A stretch of 64,000 nucleotides of DNA, from positions 52,952 to 116,951 of the forward strand of contig JAJEDE010000003.1 in the NCBI GenBank assembly GCA_022821645.1, in the 5' to 3' direction. Both the position numbers and the translations under genes were made by a program. Under the pieces are notes generated by a model, which searched no databases, had not been told where the DNA came from, and saw nothing but the letters and a program-made list of their open reading frames with translations. Shown piece by piece: positions 1 through 64,000 of the stretch (positions are counted from its first letter, which is position 1; every line of letters begins with the position of its first letter). Source of the stretch: Chloroflexota bacterium. Its GTDB lineage: Bacteria > Chloroflexota > UBA11872.

Positions 1-1
1 C

Positions 2-1276
2 CTGCGGGACAACGGGCGGCTGGCGCCGTTTCTGCTCATGGGCAGCGCCGCCACCTCGACATTTCAGCTCATCATGGCCCGCGGGCTGGAGCCGCGCGCC
101 TACGCCGAGGCCTTCGCAGTGCTCGGCGCGCTGTCGCTGCTGGTCACCCCGGCGCAGGTCGTTCAGACGCTGGTGGCGCGCCAGGCCGCCGAACTGGTCG
201 CCCTGGGCCGTCTGAACGAACTGCGGACCCTGACTCGATCAATCGTCCGATGGACCGGCCTCGTTTCCCTGATTCTCATGCTCGGAATCGTGGCGGCATC
301 GCCCCTCATTCAGTCCGCGCTCCAGTTGACCTCGCCGTGGCCGGTCGTGGTTGCCGGCGTTGCAGCCGGCGCCCTGACCTTCGAACCGGTGGCGCGCGGC
401 ATTACGCAGGGCGCACGTGAATTCGTCGGCCTCGGCTTCGCCCTGGCCGCGCACGGCTTCGGACGCCTCATCGTCGGCGCGGCAACCGTGCTGGCCGGCG
501 GCGGGGCCACGGGCGCCCTGCTGGCCAGTCCGGCGTCCGCGTTGGGCGGCATCATCTTCGGCTGGCTGAGTGCTCGAGGCGTCTTAAATCGACCGGACGC
601 GCCGTCCGAAACGGAAGCGGCGCCGCTGGGTATTGCGGATCACGTACGCGTGGCCCTGATACTCTTCGCGCTCGCCGGCCTGCTGCACCTGGATGTACTG
701 GCCGTCAAAGCCTTCTTCAGCCCGGATGAAGCCGCCGCCTATGCGGCCCTGGCACTCATCGGACGCATCGTCTTCTGGAGCGGCATGATGGTGGGGGTAG
801 TGCTCTTGCCCTTCGTCGTCTGGCGGGCTGCCGTCGGCGCGGGAGTCATCCGCGCCTACCTGGCGAGCCTGGCCCTGATGGCCGCGGTTTCGGGCGCCTG
901 CGCGCTCATCATCCTGGCGTGGCCCGAAAGTGTGTACGGCTTGGTCTTCGGCGACCGCTACCCACCCTACGCCGAACTGCTTCCCCTCTATGTGGCGGCC
1001 GCCGCGCTGCTGGCCATCGCCGTGGTCACCGCCAGTTTGCACATCGGCGCCGGTCACCTGCGCGTCTGGATTGGCCTGGTCGTTCTATTGGCCGCGACAG
1101 TCGCCGGCTACGCGTTCGCTCACGACTCGCCGCGCGCCGTCCTCACCGTGCTTCTGATCGGGACGGCCGTTGCGGCCATCTACCTGGTAGCGGAGGCAAT
1201 CGCGCTAGCCCATCAACGGCGCACCGAAGGAGCCCGGGCCGAACGTCAGGGCGCGGACGTGCCCTCGCGCCCATAG
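2..1276 (+). CDS. Wzx/MATE-like polysaccharide flippase, 5' truncated by window edge
   Basis: The frame is open from base 2 through the first ATG at 38 (LRDNGRLAPFLLMGS...), so the true start probably lies upstream and only the C-terminal ~425 residues are seen. The protein is almost entirely hydrophobic segments separated by short basic loops, about 10-12 membrane spans by eye, ending in a short polar tail. This is the architecture of the MATE/Wzx (oligosaccharidyl-lipid flippase) superfamily, which moves lipid-linked glycans across the inner membrane. The 3' end overlaps the convergent cupin gene by 31 nt. Neighbouring GDP-sugar genes fit a surface-glycan role. The exact substrate is unknown; another polytopic transporter of the same fold cannot be excluded. 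Confidence 0.65.
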   Translation: MRDNGRLAPFLLMGSAATSTFQLIMARGLEPRAYAEAFAVLGALSLLVTPAQVVQTLVARQAAELVALGRLNELRTLTRSIVRWTGLVSLILMLGIVAASPLIQSALQLTSPWPVVVAGVAAGALTFEPVARGITQGAREFVGLGFALAAHGFGRLIVGAATVLAGGGATGALLASPASALGGIIFGWLSARGVLNRPDAPSETEAAPLGIADHVRVALILFALAGLLHLDVLAVKAFFSPDEAAAYAALALIGRIVFWSGMMVGVVLLPFVVWRAAVGAGVIRAYLASLALMAAVSGACALIILAWPESVYGLVFGDRYPPYAELLPLYVAAAALLAIAVVTASLHIGAGHLRVWIGLVVLLAATVAGYAFAHDSPRAVLTVLLIGTAVAAIYLVAEAIALAHQRRTEGARAERQGADVPSRP

Positions 1277-1620
1277 TCGTCCACCAAGCGCACGACATCG
1301 TCGGGGTGAGGGGTCGAGACTTCCAAAACGCGTACGTCGCCGTGCGGCGCCTCATAGCGGTGCACTTTTCCGGTATCCACGCGCACGCTGGCACCCTCGT
1401 CCAGGTCGCGCGTTTCCAGCGCCTCGGCCGAGTCGCCGATCACCAGCCGCAACCGTCCGTCGAGCACGTAAATCGTCTCGTCCTTTGCCTCGTGATACTG
1501 GAGGCTCAGCCGCGCGCCGGCGTTGATCTCGATGATCTTGCCGATGTACAGCTCGGTCGAGGCGTAGATCACTTCGCGACCCCACGGCTTCGCGACGACG
1601 GTGACGTCCTGGTCGCTCAT
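1246..1620 (-). CDS. PMI-type cupin domain protein (stand-alone)
   Basis: A 124-residue protein beginning MSDQDVTVVAKPWGRE, with the KPWG-type entry motif and the Q-x-H ... E ... H-x-Y cupin ligands (QYHEAKDE, KVHRYEAP) typical of the cupin domain of type II phosphomannose isomerases / GDP-mannose pyrophosphorylases. It is only this domain, without a nucleotidyltransferase part. The ORF-track start (1749) runs back into the mutase gene. The ATG at 1620 forms an ATGA overlap with the mutase stop and begins the homologous region, so it is preferred. Likely role: sugar-phosphate isomerase or sugar-binding cupin in GDP-mannose/6-deoxyhexose supply; the reaction is inferred from context. Confidence 0.75.
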   Translation of the reverse strand: MSDQDVTVVAKPWGREVIYASTELYIGKIIEINAGARLSLQYHEAKDETIYVLDGRLRLVIGDSAEALETRDLDEGASVRVDTGKVHRYEAPHGDVRVLEVSTPHPDDVVRLVDDYGREGTSAP

Positions 1621-3071
1621 GTGGACGGGACCTCCACCCCGGCGGCACTTGCGCCGATCTCCAGCAGGATGGCCACGCGCTCGGTCGACGTGGTTTCCGT
1701 GTAGACCCGCAGCAGCGGCTCGGTACCCGAGAACCTGATCAGGAGCCAACTCTCGTCGTCCAGGTAGTACTTGAACCCATCCATCTCGTTGCGGCGCAAC
1801 ACGCGCGACCCATCAATGGCGTCCGGCATCCAGACCTGCACCCGCGCCTCGATTTCCGCTCGCTCCTCCGCCGGAAACTCCAGGTCGTACCTGGCGTAGT
1901 GGTACTCGCGCCCCAGCCTCTCGAACAACAGTGCTACCAGTTCGGCTGGGGTCTTGCCCTCGCGCGCCATCAGGTCCAGGAAATACAGCCCCGCCACCAC
2001 GCCGTCGCGCTCCGGCATGTGCGGCTGAAACACGTACCCGCCGCTCTCTTCGCCGCCCATCACCGCGTTGAGGTCCCGCATGGCCGGGGCCACGAACTTC
2101 ATGCCCACGCCGACTTCTTCCACGTGCACGTCGTACTGCTGGCCGAGTCGTTCCAGCATCGAGGACGTCGTGAGCGTCTTTACGAGCGGCTGCCGCAGCC
2201 CGCCGTGTTCAAGGAAGTAGTACGCCAGCAGGCCGATCGTGCGCAGTTGGTCCACGAACTCGCCGTCTTCGTCCACGACTCCCAGCCGGTCGCCGTCGCC
2301 GTCCGTGACGATGCCGACGGCGGCTGAAGTGTCTCGAACCACCTTCGCGGCCTCGTCCGTCTGCGGCGGGATCGGCTCCGGCCGCGCCAGGCCTGGAAAC
2401 CGCGGGTTCCACTCGCTGTGGATCTCGGTCACGTCAAGCCGCCCACCCTCGAGAATCCGGGGCAGCCATCCGGCGGCCGAGCCATACATTGCGTCCACAA
2501 CCACCCGCATGTCGCGGGCGCGCAGCGCTTCCAGGTCCACCAGGTTGGCGACGTGATTGAGATATGCGGCATCCGGACTGAACGGGCGCAGCAGCCCTGC
2601 CCGCTCAGCCGTCACCGCATCCAGGAAACCCACGTCGTCACCGTCGACCTCGGCGACCGCGGTCTCGATCAAGGCCAGGGCGTCGGGGTCCACGGCCGCT
2701 CCAGTGGCCGTGCGAACCTTGAATCCGTTGTCCGCCGGCGGATTGTGGCTGGCGGTGATCATGACCGCCCCGGCGGCGCGTATATCAGCGGTGCTGAAGG
2801 CCGCCACTGGTGTCGGGCAGGGCGTGTCGACGAGATGCACCGGGATGCTGTTGCCGGCCAGCACCGACGCCACGTACGGGGCGAAGCGCTCCGAACCGAA
2901 ACGGCGGTCGTACCCGACCACGATGCCGTTCTCCCAGCGCCAGTTGCGCCGCACGAAGGTTGCAAAGCCCTGGGCAACGCGGCCGACGTTGCGGAACGTG
3001 TAGTCGCCGCCTATGACGGCACGCCAGCCGTCCGTCCCAAATCTGATAGGTGTTTCGGCCAGGGGCGCCAT
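1617..3071 (-). CDS. Phosphomannomutase/phosphoglucomutase (alpha-D-phosphohexomutase)
   Basis: 484 residues from ATG 3071, the usual size for the family. Signature sites are present in order: the phosphoserine loop ITASHNPP (Ser108), the metal site DGDGDR (about 257-262), the sugar-specificity loop GGEESGG (about 345) and the phosphate-binding RFSGTEP near the C terminus. It interconverts hexose-6-phosphate and hexose-1-phosphate in the cytoplasm, here probably feeding GDP-mannose synthesis. The ORF-track start at 3260 would add 63 unrelated residues over the upstream gene. ATG 3071 starts 1 nt after the epimerase stop, and the gene ends in a 4-nt overlap with the cupin. Mannose versus glucose preference cannot be read from sequence. 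Confidence 0.92.
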   Translation of the reverse strand: MAPLAETPIRFGTDGWRAVIGGDYTFRNVGRVAQGFATFVRRNWRWENGIVVGYDRRFGSERFAPYVASVLAGNSIPVHLVDTPCPTPVAAFSTADIRAAGAVMITASHNPPADNGFKVRTATGAAVDPDALALIETAVAEVDGDDVGFLDAVTAERAGLLRPFSPDAAYLNHVANLVDLEALRARDMRVVVDAMYGSAAGWLPRILEGGRLDVTEIHSEWNPRFPGLARPEPIPPQTDEAAKVVRDTSAAVGIVTDGDGDRLGVVDEDGEFVDQLRTIGLLAYYFLEHGGLRQPLVKTLTTSSMLERLGQQYDVHVEEVGVGMKFVAPAMRDLNAVMGGEESGGYVFQPHMPERDGVVAGLYFLDLMAREGKTPAELVALLFERLGREYHYARYDLEFPAEERAEIEARVQVWMPDAIDGSRVLRRNEMDGFKYYLDDESWLLIRFSGTEPLLRVYTETTSTERVAILLEIGASAAGVEVPST

Positions 3072-3072
3072 C

Positions 3073-4014
3073 CTAGGCTTCCGCCCTGGACGCCACCCGG
3101 CCAGCCTCGAAAAGTGCGTCTCGCAATGAGTCCTCCATGGTGATGCGCGGCTGCCAGCCGGTGTCCTCACGCAGTCGGGTTGCGTCACCGGCCACGACGG
3201 CGCCTTGTCGTCCGGGCGGCAGCTTCCGCTCTTCGTTGATTTCGGCGGCCACGCCGCCAATCTGAATCAGTCGCTCCACGATGTGGCGCAGCGGCCACGC
3301 GCGTCCGGTCGCGACGTTATAGACCGCCCCGGCGCCACCGCAATTGGCCGCGTCCACAATCGCCTCCGCGACGTCGCGCACGTCCACATAGTCCCGGGCG
3401 CCGGCCAGGCTGAAGGTCGGCACCACCGGCTCGGCCTGCCCGTTCAGCATCGCCGCCACGTAGTGCACCTGGCGGCCCGGAAAATACTCGGCCGAACGAC
3501 CCGGCCCAACGCTGCCGAACAAGCGCAACCTCACCACGTCCAATCCATCGGACAGATGGTATTGCAGCGCCTGCAGATCCGCCGCCGCCTTGGTGGTCGC
3601 GTATACGGACGCCGGCCGCAATGGCGCGTCCTCGCTGAGCAACTCGCCGGTCTCGATCCGGCCATAGATCTCCGCGCTGCTCATCGCCACCAGCCGTGCG
3701 CCTGGCGTGTGGCGCAGCATGGCCTGGATCAATCGCAACTGACCCAGCACATTGATGTCGTATGTGCGCTGAGGGTTGGCCTGGGCCTCGCCGGGATTGG
3801 CGACCGCCGCCAGGTTCACCACAACCGAGGGCCGGACGCGCGCCACGACCTCCTCTACCTGGCGGGCATCCTGCAGATCCATCGCTTCAAGCCCCGCGGC
3901 GGCATCGCCTCGATAGGACGCCCCGACGACGTCACGGCCGGCGCCATGGAATGCCTGGACCGTGCGCGTCCCAATAAACCCCGCCGCCCCGGTGACAAGG
4001 ACCGCGCCTGACAC
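3073..4014 (-). CDS. NAD(P)-dependent sugar epimerase/reductase, probably GDP-4-keto-6-deoxymannose reductase (RMD-like)
   Basis: A 313-residue extended-SDR protein with an N-terminal Rossmann motif VTGAAGFIGTR, a serine-containing SSAEIYG strand and the catalytic YxxxK (YATTK). Extended SDRs act on nucleotide-sugars. It sits 14 nt downstream of GDP-mannose 4,6-dehydratase and 1 nt upstream of the hexomutase, so reduction of GDP-4-keto-6-deoxy-mannose to GDP-D-rhamnose is the best guess. The GDP-L-fucose synthase and UDP-sugar 4-epimerase alternatives share the same motifs. Sequence supports the fold strongly and the exact reaction only by context. Confidence 0.78.
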   Translation of the reverse strand: MSGAVLVTGAAGFIGTRTVQAFHGAGRDVVGASYRGDAAAGLEAMDLQDARQVEEVVARVRPSVVVNLAAVANPGEAQANPQRTYDINVLGQLRLIQAMLRHTPGARLVAMSSAEIYGRIETGELLSEDAPLRPASVYATTKAAADLQALQYHLSDGLDVVRLRLFGSVGPGRSAEYFPGRQVHYVAAMLNGQAEPVVPTFSLAGARDYVDVRDVAEAIVDAANCGGAGAVYNVATGRAWPLRHIVERLIQIGGVAAEINEERKLPPGRQGAVVAGDATRLREDTGWQPRITMEDSLRDALFEAGRVASRAEA

Positions 4015-4028
4015 CAGTCTTGCCAGGC

Positions 4029-5030
4029 TCAGCCCGCGCTGCGCCCGGCCGCTATCTCGGCGTGCGCAATCTCATCCGCGACCATCTCGACGTCCGCGTC
4101 CACCATGATGCGGACCAGTTCCTCGAATGTGACCGACGGTTCCCATCCCAGGTCCTCGCGGATGGCCGTGGGATCCCCGATCAGCCGATGAACCTCCGCC
4201 GGCCGAAACAGGTCCTCGCTGACGCTGATGTGGTCCTCGGCGTCAAGTCCCAGGTGGCCGAACGCCAGGTTGGCGAACTCGTTGCCCGAGTGCGTTTCAC
4301 CCGTCGCCAGCACGTAGTCGCGGGGCTCATCCTGTTGCAGCATCAGCCACATCCCGCGCACGAAATCCGGCGCATAGCCCCAGTCGCGCCGCGTCGACAG
4401 GTCGCCAAACGGCACCTCGTCAATCACGCCGTGATGCACGCGCGCCGCCGAATAGCTCAGCTTGCGGGTCACGAACTCCAGTCCGCGCCGGGGCGACTCG
4501 TGGTTGAAGCAGATGCCCGAGCAGGCGAACATTCGATAGCTTTCGCGGTAGTTGATGGTGATCCAGTGCGAGTAAAGCTTGGCGACCCCGTACGGACTGC
4601 GCGGATAGAACGGCGTGGACTCGCTCTGCGGCCACTCCTGTACCTGGCCGAACATTTCGCTGCTTGAGGCCTGGTAGAACTTGATCGTGGGGTCCACCGC
4701 GCGGATGGCTTCCAGCACCCGGGTCGCGCCCAGCGCCGTCACCTCGCCGGTCAGCACCGGCTGTTTCCATGACGCGGGTACAAACGATTGGGCCGCCAGG
4801 TTGTACACCTCGTCCGGCCGGTGCCGCTGCATGATCTCGATCAGTGAGTACTGATCGTGCAAGTCACCCGGCTCAAGCACCAAGTCGTCTTGCAAGTGCT
4901 GGATGCGGCCGTTGTTCTCCGTGCTGGTGCGCCGCACGACGCCCACCACCTTGTAGCCCTTCTCCAGCAGAAACTCCGCCAGATATGAGCCGTCCTGACC
5001 GGTAATGCCCGTAATCAACGCGCAGGGCAT
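4029..5030 (-). CDS. gmd: GDP-mannose 4,6-dehydratase
   Basis: The 333-residue product starts [20 protein letters not shown], the near-invariant GMD cofactor motif. It also has SSSEMFG (catalytic Ser/Glu region), SPYGVAK (YxxxK), and NHESPRRG, all characteristic of GMD rather than other extended SDRs. It converts GDP-D-mannose to GDP-4-keto-6-deoxy-D-mannose. The ATG at 5030 places the Rossmann motif at the N terminus; the ORF-track start 66 nt further up adds a non-homologous leader. First gene of the minus-strand nucleotide-sugar operon, divergent from yqeC across about 110 nt. Confidence 0.95.
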
Positions 5031-5138
5031 GCACAACCCCTGTTCATGGAAACCCGCTCGCAGTGTACGCGCGGCGCTTGTACAACAGCCGCGCAATGCT
5101 CATCGTGACGCCGGGAGCCTGCTCATGAGAGCCGGTTC

Positions 5139-5954
5139 GTGACTTCGCGAGGCGCGTCCATCATGCCGCTGGCGGACATCGCCGGGCCGGGGGACATCGT
5201 GGCCATCGTGGGTGCGGGCGGCAAGACCACCACCATGTTCGCCCTGGCCAACGCGCTCGCGGAGCGCGGCCTGCGGGTGGTGACGACGAAGTCCACCAAC
5301 ATCCACCGACCGTCGCTTGCCCGCTCGCCCCGGCTGCTGATCTCGCCGCCCGACCGTTGGCAAGCCGACCTGCCGCCGGCGCTGGACGCGCATCCCGTCA
5401 TCACCGTCGTAACCGCCGCCCCCACCCCGCGCCGCTACAACGGCATTCCGCCCGATCTGGCGCCCGACCTGCTGCGCGCCTCCGGCGCGGACGTCCTGAT
5501 CGTGGAAGCCGACGGCGCCCGCCGGCGACTGCTCAAGGTTCCGGCGGACCACGAGCCCGCCATGCCGTCCGGCGCGACCATCGTCATGCCCGTGGCCTGC
5601 CTGGCCGCCGTTGGGCGACCTCTGACCGGGCGGCATGTGCACCGTCCTGAGCTGGCCGCCGAAGTCCTCGGCATCGATCCGGGCGCAAACCTTACGATTG
5701 ATCACGTTCTTCAGTTGCTCCTGGACGTACGGGCCGGACGCAAGGCCGCACCCCCCGATGCCCAGTTCTGGCCCGCCTTTACCGCCACCCACAGCGCCGC
5801 CACCGACCAACTCGCTTTCGTTCGCGACGCGCTTGCTAAGCGGCCGGACGTCGCCGGGTGGATCGAGGCGGACGCCGACTGGAGCTACACCGTCTACCGC
5901 CTTGTCTCGCCAGCTCTGGACGCGAGGCGCGACGTGAATCGCAAGCTCGCTTAG
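5139..5954 (+). CDS. yqeC: Selenium-dependent hydroxylase accessory protein YqeC-like
   Basis: A 271-residue P-loop protein with GAGGKTTTMF near the N terminus, EADGARRR in the middle and the downstream HEPAMPS motif; this trio is typical of YqeC, a family linked to maturation of selenium-dependent molybdenum hydroxylases. The GTG at 5139 or the in-frame ATG at 5163 could be the start; the P-loop begins shortly after the second. No molybdenum hydroxylase, selD or MoCo gene is in the window, so the genomic link cannot be tested here. It is convergent with pyrK, the stop codons overlapping by 4 nt (5951-5954), so the two 3' ends share sequence. Confidence 0.8.
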   Translation: MTSRGASIMPLADIAGPGDIVAIVGAGGKTTTMFALANALAERGLRVVTTKSTNIHRPSLARSPRLLISPPDRWQADLPPALDAHPVITVVTAAPTPRRYNGIPPDLAPDLLRASGADVLIVEADGARRRLLKVPADHEPAMPSGATIVMPVACLAAVGRPLTGRHVHRPELAAEVLGIDPGANLTIDHVLQLLLDVRAGRKAAPPDAQFWPAFTATHSAATDQLAFVRDALAKRPDVAGWIEADADWSYTVYRLVSPALDARRDVNRKLA

Positions 5955-6777
5955 CAGCTGGACGTCCGGGCTCTGACGGGGACGTGGTCCCAGGTCCAGG
6001 TGAGGGAGGACTGCGGAAAGACAGGACCGTCGTGGCAGACGCGCTGTGGGCCGGTGGTGGTCTGGACGACGCAGGAGTAGCAGACGCCCATGGCGCAGCC
6101 CATGCGGGCTTCGAGGGAGGTGAAGGCTGGCCGGGGGCCGTGGGAAGCTGCGAGTTCTCCGGTGAGTTCGGCCATCGCCCGCATCATTGGTGTGGGACCG
6201 CAGACGAAGATCTGGTCGCACCAGGCGAAGTGGCCGGGGACCAGGTCGGTTACGAAGCCGTGGTGGCCGAGGGCGCCGTTGTCGGTGGCAATTCGATAGT
6301 CGACGCTTGACTCCAGCCACTCCCGCGGCGTCACCTGGTGGGCATCGCGTCCGCCTGCCAGCAGGCGAACTTGCACACCCTGGGCCGGCGCCAGGTCGGC
6401 GAGCGCAATGAGGGGGGCCAGGCCGATGCCGCCGCCAACCATAAGCGCCCGTCCACGATCTGGCTGAAATTCAAAGCTACCGCCGAGCGGTCCCAGCATG
6501 TCGATTTCAGCCCCGACTGGCTGATCCACCAGCCAGGTGGTTCCGCGGCCGACAGTGTCGATCAGGAAGGCGACGCGTCCGTGATCGGGTTCGATGCGGC
6601 TGAAGCTGAGCGGACGGCGAAGCAACGGATCGAGCTGGTCGGGTGCGCTGCACAGGACGTGGGCGAACTGGCCGGGGCGGGCGCTGGCGGCGATCCGGGG
6701 CGCTTGGTACTCGCACCACCAGAGCCGTTCGGTGATGCGCGAATTGCGCAGCACACGGGCGGATTCGATCCGCCTGG

Positions 6778-6781
<4 letters not shown>
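5951..6781 (-). CDS. pyrK: Dihydroorotate dehydrogenase electron-transfer subunit (PyrK-type iron-sulfur flavoprotein)
   Basis: 276 residues from the ATG at 6781, which forms an ATGA overlap with the carB stop; the longer ORF (to 6886) overlaps carB and is unlikely. An FAD-binding RPLSFSRI motif, an NAD-binding VGGGIGLAPL loop and a C-terminal [2Fe-2S] cluster motif C-x4-C-x2-C-x11-C (CAMGVCYSC...C) are all visible. In class 1B dihydroorotate dehydrogenase, PyrK passes electrons from dihydroorotate oxidation to NAD. The partner pyrD is not in this window although the rest of the operon is, so the partner must be elsewhere or the protein serves another oxidoreductase. Confidence 0.9.
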
Positions 6782-9993
<3,212 letters not shown>

Positions 9994-10020
9994 GGGCTCG
10001 GGTTGCTGGGTTGGTCAGCT

Positions 10021-11220
10021 TCATGCGCTGCGGTCTGCGTCGACGAGGTCGAGGAAGCGGTCGAAGAGGTACTGGTTGTCCTGAGGGCCGGGGCTGGCCT
10101 CCGGGTGATATTGCACCGAGAAGACGGGCAGCGAGTCGTGAGCCAGACCTTCGACTGAGCCGTCGTTCAGGTTGACGTGACTGACGCGGAAGCCGCTGCT
10201 CGGAGGGATGGAAGCCGCATCCACCTGGAAGCCGTGATTCTGGGACGTGATGTGGGCGCGGCCCGTATCCAAGTCCTTGATTGGCTGGTTGGCGCCCCGG
10301 TGGCCGTAAGGAAGCCGGCTGGTGGTTGCGCCGATCGCCAGGCCGAGAATCTGGTGTCCCAGGCAGACGCCCATGAGCGGGCGGCGGCCAATCAGGTCGC
10401 GGACGGTTTCGATGGCTCGATCGGCCTGCTCGGGATCGCCCGGGCCGTTGCAGACCAGGACACCGTCGGGATCGGTGCCCTCGACTTCCTGCACGCTGGC
10501 CCCATAGGGCAGGACGTCCACGTGACATCCGCGGCTGACGAGCGAGCGCACGATGTTGGTCTTGACTCCAACGTCCAGGAGCGCGATGCGCGGAGCGTCG
10601 GCGCGTTGCGGTGGTGTCGGCCAAGGCGCCCAGCGCACAGGACCGGCCACGTGGCGGTCGGGGGTGGTGACCTCGCTCACATAGCGATGCTCGCTGTACG
10701 GAAGCACGCGCTTGGCCGCCTGTATCTGGTCGGCTGCCCATGCCTTCGCGCAGGGCGCCTGGCCGCGAATCCAGGTAAACCGGTCCAAGCCGTTGGCGAC
10801 GCTTGCCGGGGCGCGACGCAGCACGCCGCGCTTGTGGCCCTTGATTCGCAGGGTACGCGTGAGGGCGCGGGTGTCGATGCCCTGAATACCCGGGATTCCG
10901 TGCTGGGCCAGGAAGCCGTGCATGTCGCTCTGCTGGCGCCAGTTGCTGTGGGTCGGCGCCAATTCGCGGACGGCCAGGCCGGCGATCCAGGGCCGGCGCG
11001 ATTCCACGTCGTCGGGATTGACTCCGTAGTTGTCGATGAGCGGATAGGTCATGACGACGATCTGCCCGCGGTAGGAGGCGTCGGTCGAGATTTCCTGGTA
11101 GCCGGTCATGCTGGTGTTGAAGACAACCTCGCCAGCGCCGGGAGCCTCCGCGCCGAAGGCGAAGCCGAAGAAGGTATCGCCGGTCTCGAGAGCGAGGACG
11201 GCGTAGTCGCTAGCCGGCAC
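10021..11220 (-). CDS. carA: Carbamoyl-phosphate synthase small (glutaminase) subunit
   Basis: 399 residues beginning at a GTG (11220). The N-terminal domain carries the conserved FNTSMTGYQEI, and the C-terminal class I glutamine amidotransferase domain has the nucleophile in GVCLGHQ (Cys286) and the His/Glu pair in QYHPEA (His372, Glu374). It hydrolyses glutamine and passes ammonia to CarB. The start overlaps the pyrC stop by 11 nt (GTGCCGGCTAG), suggesting coupled translation. The same 11-nt arrangement recurs at the MBL/pyrC junction. Confidence 0.97.
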   Translation of the reverse strand: MPASDYAVLALETGDTFFGFAFGAEAPGAGEVVFNTSMTGYQEISTDASYRGQIVVMTYPLIDNYGVNPDDVESRRPWIAGLAVRELAPTHSNWRQQSDMHGFLAQHGIPGIQGIDTRALTRTLRIKGHKRGVLRRAPASVANGLDRFTWIRGQAPCAKAWAADQIQAAKRVLPYSEHRYVSEVTTPDRHVAGPVRWAPWPTPPQRADAPRIALLDVGVKTNIVRSLVSRGCHVDVLPYGASVQEVEGTDPDGVLVCNGPGDPEQADRAIETVRDLIGRRPLMGVCLGHQILGLAIGATTSRLPYGHRGANQPIKDLDTGRAHITSQNHGFQVDAASIPPSSGFRVSHVNLNDGSVEGLAHDSLPVFSVQYHPEASPGPQDNQYLFDRFLDLVDADRSA

Positions 11221-12568
11221 GCGCGCCTACCGGCTCCAACGACGCGCGGTTGAAGACTTCAACGCCGTCGACAAAGGTCTGATGGACCACGCCGTGCATC
11301 GGCATCCCGGCCAGCGGCGTGTTCTTGCCCTTCGACTGCAGCAAAGAAGGTTCGACGACGAACTCCTCATCGGGATCGAAGATGGTGATGTCGGCTGGCT
11401 GTCCAGGTTGGAGTGTTCCGCCTGCCAGGTTGTAGCAGCGAGCGGGTTCGACGGTGAGAAACCGCACGGCGTCGCCAAGATCCAAACGGCCGTCGTGGAC
11501 GAGGGTCAGGACGAGGGGCAGGGCCGTCTCGAGTCCTGTAAAGCCGACGGCGGCATGGGCGAACTCCATGTCCTTGTCGTGCAAGGCGTGCGGGGCGTGG
11601 TCGGTCGCGATGCAGTCGATCGTTCCATCGCGCAGCGCCGCGAGCAGGGCGTCACAGTCGCTTTGCTCCCGCAGCGGCGGAGCGACCTTGGTATTGGCGT
11701 CGTAGGGCACCAGCGCGGCGCTGACGGGCTCGGTGCGACCGGCAACCAGGGAATCGGTCAGCGTCAGGTGGTGCGGCGAAACTTCCGCTGTGACGTTGAC
11801 GCCGCGGTCCTTGGCGCGGCGGATGAAGTCGACGGATCCGCCGGAGGTGACGTGAATGCAGTGGTAGCGCCCGCCGGTGAGTTCGGCCAGGAGCAAGTCG
11901 CGCGCCAGCATGATTTCTTCGGCCTGTCGCGGGGTTCCGGGAAGGCCCAGGCGCATGGACGTGGGTCCCTCGTGCATGGCGGTGCCGGTGGTCAGCGCCA
12001 GATCCTCGGCGTGGTTGCTGATGGGTCGCCCGAGTTGCGCGGCGTACTCCAGGGCGTGACGCATGAGCTTGGAGCTTGCTACCGGGATGCCGTCATCGGT
12101 GAATCCGATGGCGCCCGCATCGCTCAAGTCGCCCATCTCCACCAACTGCTTGCCGGCCTGGCCCATGCTCATCGCGGCGAGGACATGGACGCGCACGACC
12201 GCATCAGCGGCCGCCTGCTCCAGGACGTACTCGACCACACTGCGCGAATCGATGACCGGATTGGTGTTGGGCATGGCGCAGACGGTGGTGAAGCCGCCTG
12301 CCGCGGCGGCACGAGTTCCGCTGGCCAAGTCTTCCTTGTACTCGAAGCCTGGCACGCGGAGGTGGGCATGGATGTCCACGAAGCCCGGCGTGACCACGAG
12401 GCCGCGGGCGTCGACAACCATGGGATCGCCCAGGGGCAGCTGACCGTCGGGTGGGTCGATGGCAGCCACGAGACCGTCTTCGATCACCACGTCGGCGACG
12501 CGGTCGAGTCGCTGCGATGGATCAAGCACGCGCCCGCCGCGGATGACGAGCGGCCCGCTATCGGACAC
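11210..12568 (-). CDS. pyrC: Dihydroorotase
   Basis: 452 residues from a GTG at 12568 (VSDSGPLVIRGG), the typical N terminus of class I dihydroorotases; the track's longer ORF starts in the overlapping MBL gene. The metal-binding DIHAHLRVPG (usual DxHxH-R), the substrate motif PNTNP and the ATDHAPH motif are all present. It cyclises carbamoyl aspartate to dihydroorotate with bound zinc. The gene sits between the embedded MBL gene and carA, overlapping each by 11 nt. No missing catalytic residue was noticed. Confidence 0.96.
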   Translation of the reverse strand: MSDSGPLVIRGGRVLDPSQRLDRVADVVIEDGLVAAIDPPDGQLPLGDPMVVDARGLVVTPGFVDIHAHLRVPGFEYKEDLASGTRAAAAGGFTTVCAMPNTNPVIDSRSVVEYVLEQAAADAVVRVHVLAAMSMGQAGKQLVEMGDLSDAGAIGFTDDGIPVASSKLMRHALEYAAQLGRPISNHAEDLALTTGTAMHEGPTSMRLGLPGTPRQAEEIMLARDLLLAELTGGRYHCIHVTSGGSVDFIRRAKDRGVNVTAEVSPHHLTLTDSLVAGRTEPVSAALVPYDANTKVAPPLREQSDCDALLAALRDGTIDCIATDHAPHALHDKDMEFAHAAVGFTGLETALPLVLTLVHDGRLDLGDAVRFLTVEPARCYNLAGGTLQPGQPADITIFDPDEEFVVEPSLLQSKGKNTPLAGMPMHGVVHQTFVDGVEVFNRASLEPVGARAG

Positions 12569-13175
12569 CGGCGGACTCCAGGTAGGCAGCCAGGGCGACC
12601 TTGGCCTGGTCCAGAATTGGCTCTCCGTGGCCGACGGTGATGCTGGTGAAGTCCAGATCAAGGAGCTTTCGTAGCAGCGTCGGCGGTCGCATGCGCGGAT
12701 GGGCACCTATCTCACCCTCGCCGTGGGTCCAATAGCTGGTCGTGCCCAGCGCGTCGCCGACGAAGAGCACGCCACGGTTCTCACTGGTGTACAGCGCGTG
12801 TTCGCCGGCACTGATGCCGCCAAGCCCGATGGCTTGCAGTCCGCCGGGAAGTTCGCTGTCGGCCGAATAGACGTGGTCGGGGGTCAGCGTTTCCAGGTCG
12901 TCCACGTCTCCGTGGGGCGCCCAGACCGGAGCGTCGAAGCGATGTCGCCACATCGCGGCGGCCCGCTCGTGATAGTGGTTGGTGAGGATGACGTGACGAA
13001 CGCGGGACAGCACGCCCTGGAGAGCCGTGGGCGACAAGTCCTGCGGATCAATGGCGATCACGCCGTCGTCGGTGTCGACGAGATAGGACTCCAGCGGAAA
13101 GCGGTGCCAGGCCACGGTCCATTGGTAGACGCCGGGCAGGATCTCGCGCGGCGGGCGGGCGAAGTAGGGGCTCAT
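12558..13175 (-). CDS. Metallo-beta-lactamase-fold protein embedded in the pyr operon
   Basis: A 205-residue protein resembling compact MBL-fold hydrolases: VDTDDGVIAIDP strand region, LTNHYHERA (His67, His69) at the position of the family's THxHxDH, FVGDALG (ligand Asp) and a late VGHGEPI. The third and fourth residues of the canonical motif (Asp-His) are Arg-Ala here, so the second metal site looks incomplete. It overlaps pyrB by 1 nt and pyrC by 11 nt, so it is co-transcribed and co-translated with pyrimidine enzymes. No pyrimidine step is assigned to this fold; a repair, housekeeping or regulatory hydrolase role is only a guess. Confidence 0.75.
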   Translation of the reverse strand: MSPYFARPPREILPGVYQWTVAWHRFPLESYLVDTDDGVIAIDPQDLSPTALQGVLSRVRHVILTNHYHERAAAMWRHRFDAPVWAPHGDVDDLETLTPDHVYSADSELPGGLQAIGLGGISAGEHALYTSENRGVLFVGDALGTTSYWTHGEGEIGAHPRMRPPTLLRKLLDLDFTSITVGHGEPILDQAKVALAAYLESAGVR

Positions 13176-14113
13176 CAGTGCGTTCCTGTCAGCAAGAGGT
13201 AGAGGATGGCCATGCGCACGGCCACTCCGTTGGTTACCTGTTCGGTGATCACCGACTGCTCGCCGTAGGCGACGTCGGACGAGATTTCGATGCCCTGGTT
13301 CATGGGACCCGGGTGCATGAGCAATACCTGGCGGTCGGCGCGACGAAGGCGGGCAGGCGTGATGCCCCAGCGTCGCGCGTATTCGCGGAGATCGGGCAGC
13401 AGGCCGCCGGCCATGCGCTCCTTTTGGATGCGAAGAGCCATCACCACGTCGGCGCCATCAATGGCGCGGTCAAGGTCGTACTCCACGCGCACCATGCCGT
13501 CGCCGTTCAGCAGGTTGCCGAAGTCGGGCGGTAGCACGGTGGGCGGTCCGCTGAGGTAGACGTGCGCACCCATGCGGGCGAAGGCCCAGATGTCAGAGCG
13601 GGCGACCCGGCTGTGCAGCATGTCGCCCACGATGACCATCTTCAGACCTTCCAGGTCGCCGGCATGTTCTCGCACCGTGAAGAGGTCCAGCAGCGCCTGG
13701 CTGGGATGGCCGCGCAGGCCATCGCCGGCGTTTACCACCCCGCAGTTGAGGTGGCGCGCGGCCAGGTCTGGCACGCCGGCGCAGGCATGGCGAATGATGA
13801 CCATGTCGGCGCCGAGGGCCTGGATGGTGTGGAACGTGTCGACCAGGGACTCGCCCTTTTCGACGCTGCTACCCGAGGCGGCGACGTTGACGACGTCCGC
13901 GCTTAGCGACTTGCCGGCCAGCTCGAACGAGACGCGGGTGCGGGTGCTGGGCTCGAAGAACATGTTGACGATGGACTTGCCGCGCAGGGTCGGCACCCGC
14001 CGGATGGGGCGATCGAGCACCTGACGCATTGACGCCGCGGTATCGAGGACCGTGTCGAACTCGTCGCGGGAGAAGTCGGCGACATCGATCAGGTGCCTAC
14101 GATGCAGCGGCAT
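13175..14113 (-). CDS. pyrB: Aspartate carbamoyltransferase catalytic subunit
   Basis: 312 residues from ATG 14113 (MPLHRRHLIDVADFS). The carbamoyl-phosphate-binding FFEPSTRTRVSFE, the HPSQALLD region and the C-terminal HPGPMNQG motif identify the catalytic chain. It condenses carbamoyl phosphate and aspartate. The track start at 14158 would overlap pyrR by 62 nt; the chosen ATG overlaps it by 17 nt and starts the homologous sequence. No regulatory pyrI is seen nearby, so control is probably through the PyrR leader. Confidence 0.97.
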   Translation of the reverse strand: MPLHRRHLIDVADFSRDEFDTVLDTAASMRQVLDRPIRRVPTLRGKSIVNMFFEPSTRTRVSFELAGKSLSADVVNVAASGSSVEKGESLVDTFHTIQALGADMVIIRHACAGVPDLAARHLNCGVVNAGDGLRGHPSQALLDLFTVREHAGDLEGLKMVIVGDMLHSRVARSDIWAFARMGAHVYLSGPPTVLPPDFGNLLNGDGMVRVEYDLDRAIDGADVVMALRIQKERMAGGLLPDLREYARRWGITPARLRRADRQVLLMHPGPMNQGIEISSDVAYGEQSVITEQVTNGVAVRMAILYLLLTGTH

Positions 14114-14681
14114 TGGCGACCTCCGGATTGGCGACGATGCGAACGGCGTCTTCGCCATCCAATTCCTCCAAGCACACTTCCACGTTCTCGTAGAGTGCGG
14201 TGGGGATGTTCTTTCCCGCGTAGTCGGCGCGAATGGGCAGTTCGCGGTGCCCGCGGTCCACGACTACGGCCAGCTGGATCGTGCTGGGACGCCCAAAGTC
14301 GGTGAGGGCGTCCAGGGCGGCACGAGTGGACCGTCCCGTGTGGAGCACGTCGTCAACAAGCACGACGTCGCGGCTGGTGACATCGACCGGGATATCGGTT
14401 GGGTGCATGGGCGGCGTCGTGGCGCGGCTGACGAGGTCGTCGCGGTACAGCGAGATGTCGACTGCGCCGGTGGGCACCTGCACGTCCTCGAAGGAGGCAA
14501 CGGCTTCGGCCAGGCGGCGCGCGAGGATGGGACCGGGCCGGGGCACGCCCACGAAGACCAGGTTGGTGGCGCCGCGATTACGTTCGACGATCTCGTGCGC
14601 GATGCGAGTCAACGTCCGACGCAGATCGTCAGCCGACATGACCAAGCGGCCGCCGCCGTTCACCGCCACGTTGCCTCCCAT
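14097..14681 (-). CDS. pyrR: Bifunctional PyrR: pyr mRNA-binding regulator / uracil phosphoribosyltransferase-like
   Basis: 194 residues with the PRPP-binding motif DVVLVDDVLHTGRS around residue 110 and a TRIAHEIVERN N-terminal helix typical of PyrR. In Bacillus-type systems PyrR binds a conserved hairpin loop in pyr leader RNA when UMP/UTP is high, favouring termination. It is the first gene of the operon, and its own leader holds a matching binding hairpin and terminator (separate entries), which strongly supports the autoregulatory role. The ATG follows the terminator U-tract by only 12 nt and no strong Shine-Dalgarno is visible. Confidence 0.95.
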   Translation of the reverse strand: MGGNVAVNGGGRLVMSADDLRRTLTRIAHEIVERNRGATNLVFVGVPRPGPILARRLAEAVASFEDVQVPTGAVDISLYRDDLVSRATTPPMHPTDIPVDVTSRDVVLVDDVLHTGRSTRAALDALTDFGRPSTIQLAVVVDRGHRELPIRADYAGKNIPTALYENVEVCLEELDGEDAVRIVANPEVANAAAS

Positions 14682-14693
14682 GGCGTTTCGGGC

Positions 14694-14720
14694 AAAAAGA
14701 AAGGGCCCGAAGGGCCCCTA
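14694..14720 (-). terminator. Intrinsic terminator/attenuator in the pyrR leader
   Basis: Read on the minus strand, GGGGCCC-TTC-GGGCCC is followed directly by TTTCTTTTT: a 6-bp all-GC stem, 3-nt loop and U-rich tail. It lies between the putative promoter and the pyrR start codon, so it would stop transcription before any pyr gene, as expected of an attenuator. No mutually exclusive antiterminator pairing was identified with certainty by eye. Confidence 0.9.
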
Positions 14721-14750
14721 ATCCGCCAGAGACAGCGCGCCGCAAAGTGC

Positions 14751-14784
14751 AGCCTTTCCGCCTCGCTGGACTGGATTAAAGGCT
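14751..14784 (-). promoter_or_regulatory. PyrR-binding hairpin (anti-antiterminator) in pyr leader RNA
   Basis: The minus-strand sequence contains AGTCCAGCGAGGC, which fits the known PyrR loop consensus ARUCCNGNGAGGY. It is flanked by perfectly complementary AGCCTTT and AAAGGCT arms plus an inner CC/GG pair, so it would present the consensus in an apical loop. Known PyrR sites have this layout. The hairpin sits at the predicted 5' end of the transcript and about 30 nt before the terminator. Confidence 0.88.
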
Positions 14785-14790
14785 GGCAGG

Positions 14791-14796
14791 ATTATA
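14791..14796 (-). promoter_or_regulatory. -10 element of the pyr operon promoter
   Basis: A perfect TATAAT on the minus strand lies 7 nt before the PyrR hairpin, so transcription would start at about the first base of the hairpin. No convincing -35 hexamer was found at 16-18 nt spacing (AAGCCC and CAAGCC are the nearest), so the call rests on the -10 and on position. Confidence 0.6.
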
Positions 14797-14853
14797 GCGA
14801 ATGGCTGCCGCCTGGGCTTGCCTTGGACAGCTCGACGGATGAGCGAGCGTGGT

Positions 14854-15324
14854 CTAGAGGCCCTCGTCGAGGGCGGCGAGCACTTCGTTTACGTGTTCCC
14901 GGGCGTCCACGTCACGGAAGATGCGGCGGACGACGCCGGTGCGGTCCACCAGGAAGGTGCTGCGGCGGAAGCGTTCGCGCGAGAAGGGGCCGAAGCCCTG
15001 CCGCACACGAACGCCGTAGTCCGCGGCCACGGATCCGTCGTCGCTGAGGAGTTCAAAGGCCAGCGAATTTGTCGACTGAAACGTTTTGAGGTCGCCCAGT
15101 TCAGCCTTGGCGATCCCGATCACCGTGGCCCGTACCGAACGAAAGATGTCGCTGGCATCGCGAAACGAGGTTGCGATCTCGGTGTCAGTACCACCTGAAG
15201 CGTCATTGAGGAACAAGAGCACCAGGTTGGCGCGACCACGCCGAGCGAGCAGCGAGAACGACTCGCCTTCCGTGGACGTCAGTTGGAATTCAGGCGCTTG
15301 TACGCCCTCGGACACCGTGGCCAT
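14854..15324 (-). CDS. Cysteine-less peroxiredoxin/redoxin-like protein
   Basis: A 156-residue AhpC/TSA-fold protein: VQAPEFQLTSTEGESFSL opening, a VLLFLND strand, and STFLVDRTGVVRRIF near the C terminus, all typical of BCP/PrxQ-like redoxins. The segment normally reading P-x-x-x-T/S-x-x-C is LNDASGGTDTE, and the whole protein contains no cysteine, so the peroxidatic mechanism is absent. It may be a chaperone, scaffold or regulatory relative rather than a peroxidase. It lies between purA and the pyr operon, on the same strand, with its own 60-nt upstream gap. Confidence 0.8.
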   Translation of the reverse strand: MATVSEGVQAPEFQLTSTEGESFSLLARRGRANLVLLFLNDASGGTDTEIATSFRDASDIFRSVRATVIGIAKAELGDLKTFQSTNSLAFELLSDDGSVAADYGVRVRQGFGPFSRERFRRSTFLVDRTGVVRRIFRDVDAREHVNEVLAALDEGL

Positions 15325-15384
15325 AAGTCTGTCTCCGCCGGGGCGAGATCTTGGCCGCCAGCGTACCGAACGCGGCTGACTGGC

Positions 15385-16680
15385 CTACACCGACGCGAAG
15401 GGGTCTTGCAGGATGATGGCGGCGTCGCGGTGGCGACCGGTGCCGATCAGTCCGAGAGGAATGCCGGTGATCTGGCTGATGGACTCGACGTAGCTGCGGG
15501 CATTCGGCGGCAAATCGTCGAGATCGTTGATCCCTTCGGTCGGGGTCATCCAACCGGGGAACTCCTCGAAGATTGGGCGGGCACGATCGAATCTCCGCGT
15601 ATCGGGCGCCAATTCCGTGCGCTGCCCATCAAGTTCGTAGGCGACCGCGACCTTGATGCGCTCGAGGCCGTCAAGGGCGTCGACCTTGGTCAGGGCCAGC
15701 CAGTCGATGCCGCTGAGGGCAGCGGCGGTGCGCACGGCCACGGCGTCAAACCACCCGCAGCGCCTGGGTCTGCCGGTCGACGCGCCGTACTCGCCGCCGG
15801 CGACTTCCCGCAGATGGGTGCTCGTCTCATCGAATAGCTCAGTTGGAAACGGTCCTTCGCCCACCGACGACGAGAAGGCCTTGGCGACGCCCCAGACCTG
15901 GTCGAGTTCACGCGGCGGAATGCCGGCGCCCACGCAGGCGCCGCCGGCCGACGGACTGGACGAGGTGACGTAGGGGTAGTGGCCCCAGTCAAGGTCGCGC
16001 ATGACGCCAAGCTGGCCTTCGAGCAGGATGCGTCGATCTTCGGCCAGCGCCGCGCCTACGATTGGCAGCGTGTCGACGATGAGCGGCGCGAGCGTCTCGC
16101 CCCACTCGAGGGCCTGATCGATCAGCGCCTGGGGATCCTGCGGCGCGACGCCGTAACCGTTCTCCAATAGCCGGTTCTTGGGTTCCAGGATCGCCGGCAG
16201 CCACTCCTGCAAAAAGTCGGCGTCGAGAAGGTCGCCCATCCGGACGCCGGAACGGGCCGCCTTGTCGGCATAGGCCGGGCCGATGCCGCGGAGCGTGGTG
16301 CCCTGGGCAAGGTCGCCGCGCTGGGCTTCCTCAGCGGCATCAAGCGCCACGTGGTACGGCATCACGGCGTGCGCGCGCTCGGCGATCCAAAAGTTGTCAA
16401 ACGAGAGGCTGGCTCGGGACTGGAGTTCCTCCAATTCCTCAAGCAGGGCCGCCGGGTTGATGACGGTGCCAGGTCCAAGGATGTTCGTGACGTCAGGATT
16501 GAATATCCCGGACGGCGCCAGGTGAAGCGCAAACGTGCCTTGATCGTTGATGACGGTATGGCCGGCGTTGTTTCCGCCTTGAAATCGGATGACCATCTCC
16601 GCGTTTTGAGCGAAGCGGTCGACAACCTTGCCTTTGCCTTCGTCGCCCCATTGGGCGCCAAGGACGGCCACGGTGCTCAT
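15385..16680 (-). CDS. purA: Adenylosuccinate synthetase
   Basis: 431 residues from ATG 16680, starting MSTVAVLGAQWGDEGKGK, the invariant GTP-binding P-loop of PurA, followed by FQGGNNAGHT. SFDNFWIAERAHAVMP and the later GRPRRCGWFD motif also match the family. It catalyses GTP-dependent joining of IMP and aspartate on the way to AMP. The ORF-track start (16917) adds a 79-residue unrelated leader that overlaps pyrG. It starts 70 nt after the pyrG stop, so the two may share a transcript. Confidence 0.97.
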   Translation of the reverse strand: MSTVAVLGAQWGDEGKGKVVDRFAQNAEMVIRFQGGNNAGHTVINDQGTFALHLAPSGIFNPDVTNILGPGTVINPAALLEELEELQSRASLSFDNFWIAERAHAVMPYHVALDAAEEAQRGDLAQGTTLRGIGPAYADKAARSGVRMGDLLDADFLQEWLPAILEPKNRLLENGYGVAPQDPQALIDQALEWGETLAPLIVDTLPIVGAALAEDRRILLEGQLGVMRDLDWGHYPYVTSSSPSAGGACVGAGIPPRELDQVWGVAKAFSSSVGEGPFPTELFDETSTHLREVAGGEYGASTGRPRRCGWFDAVAVRTAAALSGIDWLALTKVDALDGLERIKVAVAYELDGQRTELAPDTRRFDRARPIFEEFPGWMTPTEGINDLDDLPPNARSYVESISQITGIPLGLIGTGRHRDAAIILQDPFASV

Positions 16681-16750
16681 GGAAGCCACCTTCCAGGGGG
16701 CGTGACGGTGTGGGAACGCATAAGTCTCCGTAGTTCTGGGATTGGGGTCG

Positions 16751-18403
16751 TTAGGTGACGGTCTCGGATCTGGATTCCAGCAGTGAAACCGGCTGACGGC
16801 CCTCCGCGTGACGGATTGCCGAGCGAAGCAAGCCGGTAAAGAGCGGATGTGGACGGTTGGGTCGCGAGGCGAATTCAGGATGGAACTGGGAGCCGACGAA
16901 CCAGGGGTGACCCTCAAACTCGATGATCTCGACCAGTTTGCTGTCCGGCGACAGCCCGCTGAAGGTCATGCCTTCGGCACGAAGCAGTCTGCGGTACTTG
17001 TTGTTGAATTCCATGCGGTGGCGGTGACGCTCCCTGATCGAGGGCTGGCCATAGGCCGCGCGTACCAGCGTGCCCTCCACGAGTTCGCACGGCCAGAGGC
17101 CGAGCCGCATGGATCCGCCCATATCGGCCACATCGTAGTACTCGGGCATGGGATGGATGACCGGATGACGAGTGTCCGGGTTGAACTCAATGCTGTCGCA
17201 GTCGTCCGTGCCGAGAACCTTGCGAGCGAACTCAATCACGGCAATCTGCATGCCCAGGCAGAGACCGAGATAGGGAACCTTGTTGACCCGGGCGTAATGT
17301 GCAGCCTGAATCTTGCCTTCGATGCCGCGAGGCCCAAAACCACCGGGCACGATCACCGCGGCCACACCATCCAGCAGATCGGCCGGGTCGCGGTCTTCGA
17401 GATCCTCTGAATCGACCCAGCGAATCACCGGATCGATGCCCAGCGCAATGCCTGAATGGCGAACGGCCTCGATCACGCTGAGGTAGGAGTCCGCCAGCGA
17501 GACGTACTTGCCGACGATGGCCACTTCGAGCTGTGGACGAGGCTCACGCAGCGCAGCGACGATGCCTCGCCACTCGTCGAGATCCGGCTTGGCGTCCGGT
17601 AGCTGCAGGCTCTCGGCGATGAACGTGCCCAGGCCGGCGGCCTCGAGAGCCAGCGGCACTTCGTAGATGGTGTCCACGTCGATATTCGAAATCACGGCAC
17701 GCGCATCGATGTCGGCAAAGAGCGCGATCTTCTCGCGAAGTTCGAGGTTCAGCGGGGCATCGGAGCGGCAAATCACCACATCCGGGTGGATTCCAAGCCC
17801 CCGAAGCTGCGTCACGCTGTGCTGGGTGGGTTTGGTCTTCAGTTCGCCAGTCGCGCCTATGCGCGGCACCAACGTCACGTGCACGTACAGCACGTTTTCG
17901 TCGCCCACCTCGCGGCGCATCTGGCGGAGCGCCTCGACAAACGGAATGTTCTCGATATCGCCCACCGTTCCGCCGACTTCCACAATCACGACGTCAGCGT
18001 CGTGGGTCTTGCCCACGTCGTGGATGCGCGCCTTGATTTCGTCGGTGATGTGGGGAATGACCTGAATGGTTCCACCGAGAAAGTCGCCGCGCCGCTCGCG
18101 GCCGATGACCCGGTCATAGACCCCGCCGGTGGTGAGATTGCTGACCGCGCGGAGGTTCTCGTCGATAAACCGCTCGTAGTGCCCGAGGTCCAGGTCGGTC
18201 TCGGCACCGTCCACGGTCACGAATACCTCGCCGTGCTGGAGCGGGCTCATGGTGCCGGGGTCCACGTTGATATACGGGTCCAGCTTCATCACGGAGACCT
18301 TAAGGGAGCGGCTCTTGAGCAGGCGGCCGATGCTGGCGACGCTGACACCCTTGCCGACGCCGCTGAGCACACCGCCGGTGACGAAAATGAACTTTCGCGC
18401 CAT
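16751..18403 (-). CDS. pyrG: CTP synthase
   Basis: 550 residues from ATG 18403 (MARKFIFVTGGVLSGVGKG), matching the usual size. The synthetase domain has KLDPYINVDPGTMSP and the EVGGTVGDIE motif. The C-terminal glutaminase has GLCLGMQ (nucleophile Cys) and QFHPEF. It makes CTP from UTP, glutamine and ATP. The longer ORF start (18568) reads through an arginine-rich leader and overlaps the upstream gene. With purA and the pyr operon it forms a nucleotide-synthesis block of over 13 kb. Confidence 0.98.
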   Translation of the reverse strand: MARKFIFVTGGVLSGVGKGVSVASIGRLLKSRSLKVSVMKLDPYINVDPGTMSPLQHGEVFVTVDGAETDLDLGHYERFIDENLRAVSNLTTGGVYDRVIGRERRGDFLGGTIQVIPHITDEIKARIHDVGKTHDADVVIVEVGGTVGDIENIPFVEALRQMRREVGDENVLYVHVTLVPRIGATGELKTKPTQHSVTQLRGLGIHPDVVICRSDAPLNLELREKIALFADIDARAVISNIDVDTIYEVPLALEAAGLGTFIAESLQLPDAKPDLDEWRGIVAALREPRPQLEVAIVGKYVSLADSYLSVIEAVRHSGIALGIDPVIRWVDSEDLEDRDPADLLDGVAAVIVPGGFGPRGIEGKIQAAHYARVNKVPYLGLCLGMQIAVIEFARKVLGTDDCDSIEFNPDTRHPVIHPMPEYYDVADMGGSMRLGLWPCELVEGTLVRAAYGQPSIRERHRHRMEFNNKYRRLLRAEGMTFSGLSPDSKLVEIIEFEGHPWFVGSQFHPEFASRPNRPHPLFTGLLRSAIRHAEGRQPVSLLESRSETVT

Positions 18404-18470
18404 GCCGCAACTCACGGGGTGCGTTTGGATGCGGTCAGGCAGCGTGCGGCCCGGTCGCCGGTGACGGCCA

Positions 18471-19094
18471 TCAGGCGGCGCGCGGCGCCAGCACGCGCGT
18501 CGCCACGGGCTCGGGAAGGCTGGACACCGAGACGCTGATGGACGTCTCGGGTGTGGGCTCGGCCTCACTGAGGGCCTTTGCCGCGTTCATCCACGAGATC
18601 CTGCCGTTTTCGGCCCGGCCATACGGGATTACCAGATTGGGTTCGATGCGGTTGACCAGCTTGACGACGCGCTCAACGCCGTCATCGGCACTAACAACCA
18701 GGACCTGTGCGGAACCCAATTCCTCTAGCATTTCGTTGGTCATCTCGGATTTGAGGCTAGCGATCAGGGCTACGGTTACCCGGTCAATGTCGAGCGCGTA
18801 GACGGTGCGGGCGGCCCCGTCGTGGGGGGGCGGGGAGCTTGCAATGCCGTGGAGGTATACGCCGGAAACGTCGTATTCGCCCGGGCCGGCGGCGACATAC
18901 GTGTCGCGTCCATCGTGGTTCGGAAGGACCAATCGTTCAGCGCCGGGCGGCAATTCAGGGTCGGTGAGAGCGACCAGGTCGGCCTTCGGAAAGGTGGATC
19001 TGCGAGTTCGACCGGATGTCTGCGGGTCGGTGACGAGCGCGCCGTCGCGTCCGCGGAATCGAAAGCAACTGCCCCCGATCCACGTGATTTCCAT
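18471..19094 (-). CDS. Degenerate metallo-beta-lactamase-like protein
   Basis: A 207-residue product beginning MEITWIGGSCFRFRGRDGALVTDP, which matches the N terminus of UlaG-like MBL proteins (usually WLGHSCFRLRG). The first-strand His is Gly, and the place of the metal motif (H-x-H-x-D-H) reads ALTDPELPPGAE, so the metal ligands look lost. Later features (LPNHDGRD, GPGEYDVSGVYLHG) still follow the fold. It is therefore probably non-catalytic or of changed function. It lies 68 nt upstream of pyrG on the same strand and is divergent from the exporter permease gene. Confidence 0.7.
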   Translation of the reverse strand: MEITWIGGSCFRFRGRDGALVTDPQTSGRTRRSTFPKADLVALTDPELPPGAERLVLPNHDGRDTYVAAGPGEYDVSGVYLHGIASSPPPHDGAARTVYALDIDRVTVALIASLKSEMTNEMLEELGSAQVLVVSADDGVERVVKLVNRIEPNLVIPYGRAENGRISWMNAAKALSEAEPTPETSISVSVSSLPEPVATRVLAPRAA

Positions 19095-19213
19095 GCGCAG
19101 CGCAGGCCCCTACACCTGTCGGACTCCGAAGCGTAGCACGGTGCCAGATCGGCGGCCGTTCCGTGGTCTCTCGCGCTAGAATGGCTAGCCCCTGTGTTGA
19201 GGGGCCTTCTTCT

Positions 19214-20056
19214 ATGGGCACCGTTACTGCAAAGGGGCCTATTGCCCCGGCCCGACACGTCGTAGCCGCCTCGCGCGAACTGCTGACGTACGCCGACCTG
19301 CTGCGGAACCTGGTGGTACGCGACCTGAAAGTTCGCTACCGCGGGTCGGTGCTTGGGTTCGCCTGGGCCCTGCTCAACCCGCTGCTGATGATGGGGGTCT
19401 TCACGCTGGTCTTCCAGGTTCTGGCCAAGACCGACCCGATTGAGCGTTATCCGTTTTTTCTGCTCAGTGCGCTGGTCCCCTGGCTGTTCACGCAGCACGC
19501 CGTGACCACCGCGATGCGCAGCGTCACGTCAAACGCGTTGCTGATCAAGAAGGTCTACTTTCCGCGTGAATTGCTACCGCTGAGCGCGGTGCTGGCCAGC
19601 TTCATCAACTTCGTCCTTGCCTACGTGGTGTTTTGGCTGGTGGCGCTGCCATTTGGCGTTGGGGTGACGCGGACCATGTTGGCGGTGCCGCTGGTAATGC
19701 TGCTGCACCTGGTGTTTGTGCTTGGTCTGGGGTTGCTGCTGGCGACAGTGAACGTGTTTTTCCGCGACACGGAGCACATTGTCGAAGTTGGCATGCTGGC
19801 CTGGTTCTTCCTTACGCCCATCTTTTATGCGATGTCGATCGTCCCGAATAACACGGTGCTGGGCCTGGACATTCACCGATGGGTGTTCATGTTCAATCCG
19901 ATGGCAACGCTTGTTACGGACTACCGCTACGCCTTTATGTGGGGGTTCCCGCCGATCAGGCACACGCTGGTGACGATCGTTACGGCGCTGGCGCTGCTGG
20001 GTGTGGGCTGGTGGATGTTCCGGCGCCTGGCCGGCCGCTTCGCCGAAGAGCTCTAA
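19214..20056 (+). CDS. wzm: ABC-type polysaccharide exporter, permease subunit (Wzm-like)
   Basis: About 280 residues with six hydrophobic segments and the ABC-2 exporter pattern: a cytoplasmic amphipathic start (LLRNLVVRDLKVRYRGSVLG), then LLNPLLMMGVFTLVF. NVFFRDTEHIVEVGM is typical of O-antigen/teichoic-acid permeases. It pairs with the Wzt ATPase at 20734 to export lipid-linked glycan. ATG 19214 is chosen because homology begins soon after; in-frame ATG 19181 and GTG 19163 are alternatives. First gene of the ~31-kb plus-strand glycan locus. Confidence 0.9.
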   Translation: MGTVTAKGPIAPARHVVAASRELLTYADLLRNLVVRDLKVRYRGSVLGFAWALLNPLLMMGVFTLVFQVLAKTDPIERYPFFLLSALVPWLFTQHAVTTAMRSVTSNALLIKKVYFPRELLPLSAVLASFINFVLAYVVFWLVALPFGVGVTRTMLAVPLVMLLHLVFVLGLGLLLATVNVFFRDTEHIVEVGMLAWFFLTPIFYAMSIVPNNTVLGLDIHRWVFMFNPMATLVTDYRYAFMWGFPPIRHTLVTIVTALALLGVGWWMFRRLAGRFAEEL

Positions 20057-20181
20057 CCCGGATGCGGAATCCCGGCCGACCATGTCGCGCATATCAGCGC
20101 AACCACCCAGGGTCAGATCGGGATTTCCGCGATCCGTTCGTCAGGCAGTTGGAGTCTCAGCGAGTCAGCCTTCAGCCAGGC

Positions 20182-20643
20182 TCAGCGAACAGGGAAGTAG
20201 ATGTCCGTCTGCCATTTCGACGTGTCGGCCTCCGCGCCCGGGTCGGTGACGTAGACCTCCCAGGGCGCGCCGGCGGGTTGGAGGCCCTGCGTCTCCATCC
20301 ACTCCGTCAGTGCCGACCACGTCTGCGGGAGGTTGTCGTACGGTCCAAAATGCGAGACCGTAGCCGCAGTTCCGGCCGGCAACTCGCCGGCCTGGATGCG
20401 TCCCTTGCCCTCAATGGCCGACGCCACAGGCATTCCGCACTCAAGATCGACCGAGCCGCCATCCATCGAGTGGTAGCGCGAGAAGGGCATTCCAGCGGGC
20501 TGCTGGCCGCTTTGCTGGATGTACCCGTACACCTCTCCGAACAACGCCCCCATGAGTTCGCTGAGTTCGTCCATGGTGCTGGTGGCTCGGATTCCCAGGA
20601 TGGGCTGGGATTCAACCTGTCGTGTCTCGAACTTCAGCGACAT
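20182..20643 (-). CDS. GyrI-like/AraC effector-binding domain protein
   Basis: 153 residues from ATG 20643. It begins MSLKFETRQVESQPILGIR and shows the BmrR/GyrI small-molecule binding layout: strand-helix (MDELSELMGALFGEVYGYI), GMPFSRYHSMDGGSVDLECGMPV, then ATVSHFGPYDNLPQTW, with WEVYVTDPG...DIYFPV at the end. Such stand-alone domains bind hydrophobic or cationic ligands. No DNA-binding domain is attached. It lies on the opposite strand between the exporter permease and its ATPase, splitting a normally contiguous pair. The ORF-track start at 21180 overlaps wzt and is not used. Confidence 0.85.
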   Translation of the reverse strand: MSLKFETRQVESQPILGIRATSTMDELSELMGALFGEVYGYIQQSGQQPAGMPFSRYHSMDGGSVDLECGMPVASAIEGKGRIQAGELPAGTAATVSHFGPYDNLPQTWSALTEWMETQGLQPAGAPWEVYVTDPGAEADTSKWQTDIYFPVR

Positions 20644-20733
20644 CGCGCCTCGCTCCCGGTCAGTAGCCAACCGCGAGCCGGTCAGTCTCGGCGTCAGGCT
20701 GGCATAGGTCGACGATCGGAAGTCAGAGTCTAA

Positions 20734-22440
20734 ATGCCTTCCGCCATCGAACTTCGCGGGGTTCGCAAGCGCTTCAGGATCCGGCATGAGGCCGCGCGCT
20801 CGTGGCAAGGCATGGCCCTGGCGCTGCTTGGTCGCCGACGGATTCAGCACGAAGAGTTCTGGGCGCTCGACGGGGTTGACCTGGACGTGTCCACGGGTGA
20901 AACGCTGGGCATCATCGGCCCAAACGGCTCGGGTAAGACCACGATACTCAAGCTGCTGGCACGCACGATTGAGCCGACGACCGGCGACGTGGTCGCGCGC
21001 GGCAAGGTATTCGGTCTGCTGGAACTCGGCGCCGGCATGCATCCGGATCTGACCGGGCGGGAGAACATCTTCCTTAACGGCTCGTTCCTGGGCATCGAGC
21101 GTCAGGAAATGCGGCAGCTCTACGACCGCATCGTGGCCTTTGCCGAATTGGACCGCTTTATCGACACGCCGGTTCGCCACTACTCATCGGGCATGTTCAT
21201 GCGGCTCGGGTTCTCGATCGCGATCAACGTCGATCCGGACATCTTGCTGATCGACGAAGTTCTCGCGGTCGGTGACGCGCGGTTCACCGCGAAATGCTAT
21301 GAGGCGCTGGCGGAAATCAAGGCTCGCGGTCGCACGCTGGTCTTCGTGTCCCACGATCCAATCCAGGTGCGCCGCTTTTGCGACCGTGTGCTGTGGATCG
21401 ACCGGGGGAAGATCCAGGCGCTGGGTGACCCGCGCGATGTGATCCAACAATACTTGCAGCACATGCGCGGTTCCGCTGCGTCGACGTCTGCCGAACAGAA
21501 TGCACCAGCGCCGGATCTGGGCGGCGAGACGCTGCAGATCCGCGCGGCCACAGTCGCTGACGGCTCAACCGGAGTCGAGAGCTACGCCTTTCTGCCGGGC
21601 GGCGTGCTGCGGCTGCAGCTGGAGCTGGCGTCGAACGCCTACCTGGACGACGTGGTGGTTGGCTGCGCGGTTCGACGCAGCGACGGACTGCTCATGCACG
21701 AAACCTCCACCGCGCCGACACTTGGGCCGACCGCGGTGCAGCCCGGCCGAACGCGGGTTGAGTGCTCGCTGGGTCCACTGCCTCTGGGGCCGGGAAGCTA
21801 CCAGCTGTCGCTTGGAGTCTGGCCCTTCGAGAATCGTCGACGCCCGTACCACATGTGGCCTGAGGCCATCACGCTATTTGTTGGCAAGGCGACGGCCGCG
21901 CAGCGCGGGGTGGCCGTGGTGCCGTCGCAGTGGCGGGTAGACGTCGCTCCGCCCAACGGCGAATTGACGCCCACCTTGGCGCCGGTGGCCCAGCCGGACA
22001 TGCTCACGGAGGACGCGGGACCCTTCTGGACATCGCCCCCCGAGGAGCTTGTGATGGGCGCGCGCGAAGCGGAATGGCTGGGCGAGGGCTGGTTCCCAGC
22101 CGAGAACTGGCCACCTCACGTGCGGTGGACCAGCGAGCGCGCCGTGGCGTACCTCCAGCAGGACGTCGGTCAGGGATCGCTGATCCTGTCCGCCTGCCGT
22201 CCGCTGCATGGCCGGGCACAAGCCGAAGGCCGGGTACGCCTGAACGGACTTCACATTGCCACCTTTCAGTTCCACGGCATGGACTTTGAGGATGTTGTGG
22301 TTCCCCTGGATCCCGTGACATCGCCGACGTCGCACGAGCTTGTCATCGAAGTCGACGACGCCCTGGTTCCGGCCGAGGTTGGCCTGGACACGGACACCCG
22401 CCCGCTCGGCATTGCCGTGCGCTCGATCCGGGTGGAATGA
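20734..22440 (+). CDS. wzt: ABC-type polysaccharide exporter, ATPase subunit (Wzt-like) with C-terminal accessory domains
   Basis: 568 residues. The ATPase (about 1-250) has Walker A GPNGSGKTT, the HYSSGM signature loop, Walker B ILLIDEVLAVGD and the VSHD switch. A Wzt-type C-terminal domain follows (about 265-400), which in O-antigen exporters recognises the glycan end cap. A further domain at about 451-568 carries HVRWTSERA and TRPLGIAVRSI, a pattern also found inside the next two glycosyltransferases. The gene ends in an ATGA overlap with the GT2 gene. It is longer than most Wzt proteins because of the last domain. Confidence 0.92.
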   Translation: MPSAIELRGVRKRFRIRHEAARSWQGMALALLGRRRIQHEEFWALDGVDLDVSTGETLGIIGPNGSGKTTILKLLARTIEPTTGDVVARGKVFGLLELGAGMHPDLTGRENIFLNGSFLGIERQEMRQLYDRIVAFAELDRFIDTPVRHYSSGMFMRLGFSIAINVDPDILLIDEVLAVGDARFTAKCYEALAEIKARGRTLVFVSHDPIQVRRFCDRVLWIDRGKIQALGDPRDVIQQYLQHMRGSAASTSAEQNAPAPDLGGETLQIRAATVADGSTGVESYAFLPGGVLRLQLELASNAYLDDVVVGCAVRRSDGLLMHETSTAPTLGPTAVQPGRTRVECSLGPLPLGPGSYQLSLGVWPFENRRRPYHMWPEAITLFVGKATAAQRGVAVVPSQWRVDVAPPNGELTPTLAPVAQPDMLTEDAGPFWTSPPEELVMGAREAEWLGEGWFPAENWPPHVRWTSERAVAYLQQDVGQGSLILSACRPLHGRAQAEGRVRLNGLHIATFQFHGMDFEDVVVPLDPVTSPTSHELVIEVDDALVPAEVGLDTDTRPLGIAVRSIRVE

Positions 22441-23798
22441 CAACGGACCATCCGCCCGTCCGGATCGTCGTTCTCAACTACAACGGCGCCGGACGTATTG
22501 AGCGCTGTCTGGAGCGACTGCTGGCAACCCGCTACCCCGATCTGCGCGTGACTGTCGTGGATAACGCGTCAAGCGACGGCTCCCCGGCGATCGTCGAACA
22601 GGCGTTTCCGGACGTCGAGCTTATCGAGAACGGTTCGAACCTCGGCTTTTCGCGAGGCAACAACCGGGCGTTGCGTGCGGCGACTGAGCCTTACGTGGGT
22701 TTGCTGAATCCGGACACAGAAGTCGATGGGGACTGGTTACGGCCGCTGGTCGCACGTCTGAACAACGACTCGCTCGCCGGGGGAGCGGGGGCAAAGCTGT
22801 TGCATCAGTTCGACCGACTGCCGCTGCGTTTGACGGTCCCAACGTTCTCCCCGCCACTTCCCGACACGCGGCGGTTGGGTGTGCGGTTTTTTGGCGCCGA
22901 GTCGAGTGCGGGCCCGGCCGACGTGTTAGGGGGAGCGCACGGTGTCGAACTCAACCGGTTCGGCCATCCATTTCGCTGGACCGAGGCCGACGTTGAACTG
23001 GCCGTTCCCGTATCTGGCAGGGCGACGACGCTACGCGTGGACCTGGCCGCAGGGGATGGACGCGACCCGGTTGCGCTCAGCGTCTGCGCCGGCGACGCGC
23101 CGCTGGTCGAAACGCGGGTGCCGACCGAGCGCACGACGCTGAGGGTGGACCTCAGCGCCGAGATGGTGAAACGACTGGCGCGGCCGGCCATCGAATGTGC
23201 GGGCATCATGCCGTTGCCCGACGGGTCGATGCGCGATCGCGGTACGCATCTGCTGGCCGGCGTTCCCTGGTCGGCCTGGGACGACGCCTCCTACAACGAG
23301 CCGCGGGAAGTCTTCGCCGTCAAGGGCGCGGCCGTGCTGTATCGCCGGTCGATGCTGGAGTCGCTGAACTACCTGGATGACGGCATCTTCATGTACTACG
23401 AGGATGCCGACCTCGCCTGGCGCGCCCGGCGCCGCGGGTGGCGATTCTGGTACGAACCTGAATCCGTCGTGCGCCACGAACACGCCGCGCTCAGCCGGGA
23501 ATGGTCGCCGGGATTCGTGCGTAATGTTGAGTTCGGCAAACTGCGAATGCTTGGCAAGAATGCGCCGCGGTCATGGGTGGCCCAGCATGCGTCCGCTGCT
23601 CTGAAGTTTGCATCGGGCGACTTTCGGCAGGCGCTGACGCTGCGCGACATTGAAGCGGCGCGCCGAGTGGCCGCGCGACTTCGGGCGCTTGGCGACGCCG
23701 TTCTGGCGGGGCCACAAACCTGGCGGCTGCGCGGCGTAGAAGCCCGCCTGGCCCCGCTGGACGGGCGTGAGTTGCGTCCGTTCCTCGAGTCGTCGTGA
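22437..23798 (+). CDS. GT2-family glycosyltransferase (rhamnosyltransferase-like) with an inserted module
   Basis: 453 residues. A GT-A start (VRIVVLNYNGAGRIERCL), VVDNASSDGS and the DxD-like LLNPDTEVDGDW identify family GT2; the acceptor half has FMYYEDADLAWRARRRGW, typical of rhamnosyltransferase-like members. Between the donor and acceptor halves, residues about 140-275 form an extra beta-rich segment containing PDTRRLGVRF and FRWTEADVELAVP, absent from minimal GT2 enzymes. It starts by ATGA overlap with wzt and ends in GTGA overlap with the next gene. Donor sugar unknown. Confidence 0.88.
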   Translation: MTTDHPPVRIVVLNYNGAGRIERCLERLLATRYPDLRVTVVDNASSDGSPAIVEQAFPDVELIENGSNLGFSRGNNRALRAATEPYVGLLNPDTEVDGDWLRPLVARLNNDSLAGGAGAKLLHQFDRLPLRLTVPTFSPPLPDTRRLGVRFFGAESSAGPADVLGGAHGVELNRFGHPFRWTEADVELAVPVSGRATTLRVDLAAGDGRDPVALSVCAGDAPLVETRVPTERTTLRVDLSAEMVKRLARPAIECAGIMPLPDGSMRDRGTHLLAGVPWSAWDDASYNEPREVFAVKGAAVLYRRSMLESLNYLDDGIFMYYEDADLAWRARRRGWRFWYEPESVVRHEHAALSREWSPGFVRNVEFGKLRMLGKNAPRSWVAQHASAALKFASGDFRQALTLRDIEAARRVAARLRALGDAVLAGPQTWRLRGVEARLAPLDGRELRPFLESS

Positions 23799-25375
23799 AG
23801 GCGGCGGTCTACAACCGCTGGCTGCATGAGAAGGGTGGGGGCGAGCGTCACGCGGTGATGGCGGCCCGGGTGCTGGCCGAGCGCTTCGAAACCGAACTCA
23901 TAACCCACCGCCCGATTGCGCGAGATGCGCTGGCGGATGCCTTGCACATCGATCTGGATCAGATTGGTGTGCGCGTGATTCCGGCGCTCCCGCCCAATCG
24001 GTTCGTCGAGGTCACTCGCGAGTACGACCTGTTCGTCAACTCGTCGTTTATGACCAACCAACCATCGGCAGCGCGCCATAGCGTGATGCTCGTGCTCTTC
24101 CCATCACCAATCGATCGCACGTGGCCCGAGCGAATGCGCCAGTCCGTCGGCCGGTTCCTCAAGCGACAGCTGCTGTTGCCCGAATGGAGCGACGGCTTCT
24201 ACGACGTCCAAGAGCTTGGCCGCGGGTGGTTTCGGTACACGACCGATCACGCTCGCGTCAGACTACGCGTGCCCCGCGGCCGCGGGCCGGTGCCCATCGA
24301 CATTGTGGCCGGTAACTTCAGGTCCGACGGTAGCTTGCCGGTCCGTTGCCTGGCGGACGGGCAACTGGTAGCCGAACACGCGTTTGCACCGCGTCCAGGC
24401 CACTTTGAGACGTGGCGCATCAGTCTTGACCGCCGATATGTGAAGGATGGATTCGCCGATCTGCTGCTGATGTCGCCGACCAGGAATCCGGCCAATGAGA
24501 CGGTCGAGGCGGACAATCGCGAGATCGGTCTGGCCGTTACCGACGTTCGGGTGCGCCATCCCCGGCACTTTTTCTATGAACTGCTGTTCCGTCGCGCGTT
24601 GCCGGAGTTGGGCTGGCGTCTCGAGTGGTTGCCGGAGCAACATTCACTGGCCAATCTCGATACATACGATCTGATCTGTCCAATCTCGGAGTACAGCCGC
24701 AGGTGGATGGAGATTTATTGGCAGCGCAGCGGACCGCTGCTCTATCCGCCCGTGGATACAAGCTGGGCCAAGCCCCAGCCCAAGTCGCAGACGATTCTTA
24801 GCGTTGGTCGGTTTTTTCGCGGCTCGCACGAAAAGAAGCACGGCGTGATGATTGAGCAGTTCAAGCAGATGTGTCGCGAAGGCTTGGAAGGATGGACCCT
24901 GCGCCTGGTTGGCCATCAAAGCCGACGGGATGTTGACGTGGCCTACACGGATGACCTGCGGCGGCGTGCCCAGGGTTTTCCGATCGAGTTCGCCATTGAC
25001 GCATCCTTTGAGGACCTGCAGCGGTTTTATGGTGAAGCGCAGATCTATTGGCACGCCGCCGGCCATGGTGAACGAGTTGCGCGCAATCCGATCAAGTTCG
25101 AGCACTTTGGAATCTCCGTGGTCGAGGCGATGGCCAACAGCGTGGTTCCCGTAGTGCTGAACGAAGGCGGGCCACCGGAGGTTGTTCACGACGGGCATGA
25201 CGGCTTTCTCTGGACGACGACCTCCGAACTGCGAGCACGAAGCTGGAACCTCGTGCGGGACCACGAATTGCGTGCCACGATGGCGGACCGTGCCTGCGAA
25301 GCGAGCCAGCGCTTTAACACCGCCGCCTTCAGCGATCGGCTCAACGCGTTGGTGACTGAGCTCATTGGCCAGTAG
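23795..25375 (+). CDS. GT4-family glycosyltransferase with an inserted beta-rich module
   Basis: 526 residues from a GTG that overlaps the previous stop (GTGA). It opens MKAAVYNRWLHEKGGGERH, a GT-B start, and ends with HFGISVVEAMANSVVPVV, the donor-binding acidic motif of GT4. Inserted between them, at about 132-254, is a segment with GFYDVQELGRGWFRYTT and ending NREIGLAVTDV, resembling the C-terminal module of the neighbouring Wzt. The overall layout is reminiscent of ALG11-like mannosyltransferases, but the acceptor and donor are not known. Confidence 0.85.
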   Translation: MKAAVYNRWLHEKGGGERHAVMAARVLAERFETELITHRPIARDALADALHIDLDQIGVRVIPALPPNRFVEVTREYDLFVNSSFMTNQPSAARHSVMLVLFPSPIDRTWPERMRQSVGRFLKRQLLLPEWSDGFYDVQELGRGWFRYTTDHARVRLRVPRGRGPVPIDIVAGNFRSDGSLPVRCLADGQLVAEHAFAPRPGHFETWRISLDRRYVKDGFADLLLMSPTRNPANETVEADNREIGLAVTDVRVRHPRHFFYELLFRRALPELGWRLEWLPEQHSLANLDTYDLICPISEYSRRWMEIYWQRSGPLLYPPVDTSWAKPQPKSQTILSVGRFFRGSHEKKHGVMIEQFKQMCREGLEGWTLRLVGHQSRRDVDVAYTDDLRRRAQGFPIEFAIDASFEDLQRFYGEAQIYWHAAGHGERVARNPIKFEHFGISVVEAMANSVVPVVLNEGGPPEVVHDGHDGFLWTTTSELRARSWNLVRDHELRATMADRACEASQRFNTAAFSDRLNALVTELIGQ

Positions 25376-25399
25376 CCACGCCCACCCCGGGGCTGTCGC

Positions 25400-27646
25400 A
25401 TGACCCGCGTGCGTCGCCTGATGAGCTGGGGCCAGGCGCGTCCCGCATTCCTGCTATTCCTCTTCACGTTCACGCTCTATGCGTTGAGCATGGGTCCGGC
25501 TCGCAACGGGTCGGGGTATAGCGCCGACGGGACGTTCGCGTTCGAAATGGCCAAGAGCGTGATGATCGATCGCGGGCACGCGTATTTGCGCGACCAGAAC
25601 AGAAACTTCGCTCGCTGGGGCGTGGGACTGCCGACAGCTTTCATGCCAATCGTGGCCTTGGCCGAGCCGCTGGCCACAAAGGCGCCGCAGCGGGATCGCG
25701 TTCCGCTCGGCGAATACGACGTGCTGCTCGTGAATCAGCCGGCCCTCGGTGGGACTGAAGGGCCGAATGTTCGGCGCGAGATCGACATCAAGATCGATCC
25801 CGGCGTCTACGACCGGCTTGTGCTGGTGTCGCATAGCGGACTCAGCGCCGGATTCACGCAAGGCACTGAAATCGCGCAGCTCCGGCTCACCGATGCATCG
25901 GGACAGTCCACCGAACATCCGATTCGGGTGGGCATTGAGACCGCTGAGTGGGCTTACGACCGTGGCGACGTGCGCGCCGTGATTCAGCACGATCAACCTG
26001 CGCCGGTGGCGAGGCACATCGGCAACGCGCGCGCCTATTACTACGGGGCGACCTGGCGCTTCGAATCACCCCGAGAACTCGCGTCTGTGCGAATCAGCTA
26101 TCGGCAGGCCGACGGGAATTTTTACGTGGACGGCCTGGCGCTGCGGTCACCGGATGGAACGTGGACGGACGGACCCGGGGTCGGGCGCGTCTGGTCGACA
26201 CGGCAGAATCGCGAATTCTTCCGGCGCATCCCGGTAGCGGCGGCCAACGCGTTCGCCTCCGCTCTCGGAGTCGTCCTGGTCGTTCGGATTCTGCGGCGAC
26301 TGGGCTACAGCGAGCGCGTGGCAATTGTGAGCGGGCTGATCTACGCCGTGGCAACCATGGCGTGGCCGTACGCGAAGTTTGACTTTTCGGAACCGCTGGT
26401 GACGACGCTGCTCCTGGCAGCTGTGTGGCTAGTGCTGGTACACGGATCAAGCGGGCGGCATCGTTACGCGCTGCTGGCCGGTCTCGTAGCCTTCGCGGCG
26501 GTCCTGACGAAATACGTAAGTGTGATCGCCGTGCCGATCCTGCTGGTCGGACTGGTGGTTGGCGCCAGGTCTCAGCAGGCGTGGGGGGAAACCCTGCGGC
26601 AGTCGATTCGGCCGGCGCTTCTGTTTGCGGCGCCGTTTCTGGTGGTTATACCGCCGGCCCTTGTCGCGGCGGCGGTGCTGTTTGACTTCCACCTGCTGTA
26701 CGTGAGTGAACTGATCGGTGGTCTACAGCGTGGCTGGCTGGAATTGCCGTTTCGGCTGGGACTTGTCGGCCTTATCAGTAGCTGGGGCAAAGGCGTGCTC
26801 TGGTACAACCCGATTCTGCTGATCACGTTGCCGGTGGTGCCCTGGTTCGTTCGTCGGCATGGCTGGCGATCACTGGTCTTTATCGGCATCCCGGTCGCCT
26901 ACGCCCTGCTCTACAGCCGCAAGCAGGTCTGGTACGGGGGCAACACCTGGGGGCCACGCTATCTGGTACCGGCGCTTCCGCTGCTGGTGATCATGGGCGC
27001 TCCGCTGTTCGAGCGGGTGCTGGAGCGAGCGCCAAGCCGGCTGCCGGCAGCGGCCCTGGCAGCGATGGTCGTCGTCAGTGCCGGCGTCCAGTTCATGGGA
27101 GTTTCCAAGGACTTCATCGCCTATCTGGACCTCTTTCAGCAGCAGGTCGCGGGAGCCGTGCCGTTCAAGGGCGCAATCTACGGCGGCGCGGACTATCAGC
27201 CGTGGTCATCGATTCAACCAGAAGGCGACTACGCGGCGGTCCTATACGCCTACCAGTTCTCACCCTTGCTGGCCCACGCCTGGCTCCTGCGAGCCGACGC
27301 CGTCAATCTGCTTGCGCCTGACCGTACGGATTGGCTGGCCGATGCCTTGGGCCGCACGCCCTGGTTGCGCTTTGGCATCGACGCCGTGCCCCCGAATCCG
27401 GAACATGGCCTGGGACTGGATTTCTGGTCGCTTAGCCTTACGGAGAGTTACCTGGCCTATCCGGGATTCCTGTTCTGGGTGGCCGCTCTCCTTCTCGTTC
27501 TGCAATTCACTTCGCTTGGCGCCTGGATAGGCCTGAGCGGCCGGATCTGGCCATCCGCGAGTGGTGTGCGTTCGCTCCGCTTTCTTTCGATTGGCGCGTA
27601 TGCGGCCCTGTTGATTAGCTTTGACACGCTACATTTCATGCTCTAG
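25400..27646 (+). CDS. Polytopic membrane glycosyltransferase-like protein (GT39/PMT-like, GT-C fold)
   Basis: A 748-residue protein with an N-terminal membrane segment (FLLFLFTFTLYALSM), then a non-membrane beta-rich stretch of about 160 residues (roughly 95-255, with YYYGATWRFESP), then about nine further hydrophobic spans and a short soluble loop. The first external loop has YSADGTFAFEMAKS with an Asp after the first span, as in GT-C enzymes that use polyprenyl-phosphate sugars. This suits transfer of a sugar on the periplasmic face. The extra-cytoplasmic insert is unusual. GT39 assignment is by architecture only. Confidence 0.6.
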   Translation: MTRVRRLMSWGQARPAFLLFLFTFTLYALSMGPARNGSGYSADGTFAFEMAKSVMIDRGHAYLRDQNRNFARWGVGLPTAFMPIVALAEPLATKAPQRDRVPLGEYDVLLVNQPALGGTEGPNVRREIDIKIDPGVYDRLVLVSHSGLSAGFTQGTEIAQLRLTDASGQSTEHPIRVGIETAEWAYDRGDVRAVIQHDQPAPVARHIGNARAYYYGATWRFESPRELASVRISYRQADGNFYVDGLALRSPDGTWTDGPGVGRVWSTRQNREFFRRIPVAAANAFASALGVVLVVRILRRLGYSERVAIVSGLIYAVATMAWPYAKFDFSEPLVTTLLLAAVWLVLVHGSSGRHRYALLAGLVAFAAVLTKYVSVIAVPILLVGLVVGARSQQAWGETLRQSIRPALLFAAPFLVVIPPALVAAAVLFDFHLLYVSELIGGLQRGWLELPFRLGLVGLISSWGKGVLWYNPILLITLPVVPWFVRRHGWRSLVFIGIPVAYALLYSRKQVWYGGNTWGPRYLVPALPLLVIMGAPLFERVLERAPSRLPAAALAAMVVVSAGVQFMGVSKDFIAYLDLFQQQVAGAVPFKGAIYGGADYQPWSSIQPEGDYAAVLYAYQFSPLLAHAWLLRADAVNLLAPDRTDWLADALGRTPWLRFGIDAVPPNPEHGLGLDFWSLSLTESYLAYPGFLFWVAALLLVLQFTSLGAWIGLSGRIWPSASGVRSLRFLSIGAYAALLISFDTLHFML

Positions 27647-27675
27647 CTTCAAGTTGAAGGGAGCAGGCGACACTA

Positions 27676-27906
27676 ATGGCTGATTCGGACGCGACGTCCG
27701 CGCCGCCGCTCATTCCAGACGACTTCCTTTCGATCCTGCGCTGCGTAAACGACGACCATCCGCGCGATGACGGCGTGTTGCGCATTGTGGGCGAATTCCT
27801 GGTCTGTGCGGTTTGCGGCTACCGGTACAAGGTCGAGGACGGGATTCCCAACATGCTGTGGGAGGACGCGATCCCACCGAGACGCGAAGAAGCCGCCCGC
27901 TCGTGA
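27676..27906 (+). CDS. Trm112-like small zinc-ribbon protein (UPF0434-like)
   Basis: 76 residues with LSILRCVNDDH followed by FLVCAVCGYRYKVEDGIPNML, closely following the Trm112/YcaR pattern (CPxC ... LVCxxCxxxYPVxDGIPxML). The first CxxC is reduced to one cysteine (CVND), so one zinc ligand is replaced. Trm112 proteins act as small partners that stabilise methyltransferases or other enzymes. Its stop overlaps the GTG of the radical SAM gene, suggesting the two products are made together. The function in this locus is not known. Confidence 0.75.
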   Translation: MADSDATSAPPLIPDDFLSILRCVNDDHPRDDGVLRIVGEFLVCAVCGYRYKVEDGIPNMLWEDAIPPRREEAARS

Positions 27907-29024
27907 ATTCGATCAGCCAGGCGAAAGACCTGCTGGTCAAGTACCGCCGGCATCGGGCCATCCTGCGTCCGTCGCTTGGTCGGTTTGCGTATCACTGGAT
28001 GCGCGGCACGACGGACCTGCCGTACGGGCCGATCAAGCTGCACATCGAACCGACCAGTGCCTGCAACCTGCGGTGTCCCATGTGTCCGCAGAGCGTGCTC
28101 GCCGACGAACTCAAGAAGCAAAAGCCCTTCATGGACATGGGCCTGTTCCGCAAGATCATCGACGAGGCACGGCCGTCGGTGCGGGAAGCCAACCTGTTCT
28201 TCCGCGGCGAGTCGCTGATGCACCCGGACATCTACGAGATGATCGAAGTCTGCGAGCGCGCCGGAATCGCCGCCCACATCAACACGAACGCCACGTTGTT
28301 GCGGGACGAGAAGATCGAGCAGTTGCTGGACGCCGCGCCGAGCAAGCTGACCATCAGCTTCGACTCGGGGGAACCGGAACAGTACGAGGTGATGCGAGCA
28401 GGTGCGCAGTTTGACCGCACGCTGGATCGCGTCTTGCGACTGCTGGAGTCCAGAAAGCGCCGGTCCGGCCCGAAGCCCTACTTCGTGATGCAGGTGATTC
28501 AACTCTGGGATTCGAGCTTTCCCAAGGGCGCGGCGCCAGTCGTTCCGGAGCACTTCCGCCAGCGATTCGACGGACTGCCGGTGGACGAGTGGGACACATT
28601 CTGGGCGCACGGCTGGGCCGGACAGATGGACTCGTCCGACTTCTACACCGCACGCCCGCACGGGCCCAACTACTACCCCTGCAACTGGCTCTGGAAGTCG
28701 ATGGCGATCTACTGGGACGGCAAGGTTCCCTCGTGCTGCGCGGACTTCGGCGAGGACCAGATCATGGGTGATCTGACTAACGAGTCGTTGCTGGACATCT
28801 GGAACAACCCGTCGTATCGCGCAATCCGCGAGGCCCACGTGAGCGGCAAGCTGGACGATTACAAGCTCTGCCGCGGGTGTGACGCGATCTGGCAGGACGG
28901 GGGTTCAAGCTGGAACCTGTTTGCCGGCGCACGCAGCGTGGTGACCGGGGATCCGCTGCCGGTGATCCAGCTGGGGACCAACGGCTCGCACGCAACCAAC
29001 GGGACAGAGACGCCCGACTACTGA
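27903..29024 (+). CDS. Radical SAM protein with C-terminal SPASM-like cysteine region
   Basis: 373 residues from GTG 27903, which overlaps the previous stop (GTGA); the ORF-track start at 27813 runs through the Trm112 gene in another frame. The SAM [4Fe-4S] motif CNLRCPMC (Cys54, 58, 61) is exact. The C-terminal third contains CNWLWKS, PSCCADF and CRGCD, consistent with a SPASM or twitch domain carrying auxiliary clusters. Members next to glycan genes often modify sugars or peptides by radical chemistry; the substrate here is not readable. Confidence 0.88.
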   Translation: MNSISQAKDLLVKYRRHRAILRPSLGRFAYHWMRGTTDLPYGPIKLHIEPTSACNLRCPMCPQSVLADELKKQKPFMDMGLFRKIIDEARPSVREANLFFRGESLMHPDIYEMIEVCERAGIAAHINTNATLLRDEKIEQLLDAAPSKLTISFDSGEPEQYEVMRAGAQFDRTLDRVLRLLESRKRRSGPKPYFVMQVIQLWDSSFPKGAAPVVPEHFRQRFDGLPVDEWDTFWAHGWAGQMDSSDFYTARPHGPNYYPCNWLWKSMAIYWDGKVPSCCADFGEDQIMGDLTNESLLDIWNNPSYRAIREAHVSGKLDDYKLCRGCDAIWQDGGSSWNLFAGARSVVTGDPLPVIQLGTNGSHATNGTETPDY

Positions 29025-29111
29025 TTGCCAGGCGGAGCGCAACGCTCCGCCACTCGGCGAACGCCGCCGGCGCCGTTGTCGCGTGCCGAAGCCGGTGCTA
29101 GCGTCCAAGCA

Positions 29112-30275
29112 ATGCGCATCACGTTTGTCTCAAACATCTTTCCGCCGACGGTCGGCGGGCCCGCAACGCACATTTACAACCTTGCGCTGACGCTGCACAA
29201 CCGCGGCCACACGGTTCGGGCGGTGGTCTGCCCGGACGATCCGGAGAGGCTGGTGCGTCCGCCGTTTCCGATTGTGCGCGTCTCCTGGGACACACCCATA
29301 CCGCTGCGCTATGCCCTGGTCTGGTGGCATACGTTGCGAGCCGCGCTGCGCTCGGACGTGGTCTACATCAATGGAATCGAGGCGCCCTCAACGCTGGCAG
29401 CGCTGATGGCCGGTCGGCCCCGGGTGCTGAAGATCGTAGGCGACTGGGCCTGGGAGTCCGCGCACCGGCGGGGCATGACCACGCTGGGCATCGAGGAGTT
29501 TCAGCGGACGCGTCACGGGCCGCTCACCCGGGCGTTCCAATTCATCCAGCGGATGTATACGACGCTGGCCAATGTGATCGTGGTTCCCAGCGGATACGTG
29601 GGCGCGTTCGTGCGCACATGGGGCGCCAGGCCGGAGCAGATCCGGGTGGTGCACAACGCGCTGACCGAGATTCCGGAGATCCACGTCCCGCGCGAGGAGG
29701 CCAAGCGGCAGCTCGGTTTTGAAGGCCCGTTGGTGTGCACCGTTTCCCGACTCTATGGATGGAAGCGGGTCGACGATCTGCTGCGCATGGTTCCCGACTT
29801 TGCGAATGATGCGGTCCTGGCCATCGTTGGCGACGGACCGGAGCAGCCGGCCCTGGAACGCTACGCGGCCGAGTTGGGCCTGGGCGACCGGGTCCGGTTC
29901 GTGGGTCGGGTGCCGCACCGCGATGTTGGCATGTACCTGCGCGCCGCCGACGTGTTTGTGCTGAACACGTCGTACGAAGGTCTGTCGCACACGCTGGTGG
30001 AGGCTCGTGTTGTTGGAACGCCGATTGTGACGACGGACATCGGCGGAAACCGGGAAATCCTCACCCACGAGCACAACGCGTTGCTGACGCCGCTCGGCGA
30101 CCATCGCGCATTCGTAACGGCCGTGAACCGCCTGTTAGCCGACCGCGAGCTTGCCGATCGTCTGGTGAGCAAGGGTTCGGAGGGGCTCGACCACTTCACC
30201 TGGGACCGGCTGGTGGATGAAACTATGGAGATCCTGACCGAGGTCACCGGCTCGGCGTCGCGCGCCAGGCCGTGA
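29112..30275 (+). CDS. GT4-family glycosyltransferase
   Basis: 387 residues from ATG 29112 (MRITFVSNIFPPTVGGPATH), the classic GT-B opening; the ORF-track start lies 87 nt upstream in poorly conserved sequence. VSRLYGWKRVDDLL marks the second Rossmann domain, and SYEGLSHTLVEAR gives the E-x7-E donor motif. It is the first of three consecutive GT4 genes joined by GTGA overlaps. Retaining transfer of a nucleotide-sugar to a growing glycan is the family function; specificity unknown. Confidence 0.88.
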   Translation: MRITFVSNIFPPTVGGPATHIYNLALTLHNRGHTVRAVVCPDDPERLVRPPFPIVRVSWDTPIPLRYALVWWHTLRAALRSDVVYINGIEAPSTLAALMAGRPRVLKIVGDWAWESAHRRGMTTLGIEEFQRTRHGPLTRAFQFIQRMYTTLANVIVVPSGYVGAFVRTWGARPEQIRVVHNALTEIPEIHVPREEAKRQLGFEGPLVCTVSRLYGWKRVDDLLRMVPDFANDAVLAIVGDGPEQPALERYAAELGLGDRVRFVGRVPHRDVGMYLRAADVFVLNTSYEGLSHTLVEARVVGTPIVTTDIGGNREILTHEHNALLTPLGDHRAFVTAVNRLLADRELADRLVSKGSEGLDHFTWDRLVDETMEILTEVTGSASRARP

Positions 30276-31402
30276 GCGCCAAGCTGCTGATGCTCAGCGG
30301 TGATCGGGATCTCACGACAGGCCGACGTGGGCCTTTCCACACAACCCTCGAAGGCCTTGCGGCCGAATTCGATCGTATCGACGTGCTTTCGCCGCGAGCC
30401 GACGGTGCACAGACGGTGGAGCCGCATCCGGGCGTACGCGTCGAACCCGCGCCCACCTCACGCGTGCGCCAGTCGGCCTGGATGCGACGCCGGGGCGCCG
30501 AATTGCTGCAACACCACAAGCATGGTCTGATCGTCAGCCACGACTACGGCATCTTCGCCAACGGCCGGGCAGCCGCGCGGCTGTCGGGCCGCTTTGGGAC
30601 GCCTCATGTCAGCGAGATCCACCATGTACCGGGTCACCCGAAGAGGGCCCAGTGGTGGGAACCGCTGGCGCAAATGGTCTATCGCATCTATGTGACGCGC
30701 GTTGCACGCAGCGCAGCCGCCATTCGCGTGGTCAATCGTCGGGAAGTTCCCGACTTGCTGGCGGGCTGGGGGGTACCGGCGAATCGGGTCCTGGTGCTGC
30801 CGTCGGCCTACATCGATCGTGATGTCTTCACACCCCGCGACGCGGCAAAGGAATACGCCCTCGGATTTGTTGGACGACTGGTTGCGAACAAGAACCTGGA
30901 CTACGTCATTCAGGTCTTCGCCCGAGTTGCAGCCGGTGACTCACAAGCGCGGTTTGCGGTCGCCGGCCAGGGGCCGGAGATGCCTGCGCTTCGTCGTGGG
31001 CTCGCGCGCTCCGGCATCCTGGATCGCGTCAGGTTCGTTGCGTGGCTCGACAGTCCCGCCGAACTGGCCGATCTCTACCGACGAATGCGCGCGGTTGTTG
31101 CCCCTTCACTCAGCGAAGGCGGCCCACGGGTGTGCCTGGAGGCCATGGCCTGCGGCACGCCGGTCTTTGCCACGCCGGTCGGCGTGATGCCGGAGACTAT
31201 TGAGCACGGCGTGAACGGCTGGCTGCTGCCCTGGAGCGCCGAGGCCGGCGGGGTGATGGTCGAGCGTGTGCTTCGTGACTCCGACAAGCTGCGCGAGGCG
31301 GGCCGCGCCGCTCGGGCGGCCACCGCTCAATTTGAGAAGTCCGCGGTGCTCGGCGCCTACGCTGCTTCGTATCGCCGGCTGGCCGAGAGCGGGACGACGT
31401 GA
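30272..31402 (+). CDS. GT4-family glycosyltransferase
   Basis: 376 residues starting at GTG 30272, which overlaps the previous stop by 4 nt. The N terminus (AKLLMLSGDRDLTTGRRG) is atypical, lacking the usual glycine-rich GG loop. The C-terminal domain is standard: ALGFVGRLVANKNLDYVI and SLSEGGPRVCLEAMACGTPV with E-x7-E. Central gene of a triplet of GT4 genes. The acceptor domain differs from both neighbours, so it probably adds a different residue; no donor can be assigned. Confidence 0.86.
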   Translation: MSAKLLMLSGDRDLTTGRRGPFHTTLEGLAAEFDRIDVLSPRADGAQTVEPHPGVRVEPAPTSRVRQSAWMRRRGAELLQHHKHGLIVSHDYGIFANGRAAARLSGRFGTPHVSEIHHVPGHPKRAQWWEPLAQMVYRIYVTRVARSAAAIRVVNRREVPDLLAGWGVPANRVLVLPSAYIDRDVFTPRDAAKEYALGFVGRLVANKNLDYVIQVFARVAAGDSQARFAVAGQGPEMPALRRGLARSGILDRVRFVAWLDSPAELADLYRRMRAVVAPSLSEGGPRVCLEAMACGTPVFATPVGVMPETIEHGVNGWLLPWSAEAGGVMVERVLRDSDKLREAGRAARAATAQFEKSAVLGAYAASYRRLAESGTT

Positions 31403-32538
31403 GCCAGCCACCGGACGGCGACCTTCGGCTGCTGTTCGTAACCCAGGAACTCGACCGATCGAGCACCAACCTGGCAGTTGCCCACACCTGGGCGGCGGAA
31501 CTGGGTCAGAGAATCGAGGCCGTTCACGTCGTAGCCGCGCGCGTGGGTGACGTTGACCTCCCGTCCAACGTCTTCGTCCACGGTCTTGGCCGCGAGCGTG
31601 GACGGTCACGCCGGTCGACGGCGATGGCGTTCGCCTGGGTTTGCGCGAAGCTCATCGTTCGGCGTCGAGTGAATGTAGCGCTGGCTCACATGGTGCCTGC
31701 CTACGCCGTGGCCATGTCGCCGATCACTCGCATTACCCGTACGCCGCTGGTGCTCTGGTACACGAGCCACGGATCGACACCGATGTTGAAACGGGCAAAC
31801 CGGCTGATGAACGCCGCGGTAACCGCTTCGCCCGACAGCTATCCGATACGGAGCGATCGAGCATTCGTCATCGGGCACGGGATTGATACCAAGCGGTTTC
31901 GGCCACCGGCCGCGCGCAGGCAGGGGACCGGCCCGGTCATCGGGATGGCCGGACGCCTGACGCCGCTCAAGGGCTTTGAGCCGGGAATCCGGGCTCTCGC
32001 GGAGTTGCGACGCGCCAAATGCCCCGAAGCCACGCTGCGAATCGCCGGCGAGCCCTTTTATTCGTCAGATCGCTCATATGTCGACGAGTTGCGGGATCTC
32101 GCCGATAGGCTAGGTGTGCGTAACGCGGTGGAGTTTGTGGGCGCTGTACGCGGTGACGAGATGGCGGGGTTTTACGGATCGCTTGATGTGTTTGTGAATT
32201 GGCGCGCGCAACCGGCACTGGACAAGACGGGCCTGGAGGCTCTGGCCTGTGCCACGCCGCTGGTGACCAACAACAGCGCCTATGGCAGCGTGCTGGGCGA
32301 ACTAGCCGCTGAATTCGTGGTCGGCGATTCGAGTTCGGAGCTTGCTGCAGGTCTGACTCGTCTGCTCGGTCAGCAGGCTGAACAACGGCGGGAATCCGTC
32401 GAGCATTGGCGTTCGACCGTAGTGCACGAACACGGCGCGGCCGGTTGGGCCGATCGCCTGGTGCGCGTTTGCAACGCGCTGCGCGCGGGCGAGCGCCCGC
32501 CATTCCCGTCAGTGGCGGAAGCGGAAGACGCGCAATGA
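31399..32538 (+). CDS. GT4-like glycosyltransferase with altered donor motif
   Basis: 379 residues from a GTG overlapping the previous stop. It follows the GT-B layout: LLFVTQELDRSSTNLAV at the N terminus and VIGMAGRLTPLKGFEPGI at the second domain. The donor loop reads RAQPALDKTGLEALACATPL: the second Glu of E-x7-E is present (LEAL) but the first is not evident, so catalysis or donor contact may differ. The last four bases overlap the acyltransferase start (ATGA). Could be a divergent active enzyme or an accessory subunit. Confidence 0.8.
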   Translation: MSQPPDGDLRLLFVTQELDRSSTNLAVAHTWAAELGQRIEAVHVVAARVGDVDLPSNVFVHGLGRERGRSRRSTAMAFAWVCAKLIVRRRVNVALAHMVPAYAVAMSPITRITRTPLVLWYTSHGSTPMLKRANRLMNAAVTASPDSYPIRSDRAFVIGHGIDTKRFRPPAARRQGTGPVIGMAGRLTPLKGFEPGIRALAELRRAKCPEATLRIAGEPFYSSDRSYVDELRDLADRLGVRNAVEFVGAVRGDEMAGFYGSLDVFVNWRAQPALDKTGLEALACATPLVTNNSAYGSVLGELAAEFVVGDSSSELAAGLTRLLGQQAEQRRESVEHWRSTVVHEHGAAGWADRLVRVCNALRAGERPPFPSVAEAEDAQ

Positions 32539-33140
32539 ATCTGGACCCGTCGCGACAACTTGCCCGTGTTGTCGGTCAATTGCCGGATCTGCAGATCATT
32601 CCGCCGTACCAGCGCCTGCTCTGGACGCTTCGAGCGATGCTGCTGCGGCGGGCGTCCGGTGTGACCTGCGGCCAGCGAGTCCGAGTGGACAGTCGCTTCT
32701 ACTACCCGGCCGGCCTGCGCCTGAACCTGGGCGACGGCACGCACATAAAGCGTGACGTGCGTGCCGGGTGGGAGCCGGGGCGTGTCCCCAACGCCGAACT
32801 CTCGATCGGGCCTGGAACGGAGGTCCTGTCGGAAACGCGCCTCGATTGCACCGGCGGCATTCAGGTTGGCGAGCGATCGCACATCGGACGTCGGTCGACC
32901 ATCTATACCCACCGTCATGTGCTGGACCGTCGGGACACGCCAGCGTTGGATGCGCCCATTGAGACGGCGCCGGTGATCATTGGCAACGACGTCATGCTCT
33001 ATAGCGAGGTCGTGGTGCTGCCTGGCGTGACCATCGGCGATGGAGCGGTCGTGGCCGTGCGTTCGGTCGTGTCAGACGACGTGCCGCCGTACGCGATCGT
33101 GGCCGGAATGCCCGCGCGCGTCATCCGTGAGCGGGCTTGA
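32535..33140 (+). CDS. Left-handed beta-helix (hexapeptide) acyltransferase
   Basis: 201 residues from ATG 32535, overlapping the preceding stop. Hexapeptide-type repeats ([LIV]-G-x4) run from about residue 65 to 180 (IGPGTEVLSE, IQVGERSHIGRR, VIIGNDVMLYS, VTIGDGAVVAV), with a TIYTHRH histidine likely catalytic, and the typical end YAIVAGMPARVIRE. Such enzymes O- or N-acetylate sugars using acetyl-CoA. A 30-residue helical leader precedes the helix. The track start at 32406 overlaps the upstream gene and is rejected. Confidence 0.88.
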   Translation: MNLDPSRQLARVVGQLPDLQIIPPYQRLLWTLRAMLLRRASGVTCGQRVRVDSRFYYPAGLRLNLGDGTHIKRDVRAGWEPGRVPNAELSIGPGTEVLSETRLDCTGGIQVGERSHIGRRSTIYTHRHVLDRRDTPALDAPIETAPVIIGNDVMLYSEVVVLPGVTIGDGAVVAVRSVVSDDVPPYAIVAGMPARVIRERA

Positions 33141-33147
33141 GGCCGTA

Positions 33148-34953
33148 ATGGTTGACGCCATTCAGTCCTCGACCCTGACCCCGCGTGCCGCATGGGTGCT
33201 GGCTACGGCGTCATCCGCCTTTGAACGCCTGCGGGACAACAACGGCTACACGCGCTGTCCGGAGCACAACGTCGACCACACGGGCAAGACGGCTCGAAGC
33301 ATCGTGATCAACTGTGCGCTGCACGCGCACACGAATCAGGATCGCTATCTGACACGGGCCGTGGCAACGGCCCGGCGCGTGGCGGCGCGCCTCGCGCCCG
33401 ACCCGGACGCCGGAGGAGCCTGGGTGTTCTTCCCGGGCCTCCACGATCCTCGCAACAACTCGACCAACATCATCGACGCCGGTGAGTGCGTGGATGCGCT
33501 CTCGACACTGTTGCTACACGCGGATGAGGAGATGTCGGCGTCTGATCGCGATTCCGTCGAGCAGGCGATCCGGCTGAGCTGCGATACCTATCTGCTCAAG
33601 AATGTCATTGATAAGCCGGTGCTTAACCAGCGGCTCTGGGGAGCCATGGGACTGGCTGCGGCGGTGGCCGCGCTGGACGAACCTGTCTGGATGCGGGCCG
33701 TGCAGGACTCGGTTGCCGGAGCGCTTGAGGAAATGCGCGCCGACGGCTCCTTCGCCTATGTGCGCGACGCGGCACTTCTTGGCGAAGGCGAAGGCATCGC
33801 AGATCTAACGGTTTACTACCACAGCCGCTGCGTGGCGTTCGCTCGCTACGCCTTGCGGCAGATAGGCGCGGAGGCTGCCTTTGAGCATCGTTTGCGCGAC
33901 GGCGCCGACTTCCTGGCCTTTGTGCTTCGCCCCGATGGCGTGTTGTCGTTGGGACTCGAAGGCAAGCGGTGGTTCTGGGACGCCGACGCTGAGGTTGGGT
34001 CGGCGCCGTACGGCGCCTACGCGCTGGCCGCCGACGGGCGCAAATCGCTGCTGTCCCTGGCCGGGCGAGTTGCGGCCCAGAGCGCGGCGTCGCTTGGTAA
34101 GGACGGGATGATTGACGCGACCACGGGCGCCCCGGCCTTCGTCTGCCGATACATGCACACGGCCGACCTCGCCTGGCTGGCGCGGGCTCACGCCGCAGCC
34201 GATCTCGACGACCTACCCAGCAGCCCTCCGGCGGCCGGGCGCTCGGCTCCGACGATAAGACACGACGCCGGCGTGGCCAGGCTCGAAACTCCTCGCTCGT
34301 GCGCGCTGCTTCGTACGCGCAAGCGTCCGTCCGACCGGTTGGTCGGCGGCCGCATCGGCGGTGGCGGCCTGGTGTACGTAGGGAACGCCCGCGCCGGCTG
34401 GCGCAACCAGCTGCGTTTTCGCTCAGAGCCGGACGTTCCGGAGGCAACCTGGGAAGTTCTACCGGAGCCTCGGCTTCGGATGCTGCCGGACATCCGGCGC
34501 GTCCTGGCTCGTCGCGAATCGCGCTTTCTCCTGCACATTGCACGCTCACACGCGTACGCCGGGCGCCGGCGGTACGCGCTCAAGTTCCTGTGGCGTCAAT
34601 TCGGTCCGCCGGCCTGGCGTGCAAGCCGCCGAAGGCTGTCGAGCCACGCACTTGAGGGCGATGTAGAAGCCAGGGACGACGAATTGACGGTCGCATCCGG
34701 TGTGGCGTTTGCCGACGGTCGTGCTCACGCCGGGGTGCGAACAAGGCGAACCTATAGGGTTGAGGCGGTCGACATTGCGGTCAGCGACCAGCTCGAGACC
34801 TGCGAACGCGTGCCTGATGTTCGGTACTGGCTGCCGGCTGCGGCGCGGGAGCTTCAGGTGGACTCGGATGCACCCTGGCGCCGGGTGAGGGACTTCATCG
34901 CGATCGGTCCGCTTCCGGCGGACGCGACGGTGTGCGTCGAGTATCGGATCTAG
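33148..34953 (+). CDS. Heparinase II/III-like or alpha/alpha-toroid protein
   Basis: About 601 residues from ATG 33148 (a GTG 21 nt upstream is an alternative). The first ~390 residues are helical pairs with aromatic/Asn motifs (RDNNGYTRCPEHN, NNSTNIIDAGEC, KPVLNQRLWG), consistent with an alpha/alpha-toroid as in heparinase II/III or six-hairpin glycosidases. The last ~200 residues are beta-rich (VARLETPRS, YVGNARAGWRNQL), like the heparinase C-terminal beta-sandwich. No signal peptide is evident. It might trim or bind the glycan, or be an uncharacterised partner of synthesis; the activity is inferred from fold resemblance only. Confidence 0.5.
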   Translation: MVDAIQSSTLTPRAAWVLATASSAFERLRDNNGYTRCPEHNVDHTGKTARSIVINCALHAHTNQDRYLTRAVATARRVAARLAPDPDAGGAWVFFPGLHDPRNNSTNIIDAGECVDALSTLLLHADEEMSASDRDSVEQAIRLSCDTYLLKNVIDKPVLNQRLWGAMGLAAAVAALDEPVWMRAVQDSVAGALEEMRADGSFAYVRDAALLGEGEGIADLTVYYHSRCVAFARYALRQIGAEAAFEHRLRDGADFLAFVLRPDGVLSLGLEGKRWFWDADAEVGSAPYGAYALAADGRKSLLSLAGRVAAQSAASLGKDGMIDATTGAPAFVCRYMHTADLAWLARAHAAADLDDLPSSPPAAGRSAPTIRHDAGVARLETPRSCALLRTRKRPSDRLVGGRIGGGGLVYVGNARAGWRNQLRFRSEPDVPEATWEVLPEPRLRMLPDIRRVLARRESRFLLHIARSHAYAGRRRYALKFLWRQFGPPAWRASRRRLSSHALEGDVEARDDELTVASGVAFADGRAHAGVRTRRTYRVEAVDIAVSDQLETCERVPDVRYWLPAAARELQVDSDAPWRRVRDFIAIGPLPADATVCVEYRI

Positions 34954-34955
34954 GC

Positions 34956-36164
34956 ATGGACGCGTCGCCGCGCATCGTGATGGTTGCGAACGCCCGGATT
35001 CCCAGCGAACGCGCCCATCCGCTGCAGATCATGCACATGGCCGCCGGCTTTGCGTCGGGCGGGGCCACCGTATTGCTCGCCTACGCCCGCCGTGCGAACA
35101 CGGCGGCCATGCGCGCCGTGAGCGACCCGTTCCAGTTTGCTGGCGTACCCAAGACATTCGCCTTGGTCGGACTGCCGACGGTCGACGCCATCAAGCGCGT
35201 GACGATCGACTGGCCGATCCTCAATCTTGGCCCCATCAGGCTTGCCGCGCACCTGCTGCAGCTCTGGTCGTTCGCCGTCGCCGCGCTCACCGTCGTGCGT
35301 CGGTGGAAACCGCACGTGGTCTACAGCCGCGATCTGTTGCCGTTGACGGTCCTGCGGCTGCTCTTGGGACAGCCCGCCCGCTTTTGCTTTGAGGTGCATA
35401 CCGTGCCTCGCTCGCGAGTGTCGGCAGCCCTGCACCTGTGGGCCGCACGTCGCATGGATGCGGTGATTGCCATCACCGAAGGCCTGCGGCGGTGGTATCT
35501 CGAGGCTGGATTCGAACCGAATCGGCTGTACGTTGCGCCGGATGCCGTGGACATCGCGGCGTTTGCAGATCGCGACCGTGGCGCCGCCCGGGCAGCAGTC
35601 GGGATCCCCGACGAAGCCCCGGTCGTCTGCTATCTCGGCCACCTGTACCCGTGGAAGGGCGTGGACACGCTGGTCGAGGCGGCGCGCTGCGCTGCAACAG
35701 ACGTCCAGTGGATCATCGTGGGAGGCATTCCGCCGGACCTGGACCGCATCAGGGCCGCTGCATCGGATCTGCCGAATGTTCACGTCACCGGCCACCTGCC
35801 GCCCGACGATGCGCGGAAATACCTGCTCGCCGCGGACGTGGCGGTGATTCCGTTCAGCGCACGTCAGGTCATCTCCCGCGAACACACGTCACCTCTGAAG
35901 CTGTTCGAATACATGGCCGCCGAGCGTCCGATAGTGGCCAGTGACTTACCCTCACTGCGCGAGGTCTTGCACGATGAACGCAACGCCCTGCTCGCGGCGC
36001 CCGACGAGCCGAGCGCGCTGGCAAGCGCCGTCAATCGTCTGCTGACCGACAAGGCGCTGGCTGCCCGCCTGGCCGGTGCTGCTCGTTTGGAGGTGGAGAG
36101 CCGTACATGGACGCAGCGCGCCGCGGCTATCCGCGAGTTTCTGGAATCTGCGCCGGCTTCTTGA
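34956..36164 (+). CDS. GT4-family glycosyltransferase
   Basis: 402 residues from ATG 34956, 2 nt after the preceding stop. RIVMVANARIPSERAHPLQI is the first Rossmann strand and loop, and VCYLGHLYPWKGVDTLV starts the donor domain. SREHTSPLKLFEYMAAERP is the donor-binding loop seen in surface-polysaccharide GT4 enzymes. It ends in a TTGA overlap with the YfhO-like gene. Family assignment is firm, while sugar specificity is open. Confidence 0.86.
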   Translation: MDASPRIVMVANARIPSERAHPLQIMHMAAGFASGGATVLLAYARRANTAAMRAVSDPFQFAGVPKTFALVGLPTVDAIKRVTIDWPILNLGPIRLAAHLLQLWSFAVAALTVVRRWKPHVVYSRDLLPLTVLRLLLGQPARFCFEVHTVPRSRVSAALHLWAARRMDAVIAITEGLRRWYLEAGFEPNRLYVAPDAVDIAAFADRDRGAARAAVGIPDEAPVVCYLGHLYPWKGVDTLVEAARCAATDVQWIIVGGIPPDLDRIRAAASDLPNVHVTGHLPPDDARKYLLAADVAVIPFSARQVISREHTSPLKLFEYMAAERPIVASDLPSLREVLHDERNALLAAPDEPSALASAVNRLLTDKALAARLAGAARLEVESRTWTQRAAAIREFLESAPAS

Positions 36165-38734
36165 CCCAGCTGGGACGAAATCTGGCCCGGCTTGTCGGTG
36201 GGCTTGAACGTGCCACGATCGCGCAGCGTCGCGCGCTTGTAGCAACCGGCCTCTTGGCGCCGCTGCTGGTGCTATATCGCGACCTGCTGTTTGCCGGGGC
36301 GCCCTGGCTGGACCTTGACTTGTTGCTGAGTTACCAGCCCCGGTATGCCCTGCTTGCCGAGGGCGTCCGCGAAGGACGAATCCCGCTGTGGGCCGACGGC
36401 ATGTTGGCGGGGTTCCCGGTCGCTTTTTCCGAATTCGGCTGGTTCTACCCGCTGACCTGGCTGCTGCTCTGGTTCTTTGAACCGCTGCGCGCCTACGTCA
36501 TTGAGCTGGCGCTGGGCCTGGCCCTTGCGGCCGCGTCGGCCTATTGGCTGGGCCGGGTGTGGGGGTTGACTCGGCTCGGCGCCTTTGTGGCCGCGTTTCT
36601 CTTTACCTACGGCGGCTTCGTATTCGCAACCTCCCGATTCCTCAACTACGCCGACATTTTCTTCGCCCTCCCGGCCGGCGTCGGCGCCATTGAGTTGATC
36701 TCGCGAGGCCAGCGCCGCTACACGGGGCTGCTGGCGCTTAGCGCTGCCATTACCGTGCTGGCCGGCCATCCCCAGATTGCGTTGCTGTGGGGCTTCGTCT
36801 GGCTGCTCTTCGCCGCCACTCGCTTCTGGTGGAACTGGGGCGACGAAGGGTTTGCGCGGGCGGCGAAGGACGCGGGATGGATTGGTATCGCCGCCGTCGT
36901 GGGCCTGGCTGTCGGCGCCGTCAGGCTCCTACCGACGCTTACAACCACGGACCTCTCCGCTCGCGCAGGCGGGCTTGACTTTGCCACCGCGTCGCAAGGG
37001 TCGATTCCGCCGTGGAGCCTCATTGTGGGCTACGTGTATCCGACATTTGAGATTCCCCGAGTGCTGAATGAGACCCTTAACGCCGAAGAGCTTCTCTACC
37101 TCGGGCTTGCCGGGCCTGCCCTGGCGCTAATTGCGGTGGTGACCGGTTGGCGTCGGCGGCTCATCTGGTTCCTGAGCGGTCTCGTCTTGCTGACCTGGAT
37201 CCTGTCCATGGGCTCGTACAGCCTCGGCTTTCCCCTACTCCATAAGCTGCCGCTCTTTGAGTTCTTCCGCCAGCCAGCACGTTTCGGAATCGTGGCGTCG
37301 TTCGGTCTGGCATTCCTGGCGGCGATCGGGATCGAGCGGATAGGCGCTGACGATCTCCGCTCGAGCCTGCTGGTGCGCTGGATCGGCCGCGCCTGGGTGT
37401 GGCTGGCCGGGCTGATTGGCGCGGGCACGGTCGCGGCCACGATCGTGCTCTCCGGGTTTGCGTTCCTGATTGTTCCCTACGCCTACGACTACATCGATCG
37501 GGCCATCGTCGGCTCGGAAGGAAGATTCCTGACCGCCGAACGCTATTACCGCACGTTCGATCAGATGTACGAACGAATGACGGCCGCGTTCAGCCTTGAG
37601 TACTGGGCGCCTCGCTGGACGCTCCTGGCGGCGCTGCTTACGGCCCTGGTGCTTTGGCGCTATCTGCGTGGCCGGATTGCACCGACCAACACCCAGGCTG
37701 CGCTTGGCGTGGTGCTGGCGTTTGACGTGTTGCTGGCGCCGTTCCACGGAATCCCAACCGTGCCCAGCGACTGGTATGCCCGAGATCCGCAGGCCGCCGA
37801 CGTGGTGCCGGCGGAATCCGACGGCGATTGGCGGGTGTTCTCGTACCGCAGCCAGGCACAGAAATTCGAGCTGTCCACCGCCGCGGGAACGGAGTTGGAT
37901 CGAACGCGCCGCGACCTGCTGGAGTACGTCTTTCTGAATGAAACGCTCGCGCCCAACCTCCCCATGACGGGTGGGCGCGCGTCAATCGACGGCTACGAGA
38001 ACCTGATGCCGCGGGCCACCGCCGAATACCTCGCCTTTGTCGGCAGCGAGCGCTCCACGGTTGCTGGATTCGCATCGGACGCGGCCCTGGATGCTGATGC
38101 GCGTACCGAGATGCTGCGACAACGCGCACCGGCCCTGGCTGCCGCCAACGTGCGCTTCGTGACCTCTGGCGTGCCGGTTGACGTACCAGCCCTGCGCCAG
38201 GTCCGGGTGGAAGACCTTGCACTGCCGCCGTGGGCGTCGGTTAACCAGAATCTGTACGTGTACGAAGTTGCGGACTGGGCTCCCCGCGCCTGGATCGCGC
38301 ATGACTGGCGGATCATCGAGCCGGGAGCGTCCACGTCGTCCACGTTGGATGCTCTCGCCGATCGCCCGGACCTGCCGATTGTCGATCGTGATCCCGGGAT
38401 TCGGCCGTCGAGCGCCGGCGGCGTTGACGTAGTGCATCCGCCGGAGCGCAGTGCAGGTGCGGTAACCGTGCGGGTGGAACTGAGCCAGCCTGGGTTGCTG
38501 GTGTTCAACGAGGCGATGTTTCCAGGATGGAAGGCGAGCGTGGACGGGCGCCCGACGGAGATGGTCACGGTGAATGCGCTGATGCGCGGGGTGCCCATCG
38601 CTAGCGCCGGACCCCACACGGTCGCTATGACGTACGAGCCGCCGGGCTTTGCTGCCGGTCTCCTGGTCTCCTTCGTGGCACTGGGAGCGATGGTCTTGCT
38701 GGCCGCCGCGGGCTTCTGGGCCGACCGCCGGTGA
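36161..38734 (+). CDS. YfhO-family polytopic membrane protein
   Basis: An 857-residue protein when started at the TTG (36161) that overlaps the preceding stop; the ATG at 36107 would cause a 58-nt overlap. Multiple hydrophobic spans occupy about residues 20-500, with LLSYQPRYALLAEGVREGRIPLW early on, the typical YfhO opening. A large extracytoplasmic segment follows, ending GLLVFNEAMFPGWKASVDG and a last membrane span. YfhO-like proteins are GT-C-type membrane proteins implicated in glycosylation of lipoteichoic-acid-like polymers. Its place here suggests decoration of the exported glycan. Confidence 0.82.
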   Translation: MTQLGRNLARLVGGLERATIAQRRALVATGLLAPLLVLYRDLLFAGAPWLDLDLLLSYQPRYALLAEGVREGRIPLWADGMLAGFPVAFSEFGWFYPLTWLLLWFFEPLRAYVIELALGLALAAASAYWLGRVWGLTRLGAFVAAFLFTYGGFVFATSRFLNYADIFFALPAGVGAIELISRGQRRYTGLLALSAAITVLAGHPQIALLWGFVWLLFAATRFWWNWGDEGFARAAKDAGWIGIAAVVGLAVGAVRLLPTLTTTDLSARAGGLDFATASQGSIPPWSLIVGYVYPTFEIPRVLNETLNAEELLYLGLAGPALALIAVVTGWRRRLIWFLSGLVLLTWILSMGSYSLGFPLLHKLPLFEFFRQPARFGIVASFGLAFLAAIGIERIGADDLRSSLLVRWIGRAWVWLAGLIGAGTVAATIVLSGFAFLIVPYAYDYIDRAIVGSEGRFLTAERYYRTFDQMYERMTAAFSLEYWAPRWTLLAALLTALVLWRYLRGRIAPTNTQAALGVVLAFDVLLAPFHGIPTVPSDWYARDPQAADVVPAESDGDWRVFSYRSQAQKFELSTAAGTELDRTRRDLLEYVFLNETLAPNLPMTGGRASIDGYENLMPRATAEYLAFVGSERSTVAGFASDAALDADARTEMLRQRAPALAAANVRFVTSGVPVDVPALRQVRVEDLALPPWASVNQNLYVYEVADWAPRAWIAHDWRIIEPGASTSSTLDALADRPDLPIVDRDPGIRPSSAGGVDVVHPPERSAGAVTVRVELSQPGLLVFNEAMFPGWKASVDGRPTEMVTVNALMRGVPIASAGPHTVAMTYEPPGFAAGLLVSFVALGAMVLLAAAGFWADRR

Positions 38735-39861
38735 AGTTGGCGCTGGTCAGCGATGCACTCGATCCAACCAATGGATGGGGACGTTACGCGGGCGAGCTGG
38801 CACGGGAGTTGATCGCCGCGGGAGTCGACCTGCGTCTCGTCAGTCCCCGCAGCCTGGCGACGATGGCCGACTTACGCGATTACCCGGACCACGTAGCCAT
38901 CCCCTCGTTTCAACACGGGCGGCGCCATCCGCTTCGGGTCCTCCAGCGCACGTTCCCGCCGCTACGAAGGGCCCTGCGGGGCGCGGACGTGATTCACTGC
39001 CTGGTGGAGCCGTACGCGCCAGCGGTGACGCTGGCGGCAGGTCAACGGCCGTACCTCGTGTCGCTCGTTGGAACGTATTCCATTCCCTCGGGTCGTCCGA
39101 GGATGGAGCGCTGGCCGCTGCGTTGGGCGCTGCGGCGGGCGCGTGGCCTGCCCGCCATCAGCGGCTACACCCGGCGACGGGTCGAAAGCGACGTCGGCGT
39201 GACGCAAACGAGCGTCGTACCGCTGGCGGTGCGGACCGAGGACTTTCAGCGCGCGCATCCACCGCCTCGAGAATCAGGGCTGATCGTCTCCGTCGGTGAA
39301 TGCAAACCTCGCAAAGGACTTGACCTGGCGCTTGAGGCATTTGCGCAACTGAAGTCCGAGGGCGTGGCCGACCGATACGTCATGGTTGGTCCGGTCAATC
39401 CGTCCTCGCCATACGTCGTTGGGCTGCGCGGCAGGATCCGCGAGCTTGGGCTCGATAGCGCCGTCACGCTGACCGGCGTGGTCAGTGAAGACGAACTCGT
39501 GGACTGGTACTACCGCGCACGTGTCGTGACGATGCCGTACCGGCTGGCAGGATCAGATTTCGACGGCTTCGGCCTGGTGCTGCTGGAAGCGAACGCCTGC
39601 GGGACGCCCGTCGTCAGCGCCCGCGATTCCGGGGCCGAGGAGCCGGTTGTGCATGGCGAGAACGGTCTCCTGGTTCAGCCGGACAACGTTCCAGCCTTGA
39701 CCGATGCGCTTCGCACGGTGCTTACCGATGCGACCTACTGGCAGGTGCTGGCCGAGGGAGCGCGACGCCGGGCGGTCGCCATGTCGTGGCGCAGGTCCGC
39801 GCAACGGCTGCTGGATGTCTACGCCGACGTGCTGGGGAGTCGCCTGGAGGCGCGAGCGTGA
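38731..39861 (+). CDS. GT4-family glycosyltransferase
   Basis: 376 residues from a GTG overlapping the YfhO stop by 4 nt. MKLALVSDALDPTNGWGRYAGEL is a typical GT-B opening; SVGECKPRKGLDLAL begins the donor domain, and GSDFDGFGLVLLEANACG supplies a D-x7-E variant of the acidic pair. It ends by GTGA overlap with the flippase gene. Likely one of the glycan chain assembly enzymes. Confidence 0.86.
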   Translation: MKLALVSDALDPTNGWGRYAGELARELIAAGVDLRLVSPRSLATMADLRDYPDHVAIPSFQHGRRHPLRVLQRTFPPLRRALRGADVIHCLVEPYAPAVTLAAGQRPYLVSLVGTYSIPSGRPRMERWPLRWALRRARGLPAISGYTRRRVESDVGVTQTSVVPLAVRTEDFQRAHPPPRESGLIVSVGECKPRKGLDLALEAFAQLKSEGVADRYVMVGPVNPSSPYVVGLRGRIRELGLDSAVTLTGVVSEDELVDWYYRARVVTMPYRLAGSDFDGFGLVLLEANACGTPVVSARDSGAEEPVVHGENGLLVQPDNVPALTDALRTVLTDATYWQVLAEGARRRAVAMSWRRSAQRLLDVYADVLGSRLEARA

Positions 39862-41333
39862 GTGGTCCCGCGGCTTCGGAGGCCCGCTCGGGGGATCTCG
39901 AGGATCGCGCGCTCCGCGGCGTGGTCTCGCTCGGCGTGGGCGAAGGGGGCATGAAGCTTGTCTCCTTCCTGGGAAGCATCGCGCTCTTCCGTCTGCTGAC
40001 GCCGGCGGACTTCGGAGTCATCGTTCCGATCGCCACGTTCGCCGGCCTGGTCAAGCAGTTTGCCGACCTCGGGCTCCAACCCAGCCTGATTCAGCGCGGC
40101 AGCGAGCCACAGACCCGCGACTTACGAGCGGTATTCACTGGCCAACTGCTCCTGGTCTTTGCGGGTGGGGTTGTCGTCTTTCTTGCCGGGCCATTTGTGG
40201 TCGATGCTCTGCTCAATGATCAGATCGATCCCTGGATGACCCGGGTATTCGCGTTCTCGGTCTTTTTCACGGCGTTTCGAATCGTTCCGGCGGCGCTGCT
40301 CGAACGGCACTTGCAGTTTGGCCGCCTGGCCGCCGCCGACATTGCCGGAACCCTGTTCTACTACAGCGCGGGTATCGGATTCGCTATCGGCGCGGCCGGC
40401 GTGTGGAGCCTGGTCATTGCCCACGTCGGCGCCAGCCTGGTCTCGACGCTGGCCGTGGTGATGGCGCGTCCCTGGTTGCCGGTGCCAACCCGGAGGCTGA
40501 GCGTCCTGGCCCCGCACGTAGGATTCGGAGCGAGATTCCAGGGATCGCGGCTGGCCATAACGGTCAAGGACTCGCTCATCCCACTCTTTACGCCGCGGGC
40601 GTTTGGGGCTACGGCGACTGGATATCTCAATTGGGCCAATCGCGTATCCGCGCAGCCGCTGGCGCTGACGCAGTGGGTGGCACGCGTGAGCCTTCCGACA
40701 TTCGCGCGAATCCAGGACGCGCCTGATCAAGTTCGTCGAGGCGCCGAACTTACGTTGAAGTGGAATGCCATCGTGACGCTGCCCGGGTTCGCGGCCGTTA
40801 TCGCCTTTGGTCCCGAGATCGCCAGCCTCATCTACGGCGAACAGTGGTTGCCGGCCGTTCCGGCCCTGCTCATCTTGGCGGTCAACAACGCGCTCATTCC
40901 CATCAACGGTCTTATTACGCCCATCTTGAACGCGGTGGGCAAAACGAAGATCGTGCTGATCGTGTCGATTGGATGGGCCGCCGCCGCATGGGGTCTGGCC
41001 GGAATCCTTACAGGACTTGGCGCCGGATTCCTGGCAGTGCCGATTGGTCTGGCAGCGTCACAGGGACTGGCGGCCCTGGTCTTGCTTCCAATCGCGCGCC
41101 GTGAGTTCGATCTGAGGCTCTTGCACCACCTGGCCCGTCCGCTCGCGGCCGCGATTGGGGCCGGGCTGTTTGGACGGTTCATCCTGCTACCTATGCTGAC
41201 CGATGCCGTATTGCTGATTCAGGGCGGCATCGTGGTCGTACTGGTCTACGTGGGAATCCTCTACGTCATTGATCGCAGCGCGCTGCGCTCCGAGCTGGGC
41301 GCCCTGTGGCGGCGGCGCGCCCCGGCAGTCTGA
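39858..41333 (+). CDS. Wzx-like lipid-linked oligosaccharide flippase (PST family)
   Basis: 491 residues from GTG 39858, overlapping the preceding stop. About 12-14 membrane segments; the start of the homologous region (LRGVVSLGVGEGGMKLVSFL) and ADFGVIVPIATFAGLVKQFADLGL are characteristic of PST/MATE-type flippases. It would turn lipid-linked repeat units over the inner membrane. The locus also encodes an ABC exporter, so two export routes, or two products, are implied. The longer track start at 39786 overlaps the GT4 gene. Confidence 0.85.
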   Translation: MSGPAASEARSGDLEDRALRGVVSLGVGEGGMKLVSFLGSIALFRLLTPADFGVIVPIATFAGLVKQFADLGLQPSLIQRGSEPQTRDLRAVFTGQLLLVFAGGVVVFLAGPFVVDALLNDQIDPWMTRVFAFSVFFTAFRIVPAALLERHLQFGRLAAADIAGTLFYYSAGIGFAIGAAGVWSLVIAHVGASLVSTLAVVMARPWLPVPTRRLSVLAPHVGFGARFQGSRLAITVKDSLIPLFTPRAFGATATGYLNWANRVSAQPLALTQWVARVSLPTFARIQDAPDQVRRGAELTLKWNAIVTLPGFAAVIAFGPEIASLIYGEQWLPAVPALLILAVNNALIPINGLITPILNAVGKTKIVLIVSIGWAAAAWGLAGILTGLGAGFLAVPIGLAASQGLAALVLLPIARREFDLRLLHHLARPLAAAIGAGLFGRFILLPMLTDAVLLIQGGIVVVLVYVGILYVIDRSALRSELGALWRRRAPAV

Positions 41334-41340
41334 GCGCACC

Positions 41341-42390
41341 ATGCGTGTCTTGCTGATTGGACCGCACTGGGATACCGGGCGCTGGACCGAGTATTGCGCG
41401 CTTGGACTGCAGTCCGCCGGTCACGATGTCCGAACCTTCCTGTACAGTGGCCGCCTTGATCGAAAGGTCGGCCTGTGGGGACGCCTGCGAAGGCGACTGG
41501 TTGGCCCCGATCGGCACCACATCGAGCGAGTCTTTCAGGTGGCGCGCGCCGACAATCTGGACATTCTGCGCCATGCCGTCGACCAACGGCCTGAGCTCAC
41601 CCTGGTTCTCAAGGGTGAAGTCTTGTTGCCCGAGACGGTCGAGCGCCTGCGGCAGTTGACGGACGGACCTCTCGTGCAGTGGTGTGGCGACGATCCAAGC
41701 TGGTTCCCGAACATCACCGGCGCGGCCCATCTGTACGACCGGTTCTTTCTGGCCGATCCGACGTATGCAACGGACCTCGAACGGCACGGGGTGACGGCCA
41801 GGTTTCTGCCGCACGCGGCCCACCCTGCAGCCTGGTCCGGCCACAACACAGACTCCGAATCCGTGGATGTGATATTCGTCGGAGATGCGCGGCACAACAT
41901 GGGTCACTTGCCCGCCAGCCGGTCCAGAGTTGAAATCCTCGAAGCGATTGCTCGCTCCGGAATAAACCTGGCCGTCTGGGGCCGCGGCTGGGAGAAGCTC
42001 GAGACCGGGTATCAGGTGCGTGAAGCGCATCGCGGTCTCACGCTCCTCCCGGCGTCGGCCGTGGCGCGGGCCTATCGCAGCGCCAAGATTGTGTTGAACG
42101 TCCACCATGCCCAGATGCGCGAAGGTCCGAACATGCGGACGTTTGAGATCCCGGCCGCCGGCGCGTTCCAGCTCACGGACTACAAGGCCCGGATGGGCGA
42201 CCTGTTCGAAATCGGAACCGAGCTGGCCGTCTACCACGATGTCGACGACGTTGTGCCGGCGATTGAGCGATACCTGCGTGACGAGTCCGCCCGAGGCGCC
42301 ATTACTCGAGCGGGAAAGCGCCGGGTGACGCGTGATCACACCTACGAAGTCCGCATGCGGCAACTTATCGACGACGCACGCGATGGATGA
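41341..42390 (+). CDS. CgeB-like glycosyltransferase (spore-maturation-type GT-B)
   Basis: 349 residues from ATG 41341, 7 nt after the flippase stop. MRVLLIGPHWDTGRWTEYCALGL, LVQWCGDDPSWFPNI and the C-terminal REGPNMRTFEIPAAGAFQL match the CgeB/DUF3880-DUF3524 type glycosyltransferases, in which RxFE-A-x-A-G replaces the GT4 acidic pair. It sits between the flippase and a methyltransferase. Substrate unknown. Confidence 0.8.
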   Translation: MRVLLIGPHWDTGRWTEYCALGLQSAGHDVRTFLYSGRLDRKVGLWGRLRRRLVGPDRHHIERVFQVARADNLDILRHAVDQRPELTLVLKGEVLLPETVERLRQLTDGPLVQWCGDDPSWFPNITGAAHLYDRFFLADPTYATDLERHGVTARFLPHAAHPAAWSGHNTDSESVDVIFVGDARHNMGHLPASRSRVEILEAIARSGINLAVWGRGWEKLETGYQVREAHRGLTLLPASAVARAYRSAKIVLNVHHAQMREGPNMRTFEIPAAGAFQLTDYKARMGDLFEIGTELAVYHDVDDVVPAIERYLRDESARGAITRAGKRRVTRDHTYEVRMRQLIDDARDG

Positions 42391-43201
42391 CGATCGGTTT
42401 CCAACGGCGCTGGTGGCGCGAAGCGATGCCGAATTGCTTGGACTGGCGTTGCGCGCGCATCCGCATCAGCCGGCCATTGCGCTTTGGCGGGCAACTGAGT
42501 TCACGATGCTGCGCGACATCAGGCTCGCCGCACCCGTGCTGGACCTCGGCTGCGGAACCGGGGAAGTCGCACGCTCGGTGCTGCGATCGCATTGGCCGGT
42601 CGACGGGCTTGAACTCGTCGCCAATGAAGCTCGCGTTGCAAATACCTCGGGCGTTTTTCGAGCCGTGATGCGGGCCGACGGCACGCGACTGCCCGTGGCT
42701 TCCGCCGCCTACGGCGCGGTCTACAGCCATAGTGTGCTGGAACACATTCCGAGCGATTTGGATGTGGTGATGGAAGCCGCGCGCGTGCTCCGGCCTGGCG
42801 GCCGTCTGGTATTCACCGTTCCTGCACCGGCATTTGCCGAGCGAATTGAGCGCGAGTCGGGGAACGCCGCTCTGGCGTCCACGAACGCGCGGCTGGGCCA
42901 CTACCACTACCGGTCGCTTGAAGAATGGACAGACCGGCTGGCTGAGCGTGGACTGACCGTCGTCGGCAGCCGGGGACATCTTCCGGCAGCAACCCAGCGA
43001 ACCTGGCGGCGGCTGGATGAACTCATGGTTCGGCGAGTCGGCGGTCGGCGCGTGCTGGACTGGTTTCGCGGTCTTCACCGGCGCCGGCTCGTGCCGCTGC
43101 CACTCTGGCTTGTCCTGTGGTCCGCTCTGCTGTGGCGACCGTTTCGGCGGAGGGTTCACGAACCCGGGGGCTATCTCATCGTGGCCGAGCGGCTTGCGTG
43201 A
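42383..43201 (+). CDS. SAM-dependent class I methyltransferase
   Basis: 272 residues from ATG 42383, overlapping the preceding stop by 8 nt. The SAM-binding glycine loop VLDLGCGTGEV (about residue 51), the following acidic strand end (GLELVANE), HSVLEHIPSDLD and VLRPGGRLVFTVP are class I hallmarks. A basic C-terminal extension of about 60 residues includes one hydrophobic stretch (LPLWLVLWSALLW) that might attach to the membrane. Methylation of a sugar, such as chain capping, would suit the ABC export model with its Wzt domain, but that is an inference. Confidence 0.85.
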   Translation: MDDDRFPTALVARSDAELLGLALRAHPHQPAIALWRATEFTMLRDIRLAAPVLDLGCGTGEVARSVLRSHWPVDGLELVANEARVANTSGVFRAVMRADGTRLPVASAAYGAVYSHSVLEHIPSDLDVVMEAARVLRPGGRLVFTVPAPAFAERIERESGNAALASTNARLGHYHYRSLEEWTDRLAERGLTVVGSRGHLPAATQRTWRRLDELMVRRVGGRRVLDWFRGLHRRRLVPLPLWLVLWSALLWRPFRRRVHEPGGYLIVAERLA

Positions 43202-44268
43202 GTGAGCTGCGCGTCCTGCACCTGTCGCCAACCTGGTTCGGCGATGAGTCGGTGCGCGGCGGCGGCGAGCGTTACCCGCTGGAACTGGCCATTGCCATGC
43301 GGAAGCGCACGCCGACGCGGCTGGTCTCGTTTGGCGCCAGGCCCGGAACTCGCCGGGTAAACGGGTTCGATATCGAGGTGCATCGAACCTGGCGGCGGTT
43401 GCGAGGACGAATGTATGACGCAATCGGTCCCGGATTCCTCCCCGCGCTTTCGTGGGCGAATGTCGTCCACTGCCACCAGGCCAGGTCGGGTCTCACGGCA
43501 CTTGCCGCGCTGCTGGCGCGTCCGCTGGGCAAGCGGGTGTTTGTAACGGATCACGGTGGCGGAGGGGTGAACTGGGTTCGCCGTTTGCGCATCGGTCACT
43601 GGATTGAGGGCCAACTGGCGCAGAGCCGATTCGCGGCCGCCACGCTTCCCTATGTCGGACGCCGGACGGAGGTGATTTACGCGGGCGTTGATACGTCCAA
43701 GTACTCGCCAGGCTGCGGAAAGTCGCCAGGCCGGGTCGTCTATGTGGGCCGCTTGCTGCCACACAAGGGCATCGAGACAGCGATTCGAGGCTTACCGGCT
43801 GGCGCGTCGCTGGACATTTACGGGCGTCCATACGACGCGGACTACCTTGACTTCATTCGTTCAGAGGCGTCGTCCCGTCAGGTGCGAATCCACATCAGCG
43901 CGTCCGACGCCCAGGTCATCGCCGCCCTGCAGACGGCCTGCGCGTTTGTCATGCCATCGGTCTATGAGGACTACCGTGGGCGTCATCAGGCCCTGCCGGA
44001 ACTGGTGGGCCTAGCCCCACTGGAAGCCATGGCGTGCGGAACCGCGGCGGTAGTCTCGGACGTGGCTGGCATGCCTGAGATCATTCCACCCGTCGGAGGC
44101 GTTGTCGTACCGCCTGGCGATCCCGACGCGTTGCGTCGGGCCCTGTCGCCCCTTACGGCATCGGTCGAAACGGCATCGTCGCAGGGTGAGGCCGCCCGAG
44201 AGCACGTGATGTCCCGCTTTACGTGGTCCGCTGTGGCCGAGCGCTGTCTGTCCGCCTACACCGCCTAG
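43198..44268 (+). CDS. GT4-family glycosyltransferase
   Basis: 356 residues from GTG 43198, overlapping the methyltransferase stop by 4 nt. VLHLSPTWFGDESVRGGGERY is a GT-B opening with the GGxE-type loop. VVYVGRLLPHKGIETAI starts the donor domain, and ALPELVGLAPLEAMACGTAAV holds the donor-site acidic residues. The product is of ordinary family length. Confidence 0.86.
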   Translation: MSELRVLHLSPTWFGDESVRGGGERYPLELAIAMRKRTPTRLVSFGARPGTRRVNGFDIEVHRTWRRLRGRMYDAIGPGFLPALSWANVVHCHQARSGLTALAALLARPLGKRVFVTDHGGGGVNWVRRLRIGHWIEGQLAQSRFAAATLPYVGRRTEVIYAGVDTSKYSPGCGKSPGRVVYVGRLLPHKGIETAIRGLPAGASLDIYGRPYDADYLDFIRSEASSRQVRIHISASDAQVIAALQTACAFVMPSVYEDYRGRHQALPELVGLAPLEAMACGTAAVVSDVAGMPEIIPPVGGVVVPPGDPDALRRALSPLTASVETASSQGEAAREHVMSRFTWSAVAERCLSAYTA

Positions 44269-44300
44269 AATCGGTTCGCCGATCCGTCGGGCCGCTCCAT

Positions 44301-45521
44301 ATGCGCATTGCCCTCCTTGCCGACACCTATCCCCCTGAGAATCGCGGTGGGGCAGGGGTGGTGGTTGAGCGGCTGGCTGGCGCCTTCGTCCAGGCCGGAC
44401 ATGACGTTTGCGTCATTGCAACCACGTCGGGGGCTGGGTCGATACGTGACCAGGACGGGGTGCGCGTGCGTCGGCTGCGATCGCGCTATCCGGAGCGGTT
44501 TCGCAATACGGTAGCCATGGCCAACCCGATGGTTCTACCGGGCGTCGGTCGGGAGTTAGAAGAATTTGGGCCGGATGTGGTCCACGCCCACAACGTGCAT
44601 CAGCACCTGTCATTTGCCTCGCTTTCCCTGGCTGCCCGTGCTGACGCGCCGGTGCTCTACACCGCCCACGACTACCTGCTGTTCTGCTGCATCAAGTTCA
44701 TTTGCACTGGCGGGCCGGTGGATTTCCGCCAGCGCTGGTTCAACTGCGCCAAGTGCCAGCGGTTCCGCTGGAATCCGGCACGCAACCTGGTCATCGACCG
44801 ACAAATGGCCAGGCATGTGAATCACCTGTTCGCCATCAGTCGAACGCTGCAAACCGCGCTGCGCGCCAACGGCTTCGGGGGCGCCGAAGTCGTCTACAAC
44901 GGTGTGGACCTGGACTGGTGGGGCAGCGGCGATGGGACGGCGTTTCGGTCGTCGCACGGGTTGGACGGCGCCCCGCTGGCGCTGCTGGCGGCTCGCGTCT
45001 CGCGCGAGAAGGGCGCCGAGGCGGCGCTGCACGCGCTGGCGCGTTCGCAACATCGGGATCTGCGCTTGCTGATCGCCGGCGAGAATCCGCGCTACGCGCC
45101 AAAGCTCAAGCGGCTGGCCGACGAGTTAGGCGTAGGGGATCGACTACTGCTGCCGGGGTGGATGCAGCCAGAGGCCCTGCGCGATGCCTATGCAGCCGCG
45201 ACCGTGACGCTGGCGCCCTCGACGTACCCCGATCCGTTCAACCTGACGCTCATCGAATCCATGGCGGCCGGGCGCCCGGCCATTGCTTCCACGCTCGGCG
45301 CCGGGCCCGAAATCGTGAAGGACGGCGCCTGGGGCTACACCGTAGACCCCAACGATGCTCCGGCCCTGGCCGACCGGATCGACCTGATCGTGGGCGACTC
45401 CGAACGTGCGCGGGAACTGGGTGCGGCTGCCCGCAAACGCGCGGCCTCCACATTCTCGCTCCAGCGGCAAGTCGATCAGACACTGGCGCGCTACGCCGCT
45501 GTGCTGACCGCTCACACGTGA
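44301..45521 (+). CDS. GT4-family glycosyltransferase
   Basis: 406 residues from ATG 44301; the ORF-track start (44223) overlaps the previous gene's end. MRIALLADTYPPENRGGAGVVV is a classic start, VVHAHNVHQHLSF the first-domain His region, and STYPDPFNLTLIESMAAGRP the D-x7-E donor loop. A cluster of cysteines at FCCIKFIC ... FNCAKCQRF in the N-terminal half could bind a metal, which is uncommon for GT4. It ends by GTGA overlap with the next GT4 gene. Confidence 0.86.
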   Translation: MRIALLADTYPPENRGGAGVVVERLAGAFVQAGHDVCVIATTSGAGSIRDQDGVRVRRLRSRYPERFRNTVAMANPMVLPGVGRELEEFGPDVVHAHNVHQHLSFASLSLAARADAPVLYTAHDYLLFCCIKFICTGGPVDFRQRWFNCAKCQRFRWNPARNLVIDRQMARHVNHLFAISRTLQTALRANGFGGAEVVYNGVDLDWWGSGDGTAFRSSHGLDGAPLALLAARVSREKGAEAALHALARSQHRDLRLLIAGENPRYAPKLKRLADELGVGDRLLLPGWMQPEALRDAYAAATVTLAPSTYPDPFNLTLIESMAAGRPAIASTLGAGPEIVKDGAWGYTVDPNDAPALADRIDLIVGDSERARELGAAARKRAASTFSLQRQVDQTLARYAAVLTAHT

Positions 45522-46654
45522 CCCAAAGCCGGCCGCGCGTCCTTCAGATCGTTACGTCGCTCGCGGTCGGTGGAGCGCAGCGCCATCTCCTTGAACTGTT
45601 GCCGGGGCTGCGCCAGTTCGCGGACATCGACCTGGTCTACTTTCGCGATCACGACTTGCGGCCGGAGTTTGAGGCATGCGTCGAACGCATAGCTCATCTC
45701 CCGATGGCCGGACCGTTCGGCGCCGTGCGGCTACCCCATCTGGCGGCATTCATCAGGCGCGGGCGATATGCGCTCGTGCACACCCACCTGTTGCGCGCCG
45801 ATATGTACGGCGCCCTGGCGGCGCGCGCGGTCGGCGTTCGCGCCATCGTGTCCACCAAGCACAACATCGAGGCTCGGCTCAGCTCCTCGTCGGCCCGGGC
45901 ACTTCACGCGCTGGCTACCCGTTCCACTCGGAGGACCATCGCCATATCCGAAGCCGTTGCCCGTTGGGCGAACCAGCAACTCGGGATTCCGCGAGACCAT
46001 CTAGACATCATTCGATATGGCCTGGATCCCGCCCCCTTCAGCGGTTTGGATCGAGAGGCCGCGCGTCGAGAGCTTGGATTCCAGGCGCATGTGCCGCTGG
46101 TGCTGTGCCCCGCTCGCCTCGATCCGCAGAAGCGCCATGACGTGCTCCTGCGGGCATTCGCGCAGGTTCGCCAAGAGCTCGGCAACGCCCAGTTGCTATG
46201 CGCCGGCGAGACGCAGCTGGGCGGTCCCGCGTACCGAACTCGGCTGCTCGAGCTTTCTGACGAATTGGGGCTGCGAGACGCGGTGCGCTGGCTCGGTGTT
46301 CGTTCCGACATGCCCAACCTGATGACCGCGGCCGACCTCGTCGTGCTGTCGTCGGATTGGGAGGGACTTGGACTCGTGGTTATGGAGGCTGCGATGGCTG
46401 GTCGGCCAGTCGTCGCGACGGCCGTCGGAGGTGTGCCGGAAATCGTGGAACACCAGGTAACCGGATCGCTGGTTCCTCAGGGCGATGAGCAAGCGCTGGC
46501 CTCTGAAATGACGACGATGCTGCTCAATCCGAACCAACGGGCCCGAATGGGCGCTGACGCGCGACGACATGCCGCCCAGGCGTTCGACCTTGAGCGTATG
46601 CGCACTGCCACGCGCTCGCTCTATGCCGAGGTTCTGCAGGAGACCCAGGCGTAA
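45518..46654 (+). CDS. GT4-family glycosyltransferase
   Basis: 378 residues from GTG 45518 overlapping the preceding stop; the 650-aa ORF in the track extends upstream through the previous gene in another frame and its N-terminal part is a shadow. VLQIVTSLAVGGAQRHLLEL is the typical GT4 opening; PARLDPQKRHDVLLRAF and SDWEGLGLVVMEAAMAG give the donor domain and E-x7-E. A 69-nt gap follows before the epimerase gene. Confidence 0.88.
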   Translation: MTQSRPRVLQIVTSLAVGGAQRHLLELLPGLRQFADIDLVYFRDHDLRPEFEACVERIAHLPMAGPFGAVRLPHLAAFIRRGRYALVHTHLLRADMYGALAARAVGVRAIVSTKHNIEARLSSSSARALHALATRSTRRTIAISEAVARWANQQLGIPRDHLDIIRYGLDPAPFSGLDREAARRELGFQAHVPLVLCPARLDPQKRHDVLLRAFAQVRQELGNAQLLCAGETQLGGPAYRTRLLELSDELGLRDAVRWLGVRSDMPNLMTAADLVVLSSDWEGLGLVVMEAAMAGRPVVATAVGGVPEIVEHQVTGSLVPQGDEQALASEMTTMLLNPNQRARMGADARRHAAQAFDLERMRTATRSLYAEVLQETQA

Positions 46655-46723
46655 CGGCGGCCCGCACCCGCCGATATACTCTCGCAGCGCGCGGCTGGCG
46701 CGCTCTCTCCACGCGGGGATTTG

Positions 46724-47698
46724 ATGCCAGAGGCCAGCGGCCGCCCAACGACACTTGTCACCGGGGCTTCTGGGTTTATTGCTTCCCATCTCTGCGAGTC
46801 GCTGCTTGCGCGGGGGCATCGAGTGGTCGGACTGGACGGCATGACCGACAGCTACGACCTCGACCAGAAGCGGGCGAACCTCCGCACACTCCAGCGACAC
46901 GAGGGCTTTGAATTCGTCAAGGCCCACGTGATGGACGCCGACCTCGACCTCAACCAGGTGTTTGAGGGCGTGACGTACGTGTTTCACCTTGCGGCCCGAG
47001 CCGGCGTCCGCGAGGGCTGGACACCGACGAACTTCCAGCGCTACATGCAGGACAACAGTCGCTCGACCCAGAGGATGGCTGATGCCGCATTGCGAGCGGA
47101 CGTCAAACTCTTCAGCTTCGCGTCCACGTCGTCGATTTACGGTTTCAACCCCAAGCTGCCCACCCCGGAGGATCATCCGCTCGAGCCGCGTTCGTTCTAC
47201 GCCATGACCAAGTTGCTGGACGAGCATCTGCTCAGTTCCTACCACCGACTGTTCGGTCTTCCGGTCGTGGTGCTGCGGTACTACACCTTATTCGGACCTC
47301 GGCAGCGGCCGGACATGCTTGTCCACATAGGCCTGAAGGCCATAGCCACGGGTTGTCCAATCACGATCTACGGCGATGGTGAGCAAACGCGGGAACTGGC
47401 CTACGTGGCGGACGCGGTAGACGCGCAGGTGCGTGTGCTCGATGCGTTACCTATCGGCGAGACCTTCAATATCGGCAGCGGCCCGACGGCCTCGGTGAAC
47501 GAGATCATCGACACAATGGAACGGGTCGTCGGGAAGCCCGCCGAGCGAATCTATGCCGAGGCGCACCCCGCCGACCAACTCCATAGCCAGGCCGACACCT
47601 CCAAGGCGCGCCGCGTGCTTGGGTTCGACCCGTCAACCACGATCGAGGAGGGAATCGCGGCGGAGTACGCATGGATGCAACAGGCGGTGCTGCGCTAG
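46724..47698 (+). CDS. NAD-dependent epimerase/dehydratase (UDP-glucuronate/UDP-glucose 4-epimerase-like)
   Basis: 324 residues from ATG 46724 (the preceding TTG is an alternative). The Rossmann motif is TGASGFIASHL, with the third Gly replaced by Ala. YVFHLAARAGVREGW, the catalytic Ser/Thr region ASTSSIYG and YAMTK (YxxxK), and the GDGEQTREL and YVADAVDAQ segments match the UDP-glucuronate 4-epimerase branch of extended SDRs. It would supply a nucleotide-sugar to the surrounding transferases. A TATACT lies 44 nt upstream in the only sizeable local gap, a possible internal promoter without a clear -35. Confidence 0.85.
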   Translation: MPEASGRPTTLVTGASGFIASHLCESLLARGHRVVGLDGMTDSYDLDQKRANLRTLQRHEGFEFVKAHVMDADLDLNQVFEGVTYVFHLAARAGVREGWTPTNFQRYMQDNSRSTQRMADAALRADVKLFSFASTSSIYGFNPKLPTPEDHPLEPRSFYAMTKLLDEHLLSSYHRLFGLPVVVLRYYTLFGPRQRPDMLVHIGLKAIATGCPITIYGDGEQTRELAYVADAVDAQVRVLDALPIGETFNIGSGPTASVNEIIDTMERVVGKPAERIYAEAHPADQLHSQADTSKARRVLGFDPSTTIEEGIAAEYAWMQQAVLR

Positions 47699-47706
47699 CG
47701 CTGCCG

Positions 47707-48858
47707 ATGTCCGACCGGCCGATTCGAGTCCTCCAGGTCATGGAGGCCACGATTGGCGGCACCAAGCGCCACTTGCTCGATCTGGCGGCGGCTGCCGATG
47801 GCCGGGAATTTCAGTTCGATGTGGCGTGTCCCCGGGTGCGGTCCGAACCGCGCGGCGACACATCCTTTTTCGACGACATGTCCGCGCTGCAGGTTGGAAT
47901 GCATGTCGTGCCCATGGTTCGAGCCATCCGACCCATCCACGACCTACGGGCGACCTGGGATCTCATCAAGCTGATTCGCCGGGGGCGTTACGACATCGTG
48001 CATACCCACAGCACAAAGGCAGGCGTGGTCGGTCGCGTGGCCGCGGCACTCTTTCCGCAAGTGAGGACCGTTCACACGCCGCACGGGTTCTATTTCCTCA
48101 ACTTCGACTCACCGCTTGCTCGCACGCCGCTGCGATGGCTGGAACTGGTACTTGGACTCGTGACCGCGAATCTCATCGCCCTGTCTGAAGGCGAACGGCA
48201 AGTCGCCGGCGAAATCGCGGCGCCCCGAAAGATTCGGAAGATCCCGCTCACCTTCGCGCCGTTCGTGCCCGAGCCACGCACGGAGGCCCGCCGACGACTC
48301 GACCTGCCTGCGGACGCGCCGATCGTTGGAACCACTGCGCGTTTCACCGAGCAAAAGGCGCCGTTTGATATCGCAGAGGCATTTGCAGCGATCTACCGTG
48401 AGCGCCCAGATGCTCGATTCCTCTGGACCAACGACGGTGAACTACGTACGCAGGTTGAAGATCGCCTTCGAGCCTTGGGCGTCCACGAGGCGACGGCGCT
48501 TCCCGGGTTTGTCACCGACGCACGGGCCCTGCTAACGGCCCTGGACGTTTACTTGCACATGGCCCGCTGGGAAGGCGTGCCCTACTCGATCATGGAAGTC
48601 ATGACGGCGGGAGTTCCAATTGTCGCTGCCCGGGCCGTTGGAACGACCGACCTGATTGAGCACGGTCGCACCGGGCTCTTGGTCGATCCAGGCGACATTC
48701 CCGCCGCAGCCGCAGCGACGCTGCGCTTGTTGACACACTCGGACGAGGCTCGCACGCTTGCAGCGAATGCTTGTGCGGCCGTAGCGGTGTATCACGACGC
48801 CGGTGCGATGGCGCGCGCGACGGAGGCCGTATACCGCGAAATGGTGGGAGAACGCTGA
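47707..48858 (+). CDS. GT4-family glycosyltransferase
   Basis: 383 residues from ATG 47707, 8 nt after the epimerase stop (the track ORF begins 36 nt earlier in its tail). VLQVMEATIGGTKRHLLDL and VHTHSTKAGVVGRVAA belong to a GT4 branch common near priming transferases, often annotated as WcaL/CapM-like. ARWEGVPYSIMEVMTAG gives E-x7-E. It ends just before the phosphotransferase gene, so it could add the second sugar to the lipid-linked primer; this order is inference. Confidence 0.87.
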   Translation: MSDRPIRVLQVMEATIGGTKRHLLDLAAAADGREFQFDVACPRVRSEPRGDTSFFDDMSALQVGMHVVPMVRAIRPIHDLRATWDLIKLIRRGRYDIVHTHSTKAGVVGRVAAALFPQVRTVHTPHGFYFLNFDSPLARTPLRWLELVLGLVTANLIALSEGERQVAGEIAAPRKIRKIPLTFAPFVPEPRTEARRRLDLPADAPIVGTTARFTEQKAPFDIAEAFAAIYRERPDARFLWTNDGELRTQVEDRLRALGVHEATALPGFVTDARALLTALDVYLHMARWEGVPYSIMEVMTAGVPIVAARAVGTTDLIEHGRTGLLVDPGDIPAAAAATLRLLTHSDEARTLAANACAAVAVYHDAGAMARATEAVYREMVGER

Positions 48859-48859
48859 G

Positions 48860-50275
48860 GTGAGAGAGCGCGCGCGCCTCTTCGGCGGCACGCTGGCCGT
48901 CATAGACATTGCGCTCACGCTCCTGGCGCTCTATCTGGCCGACATCCTTCGGCACACCCTGCCGATTGGCGCCGGCGACGCCAACCTTCTTTCCTGGCTA
49001 ACGATTCGCGAGTACGTGGTCGTCGGATTCGTCTGGGCATTCTTTTTCCGAATGGTGCACCTCTACGATCACCGGCGGCTGCTGCGGGTCGTGGACGAAG
49101 TCCGCGTGCTGATTCCGGCCATCATCTTTGCCACCGTCGTACTCTTCGCGGCCTTCTTCGTGCTCAAGGTCGAATTCCTTTCGCGTCTGCTGTTTCTTTA
49201 CTTCATTGCGCTCGATGCGCTGCTACTCATAAACCTCCGCTGGCTCCTCAACCTCGTAATGCGAAACCGTCGAATCTCCGGACGCGGGGCAACTCGGGTC
49301 CTGGTGGTCGGCGCCGGACCCGTCGGCGAACGCGTTGCGGCAATGATTCGGGAACGCCCGTGGTCCGGCTTTCAGGTCGTCGGATTCGCCGACGACGATG
49401 CGGACAAACTTGGCGAGAAGATTCACGACTCCCGGGTGCTGGGTGGCTGTAACGAGCTTGAGGATCTGATTGAGCGCTTTGAAGTGGACGATGTGCTGGT
49501 TGCCTTGCCAATGCACGCCCACCAGCGGATTCGCGAGATCGTCGTGGCGCTGGATAGCGTTCCTGTCAGAGTCCGGCTGGTCCCCGACGTGTTCCACCTC
49601 ACGGCTGGTCGCGCGATGGCCGAGGACGTGTGGGGCCTTCCCTTGATCAGTGTGCGGGCTCCCGTCATCACCGGCTTTGACCGCTTCGTGAAACGAGTGT
49701 TCGACCTTGTCCTGGCGGGGGTGTCTCTTGTGCTGATGGCTCCGCTGCTGGCCGTCCTGGCGCTGGCGGTCTACCTGGACGGAGGACGGCCGGTTGTCTT
49801 TGCCCAGCGGCGCGTTGGCGAGACCGGCCGAATGTTCACCATGTTCAAGCTGCGCACGATGGTGCCGGACGCCGAGAGCCGTCAGGAAGCCGCTCTGCAG
49901 GGCGGCGCCGCGGTCAACGCGGTCTACAAGCCACTCAACGATCCACGAGTGACCCGCGTCGGGCGCTTTCTGCGGCGAACCAGCCTGGACGAACTGCCCC
50001 AACTCTGGAATGTGTTGCGCGGTGAAATGAGCCTGGTCGGCCCACGTCCCGAGCTTCCGTGGGTGGTTGAGCGCTACGAGTCCTGGCAGCGGCAGCGGCT
50101 GGCGGTGCTACCGGGGATCACTGGCTGGTGGCAGGTCAGCGGCCGCAGCGAACTGCCCCTGCACGAGAACGTTGAATACGACCTCTACTACATCCAGAAC
50201 TACTCACCGCTACTCGACCTCACCATTCTGCTGCGCACCCTCTGGGTGGTCGCGCGAGGGCGGGGCGCCTACTAG
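48860..50275 (+). CDS. Polyprenyl-phosphate sugar-1-phosphate transferase (WbaP/WcaJ-like)
   Basis: 471 residues from GTG 48860. Four or five N-terminal membrane spans are followed by a CoA/NAD-binding-like region ([17 protein letters not shown]) and one more span ([26 protein letters not shown]). The catalytic bacterial sugar transferase domain has [35 protein letters not shown] and [11 protein letters not shown]. It transfers a hexose-1-phosphate to undecaprenyl phosphate, priming glycan synthesis. Last gene of the glycan locus; the next genes are on the other strand. Confidence 0.93.
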
Positions 50276-50411
50276 CTGGACGGCCGCATGGAAGACCCGC
50301 CTCAGCCAAGCCTGCCCTGAGTCTCAGACGCGCGGACCGGAGCTAATGGCGAATGGTTTCCGACAGCTAGCATCCGCCCCCTAAGCGCGGCCAAGCCTAG
50401 CCAGTTGTCGA

Positions 50412-51701
50412 TTAGTCGTCCTCGGGAATCGTGCGTCCATGGGTCAGGCGACCTTCGAAGGTGTAGAAGGGGTCATCCTTGGCCAAAGGCAGGGTGACGG
50501 TCTGGCCAGTCTCGTGCGACTTGTAGACCGCGCGCGTGAACTCAGCGTGGTGATGGGGCACGCGTAGAGGCGCGGGCGTGTCCGAATCGCCCAGGATAGA
50601 TTCCAGCCAGATCTGGCTCTGGTACATCTCCGTCGCGCGAACAGGCGCGTCGGAAACCTCGGTCTCCAGGGCCTCGAGCCGTTGCACCAGCGATGGGTCG
50701 TGGTTGGATCCAAACTTGACGTTGGCTTCCCAGCCGTTCTCGCGCGAGCCGAGCATTACCGATGGAGCCCCCGGCGGCGAGTACTCCTGGTGGAGAACCA
50801 TCGAAGCCTCGCTCCCGATCACCTCGATCCGATAGGTCGGGTTGAGCGGGTTGTTGTGATGGAGCAGCGAGGACTGCACCAGGCCCCGAGCGCCGTTGGC
50901 GAACTTCACCAGCGACAGGGTCATGTCGTCGGTCTCGATGTAGCGCAGCATGGCGCCGGCGTACGAGGTCACTTCGACGATCGGCGAACCGACAACGAAC
51001 AGAAACGGATCGATGATGTAGCGGCCGTGGTGGAATACCGATGTTCCGCCTTCGCCGCCCCAGGTACCGTGCCAATGTGTTGATCGGAAATAGGGCGACT
51101 GCGGCCGAAACAGGTTCAGTTCCACGCGGGCCATGGCCATCTGGCCCATCAGCCCACTGGCGACCGCCCGTTGAGCGTGCCGCATCCCGCGGCTGTAGCG
51201 CGAACCGACTTGCACGTGCAGCTTGATGCCCGAAGCTTCCGCCGCTTCAAGCATGGCGTCGGCTTCCTCCACGCTGCGAGCCATCGGCCCCTGCGTAAAG
51301 ACGTGGACGCCCTGAGCGGCGGCTTCAACCGTCGGCCCGCCTCGTACGGAAGGCGCCGTAAGTAGAACGACGGCATCCACGTCGGCTCCGGCCAGCAGTT
51401 CGGTATGACTCGAAAACCGCTGGATCGCGTTCGAGGCAGCGTCTTCGGCCGACTCGGCCTTGGCCAGGGCGTCGTCTCGCTCGGCCTCGCTGCGGGCGCC
51501 CGTGGCGAGGGCATGCTGGCGCGCCGCCTCGGCTCGGTAGCCGTGCGTCAGCCCCTCAGCCCGATCGCGTGCCAACTCTGGGACCAGATCCGCCACGGCG
51601 ACGACCTGCGCCAATTCGTGGAGCCCGAGGTAGATGTCCGTGTAAAGGCGCGATATCCCGCCGCAACCTACAAAGCCAACTCTTAACGGCGCCGTTGCCA
51701 T
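50412..51701 (-). CDS. Gfo/Idh/MocA-like oxidoreductase with altered active-site motif
   Basis: 429 residues. The N-terminal Rossmann fold (RVGFVGCGGISRLYTDIY) and the C-terminal alpha/beta domain (GSRYSRGMRHAQRAV, SVFHHGRYIIDPFLF) fit the family. Two oddities stand out: an inserted Ala/Glu/Arg-rich helix at about 55-95 (RAEAARQHALATGARSE), and the usual catalytic EKP replaced by TQGP at about 140, removing the Lys. It may bind NAD(P) without classical dehydrogenase chemistry. It lies 45 nt after the methyltransferase in a three-gene minus-strand operon. Confidence 0.82.
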   Translation of the reverse strand: MATAPLRVGFVGCGGISRLYTDIYLGLHELAQVVAVADLVPELARDRAEGLTHGYRAEAARQHALATGARSEAERDDALAKAESAEDAASNAIQRFSSHTELLAGADVDAVVLLTAPSVRGGPTVEAAAQGVHVFTQGPMARSVEEADAMLEAAEASGIKLHVQVGSRYSRGMRHAQRAVASGLMGQMAMARVELNLFRPQSPYFRSTHWHGTWGGEGGTSVFHHGRYIIDPFLFVVGSPIVEVTSYAGAMLRYIETDDMTLSLVKFANGARGLVQSSLLHHNNPLNPTYRIEVIGSEASMVLHQEYSPPGAPSVMLGSRENGWEANVKFGSNHDPSLVQRLEALETEVSDAPVRATEMYQSQIWLESILGDSDTPAPLRVPHHHAEFTRAVYKSHETGQTVTLPLAKDDPFYTFEGRLTHGRTIPEDD

Positions 51702-51746
51702 GTCGTCATCTCCAGGAGCCCGACTCCAGCCGTATCGTATCGGAGG

Positions 51747-52487
51747 CTAGGCGCGTCGCACCCCGGCCGCGACAAGTACCGGCCAGTCGAATCTGCGCGA
51801 GCCCGCCGTCTCGCGCACGTTGAAGGCTGCGCGGACCTGTTCGCTACCGTTGAAATCGCCCCACAACCGGCATCGAAGCTCGTCGGATACGCCCGTGCGG
51901 CTGCACCAGGAATCAAAGTCCTGCTCGGTTCGCGTGTGCACGCTGTGCTCAACGACAAGCCCGGCTTCGGTCATCAACTCCAGCACCTGCGCCGCATAGC
52001 GGTTGCAGACGTGCGAGGGATCGCGCGCCAGCTCAATTGCGTGCATGGATTCGGCCACTTCGGCGTTGGCCGGGGAGATCGTGTCGGCAATCACCACCCG
52101 TCCGCCCAACCGAACCACGCGGGCCATTTCCGACATGGCGAGGTTGCCGTCGAGATAGTGATGAAAGGCATGGCGGCAGGTGACGACGTCGAAAGTCTGC
52201 TGGCCGAACGCCAGCGCGTGCGTGTCGGTCTGAACGACTTGGAGGGCCGTCGGCGCCGTAGCGCGCGTGTGCCGGAGCATGTTGGGGGCGATATCCGCCG
52301 CCACCACTAGGGTCGACTGAGTTGCTAGCGCATGGGCGGTAAAGCCCGTGCCCGTACTTACATCCAGCACCAGGTCGCCGGGACGCGCTTGCGCCAACTC
52401 ACGCGTGAGGTCCAGGGTCGGGCCTTCGCGATGGCTCGCCGATTGCGCATACGCGGCTACGCGGTCGTCAAACGCCGCCTGGCTCAC
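51747..52487 (-). CDS. SAM-dependent class I methyltransferase
   Basis: 246 residues from a GTG overlapping the aminotransferase stop (GTGA). VLDVSTGTGFTAHAL is the glycine loop (Cys/Gly replaced by Ser/Thr), VAADIAPNML the ribose-binding end, and TCRHAFHHYLD plus VRLGGRVVIADT the later motifs, in the style of the UbiE/Methyltransf_11 group. Substrate unknown. Co-translation with a class III aminotransferase suggests a small-molecule modification pathway. Confidence 0.85.
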   Translation of the reverse strand: MSQAAFDDRVAAYAQSASHREGPTLDLTRELAQARPGDLVLDVSTGTGFTAHALATQSTLVVAADIAPNMLRHTRATAPTALQVVQTDTHALAFGQQTFDVVTCRHAFHHYLDGNLAMSEMARVVRLGGRVVIADTISPANAEVAESMHAIELARDPSHVCNRYAAQVLELMTEAGLVVEHSVHTRTEQDFDSWCSRTGVSDELRCRLWGDFNGSEQVRAAFNVRETAGSRRFDWPVLVAAGVRRA

Positions 52488-53890
52488 TCCTCAAACGTCT
52501 CCAGGGTCTCCGCGATCGACGCGTCCAGGATGTCCAGCATCTCGTCAATCTCTTCCGCCGTTGAGGTCAGCGGAGGCGCCAGGACATACGTGTGGTCGCC
52601 CATGCGCCCGATTAGACCATTGCTTCTGGCGGTTCGGCCCACCGCGCGGCAGAGCAGATTGTGGTCGGGATAGGGCGAGCGCGTGGCCCGATCGCTAACG
52701 AACTCGACGCCCTGCAACATGCCGATCCCGGCTACACGTCCAATCTGCTCATATCGAGACATCAACTCGTCCATACCAGCCCGGAGCTGCTGGCCGCGTT
52801 CGCGGCCGTTGTCGAGCGCGCCGCCCTCCACGATCTGCCGAACGGCTTCAAGTCCCGCCGCGCAGGCAACGGGGTTCCCCGAGTAGGTGTGCCCGGCATT
52901 GAAATGCACTCCGTCGCCTAGTTCGCCCCAGAACGCGCTGGCAACTCGCTCGGTCATCATCACGGCGGCCAGCGCCGCGTAGCCGCCGCTGATGCCCTTG
53001 CCGACCGACATGATGTCGGGGCACGTCTCGTAAACATCCGCAGCAAACATTTCGCCGAGACGACCAAAGCCCGTGATGATCTCGTCGAAGAGCAGCAGCA
53101 CGTTGTGGCGATCGCAGACCTCGCGCAGGATCTTGAAGTACTCGATCGGTGGCGCGATCAGTCCCTCGGCAGACATCACGACCGGGTCCGCAATGAGCGC
53201 GGCAACCGTCTCCGGACCCTCGCCAACGATCACGTGGTCAACGAGTTCGGCGCAGCGGATCGCGCTCTCCACTTCGTCGAGCCCGAATGGGGAGCGATAG
53301 CCGTCCGGCGGGAGAACGTGCACGAAGCCGGTCGGAAACGGTTCGTAGGGCAGCTTGCGGGAGGCACCGCCGCTGGCGGCCAACGCGCCCATGGTGGCGC
53401 CGTGGTAGCTCTTGTAGCGCGAGATGATCTTGTACTTGCCGGGGTTGCCGGTTTGGGCGTGGAACTGCCGCGCGAGCTTGAAGGCGGTCTCGTTGGCCTC
53501 TGAGCCGCCGCTGGTGAATTTCACATGGGTCAACGGTTCGGGCGTAATCTCAGCCAGCCGCTCCGCCAACGCAATTGCCGGCTCGGACGCCGCGTAGAGG
53601 GGAAGGGTGAGCGCAATTCGATTCAACTGCGCGGTCATCGCGTCGATGATTCCCTGGTTGCGATGACCGACTTGAACAGCCGCAACCCCGGCCAGTCCGT
53701 CGATATACCACTGCCCGGTGTGGTCGCGAACCCGAACGCCATCGCCCTCGACAAGCACCAGCGGGTCGTCCATGAAACTCTTCATCTGGTTGAAGTCGAC
53801 AACCAGGTTGTTCAGGCCTGGATAGGTATCGGTGATCGGCGTGTCCGTCAGCTTCACGTCTTGCATTGGTGCCTCGGTCTCCCGCGTCAT
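52484..53890 (-). CDS. Class III PLP-dependent aminotransferase
   Basis: 468 residues. FTSGGSEANETAFKLAR (cofactor phosphate loop), the SRYKSYHGATMGAL motif, LLFDEIITGFGR (Asp269, pyridine N) and SVGKGISGGYAAL (Lys298, Schiff base) are complete. The subfamily is the omega-aminotransferase type (aspartate aminotransferase family proteins). Start may be ATG 53890 or ATG 53866 (MQDVKL). First gene of the minus-strand operon, divergent from the LanC-like gene across about 90 nt that should hold both promoters. Confidence 0.92.
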   Translation of the reverse strand: MTRETEAPMQDVKLTDTPITDTYPGLNNLVVDFNQMKSFMDDPLVLVEGDGVRVRDHTGQWYIDGLAGVAAVQVGHRNQGIIDAMTAQLNRIALTLPLYAASEPAIALAERLAEITPEPLTHVKFTSGGSEANETAFKLARQFHAQTGNPGKYKIISRYKSYHGATMGALAASGGASRKLPYEPFPTGFVHVLPPDGYRSPFGLDEVESAIRCAELVDHVIVGEGPETVAALIADPVVMSAEGLIAPPIEYFKILREVCDRHNVLLLFDEIITGFGRLGEMFAADVYETCPDIMSVGKGISGGYAALAAVMMTERVASAFWGELGDGVHFNAGHTYSGNPVACAAGLEAVRQIVEGGALDNGRERGQQLRAGMDELMSRYEQIGRVAGIGMLQGVEFVSDRATRSPYPDHNLLCRAVGRTARSNGLIGRMGDHTYVLAPPLTSTAEEIDEMLDILDASIAETLETFEE

Positions 53891-53980
53891 TGGCTGAGAC
53901 TACGCGCCCCACGCCAGCTTGTCGCGCCGGGTCAAAACTAATCGGGTACCGTGAGGCCGCTCGCAGTTCCCGGAATCGCC

Positions 53981-55192
53981 ATGCCCGACGACCGATTCCT
54001 GGCAGCCGCCCAGAGCGTGGCCGACTGCATCGCTGCGCTGGCGCGTCCCGCCGTCGGGGGTGCGCGCTGGGAGACGCGCAGCTACACCGGAAAGTCGCAA
54101 TACTCCACCGCCGTCTTTGGCGGCACGGCTGGCGTGGTGTTCCTGTTCGCCGATCTGTTTCGGGTCACCGGCGATCCGAAGGCCCGTGAAGTGGCCGAAG
54201 CCGCGGCGATGTGGGTGGAGGGCCAGTCGAAGTCCGACCTCCGGGATCCCAATGCCGACGCCGGCTTGTATTTCGGCATGTCGGGCCACGGTCAGATGTG
54301 CCTGCACCTCTATGAAGCCACCGGACGCGAACGCTGGCTGCGCGACGCGCAGGCGCGGGCCAGGGCCGTGTCCCGTGCATCCTGGCCGGACGCTCACGTG
54401 CTGAGTGGATCGGCCGGCAGCGTGATCTTTCTCCTCCGCCTGCACCAGGCCACGAACGATGAGGGCGTGCTGGATGCTGCGGTGCGGGCCGGAAACCACA
54501 TTGCCGAGACGGTTGAACGCGACACGGAAGGCGCGCGCTGGGATTGGTTGCGGGAAGACCAGATTCGCTTCAGCGCCGGCTTCGTCCACGGCGGCAGCGG
54601 CATCGCCTACGCGCTGGCCGAGCTTTGGCGGTTCACAGGCAAAGACGTGCTCAAGGACCTCGTGTTCCAAGCCTGGAAGTGGATTGAAGCTGTCTCGCTG
54701 ACAGACGATCGCGGTATCTGCTGGAATCGCTGGCCGGGCGACCCGCACCGTCCCCGCGTGCAGTGGTGTCACGGAGCGCCGGGGATCGGGCTGTTCGCCG
54801 CACGCGCCGCTGAGATCTTCGAGGACCACGACCTGCGCCGCTTTGCCGAGCGCTGCGCTCCGGCGACGCTGGCCGCCGGAGATATCCGCAACAACCCCAG
54901 CCAGTGCCACGGCCTGGCCGGCAACGCCGAACTGTTCATCGAACTGGCCCGCGTGACAGGGGACGATTCCTGGCTGGTTCACGCGCGCGCCTTTGGAGAC
55001 CAGGCGCTCACCTATCGAGAAGAGCATGACGGCGAGGTGCGCTGGATGGGTGACGAGCCAGGCAACTACAGTCCGGATTTCATGCTTGGGTCGGCCGGGC
55101 TCGGGCACTTTTTCCTGCGGCTAGCACGGCCTGCCGAGGTGCAAATGCCGCTCATGGTCCGACCGAATTCCACGAAGGAGCGTCCATCGTGA
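53981..55192 (+). CDS. LanC-like (lanthionine cyclase-fold) protein
   Basis: 403 residues from ATG 53981 (GTG 53951 is an alternative). The alpha/alpha-toroid repeats contain FGGTAGVVF, LSGSAGSVIF, FVHGGSGIAYAL, VQWCHGAPGIG and QCHGLAGN. Residues Cys263, Cys309 and His310 are placed exactly 46 residues apart as the zinc ligands of NisC/LANCL, and His203 corresponds to the catalytic His. The Asp usual in the second repeat (DxxxG) appears to be His139 here. LanC enzymes add cysteine thiols to dehydroamino acids; eukaryotic LANCL proteins add glutathione. No lanthipeptide precursor or LanB/LanM was found nearby. Confidence 0.85.
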   Translation: MPDDRFLAAAQSVADCIAALARPAVGGARWETRSYTGKSQYSTAVFGGTAGVVFLFADLFRVTGDPKAREVAEAAAMWVEGQSKSDLRDPNADAGLYFGMSGHGQMCLHLYEATGRERWLRDAQARARAVSRASWPDAHVLSGSAGSVIFLLRLHQATNDEGVLDAAVRAGNHIAETVERDTEGARWDWLREDQIRFSAGFVHGGSGIAYALAELWRFTGKDVLKDLVFQAWKWIEAVSLTDDRGICWNRWPGDPHRPRVQWCHGAPGIGLFAARAAEIFEDHDLRRFAERCAPATLAAGDIRNNPSQCHGLAGNAELFIELARVTGDDSWLVHARAFGDQALTYREEHDGEVRWMGDEPGNYSPDFMLGSAGLGHFFLRLARPAEVQMPLMVRPNSTKERPS

Positions 55193-56217
55193 GCAAGCAG
55201 TCCGTACGTCTTGGGGTGCTCGGCGCGCAGCATGGCCACGCCGCGGGCAAGTTGCGCTGGCTGCGGGATCTCTCGGAAATCGACCTGGCTGGCGTTTTTG
55301 AGCCGTGCTCCGAAACACGCGCCGCCAACGAGGCCGAACCCAACTCGGCTGGCGTTCCCCATCTCGACGACATCGCCCGGCTTCTGGACGACGCCTCTGT
55401 GCTCGGAATCGTCATAGGCGGCGCCGAGCGCCAGAACCCGTCCTACGCCCGCCGCGCGCTTCAGGCGGGCAAGCACCTGCTGATGGAAAAGGCCTGTGGT
55501 TGGACCCATGCGCACGTGGACGAACTGACCGGATTGGCCGAGTCGTCCGGCTTGCTCTTCCAGATGGGCTACAACAACCGGCTGACGCCGCACTTCCGGC
55601 GGGTGCTGGACATGGTGGATCGCGGCGAATTCGGCGACATCTACCGGGTGCGCTCGCACATGTGCAGCTTCTACCACCCGTCGGCCGACACCTACCTTGG
55701 CCGCGACCGCTATTTCAACGGCGGCATCTTCTACAACCTTGGTTCGCACGCTTTGGACATGGCGATGGCCGTGCTGGGGACGCCTGCCGAGATCAGCTCG
55801 TTCCTGCGCTGTGACCGCTTCGTCGATTCGGGCTATATCGACAACGCGACGGTGGTGCTGGAGTACCCGAGTGCAATCGCCACCCTGGAAGCCAGCCACC
55901 TGGAAACCGAGCAGGTTCGCCCGCGCAGCTTCGAGGTCTACGGCTCGGAGGCGCAAGCCATCGTGTCGCCGTGGGCATCCATTGGTGACCGCGCGCCGGC
56001 CGTAGCAATTCACCGCGGCGGACCTGGAACCGGCGCGGATGGCTGGAAGGTCTACGGCACCGGCCGCGAAGCTCCGTTCCGCGACGACATCGAGCACTTC
56101 GCGGCCTGCATCCGCGGCGATCACGAACCCCGCTTCAGCTACGCCCACGACCGAGCCGTCCACCACACCCTCATGGACATCTGCGGCGAGACCGACGTCG
56201 CGGAAGAAACTGTCTAG
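55189..56217 (+). CDS. Gfo/Idh/MocA-family oxidoreductase
   Basis: 342 residues from a GTG overlapping the LanC-like stop by 4 nt. VRLGVLGAQHGHAAGKL is a divergent dinucleotide-binding start without the usual G-x-G-x-x-G. MEKACGWTHAH corresponds to EKP (here EKA), keeping the catalytic Lys. GIFYNLGSHALDMAMAVLG matches the His-containing active-site helix. Co-translation with the LanC-like protein implies a common pathway, unidentified. Confidence 0.85.
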   Translation: MSKQSVRLGVLGAQHGHAAGKLRWLRDLSEIDLAGVFEPCSETRAANEAEPNSAGVPHLDDIARLLDDASVLGIVIGGAERQNPSYARRALQAGKHLLMEKACGWTHAHVDELTGLAESSGLLFQMGYNNRLTPHFRRVLDMVDRGEFGDIYRVRSHMCSFYHPSADTYLGRDRYFNGGIFYNLGSHALDMAMAVLGTPAEISSFLRCDRFVDSGYIDNATVVLEYPSAIATLEASHLETEQVRPRSFEVYGSEAQAIVSPWASIGDRAPAVAIHRGGPGTGADGWKVYGTGREAPFRDDIEHFAACIRGDHEPRFSYAHDRAVHHTLMDICGETDVAEETV

Positions 56218-56251
56218 CGCTGCCGCCCAGCAGCAAGCCGCAACAGATCAC

Positions 56252-56280
56252 GTGACACGAGACTAAATCGTAGTTACAAT
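56252..56280 (+). promoter_or_regulatory. Promoter of the brnT/brnA pair
   Basis: GTGACA (56252-56257) and TACAAT (56275-56280) are separated by exactly 17 nt, and the -10 lies 6 nt before the brnT GTG. A GTAGT direct repeat and a TACAATGTA semi-palindrome overlap the -10, a reasonable place for toxin-antitoxin autorepressor binding. The short distance suggests a nearly leaderless transcript. Confidence 0.6.
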
Positions 56281-56286
56281 GTAGTC

Positions 56287-56547
56287 GTGCAGTACGAGTG
56301 GGACGAGGCGAAGCGCAGATCCAATGCGCAGAAACATGGGATCGACTTCGCGGCGGTCGAAGCGTTCGACTGGGAAAGCGCGCTGGTCGCACGTTCGGAT
56401 TGAGGAGGCGAGGTTCGCTACGTGGCCATCGGCTACGTCGACGTCCGGCTCTGCTGCCTTGTATTCACGGAACGCCGGGCACGGATTCGAGTGATCAGCC
56501 TGCGTTGTGCCAGCCGACGGGAGGAACGGAGATATGCCCAAGCTTAG
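56287..56547 (+). pseudogene. brnT: BrnT-family toxin gene interrupted by an in-frame TGA
   Basis: Read from GTG 56287, the frame gives QYEWDEAKRRSNAQKHGIDF, the diagnostic BrnT (DUF497) opening, then continues through a TGA at 56401-56403 (codon 39) into GGEVRYVAIGYVDVRLC and RIRVISLRCASRREER, the remaining BrnT motifs (GE-R ... V-x-x-R-x-I-S-A/L-R-x-A-x-x-x-E). Total 86 codons, the normal BrnT length. A single C-to-T change (CGA to TGA) at a position that is commonly Arg would explain it. The ORF track misses it because both halves are short. Its 3' end overlaps brnA by 14 nt. Confidence 0.85.
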
Positions 56548-56848
56548 GCCGGGCCACGTCAGCCCGACGCCTGACGAAGACTACGAGATCAACGTTGCCG
56601 TTGCCGCGGACCCGGAGGCGTCCGAACTGGATGACGCCTGGTTCAAGCGCGCAAGACCGGCCAGCGAGGTCGTGCCGCACGTCGTGCAGCGGTACCGGCG
56701 CACGCGCGGCAAGCAGCGGGCGCCCACCAAGACTCAGATCACCCTGCGGCTCGACGCGGATCTGGTGCTCCACTTCCGCGAAACCGGGAAGGGGTGGCAA
56801 ACGCGCATCAACAACACTTTGCGCGAGGCGGTATTCGGAGACGAATAG
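56534..56848 (+). CDS. brnA: BrnA-family antitoxin
   Basis: 104 residues from ATG 56534 with a good GAGGAACGGAG ribosome-binding stretch just upstream; the track start (56507) lies inside brnT. MPKLRPGHVSPTPDEDY and WFKRARPASEVVP match the BrnA N-terminal region that contacts BrnT. The C terminus TQITLRLDADLVLHFRETG and GWQTRINNTLREAV is a ribbon-helix-helix-type DNA-binding domain. It neutralises the BrnT RNase and represses the pair. The antitoxin is intact although the toxin gene has a stop. Confidence 0.9.
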   Translation: MPKLRPGHVSPTPDEDYEINVAVAADPEASELDDAWFKRARPASEVVPHVVQRYRRTRGKQRAPTKTQITLRLDADLVLHFRETGKGWQTRINNTLREAVFGDE

Positions 56849-56893
56849 CGCCCGGAGTCGATCCGCTGAAGAGCCCGATCGACCTGCGTCCGG

Positions 56894-57988
56894 CTAGTTG
56901 ACCTGGTCCTTGGCGTAGACGAGTGGGCGGCGGATGTCGTAGGCGCCGGGATAGCGGACTTTCAGCGAACCTTCGTTGATGGCGGCTTCGAGCGGCGCGA
57001 GCTTGGTCTGGATGGGTACCTGGACCAGCGTGTGGGTGCGCGCGCTTTCGTAGATGCCGATCAGGATCGACTGCGACTTGATGGCGTGTTCCGCGTTCTG
57101 GCGGTGGTCGTCGATATCGCCGTTGAGCCAGGCCACAAGTTCGTTGGCCTGCGCCAGCATGAAATTCGTTGCGACGCCGTCCCACGGCTCGTTCACGTCC
57201 TCGCGGTTGCCTGAAATCAGCTGGACGCCGTACGACATCGAAATCGCGGGATCGCTTGGCTCCACAATCAGCATTCCATCGTCGCCGGTGACCACGAAGG
57301 CACGGTTGCCGACGTCGCCGCCAGGGCCGATGTCGTTGTCGTAGACGATCCGCGCGCCGCCTTCAACCGCGGCGATGCAGAAGCAGAGGTCCTCGCAGTA
57401 GTAGCCCCGCTCGTAGCGGTCCGTCTCTCGCTGCACCTGACCCAGCACCCAGAGCGGCTCGGGATCCCCAAGCAGATACAGGGAGCGGTCAATCAGGTGC
57501 GACCCCTGGTTGAGCAGGCCGCCCTCTTCCACGCTGACCTTTACCACCAACGGCTTCCCGATGGCGCCGTCGGCGATCAGGCCGCGGGCGCGTTCGAAGG
57601 CGCGCATGTGGCGGCCCTGGTAGCCGCAGAGCAGCTTGATGCCGGCGGCGTTGCAGGTCGCCAGCATGGCGTCGGCTTCGCCCATCGAGTTGGCCAGCGG
57701 CTTCTCGGAGATGATCGCCTGGACCGGGTAGCGCGCGGCCAGCAGCGTCATCATCGGATGCAACGCTGCAGGTGTCGTGACGCTGACGATGTCCAGCGAC
57801 TCCGCCTCCAGCATGGCCGTGGCGTCGGTGTAGCGGCCGGGTACGTCGTACTGGTCGGCGACTTCCTCAAGGCGTGGTTCGTCGATGTCGCAGACCGCCG
57901 CGACCTCGACTCCGTCCGCCTCGTCGAACCCGCGAACGTGCGACTGACCGAGATTCAGTCCGATGACTCCAGCGCGGTATGTCGTCAT
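56894..57988 (-). CDS. Gfo/Idh/MocA-family oxidoreductase, third of three tandem paralogues
   Basis: 364 residues from ATG 57988. RAGVIGLNLGQSHVRGF is the nucleotide-binding start, SEKPLANSMGEAD keeps the catalytic EKP, and GGLLNQGSHLIDRSLYLLGD holds the active-site His. The C terminus IGIYESARTHTLVQVPIQT is shared almost word for word with the two upstream paralogues. Typical substrates are sugars, inositols or pseudoglycosides oxidised with NAD(P). It lies 11 nt after the preceding paralogue, so it is co-transcribed. Confidence 0.9.
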   Translation of the reverse strand: MTTYRAGVIGLNLGQSHVRGFDEADGVEVAAVCDIDEPRLEEVADQYDVPGRYTDATAMLEAESLDIVSVTTPAALHPMMTLLAARYPVQAIISEKPLANSMGEADAMLATCNAAGIKLLCGYQGRHMRAFERARGLIADGAIGKPLVVKVSVEEGGLLNQGSHLIDRSLYLLGDPEPLWVLGQVQRETDRYERGYYCEDLCFCIAAVEGGARIVYDNDIGPGGDVGNRAFVVTGDDGMLIVEPSDPAISMSYGVQLISGNREDVNEPWDGVATNFMLAQANELVAWLNGDIDDHRQNAEHAIKSQSILIGIYESARTHTLVQVPIQTKLAPLEAAINEGSLKVRYPGAYDIRRPLVYAKDQVN

Positions 57989-57999
57989 GTCAGCGGCCC

Positions 58000-59088
58000 C
58001 TAGTCTGGCGTGGCGGACTTGTGGCGGATGTCGTAGTGACCCGGATAACGGACCGGCAGATCGCCGGCGTCGATCATGGCGGTCAGCGGCGACCCCTTGG
58101 TCTTGAGCGGCAGCCGAACCAGGCTGTGCGTCCGGGCCGACTCGTAGATACCCATCAGGATCTCGAGCGTGTGGATGGCCAGGTTGGCGTCGCCGCGGTG
58201 CTCGTCGATCTCACCGGTTGCCCAGGCTGCCAGCGCGTCTAGCTCCAGCGTGCGAGCGTCGCTGAACTCGGCCTCGCTGGCCTCGATGGTTTCCCAGCCC
58301 GAGGCGCCGTGGCGCAGGAGTCGAATGACGTTGCCGGCGGTCCCGCCGGCCAGCCAGATCACGCCTTCCGTCCCGGTAATCACGCGCAGGTCGCGTTCCA
58401 GGCCTTCGGGCGGCGTGTCGCTCTCCATTGAGAGGCGAATGCCGCCTTCGAACTCCACCAGCAGCCCCGCCAGGTCCTCGGCCGGCCAGCCGCGCTCGTA
58501 GCGGTCGGTCTGGCGTTGCACGTTGGCCAGCACCCAGAGCGGCGTGGGGTCGCCCAGCATGTACTGCCAGTAGTTCAACTGGTGGGTGGCGATGTTCATG
58601 AGGCCGGCATCCGGCTTGGGCGGCCCGGCGAAGGCAGTAATCACGTGGCCGATCGCGCCGTCGGTGATCAGTTGCCGGACGGTCTCGTGCCGGGGCATCC
58701 AGCGGCCCTGGTGGCCGATGGCCAGCTTCACGCCGTTCCGCTCGCAGGCCGCCAGCATGGCGTAACCCTCGCCCGTGCTGCTGGCCATGGGCTTTTCGCA
58801 GACGATGGCACGGGGCGCATAGCGCGTGGCTGCCAGGATCGTCATCGAGGCGTGGAGCTGCTGCGGTGTGCCGATGCTGACGAGGTCAGGTTCCTCCTCG
58901 CGCAGCATCGTTTCGTAGTCGGTGTAACGGTTCTCGACGTCGAACTCGTCGCCAAACTCTTCGAGCGTGTTGGGGTCGATGTCGCAGACGGCGGCAAGTT
59001 CGATTCGGTCGCTCGCCAGGTAGCCCATGGCGTGGCTGCGGCCGATGTGGCCGCCGACGATGACGGCGCGGAGGGGTTGGGCGCTCAC
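58000..59088 (-). CDS. Gfo/Idh/MocA-family oxidoreductase, second of three tandem paralogues
   Basis: 362 residues from a GTG overlapping the upstream stop (GTGA). RAVIVGGHIGRSHAMGYL, CEKPMASSTGEGY (EKP intact) and LMNIATHQLNYWQYMLGD (active-site helix, His retained) are present. It shares MGIYESARTHSLVRLP and LPVRYPGHYDIRH with the neighbours. The nucleotide loop reads GGHIG, less canonical than in the other two. Substrate unknown. Confidence 0.9.
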   Translation of the reverse strand: MSAQPLRAVIVGGHIGRSHAMGYLASDRIELAAVCDIDPNTLEEFGDEFDVENRYTDYETMLREEEPDLVSIGTPQQLHASMTILAATRYAPRAIVCEKPMASSTGEGYAMLAACERNGVKLAIGHQGRWMPRHETVRQLITDGAIGHVITAFAGPPKPDAGLMNIATHQLNYWQYMLGDPTPLWVLANVQRQTDRYERGWPAEDLAGLLVEFEGGIRLSMESDTPPEGLERDLRVITGTEGVIWLAGGTAGNVIRLLRHGASGWETIEASEAEFSDARTLELDALAAWATGEIDEHRGDANLAIHTLEILMGIYESARTHSLVRLPLKTKGSPLTAMIDAGDLPVRYPGHYDIRHKSATPD

Positions 59089-60221
59089 GAGTTCCCTCCG
59101 CCGTAGTCGACCGGCGCGATTTTCGTGCCGTGCCGGATGTCGTGCCAGCCCGGGTTGCTGACCGGCAGCGCGCCGCTGTTGATCATCTCGACCAGCGGCG
59201 AGGACTGAGTCTTCATGGGTAGCTGTACCAGGCCGTGAGTCCGCGCTGACTCGTAGATGGCCATCAGGATTTCCTGCGTCTGCACGCAGAAGTGAGCGTC
59301 CTGGTGGTGGCCGTCCAGTTCGCCAGCAGCCCAGCGCGCGAAGGCGTCGATTTCGCGATGGCGGGCCGCCAGGTAGGTGTCGTTGTGGAACTCGATCTCT
59401 TCGACACTGCCGTCGCCGCGCTGAATGCGAATCCCGATCGGGTCTTCGGCCACCGTGCCCGGCGGACGAACTTCGCCTTCGGTGCGGACGTAGAGCGTGC
59501 CTTCGTCGCCGACGAAGGTGAGCCGGTGTTTTTCGACCTGGTCGCCGCCGGGGGTCTCGCCTTCAAGGATGAGGCGTGAGCCGTCGGCGAAGCCGACGAC
59601 GCCGACCGCCATTTCCTCGCAGGGCCAGCTGCGTTCCCAGACGTCGGAATCGCGTTGGATGTTGCCCATCACCCACTGGGGCTCGGGGTCGCCCAGGACG
59701 AACAGGGCCCGGTCGCAGCCGTGGCACATCTGGTTGAGCATTCCGCCCTGGTCGTACCAGCCGTGAACCAGGCGCACCTTGCCGATCGCGCCGCCGGTGA
59801 TCAGCTCGCGCGCTTCCTGGATCTGGGTCAGATAGCGCGACTCGTGGCCGATGGCCAGCTTGACGCCGTTGCGGTCGCAGGCGGCCAGCATGGTGCGGGC
59901 CTCGCCCATGTTGTTGGCCATCCCCTTCTCGCAAAGGATGCCCTTGGGCGTGTACTGCGTGGCCGCCAGGACGGTCATGTCCACGTGCAGCGGCTGGGCG
60001 GTGGCGATGTTGACGAGGTCGGGTTGCTCCTCGCGCAGCATCGTTTCGAAGTCGGTGTAGCGACTCTCGATGTCGTTGGCGTCGGCCACCCGGTTGAGGG
60101 GGACTTCGTCGATATCGCAGAGCGCCACCAGTTCGGCGGCGTCGGAATGCATGTAGGCGTCGGCGTGGTTGCGCCCCACACCGCAACCCACTACGACTGC
60201 CCGCAACGTTTCAGCGGCCAT
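59085..60221 (-). CDS. Gfo/Idh/MocA-family oxidoreductase, first of three tandem paralogues
   Basis: 378 residues from ATG 60221; the track start at 60254 adds 11 basic residues. RAVVVGCGVGRNHADAY is the cofactor loop, CEKGMANNMGEAR is the EKP position with Pro changed to Gly, and GGMLNQMCHGCDRALFVLGD shows the active-site helix. C terminus MAIYESARTHGLVQLP and SNPGWHDIRHG match its two downstream paralogues, indicating tandem duplication. Leads the three-gene operon. Confidence 0.9.
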   Translation of the reverse strand: MAAETLRAVVVGCGVGRNHADAYMHSDAAELVALCDIDEVPLNRVADANDIESRYTDFETMLREEQPDLVNIATAQPLHVDMTVLAATQYTPKGILCEKGMANNMGEARTMLAACDRNGVKLAIGHESRYLTQIQEARELITGGAIGKVRLVHGWYDQGGMLNQMCHGCDRALFVLGDPEPQWVMGNIQRDSDVWERSWPCEEMAVGVVGFADGSRLILEGETPGGDQVEKHRLTFVGDEGTLYVRTEGEVRPPGTVAEDPIGIRIQRGDGSVEEIEFHNDTYLAARHREIDAFARWAAGELDGHHQDAHFCVQTQEILMAIYESARTHGLVQLPMKTQSSPLVEMINSGALPVSNPGWHDIRHGTKIAPVDYGGGNS

Positions 60222-60252
60222 GCGCAGGCCTTTCGCACCTCTGGCGCGCGCC

Positions 60253-60282
60253 ATATTGGTCAGGTCGCGCCCCCGCGGTCAA
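60253..60282 (-). promoter_or_regulatory. Candidate promoter of the triple Gfo/Idh operon
   Basis: On the minus strand TTGACC (60282-60277) is followed 18 nt later by CAATAT (60258-60253), about 30 nt before the chosen start codon. The -35 is good, the -10 poor (three of six consensus bases), so this is only a candidate. Confidence 0.25.
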
Positions 60283-60340
60283 CCGGCGGGGGCCGCGCAG
60301 CGTGGTCCCGGAGTGTATTGGGGCGTGGGGGTGAAGGGGG

Positions 60341-60394
60341 AACCCTCTCTCGCCAGCCCGACCCCTTAAGGGGTCGGGCTGGCGAGAGAGGGTT
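60341..60394. repeat. Perfect 54-bp palindrome (27-bp arms, no loop)
   Basis: The arm AACCCTCTCTCGCCAGCC... is followed directly by its exact reverse complement, meeting at CCTTAAGG. Every one of the 27 bases pairs. It is followed by TTTT on the plus strand, so it could act as a terminator, but no plus-strand gene ends there and it lies 120 nt upstream of a minus-strand operon start. A mobile or REP-type palindromic element is more likely. The same ACCCTCTC core appears in the two REP-like copies near 61.2-61.3 kb. Confidence 0.95.
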
Positions 60395-60720
60395 TTGGCG
60401 GATTTTTGGTTGACTCGCGAGATCTGTGGAGTCGTGGGGGCGGGGCGGGGTGCGGAGGCGAAGGACAACGGTGCGGGCCGGCGGGCGAGGAGGCCGGCGA
60501 ATGGAGGGAATGCGTTGGATGGGGAGGGGAGTTGGCGGCACGAGGCAGGCGGGGACATGGAGATTCCAGGATGCGGGCAGCGGACGCGGGTCCAGTGTAT
60601 ACTATATGAGCACTTCCGGCAAGATCGCGCGCGAGGGATGGTTCGCGGGCCTTGACTCTCGGGGGTGAAGCAGGAGGGCGGCGGTGGAGTTTGGGAATCA
60701 GACGGTTTTTGGGGCGGGTG
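60395..60720. other. Gene-free interval between palindrome and tandem repeat
   Basis: About 325 nt, purine-skewed on the plus strand (many GGCGGG/GGAGG runs). Short overlapping ORFs on both strands look like by-products of the GC content: none has a recognisable motif or a ribosome site. A TATACT stands at 60598-60603 without a plausible -35. Confidence 0.6.
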
Positions 60721-60859
60721 TTCACGGTTCCCGCCCAATGTGTTCAGTTTTGCGGCCAATGTGTCCACTTTTCAGGCGAATGTGTCCGGTTTTCGGGCGA
60801 ATGTGTCCCGTTTTCGGGCGAATGTGTCCACTTTTTGAGCCGATGTGTCCAGTGAGTCC
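60721..60859. repeat. 21-bp tandem repeat, six units plus a partial
   Basis: Units end in AATGTG and read TCC-NN-TTTT-CGGGCG-AATGTG: starts at 60743, 60764, 60785, 60806 and 60827 are exactly 21 bp apart, preceded by a 22-bp degenerate unit at 60721 and followed by a partial unit at 60848. The middle units (60785, 60806) differ at only two positions. Because 21 is a multiple of 3, every frame gives a heptapeptide repeat (for example CVRFSGE on plus, GHIRPKT on minus), which explains several short ORFs in the track. There are no spacers, so it is not a CRISPR array. Confidence 0.92.
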
Positions 60860-61105
60860 CTTGTAGGCGTTGCCTGTGTGCGCGGGCTGAACCGGGTGGA
60901 ACGGGGAGCGGAACCGCGACGGCCATTGGAGAGGTTCGCGCAACCTGGGGGTGGAGGCCCAGAAGTCCCCGGACCTGGCGGCGGGACCGCCGGCGGCTGT
61001 CGGGGGAGAGGCAAGAGGGGGCGCAACCGGACCGGGTTGGACGGCTGACGGGGCGTATCAGCGCTGGAGCATGGATATCGACACCGGATTGGGCAAGAGG
61101 TCGCG

Positions 61106-61190
61106 ATGGCTGTGGTTGACGCCGCGCCGCGATTGCCGACGGCCGACGATCTGCTCCGGCTCTATAGAGACCTTTGCGTAATCCGTCGTT
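61106..61190 (+). pseudogene. Truncated 5' end of a thiamine-dependent dehydrogenase E1-alpha-like gene
   Basis: ATG 61106, preceded by AGAGG at a proper distance, opens MAVVDAAPRLPTADDLLRLY followed by RDLCVIRR. The LLRLYRDLCVIRR stretch resembles the N-terminal helix of pyruvate/acetoin/branched-chain dehydrogenase E1 alpha subunits (LYRxMxxIRRFE). Homology stops at VIRR, where a REP-like element (CCCTCTCCCCCAGGAGAGGG) begins, and the frame closes at 61279. The rest of the gene is not in the following sequence. Only 28 residues support the call. Confidence 0.4.
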
Positions 61191-61202
61191 GGTTGCTCGG
61201 AA

Positions 61203-61340
61203 GACCCCTCACCCTGCCCTCTCCCCCAGGAGAGGGATTAAGACAGCGTTCCACCTATGGGTCTGTCCAGCACCGCTGACCAGATCGTGTCGGTAGGGTT
61301 CGACCGGAAGACTCTCACCCCAACCCTCTCCCAGGCAGAA
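61203..61340. repeat. Two REP-like copies with a short hairpin
   Basis: Copy 1 (about 61208-61236) is CTCACCCTGCCCTCTCCCCCAGG and forms a hairpin CCCTCTCC-CCCA-GGAGAGGG at 61217-61236. Copy 2 (about 61313-61334) is CTCACCCCAACCCTCTCCCAGG without the right arm. These near-identical strings, 105 bp apart, resemble dispersed extragenic palindromic sequences. The rest of 61191-61493 shows no gene. Confidence 0.7.
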
Positions 61341-61493
61341 GGAGAAGACGGCGGCCCGGCGTGGGGGATGCCGAAGGTTCTCAGCCGATGCTGGAGGTTC
61401 GCGGGTAGAATTCTGTAAGGGCGGACCTGTTCCGAGTACTGGCCTACGCCGATCGATCGGCAGGGTTCAGGGATCCTCGTCAAGGAGGAACCG

Positions 61494-61673
61494 ATGGCGA
61501 CAGAAGCGGAACGCCTTGCCCGAGTGGAAGGGTCCTACAACCACCTTGCGACGAAGGCCGACCTAGCGAATCTCGAAACTCGTCTGACGACGTGGTTTGC
61601 CGGGCTTCTTCTCCTGGTGGTCATCAACGTGCTGGGCACGGTGACGGGAATTCTGATCGCGCTGCTTGGGTAG
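61494..61673 (+). CDS. Small single-span membrane protein with N-terminal coiled coil
   Basis: 59 codons, too short for the ORF track. ATG 61494 follows an ideal ribosome-binding site (AAGGAGGAACCG). The sequence MATEAERLARVEGSYNHLAT begins a charged amphipathic helix (ATKADLANLETRLTTW), followed by one hydrophobic span (FAGLLLLVVINVLGTVTGILIALL) and the stop. This resembles small hypothetical proteins with a coiled coil plus one transmembrane helix that occur widely near mobile DNA and TA genes. Function unknown. The strong RBS argues it is expressed. Confidence 0.75.
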   Translation: MATEAERLARVEGSYNHLATKADLANLETRLTTWFAGLLLLVVINVLGTVTGILIALLG

Positions 61674-61899
61674 CCGTTGGATCCGGGAGCTTAGGTTAGC
61701 GATCCTTCTCCGGAGATCGCCTTCAGGGCGCTAGCTGAGCAAGCCAGCTTGTCGTCCGATCCCAACATGACTTCGTCATGGAAGATGAGTGCTCCGAGAA
61801 GACTCCAACGGAACGAACCAGCAGCCGAAACTGCAGTGAAGACTCTCCCGGTTGGCACGACCTTGCACCGATCCCCTCAAGGCTGACGCTCACACAGTA
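61674..61899. other. Gene-free junction before the AT-rich island
   Basis: The left part is GC-rich and holds an imperfect hairpin GCGATC...GATCGC (61699-61720) and CATGAC-TTC-GTCATG (61766-61780). From about 61.85 kb the base composition falls sharply towards AT and the minus-strand Shedu gene ends. Neither hairpin has a U-tract strong enough to call a terminator. Confidence 0.5.
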
Positions 61900-63405
61900 T
61901 CAGAATGGCAATTCAATTGAGTCTGAATCTGTGACCTTCTCCAGAGGTGGCGAAGAAAGCAGGTCTCTCAGACTCGTCAGTCGAAGCAATAGTTCATCAA
62001 AGGTGATGATCTGCACATTCTTAGAATTACCCCGAAAGAGCTCGAACGATTGTTGCTTCGCTATATCATCCGGCATGGTCCCGATGATCAGGCAGCAACT
62101 AACAGCAAAGGATTCAATGTCATATAGTCGACTGTTTACCTTGATTTGCGAGCTTTCCTTTTCAAAGTTGTTCTTCTGATTAAGCGCCTGATTGACAGCG
62201 CCTACCAGATATCTGGTAGGTGGAAACACAGAGCCATGATAGGGAGCCTTGTTGAGCAATTTCGTTCCTGGAGTCTTGATTTCTACAATTGCACAATTGT
62301 TGGTCAAACTGTTTTTCACAAGATAGTCGGCGATTGTCTCACCGGATCCTGAGATTGTATGACCACCGACCGATGCTTGCTCACTCACCTTTACAATCGG
62401 ATAGCCAAAGGCTAAACTCAATATGAATGAATTGACATTTAGAAACTCCTGCCATTCTCGCTCTGGAGTCTTTTCTTGCATCATCTCCTGAAAGCGATCA
62501 ATCAGAGCCTCAAGAGTAACAAGCTCCATGTCAGCTCTAATGGTTGCGATCTTCTGAGGTTTTTCTGAGACCATTTTTCTAGTATTCTTTACGAAAATAT
62601 CGAGCATCTCGTCTTGTTCACTTTGCGTGAGAGCTTCATTTCCACGTATGGCAACTTCAGTGAGCATCCGTCGTAAGGGACTTCTGCCGGTCGCTATCGG
62701 AATTAAAGGCTGGCCTGTTTTTCGTGCGAAAAGATTGTGAGTGGCGGCAGTGTTAACAGATCGTGCTGCAGTCTGGGAGTGGCGGACGGTCCTATCGATC
62801 GTCTTTCTAGCCTCTTCAAGATCAGCGACTGAAATGTAGAACTTGCTATCCGCAGCTTCAATGCTAGTTTCTCGTCGATCTGACACTACAATCTCTGTGC
62901 AATCTGAGAGCGACTCCACTGCGTCAATTATGAACCGGTAGGGTCGCGTGAACCCTAACCCATAGTCATAGTCCTTTATGAAACACGACGGGAGTTCTTC
63001 CAAGATCATCATTACCAATTCTTGATCCGTGTATCCGAAATCGACGACCATTTCCTGGTTAACTCTTACTTCTGGAAATACGATTTCTTGGATGTTCGAT
63101 CCAGATGCTGGCCAGTTTTCTATAGTTATCGACTTTATTTTGGTATATTTTTGCTGTAAAAAGTCACCGGGATTCGCCACACTCGGAAATGCATTGATGG
63201 GGAAGATCATCAGTTTCTGTTTGCGACGATCGACTTGGAGCAACTTAATCCTAACATCGCTGCGGTTCGGGTTCTCAATGTCTGCCTGCTTCAAGCGTTC
63301 GGTCGACGGAGTGTAAAAAACGTCAAAACTAGCTGAAGATGGTCGTTCTATAACAAGTGAACCCTCATCGTCGTAGTCATATGCGCCAGTAAAGAGTCGA
63401 GGCAT
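61900..63405 (-). CDS. sduA: Shedu-type anti-phage defence protein (DUF4263 nuclease)
   Basis: 501 residues. The C-terminal half matches DUF4263: the entry motif EREWQEFLNVNSFIL (315-329), then a PD-(D/E)XK core with Asp360 (TIADYLV), Glu375-Ile-Lys377 (AIVEIKTPG) and a following Gln (VNQALNQ, about 406). The N-terminal ~300 residues are a variable sensor-like region, as in known Shedu proteins. Shedu is a single-gene phage-defence system acting as a nuclease. Codon use is AT-rich compared with all neighbours, indicating recent horizontal acquisition. Upstream is GGAG at 10 nt from ATG 63405; no partner gene is needed. Confidence 0.8.
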   Translation of the reverse strand: MPRLFTGAYDYDDEGSLVIERPSSASFDVFYTPSTERLKQADIENPNRSDVRIKLLQVDRRKQKLMIFPINAFPSVANPGDFLQQKYTKIKSITIENWPASGSNIQEIVFPEVRVNQEMVVDFGYTDQELVMMILEELPSCFIKDYDYGLGFTRPYRFIIDAVESLSDCTEIVVSDRRETSIEAADSKFYISVADLEEARKTIDRTVRHSQTAARSVNTAATHNLFARKTGQPLIPIATGRSPLRRMLTEVAIRGNEALTQSEQDEMLDIFVKNTRKMVSEKPQKIATIRADMELVTLEALIDRFQEMMQEKTPEREWQEFLNVNSFILSLAFGYPIVKVSEQASVGGHTISGSGETIADYLVKNSLTNNCAIVEIKTPGTKLLNKAPYHGSVFPPTRYLVGAVNQALNQKNNFEKESSQIKVNSRLYDIESFAVSCCLIIGTMPDDIAKQQSFELFRGNSKNVQIITFDELLLRLTSLRDLLSSPPLEKVTDSDSIELPF

Positions 63406-63531
63406 TCAGCGCGTCTCCATCTTCTTTTAGTAAGTGTGTAGTCGAAGTGAATTGCGTATCACGGCTTCAAGGTGCAATGACGGGCAGGCCGACGTGGCGG
63501 TAGTGCGGATCCATCGTACCGGCTATTCCAG

Positions 63532-63894
63532 CTAGCTTAACCCTGACTGCATTGTCCCAGCTTGGACAGCGCAGGCGGTTCGCGCACGTTTCTCAGAGTA
63601 CTGGTCTCCGAGGTCGTGCATCCGCCGCCTGCTTGTTTGGTCGAGACTGGCGAACGACACTGGCAGTTGACGGATGTCTGATGCAGACGGAGTCTGCGGG
63701 CTCGGCGTTTGGATCTTGAGAGTGGTGGTCCAGAGCGAGGACTGTCTCGGAATGTTGGATGCCGCTGTGTTGCGGTTCGACACGGGCTCCGCCGAACTAC
63801 GGTCCGGCTCGCCACGTGTGGTTCGACGTCGCTCTCCGTAGTACAGGTTCTTGGCCTGAATGAAGACGTTCGAGTCGAGCAGATACCTCGTCAA
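63532..63894 (-). pseudogene. Remnant of a DUF4411-type PIN-domain toxin gene
   Basis: From TTG 63894, overlapping the upstream stop by 4 nt (TTGA), the product begins MTRYLLDSNVFIQAKNLYYG, the exact opening of DUF4411 PIN proteins (first catalytic Asp in LLDSN). After about residue 21 (near 63832) the expected FDFCPAFW is replaced by Arg/Thr/Ser-rich sequence without PIN acidic motifs, and the remaining 100 codons look non-coding. The gene was thus cut by a rearrangement at about 63.83 kb. Confidence 0.7.
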
Positions 63895-63998
63895 CCCAAT
63901 ACGCCTGCTTCTCGCCCGAGGTTGTTGAAGGTTTCGAGTTTCGAGACGCCGACCATGCGAAAGGCATCGCGGTAGAGGGTGTGTCCTTCACGAGTGCT
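63891..63998 (-). CDS. C-terminal end of an ImmA/IrrE-like metallopeptidase or XRE antitoxin, cut by window edge
   Basis: The minus strand from 63998 reads STREGHTLYRDAFRMVGVSK, then LETFNNLGREAGVLG, then a stop at 63891-63893. The YRDAFRMVGVS and FNNLGRE pattern fits the C terminus of ImmA/IrrE (COG2856) proteins, the usual upstream partner of DUF4411 PIN genes. The stop overlaps the PIN TTG start. Only 35 residues are visible, and the active-site HExxH lies outside the window, so the family call leans on context. Confidence 0.5.
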   Translation of the reverse strand, partial: STREGHTLYRDAFRMVGVSKLETFNNLGREAGVLG

Positions 63999-64000
63999 CT

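Follow-up and report, generated by a model that had tools for sequence, protein, structure and literature searches.

Two Shedu (SduA, DUF4263) nucleases serve as references for the gene considered here, that of Escherichia coli (EcSduA; PDB entries 8ps4 and 8ps5), a DNA-end-sensing type I Shedu, and that of Bacillus cereus (BcSduA; 8ti8, 8ti9 and 8tia). EcSduA is a tetramer, the N-terminal clamp of which binds DNA ends and sets free the nuclease, which nicks at a constant distance, and phage T6 escapes it through mutations of its UvsW helicase; further specificity determinants are suspected for Shedu (reviewed in PMC12904381). Another known system bears on what follows: the partners of E. coli single-strand binding protein (SSB) recognise the C-terminal Phe of its tip, the carboxylate and the acidic residues, while the penultimate Pro is needed (PMC10164576).

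The stretch of DNA that we analysed (the window, 64,000 nucleotides from a Chloroflexota bacterium) contains an AT-rich island which, in all likelihood, is one acquired, putative anti-phage Shedu gene of the subfamily described by the PADLOC profile PDLC00384, carried as exchangeable cargo between a small open reading frame (ORF) and a DUF4411-IrrE toxin-antitoxin pair, the toxin gene of which has been cut. This reading rests on homology and the intact active site of the gene product, on the foreign composition and patchy distribution of the gene, and on the existence of like slots with other cargo.

A Shedu gene foreign to its host by composition

The gene, sduA, lies on the minus strand (61900..63405) as an ORF of 1,506 bp with an ATG start and no internal stop, coding for 501 amino acids. 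The earlier note had assigned it to the Shedu (DUF4263) family, and the HMM searches bear this out: PADLOC SduA (PDLC00384) covers residues 20-492 with nearly its whole profile (474 bits, E 1.2e-142) and Pfam SduA_C (PF14082) covers residues 313-473 (81.4 bits for a cut-off of 27, E 1.1e-22); NCBIfam gave no match for the protein. Significant matches in a fold search of the PDB were Shedu entries only (Foldseek, 8ti9_B, E 1.3e-12, TM-score by target 0.84). Residues 313-473 form the PD-(D/E)XK nuclease domain (61987..62469, minus strand), which aligns with 8ti8/8ti9 and 8ps4 and contains D360, E375 and K377; its REWQEFL motif comprises E315, W318 and Q319. In 15 plasmid and Chloroflexota members, E294, E315, W318, N325, D360, E375, I376, K377, G402, Q406, Q410, R458 and the TFDEL motif are invariant, and when relatives from viral contigs are added E315, Q319, D360, E375 and K377 still are, so that the core residues named beforehand (D360, E375 and K377), and Q406 and Q410 with them, prove invariant or nearly so. 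The catalytic-motif Glu of 8ti8, which is Ala in the 8ti9 sequence, aligns with E375. The protein is thus a member of the Shedu family with an intact active site, invariant in 13-15 relatives. No partner gene appears in the visible context, in keeping with a single-gene character.

An AlphaFold model built from a 13-sequence alignment (mean pLDDT 72, pTM 0.43), which replaced a model from a two-sequence alignment (pLDDT 35), places a beta-rich domain at the N-terminus, followed by a long helix and by the nuclease core. The N-terminal part, residues 1-282 (62560..63405, minus strand), thus consists of the beta-rich domain followed by the helix (193-230), with pLDDT values of 80-90 over much of 12-190 and of 50-60 over 200-290. 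It had been proposed that this part might be a new variant. This is not supported, because the part belongs to a type that is already modelled: PDLC00384 spans residues 20-492, and plasmid proteins with the annotation Shedu immune nuclease align from residue 1-28 to residue 469 at 36-46% identity. Conservation is lower there than in the core, as witnessed by the Methylocystis homologue (36% identity against 55%). By analogy with other Shedu proteins (PMC12904381), this N-terminal part may act as a sensor of phage or of DNA ends. It has no significant sequence similarity to those of EcSduA or BcSduA, and since the sequence matches to these proteins are restricted to the C-terminal part, DNA-end sensing may not carry over.

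Composition sets the gene apart from its host. GC content falls from about 0.63 to 0.44-0.47 across about 61.9-63.4 kb and is back to 0.59 at the end of the window, while the host mean is 0.662 (SD 0.028; 1751 overlapping 1.5-kb windows, about 464 kb of the genome, sampled as twenty 20-kb stretches plus the window). The GC of sduA itself is 0.452; its third positions stand at 0.47, those of the adjacent Gfo/Idh oxidoreductase gene at 0.88. The abrupt drop coinciding with one gene, as initially noticed, is therefore found both in the profile and against the genome-wide background: the island stands at 45% where the sampled host stands at 66%, and outside it the sampled GC goes below 0.55 at one place only (L075:14501-16250, minimum 0.543), no other sampled window being below 54%. 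The shift thus exceeds sampled genome-wide variation. Shedu relatives elsewhere are often more AT-rich than their surroundings too, by up to about 0.11, so that the shift is in part typical of the family; that observed here (0.20) nevertheless exceeds any of theirs. We conclude that sduA is foreign by composition and was most likely acquired horizontally.

The distribution of the gene is patchy. Homologues were found in 121 plasmid records, in 78 cases over 80% or more of the length of the protein, with a highest identity of 46%; phage records gave no match. Within the genus, one of the 12 other members, the Chloroflexota isolate RHO3_bin_23 (G011), has a copy (65% identical, GC 0.47), and 400 genomes of the phylum yielded two full-length members. 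Relatives in viral and genome contigs were found with a 15-sequence alignment; a single protein or a pair as query gave none, or only G011. Taken by itself, the gene is one more member of a known family, from a poorly studied Chloroflexota genus.

A C-terminal tail resembling that of SSB

Beyond the nuclease core, residues 488-501 (KVTDSDSIELPF; 61900..61944 with the stop, minus strand) form a tail ending in TDSDSIELPF, which is predicted to be disordered (pLDDT 31-37) and resembles the acidic tip of SSB: acidic residues are followed, within the disordered stretch, by a hydrophobic residue, Pro and Phe-COOH. The sole SSB gene that we found in the host genome ends in DDEISPDDLPF, where the Shedu protein ends in DSIELPF. 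Two Chloroflexota Shedu proteins of another subgroup, those of G267 (L007) and G383 (L008), end in EFDELPF and DPDDLPF, beside SSB proteins of their own genomes that end in DLDELPF and DLDDLPF respectively. Proteobacterial Shedu tails read DTVPF or DDVPF; that of a Citrobacter relative, TLDTVPF, is closer than the present one to the SSB of E. coli. The PF tail is missing from the closest plasmid relatives, and it is lacking in the Shedu proteins of two further Chloroflexota genomes (G269 and G327), the SSB of which has the tip.

How such a protein might work can be sketched in several steps. By analogy with EcSduA, where the relevant DNA consists of DNA ends, the Shedu oligomer would inhibit itself as long as its N-terminal part has not bound the right DNA; thereafter the PD-(D/E)XK core would cut the invading molecule. 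In a less certain step, the disordered DSIELPF tail would imitate the SSB tip and dock the nuclease on the replication and repair proteins that bind this tip, and docking via the partners of SSB would bring the nuclease to replicating phage DNA. More generally, we tentatively propose, as a possibility somewhat short of probable, that several Shedu proteins repeatedly gained a tail copying that of the host SSB, the nuclease being either delivered via the SSB network (RecG, RecO, PriA and similar proteins) to phage DNA undergoing replication or recombination, or competing with SSB for its partners. No report of a Shedu tail of the SSB type was found in the literature searched, the primary Shedu papers lying outside that search; if true, delivery via the SSB network would be a step not described for Shedu in that literature. 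A host-matched tail of this kind would offer an explanation, open to direct testing, of how a defence nuclease might reach phage DNA and leave the chromosome unharmed.

There is an even chance, in our judgement, that the ELPF ending is not functional mimicry, and that we are looking at acidic-Phe tails arisen by chance, or at an autoinhibitory peptide lying on the protein's own surface. Consistent with this, 35 of the 44 relatives have no PF ending, the excess of acidic residues before the tip is modest (3.1 Asp or Glu in ten residues, against 2.0), and in SSB itself the tip is known to fold back onto the OB domain of the same protein (PMC10164576). Chance, however, would have to account for PF endings in nine of the 44 distinct Shedu proteins where composition predicts 0.1, for their absence from all 642 host-background ORFs of at least 200 amino acids (a six-frame set, spurious ORFs included), and for the fact that in the plasmid and viral loci all four PF-ending ORFs are Shedu proteins. 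It would also have to do so repeatedly: on the tree of Shedu proteins the PF tail needs seven changes, at least six of which are forced by well-supported branches. In Chloroflexota, moreover, tails in ELPF, DELPF and DDLPF stand beside SSB tips in DDLPF or DELPF.

Exchangeable cargo in a recurrent slot

Whatever the role of its tail, the Shedu gene occupies a slot that recurs in the genus. The left edge is marked by a 59-amino-acid coiled-coil/transmembrane ORF (61494..61673, plus strand), within a region of homology with other slots that covers 61206-61676. It belongs to a multi-copy family, with 15 copies in this genome, present in 12 of 13 genomes of the genus and in 10-21 copies in most of them. 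The cargo interval as delimited by blastn (61677..63835) is absent from the locus-A slots of sister species and from another copy in this genome, on contig C17. To its right are found the first 20 or so codons of a gene for a DUF4411 PIN-type toxin (63836..63895, minus strand), truncated by the cargo whereas the C17 copy is intact, then the 3' end of an HTH/IrrE-peptidase (Peptidase_M78) gene (63898..64000, minus strand), cut by the end of the contig. As the contig ends exactly at position 64000 of the window, the right flank is visible only in part.

Thirteen close copies of the small ORF, when examined, fell into two recurrent sites, A (loci L112, L114, L110, L109 and L045) and B (L046, L108, L111, L113, L115 and L116). 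Site A reads epimerase, small ORF, cargo, PanE and metallo-hydrolase. It is empty in G012, where the common PanE-side sequence resumes about 90 bp past the small ORF; elsewhere it is filled with Mrr, DUF4411 and an HTH-IrrE peptidase (G006), with Mrr and a PIN toxin (G007), with an HsdR-N-like protein and HTH-IrrE (G004) or, on C17 of the window genome, with Mrr and DUF4411. The Mrr genes of these alternative cargoes match as Mrr_cat plus HARE-HTH, and further defence matches are to PADLOC PDC-S02/type IV. At site B, a TSUP-like permease stands on the left and the cargo is a type II methylase with a XamI nuclease, a trypsin-like protease, or uncharacterised AT-rich genes. The copy in the window shares 61206-61676 with site A on its left, and on its right 63836-64000, which spans the start of DUF4411 and the end of the IrrE gene, is 98.8% identical over 165 bp to the end of C17; here, therefore, Mrr and most of DUF4411 have given way to about 2.16 kb of Shedu cargo. 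The Shedu gene is, in short, exchangeable cargo, and its place is taken in sister species by other defence genes. Since genes of restriction, of toxin-antitoxin pairs and of uncharacterised kinds replace one another there from species to species, the slot offers a way to find more defence genes in the genus. Low GC accompanies some of the copies: within 3 kb of four of the 15 small ORFs of the window genome, GC is below 0.52 over a stretch of 1 kb, which is the case for none of the sampled background positions.

Several cargo genes of site B have no Pfam match. These AT-rich or uncharacterised genes, coding for 396, 375 and 208 amino acids (L046:6236-7426; L115:123000-136500 of G007:C3), are candidates for new defence genes; that of 396 amino acids has a weak PADLOC PD-T7-5 match (2e-5). 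A gene for an AT-rich 757-amino-acid protein with PD40 beta-propeller repeats (L052:6961-9234) lies beside both another copy of the small ORF and lepA.

In both the window genome and G011 the small ORF is downstream of the Shedu gene and convergent with it. Identity between the two genomes at the DNA level is 72.6% in the ORF region and 70.8% in the Shedu gene, while another common region (L046 against L108) reaches about 87%. This comparison of sequences suggests that the small ORF and the Shedu gene travelled together, or that they have in common an older, separate history. Just inside the right junction lies a repeat (63773..63816, plus strand; about 45 bp) that is dispersed throughout the genus and may have helped recombination. 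Two other modes of insertion were considered and rejected, namely site-specific integration at a tRNA gene, as there is no tRNA or tmRNA gene in the window, and a transposon with terminal repeats, as the flanking repeats are weak and chance-like and there is no transposase. Other features of the window may be mentioned in passing: a short tandem-like array of AATGTGTCC...TTTTC units (60737-60853), also present at L057 and L065 of the genome; a dispersed palindromic repeat, CTCTCGCCAGCCCGACCCCTTAAGGGGTCGGGCTGGCGAGAG (60340-60390), which recurs at several places in the genome; and a long run of glycosyltransferase-like and polysaccharide-synthesis-like genes (29025-50275).

It might be argued that the slot is an artefact of mis-binning, the window contig (C16) coming from another strain and its likeness to C17 reflecting a mixture of strains. 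The estimated contamination of the assembly is 7%, the ends of C16 and C17 are near-identical over the 165 bp mentioned above, and the sole PanE gene of the genome starts contig C1, the first 150 bases of which are the other end of IrrE, so that the three contigs converge on a part of IrrE that the assembly lacks; this means two copies of IrrE in the genome or a bin of mixed strains. We nevertheless find the artefact rather unlikely: the copy in G011, from an independent assembly, also adjoins the small ORF, the slot, filled differently, is found within single contigs of sister genomes, and C16 and C17 are wholly different upstream of the small-ORF region. A mixture of strains would, in any event, alter which strain owns the gene, not the nature of the slot.

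Comparison with known systems

The nearest counterparts of this Shedu gene are found on proteobacterial plasmids. The proteins of Methylocystis rosea (pGW6_2), Roseicitreum antarcticum and Neotabrizicola shimadae align over their full length at 43-46% identity with all catalytic residues alike, and differ in being devoid of the PF tail and in their setting: the genes of these three closest plasmid homologues belong to type I restriction operons, where hsdS and hsdR flank them, and that of a fourth comes after hsdS. The subfamily could therefore need a partner, absent here or lost with the end of the contig. That the gene is a former type I restriction accessory in need of a restriction partner, left alone and now inactive or in another role, is nonetheless improbable, as other Shedu members stand alone or beside ATPases, and both Chloroflexota copies (window and G011) are intact: at an overall identity of 65% they have retained the catalytic residues, and no hsd gene is nearby in a view that ends, for the former, at window position 64000.

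EcSduA resembles the protein analysed here through its core, which is matched by the family profile (8ps4, E 3e-9), and differs from it in having no C-terminal tail. A Foldseek alignment covers nearly the whole chain with a probability of 1.00, but at 15% identity and with a full-chain rmsd of 25 A, so that a resemblance to the N-terminal clamp of EcSduA is not established. BcSduA shares the PD-(D/E)XK core with its D...E-x-K and Q positions, and matches residues 282-483 (phmmer E 4e-29, Foldseek E 1e-12); the N-terminal part is unmatched by sequence, and the BcSduA chain stops at the last helix of the core, hence without a tail. As for the C-terminal tip of bacterial SSB, the Shedu protein has no OB fold, and its ELPF is one residue off the DDLPF core; what the two have in common is a disordered acidic stretch ending in Leu-Pro-Phe-COOH.
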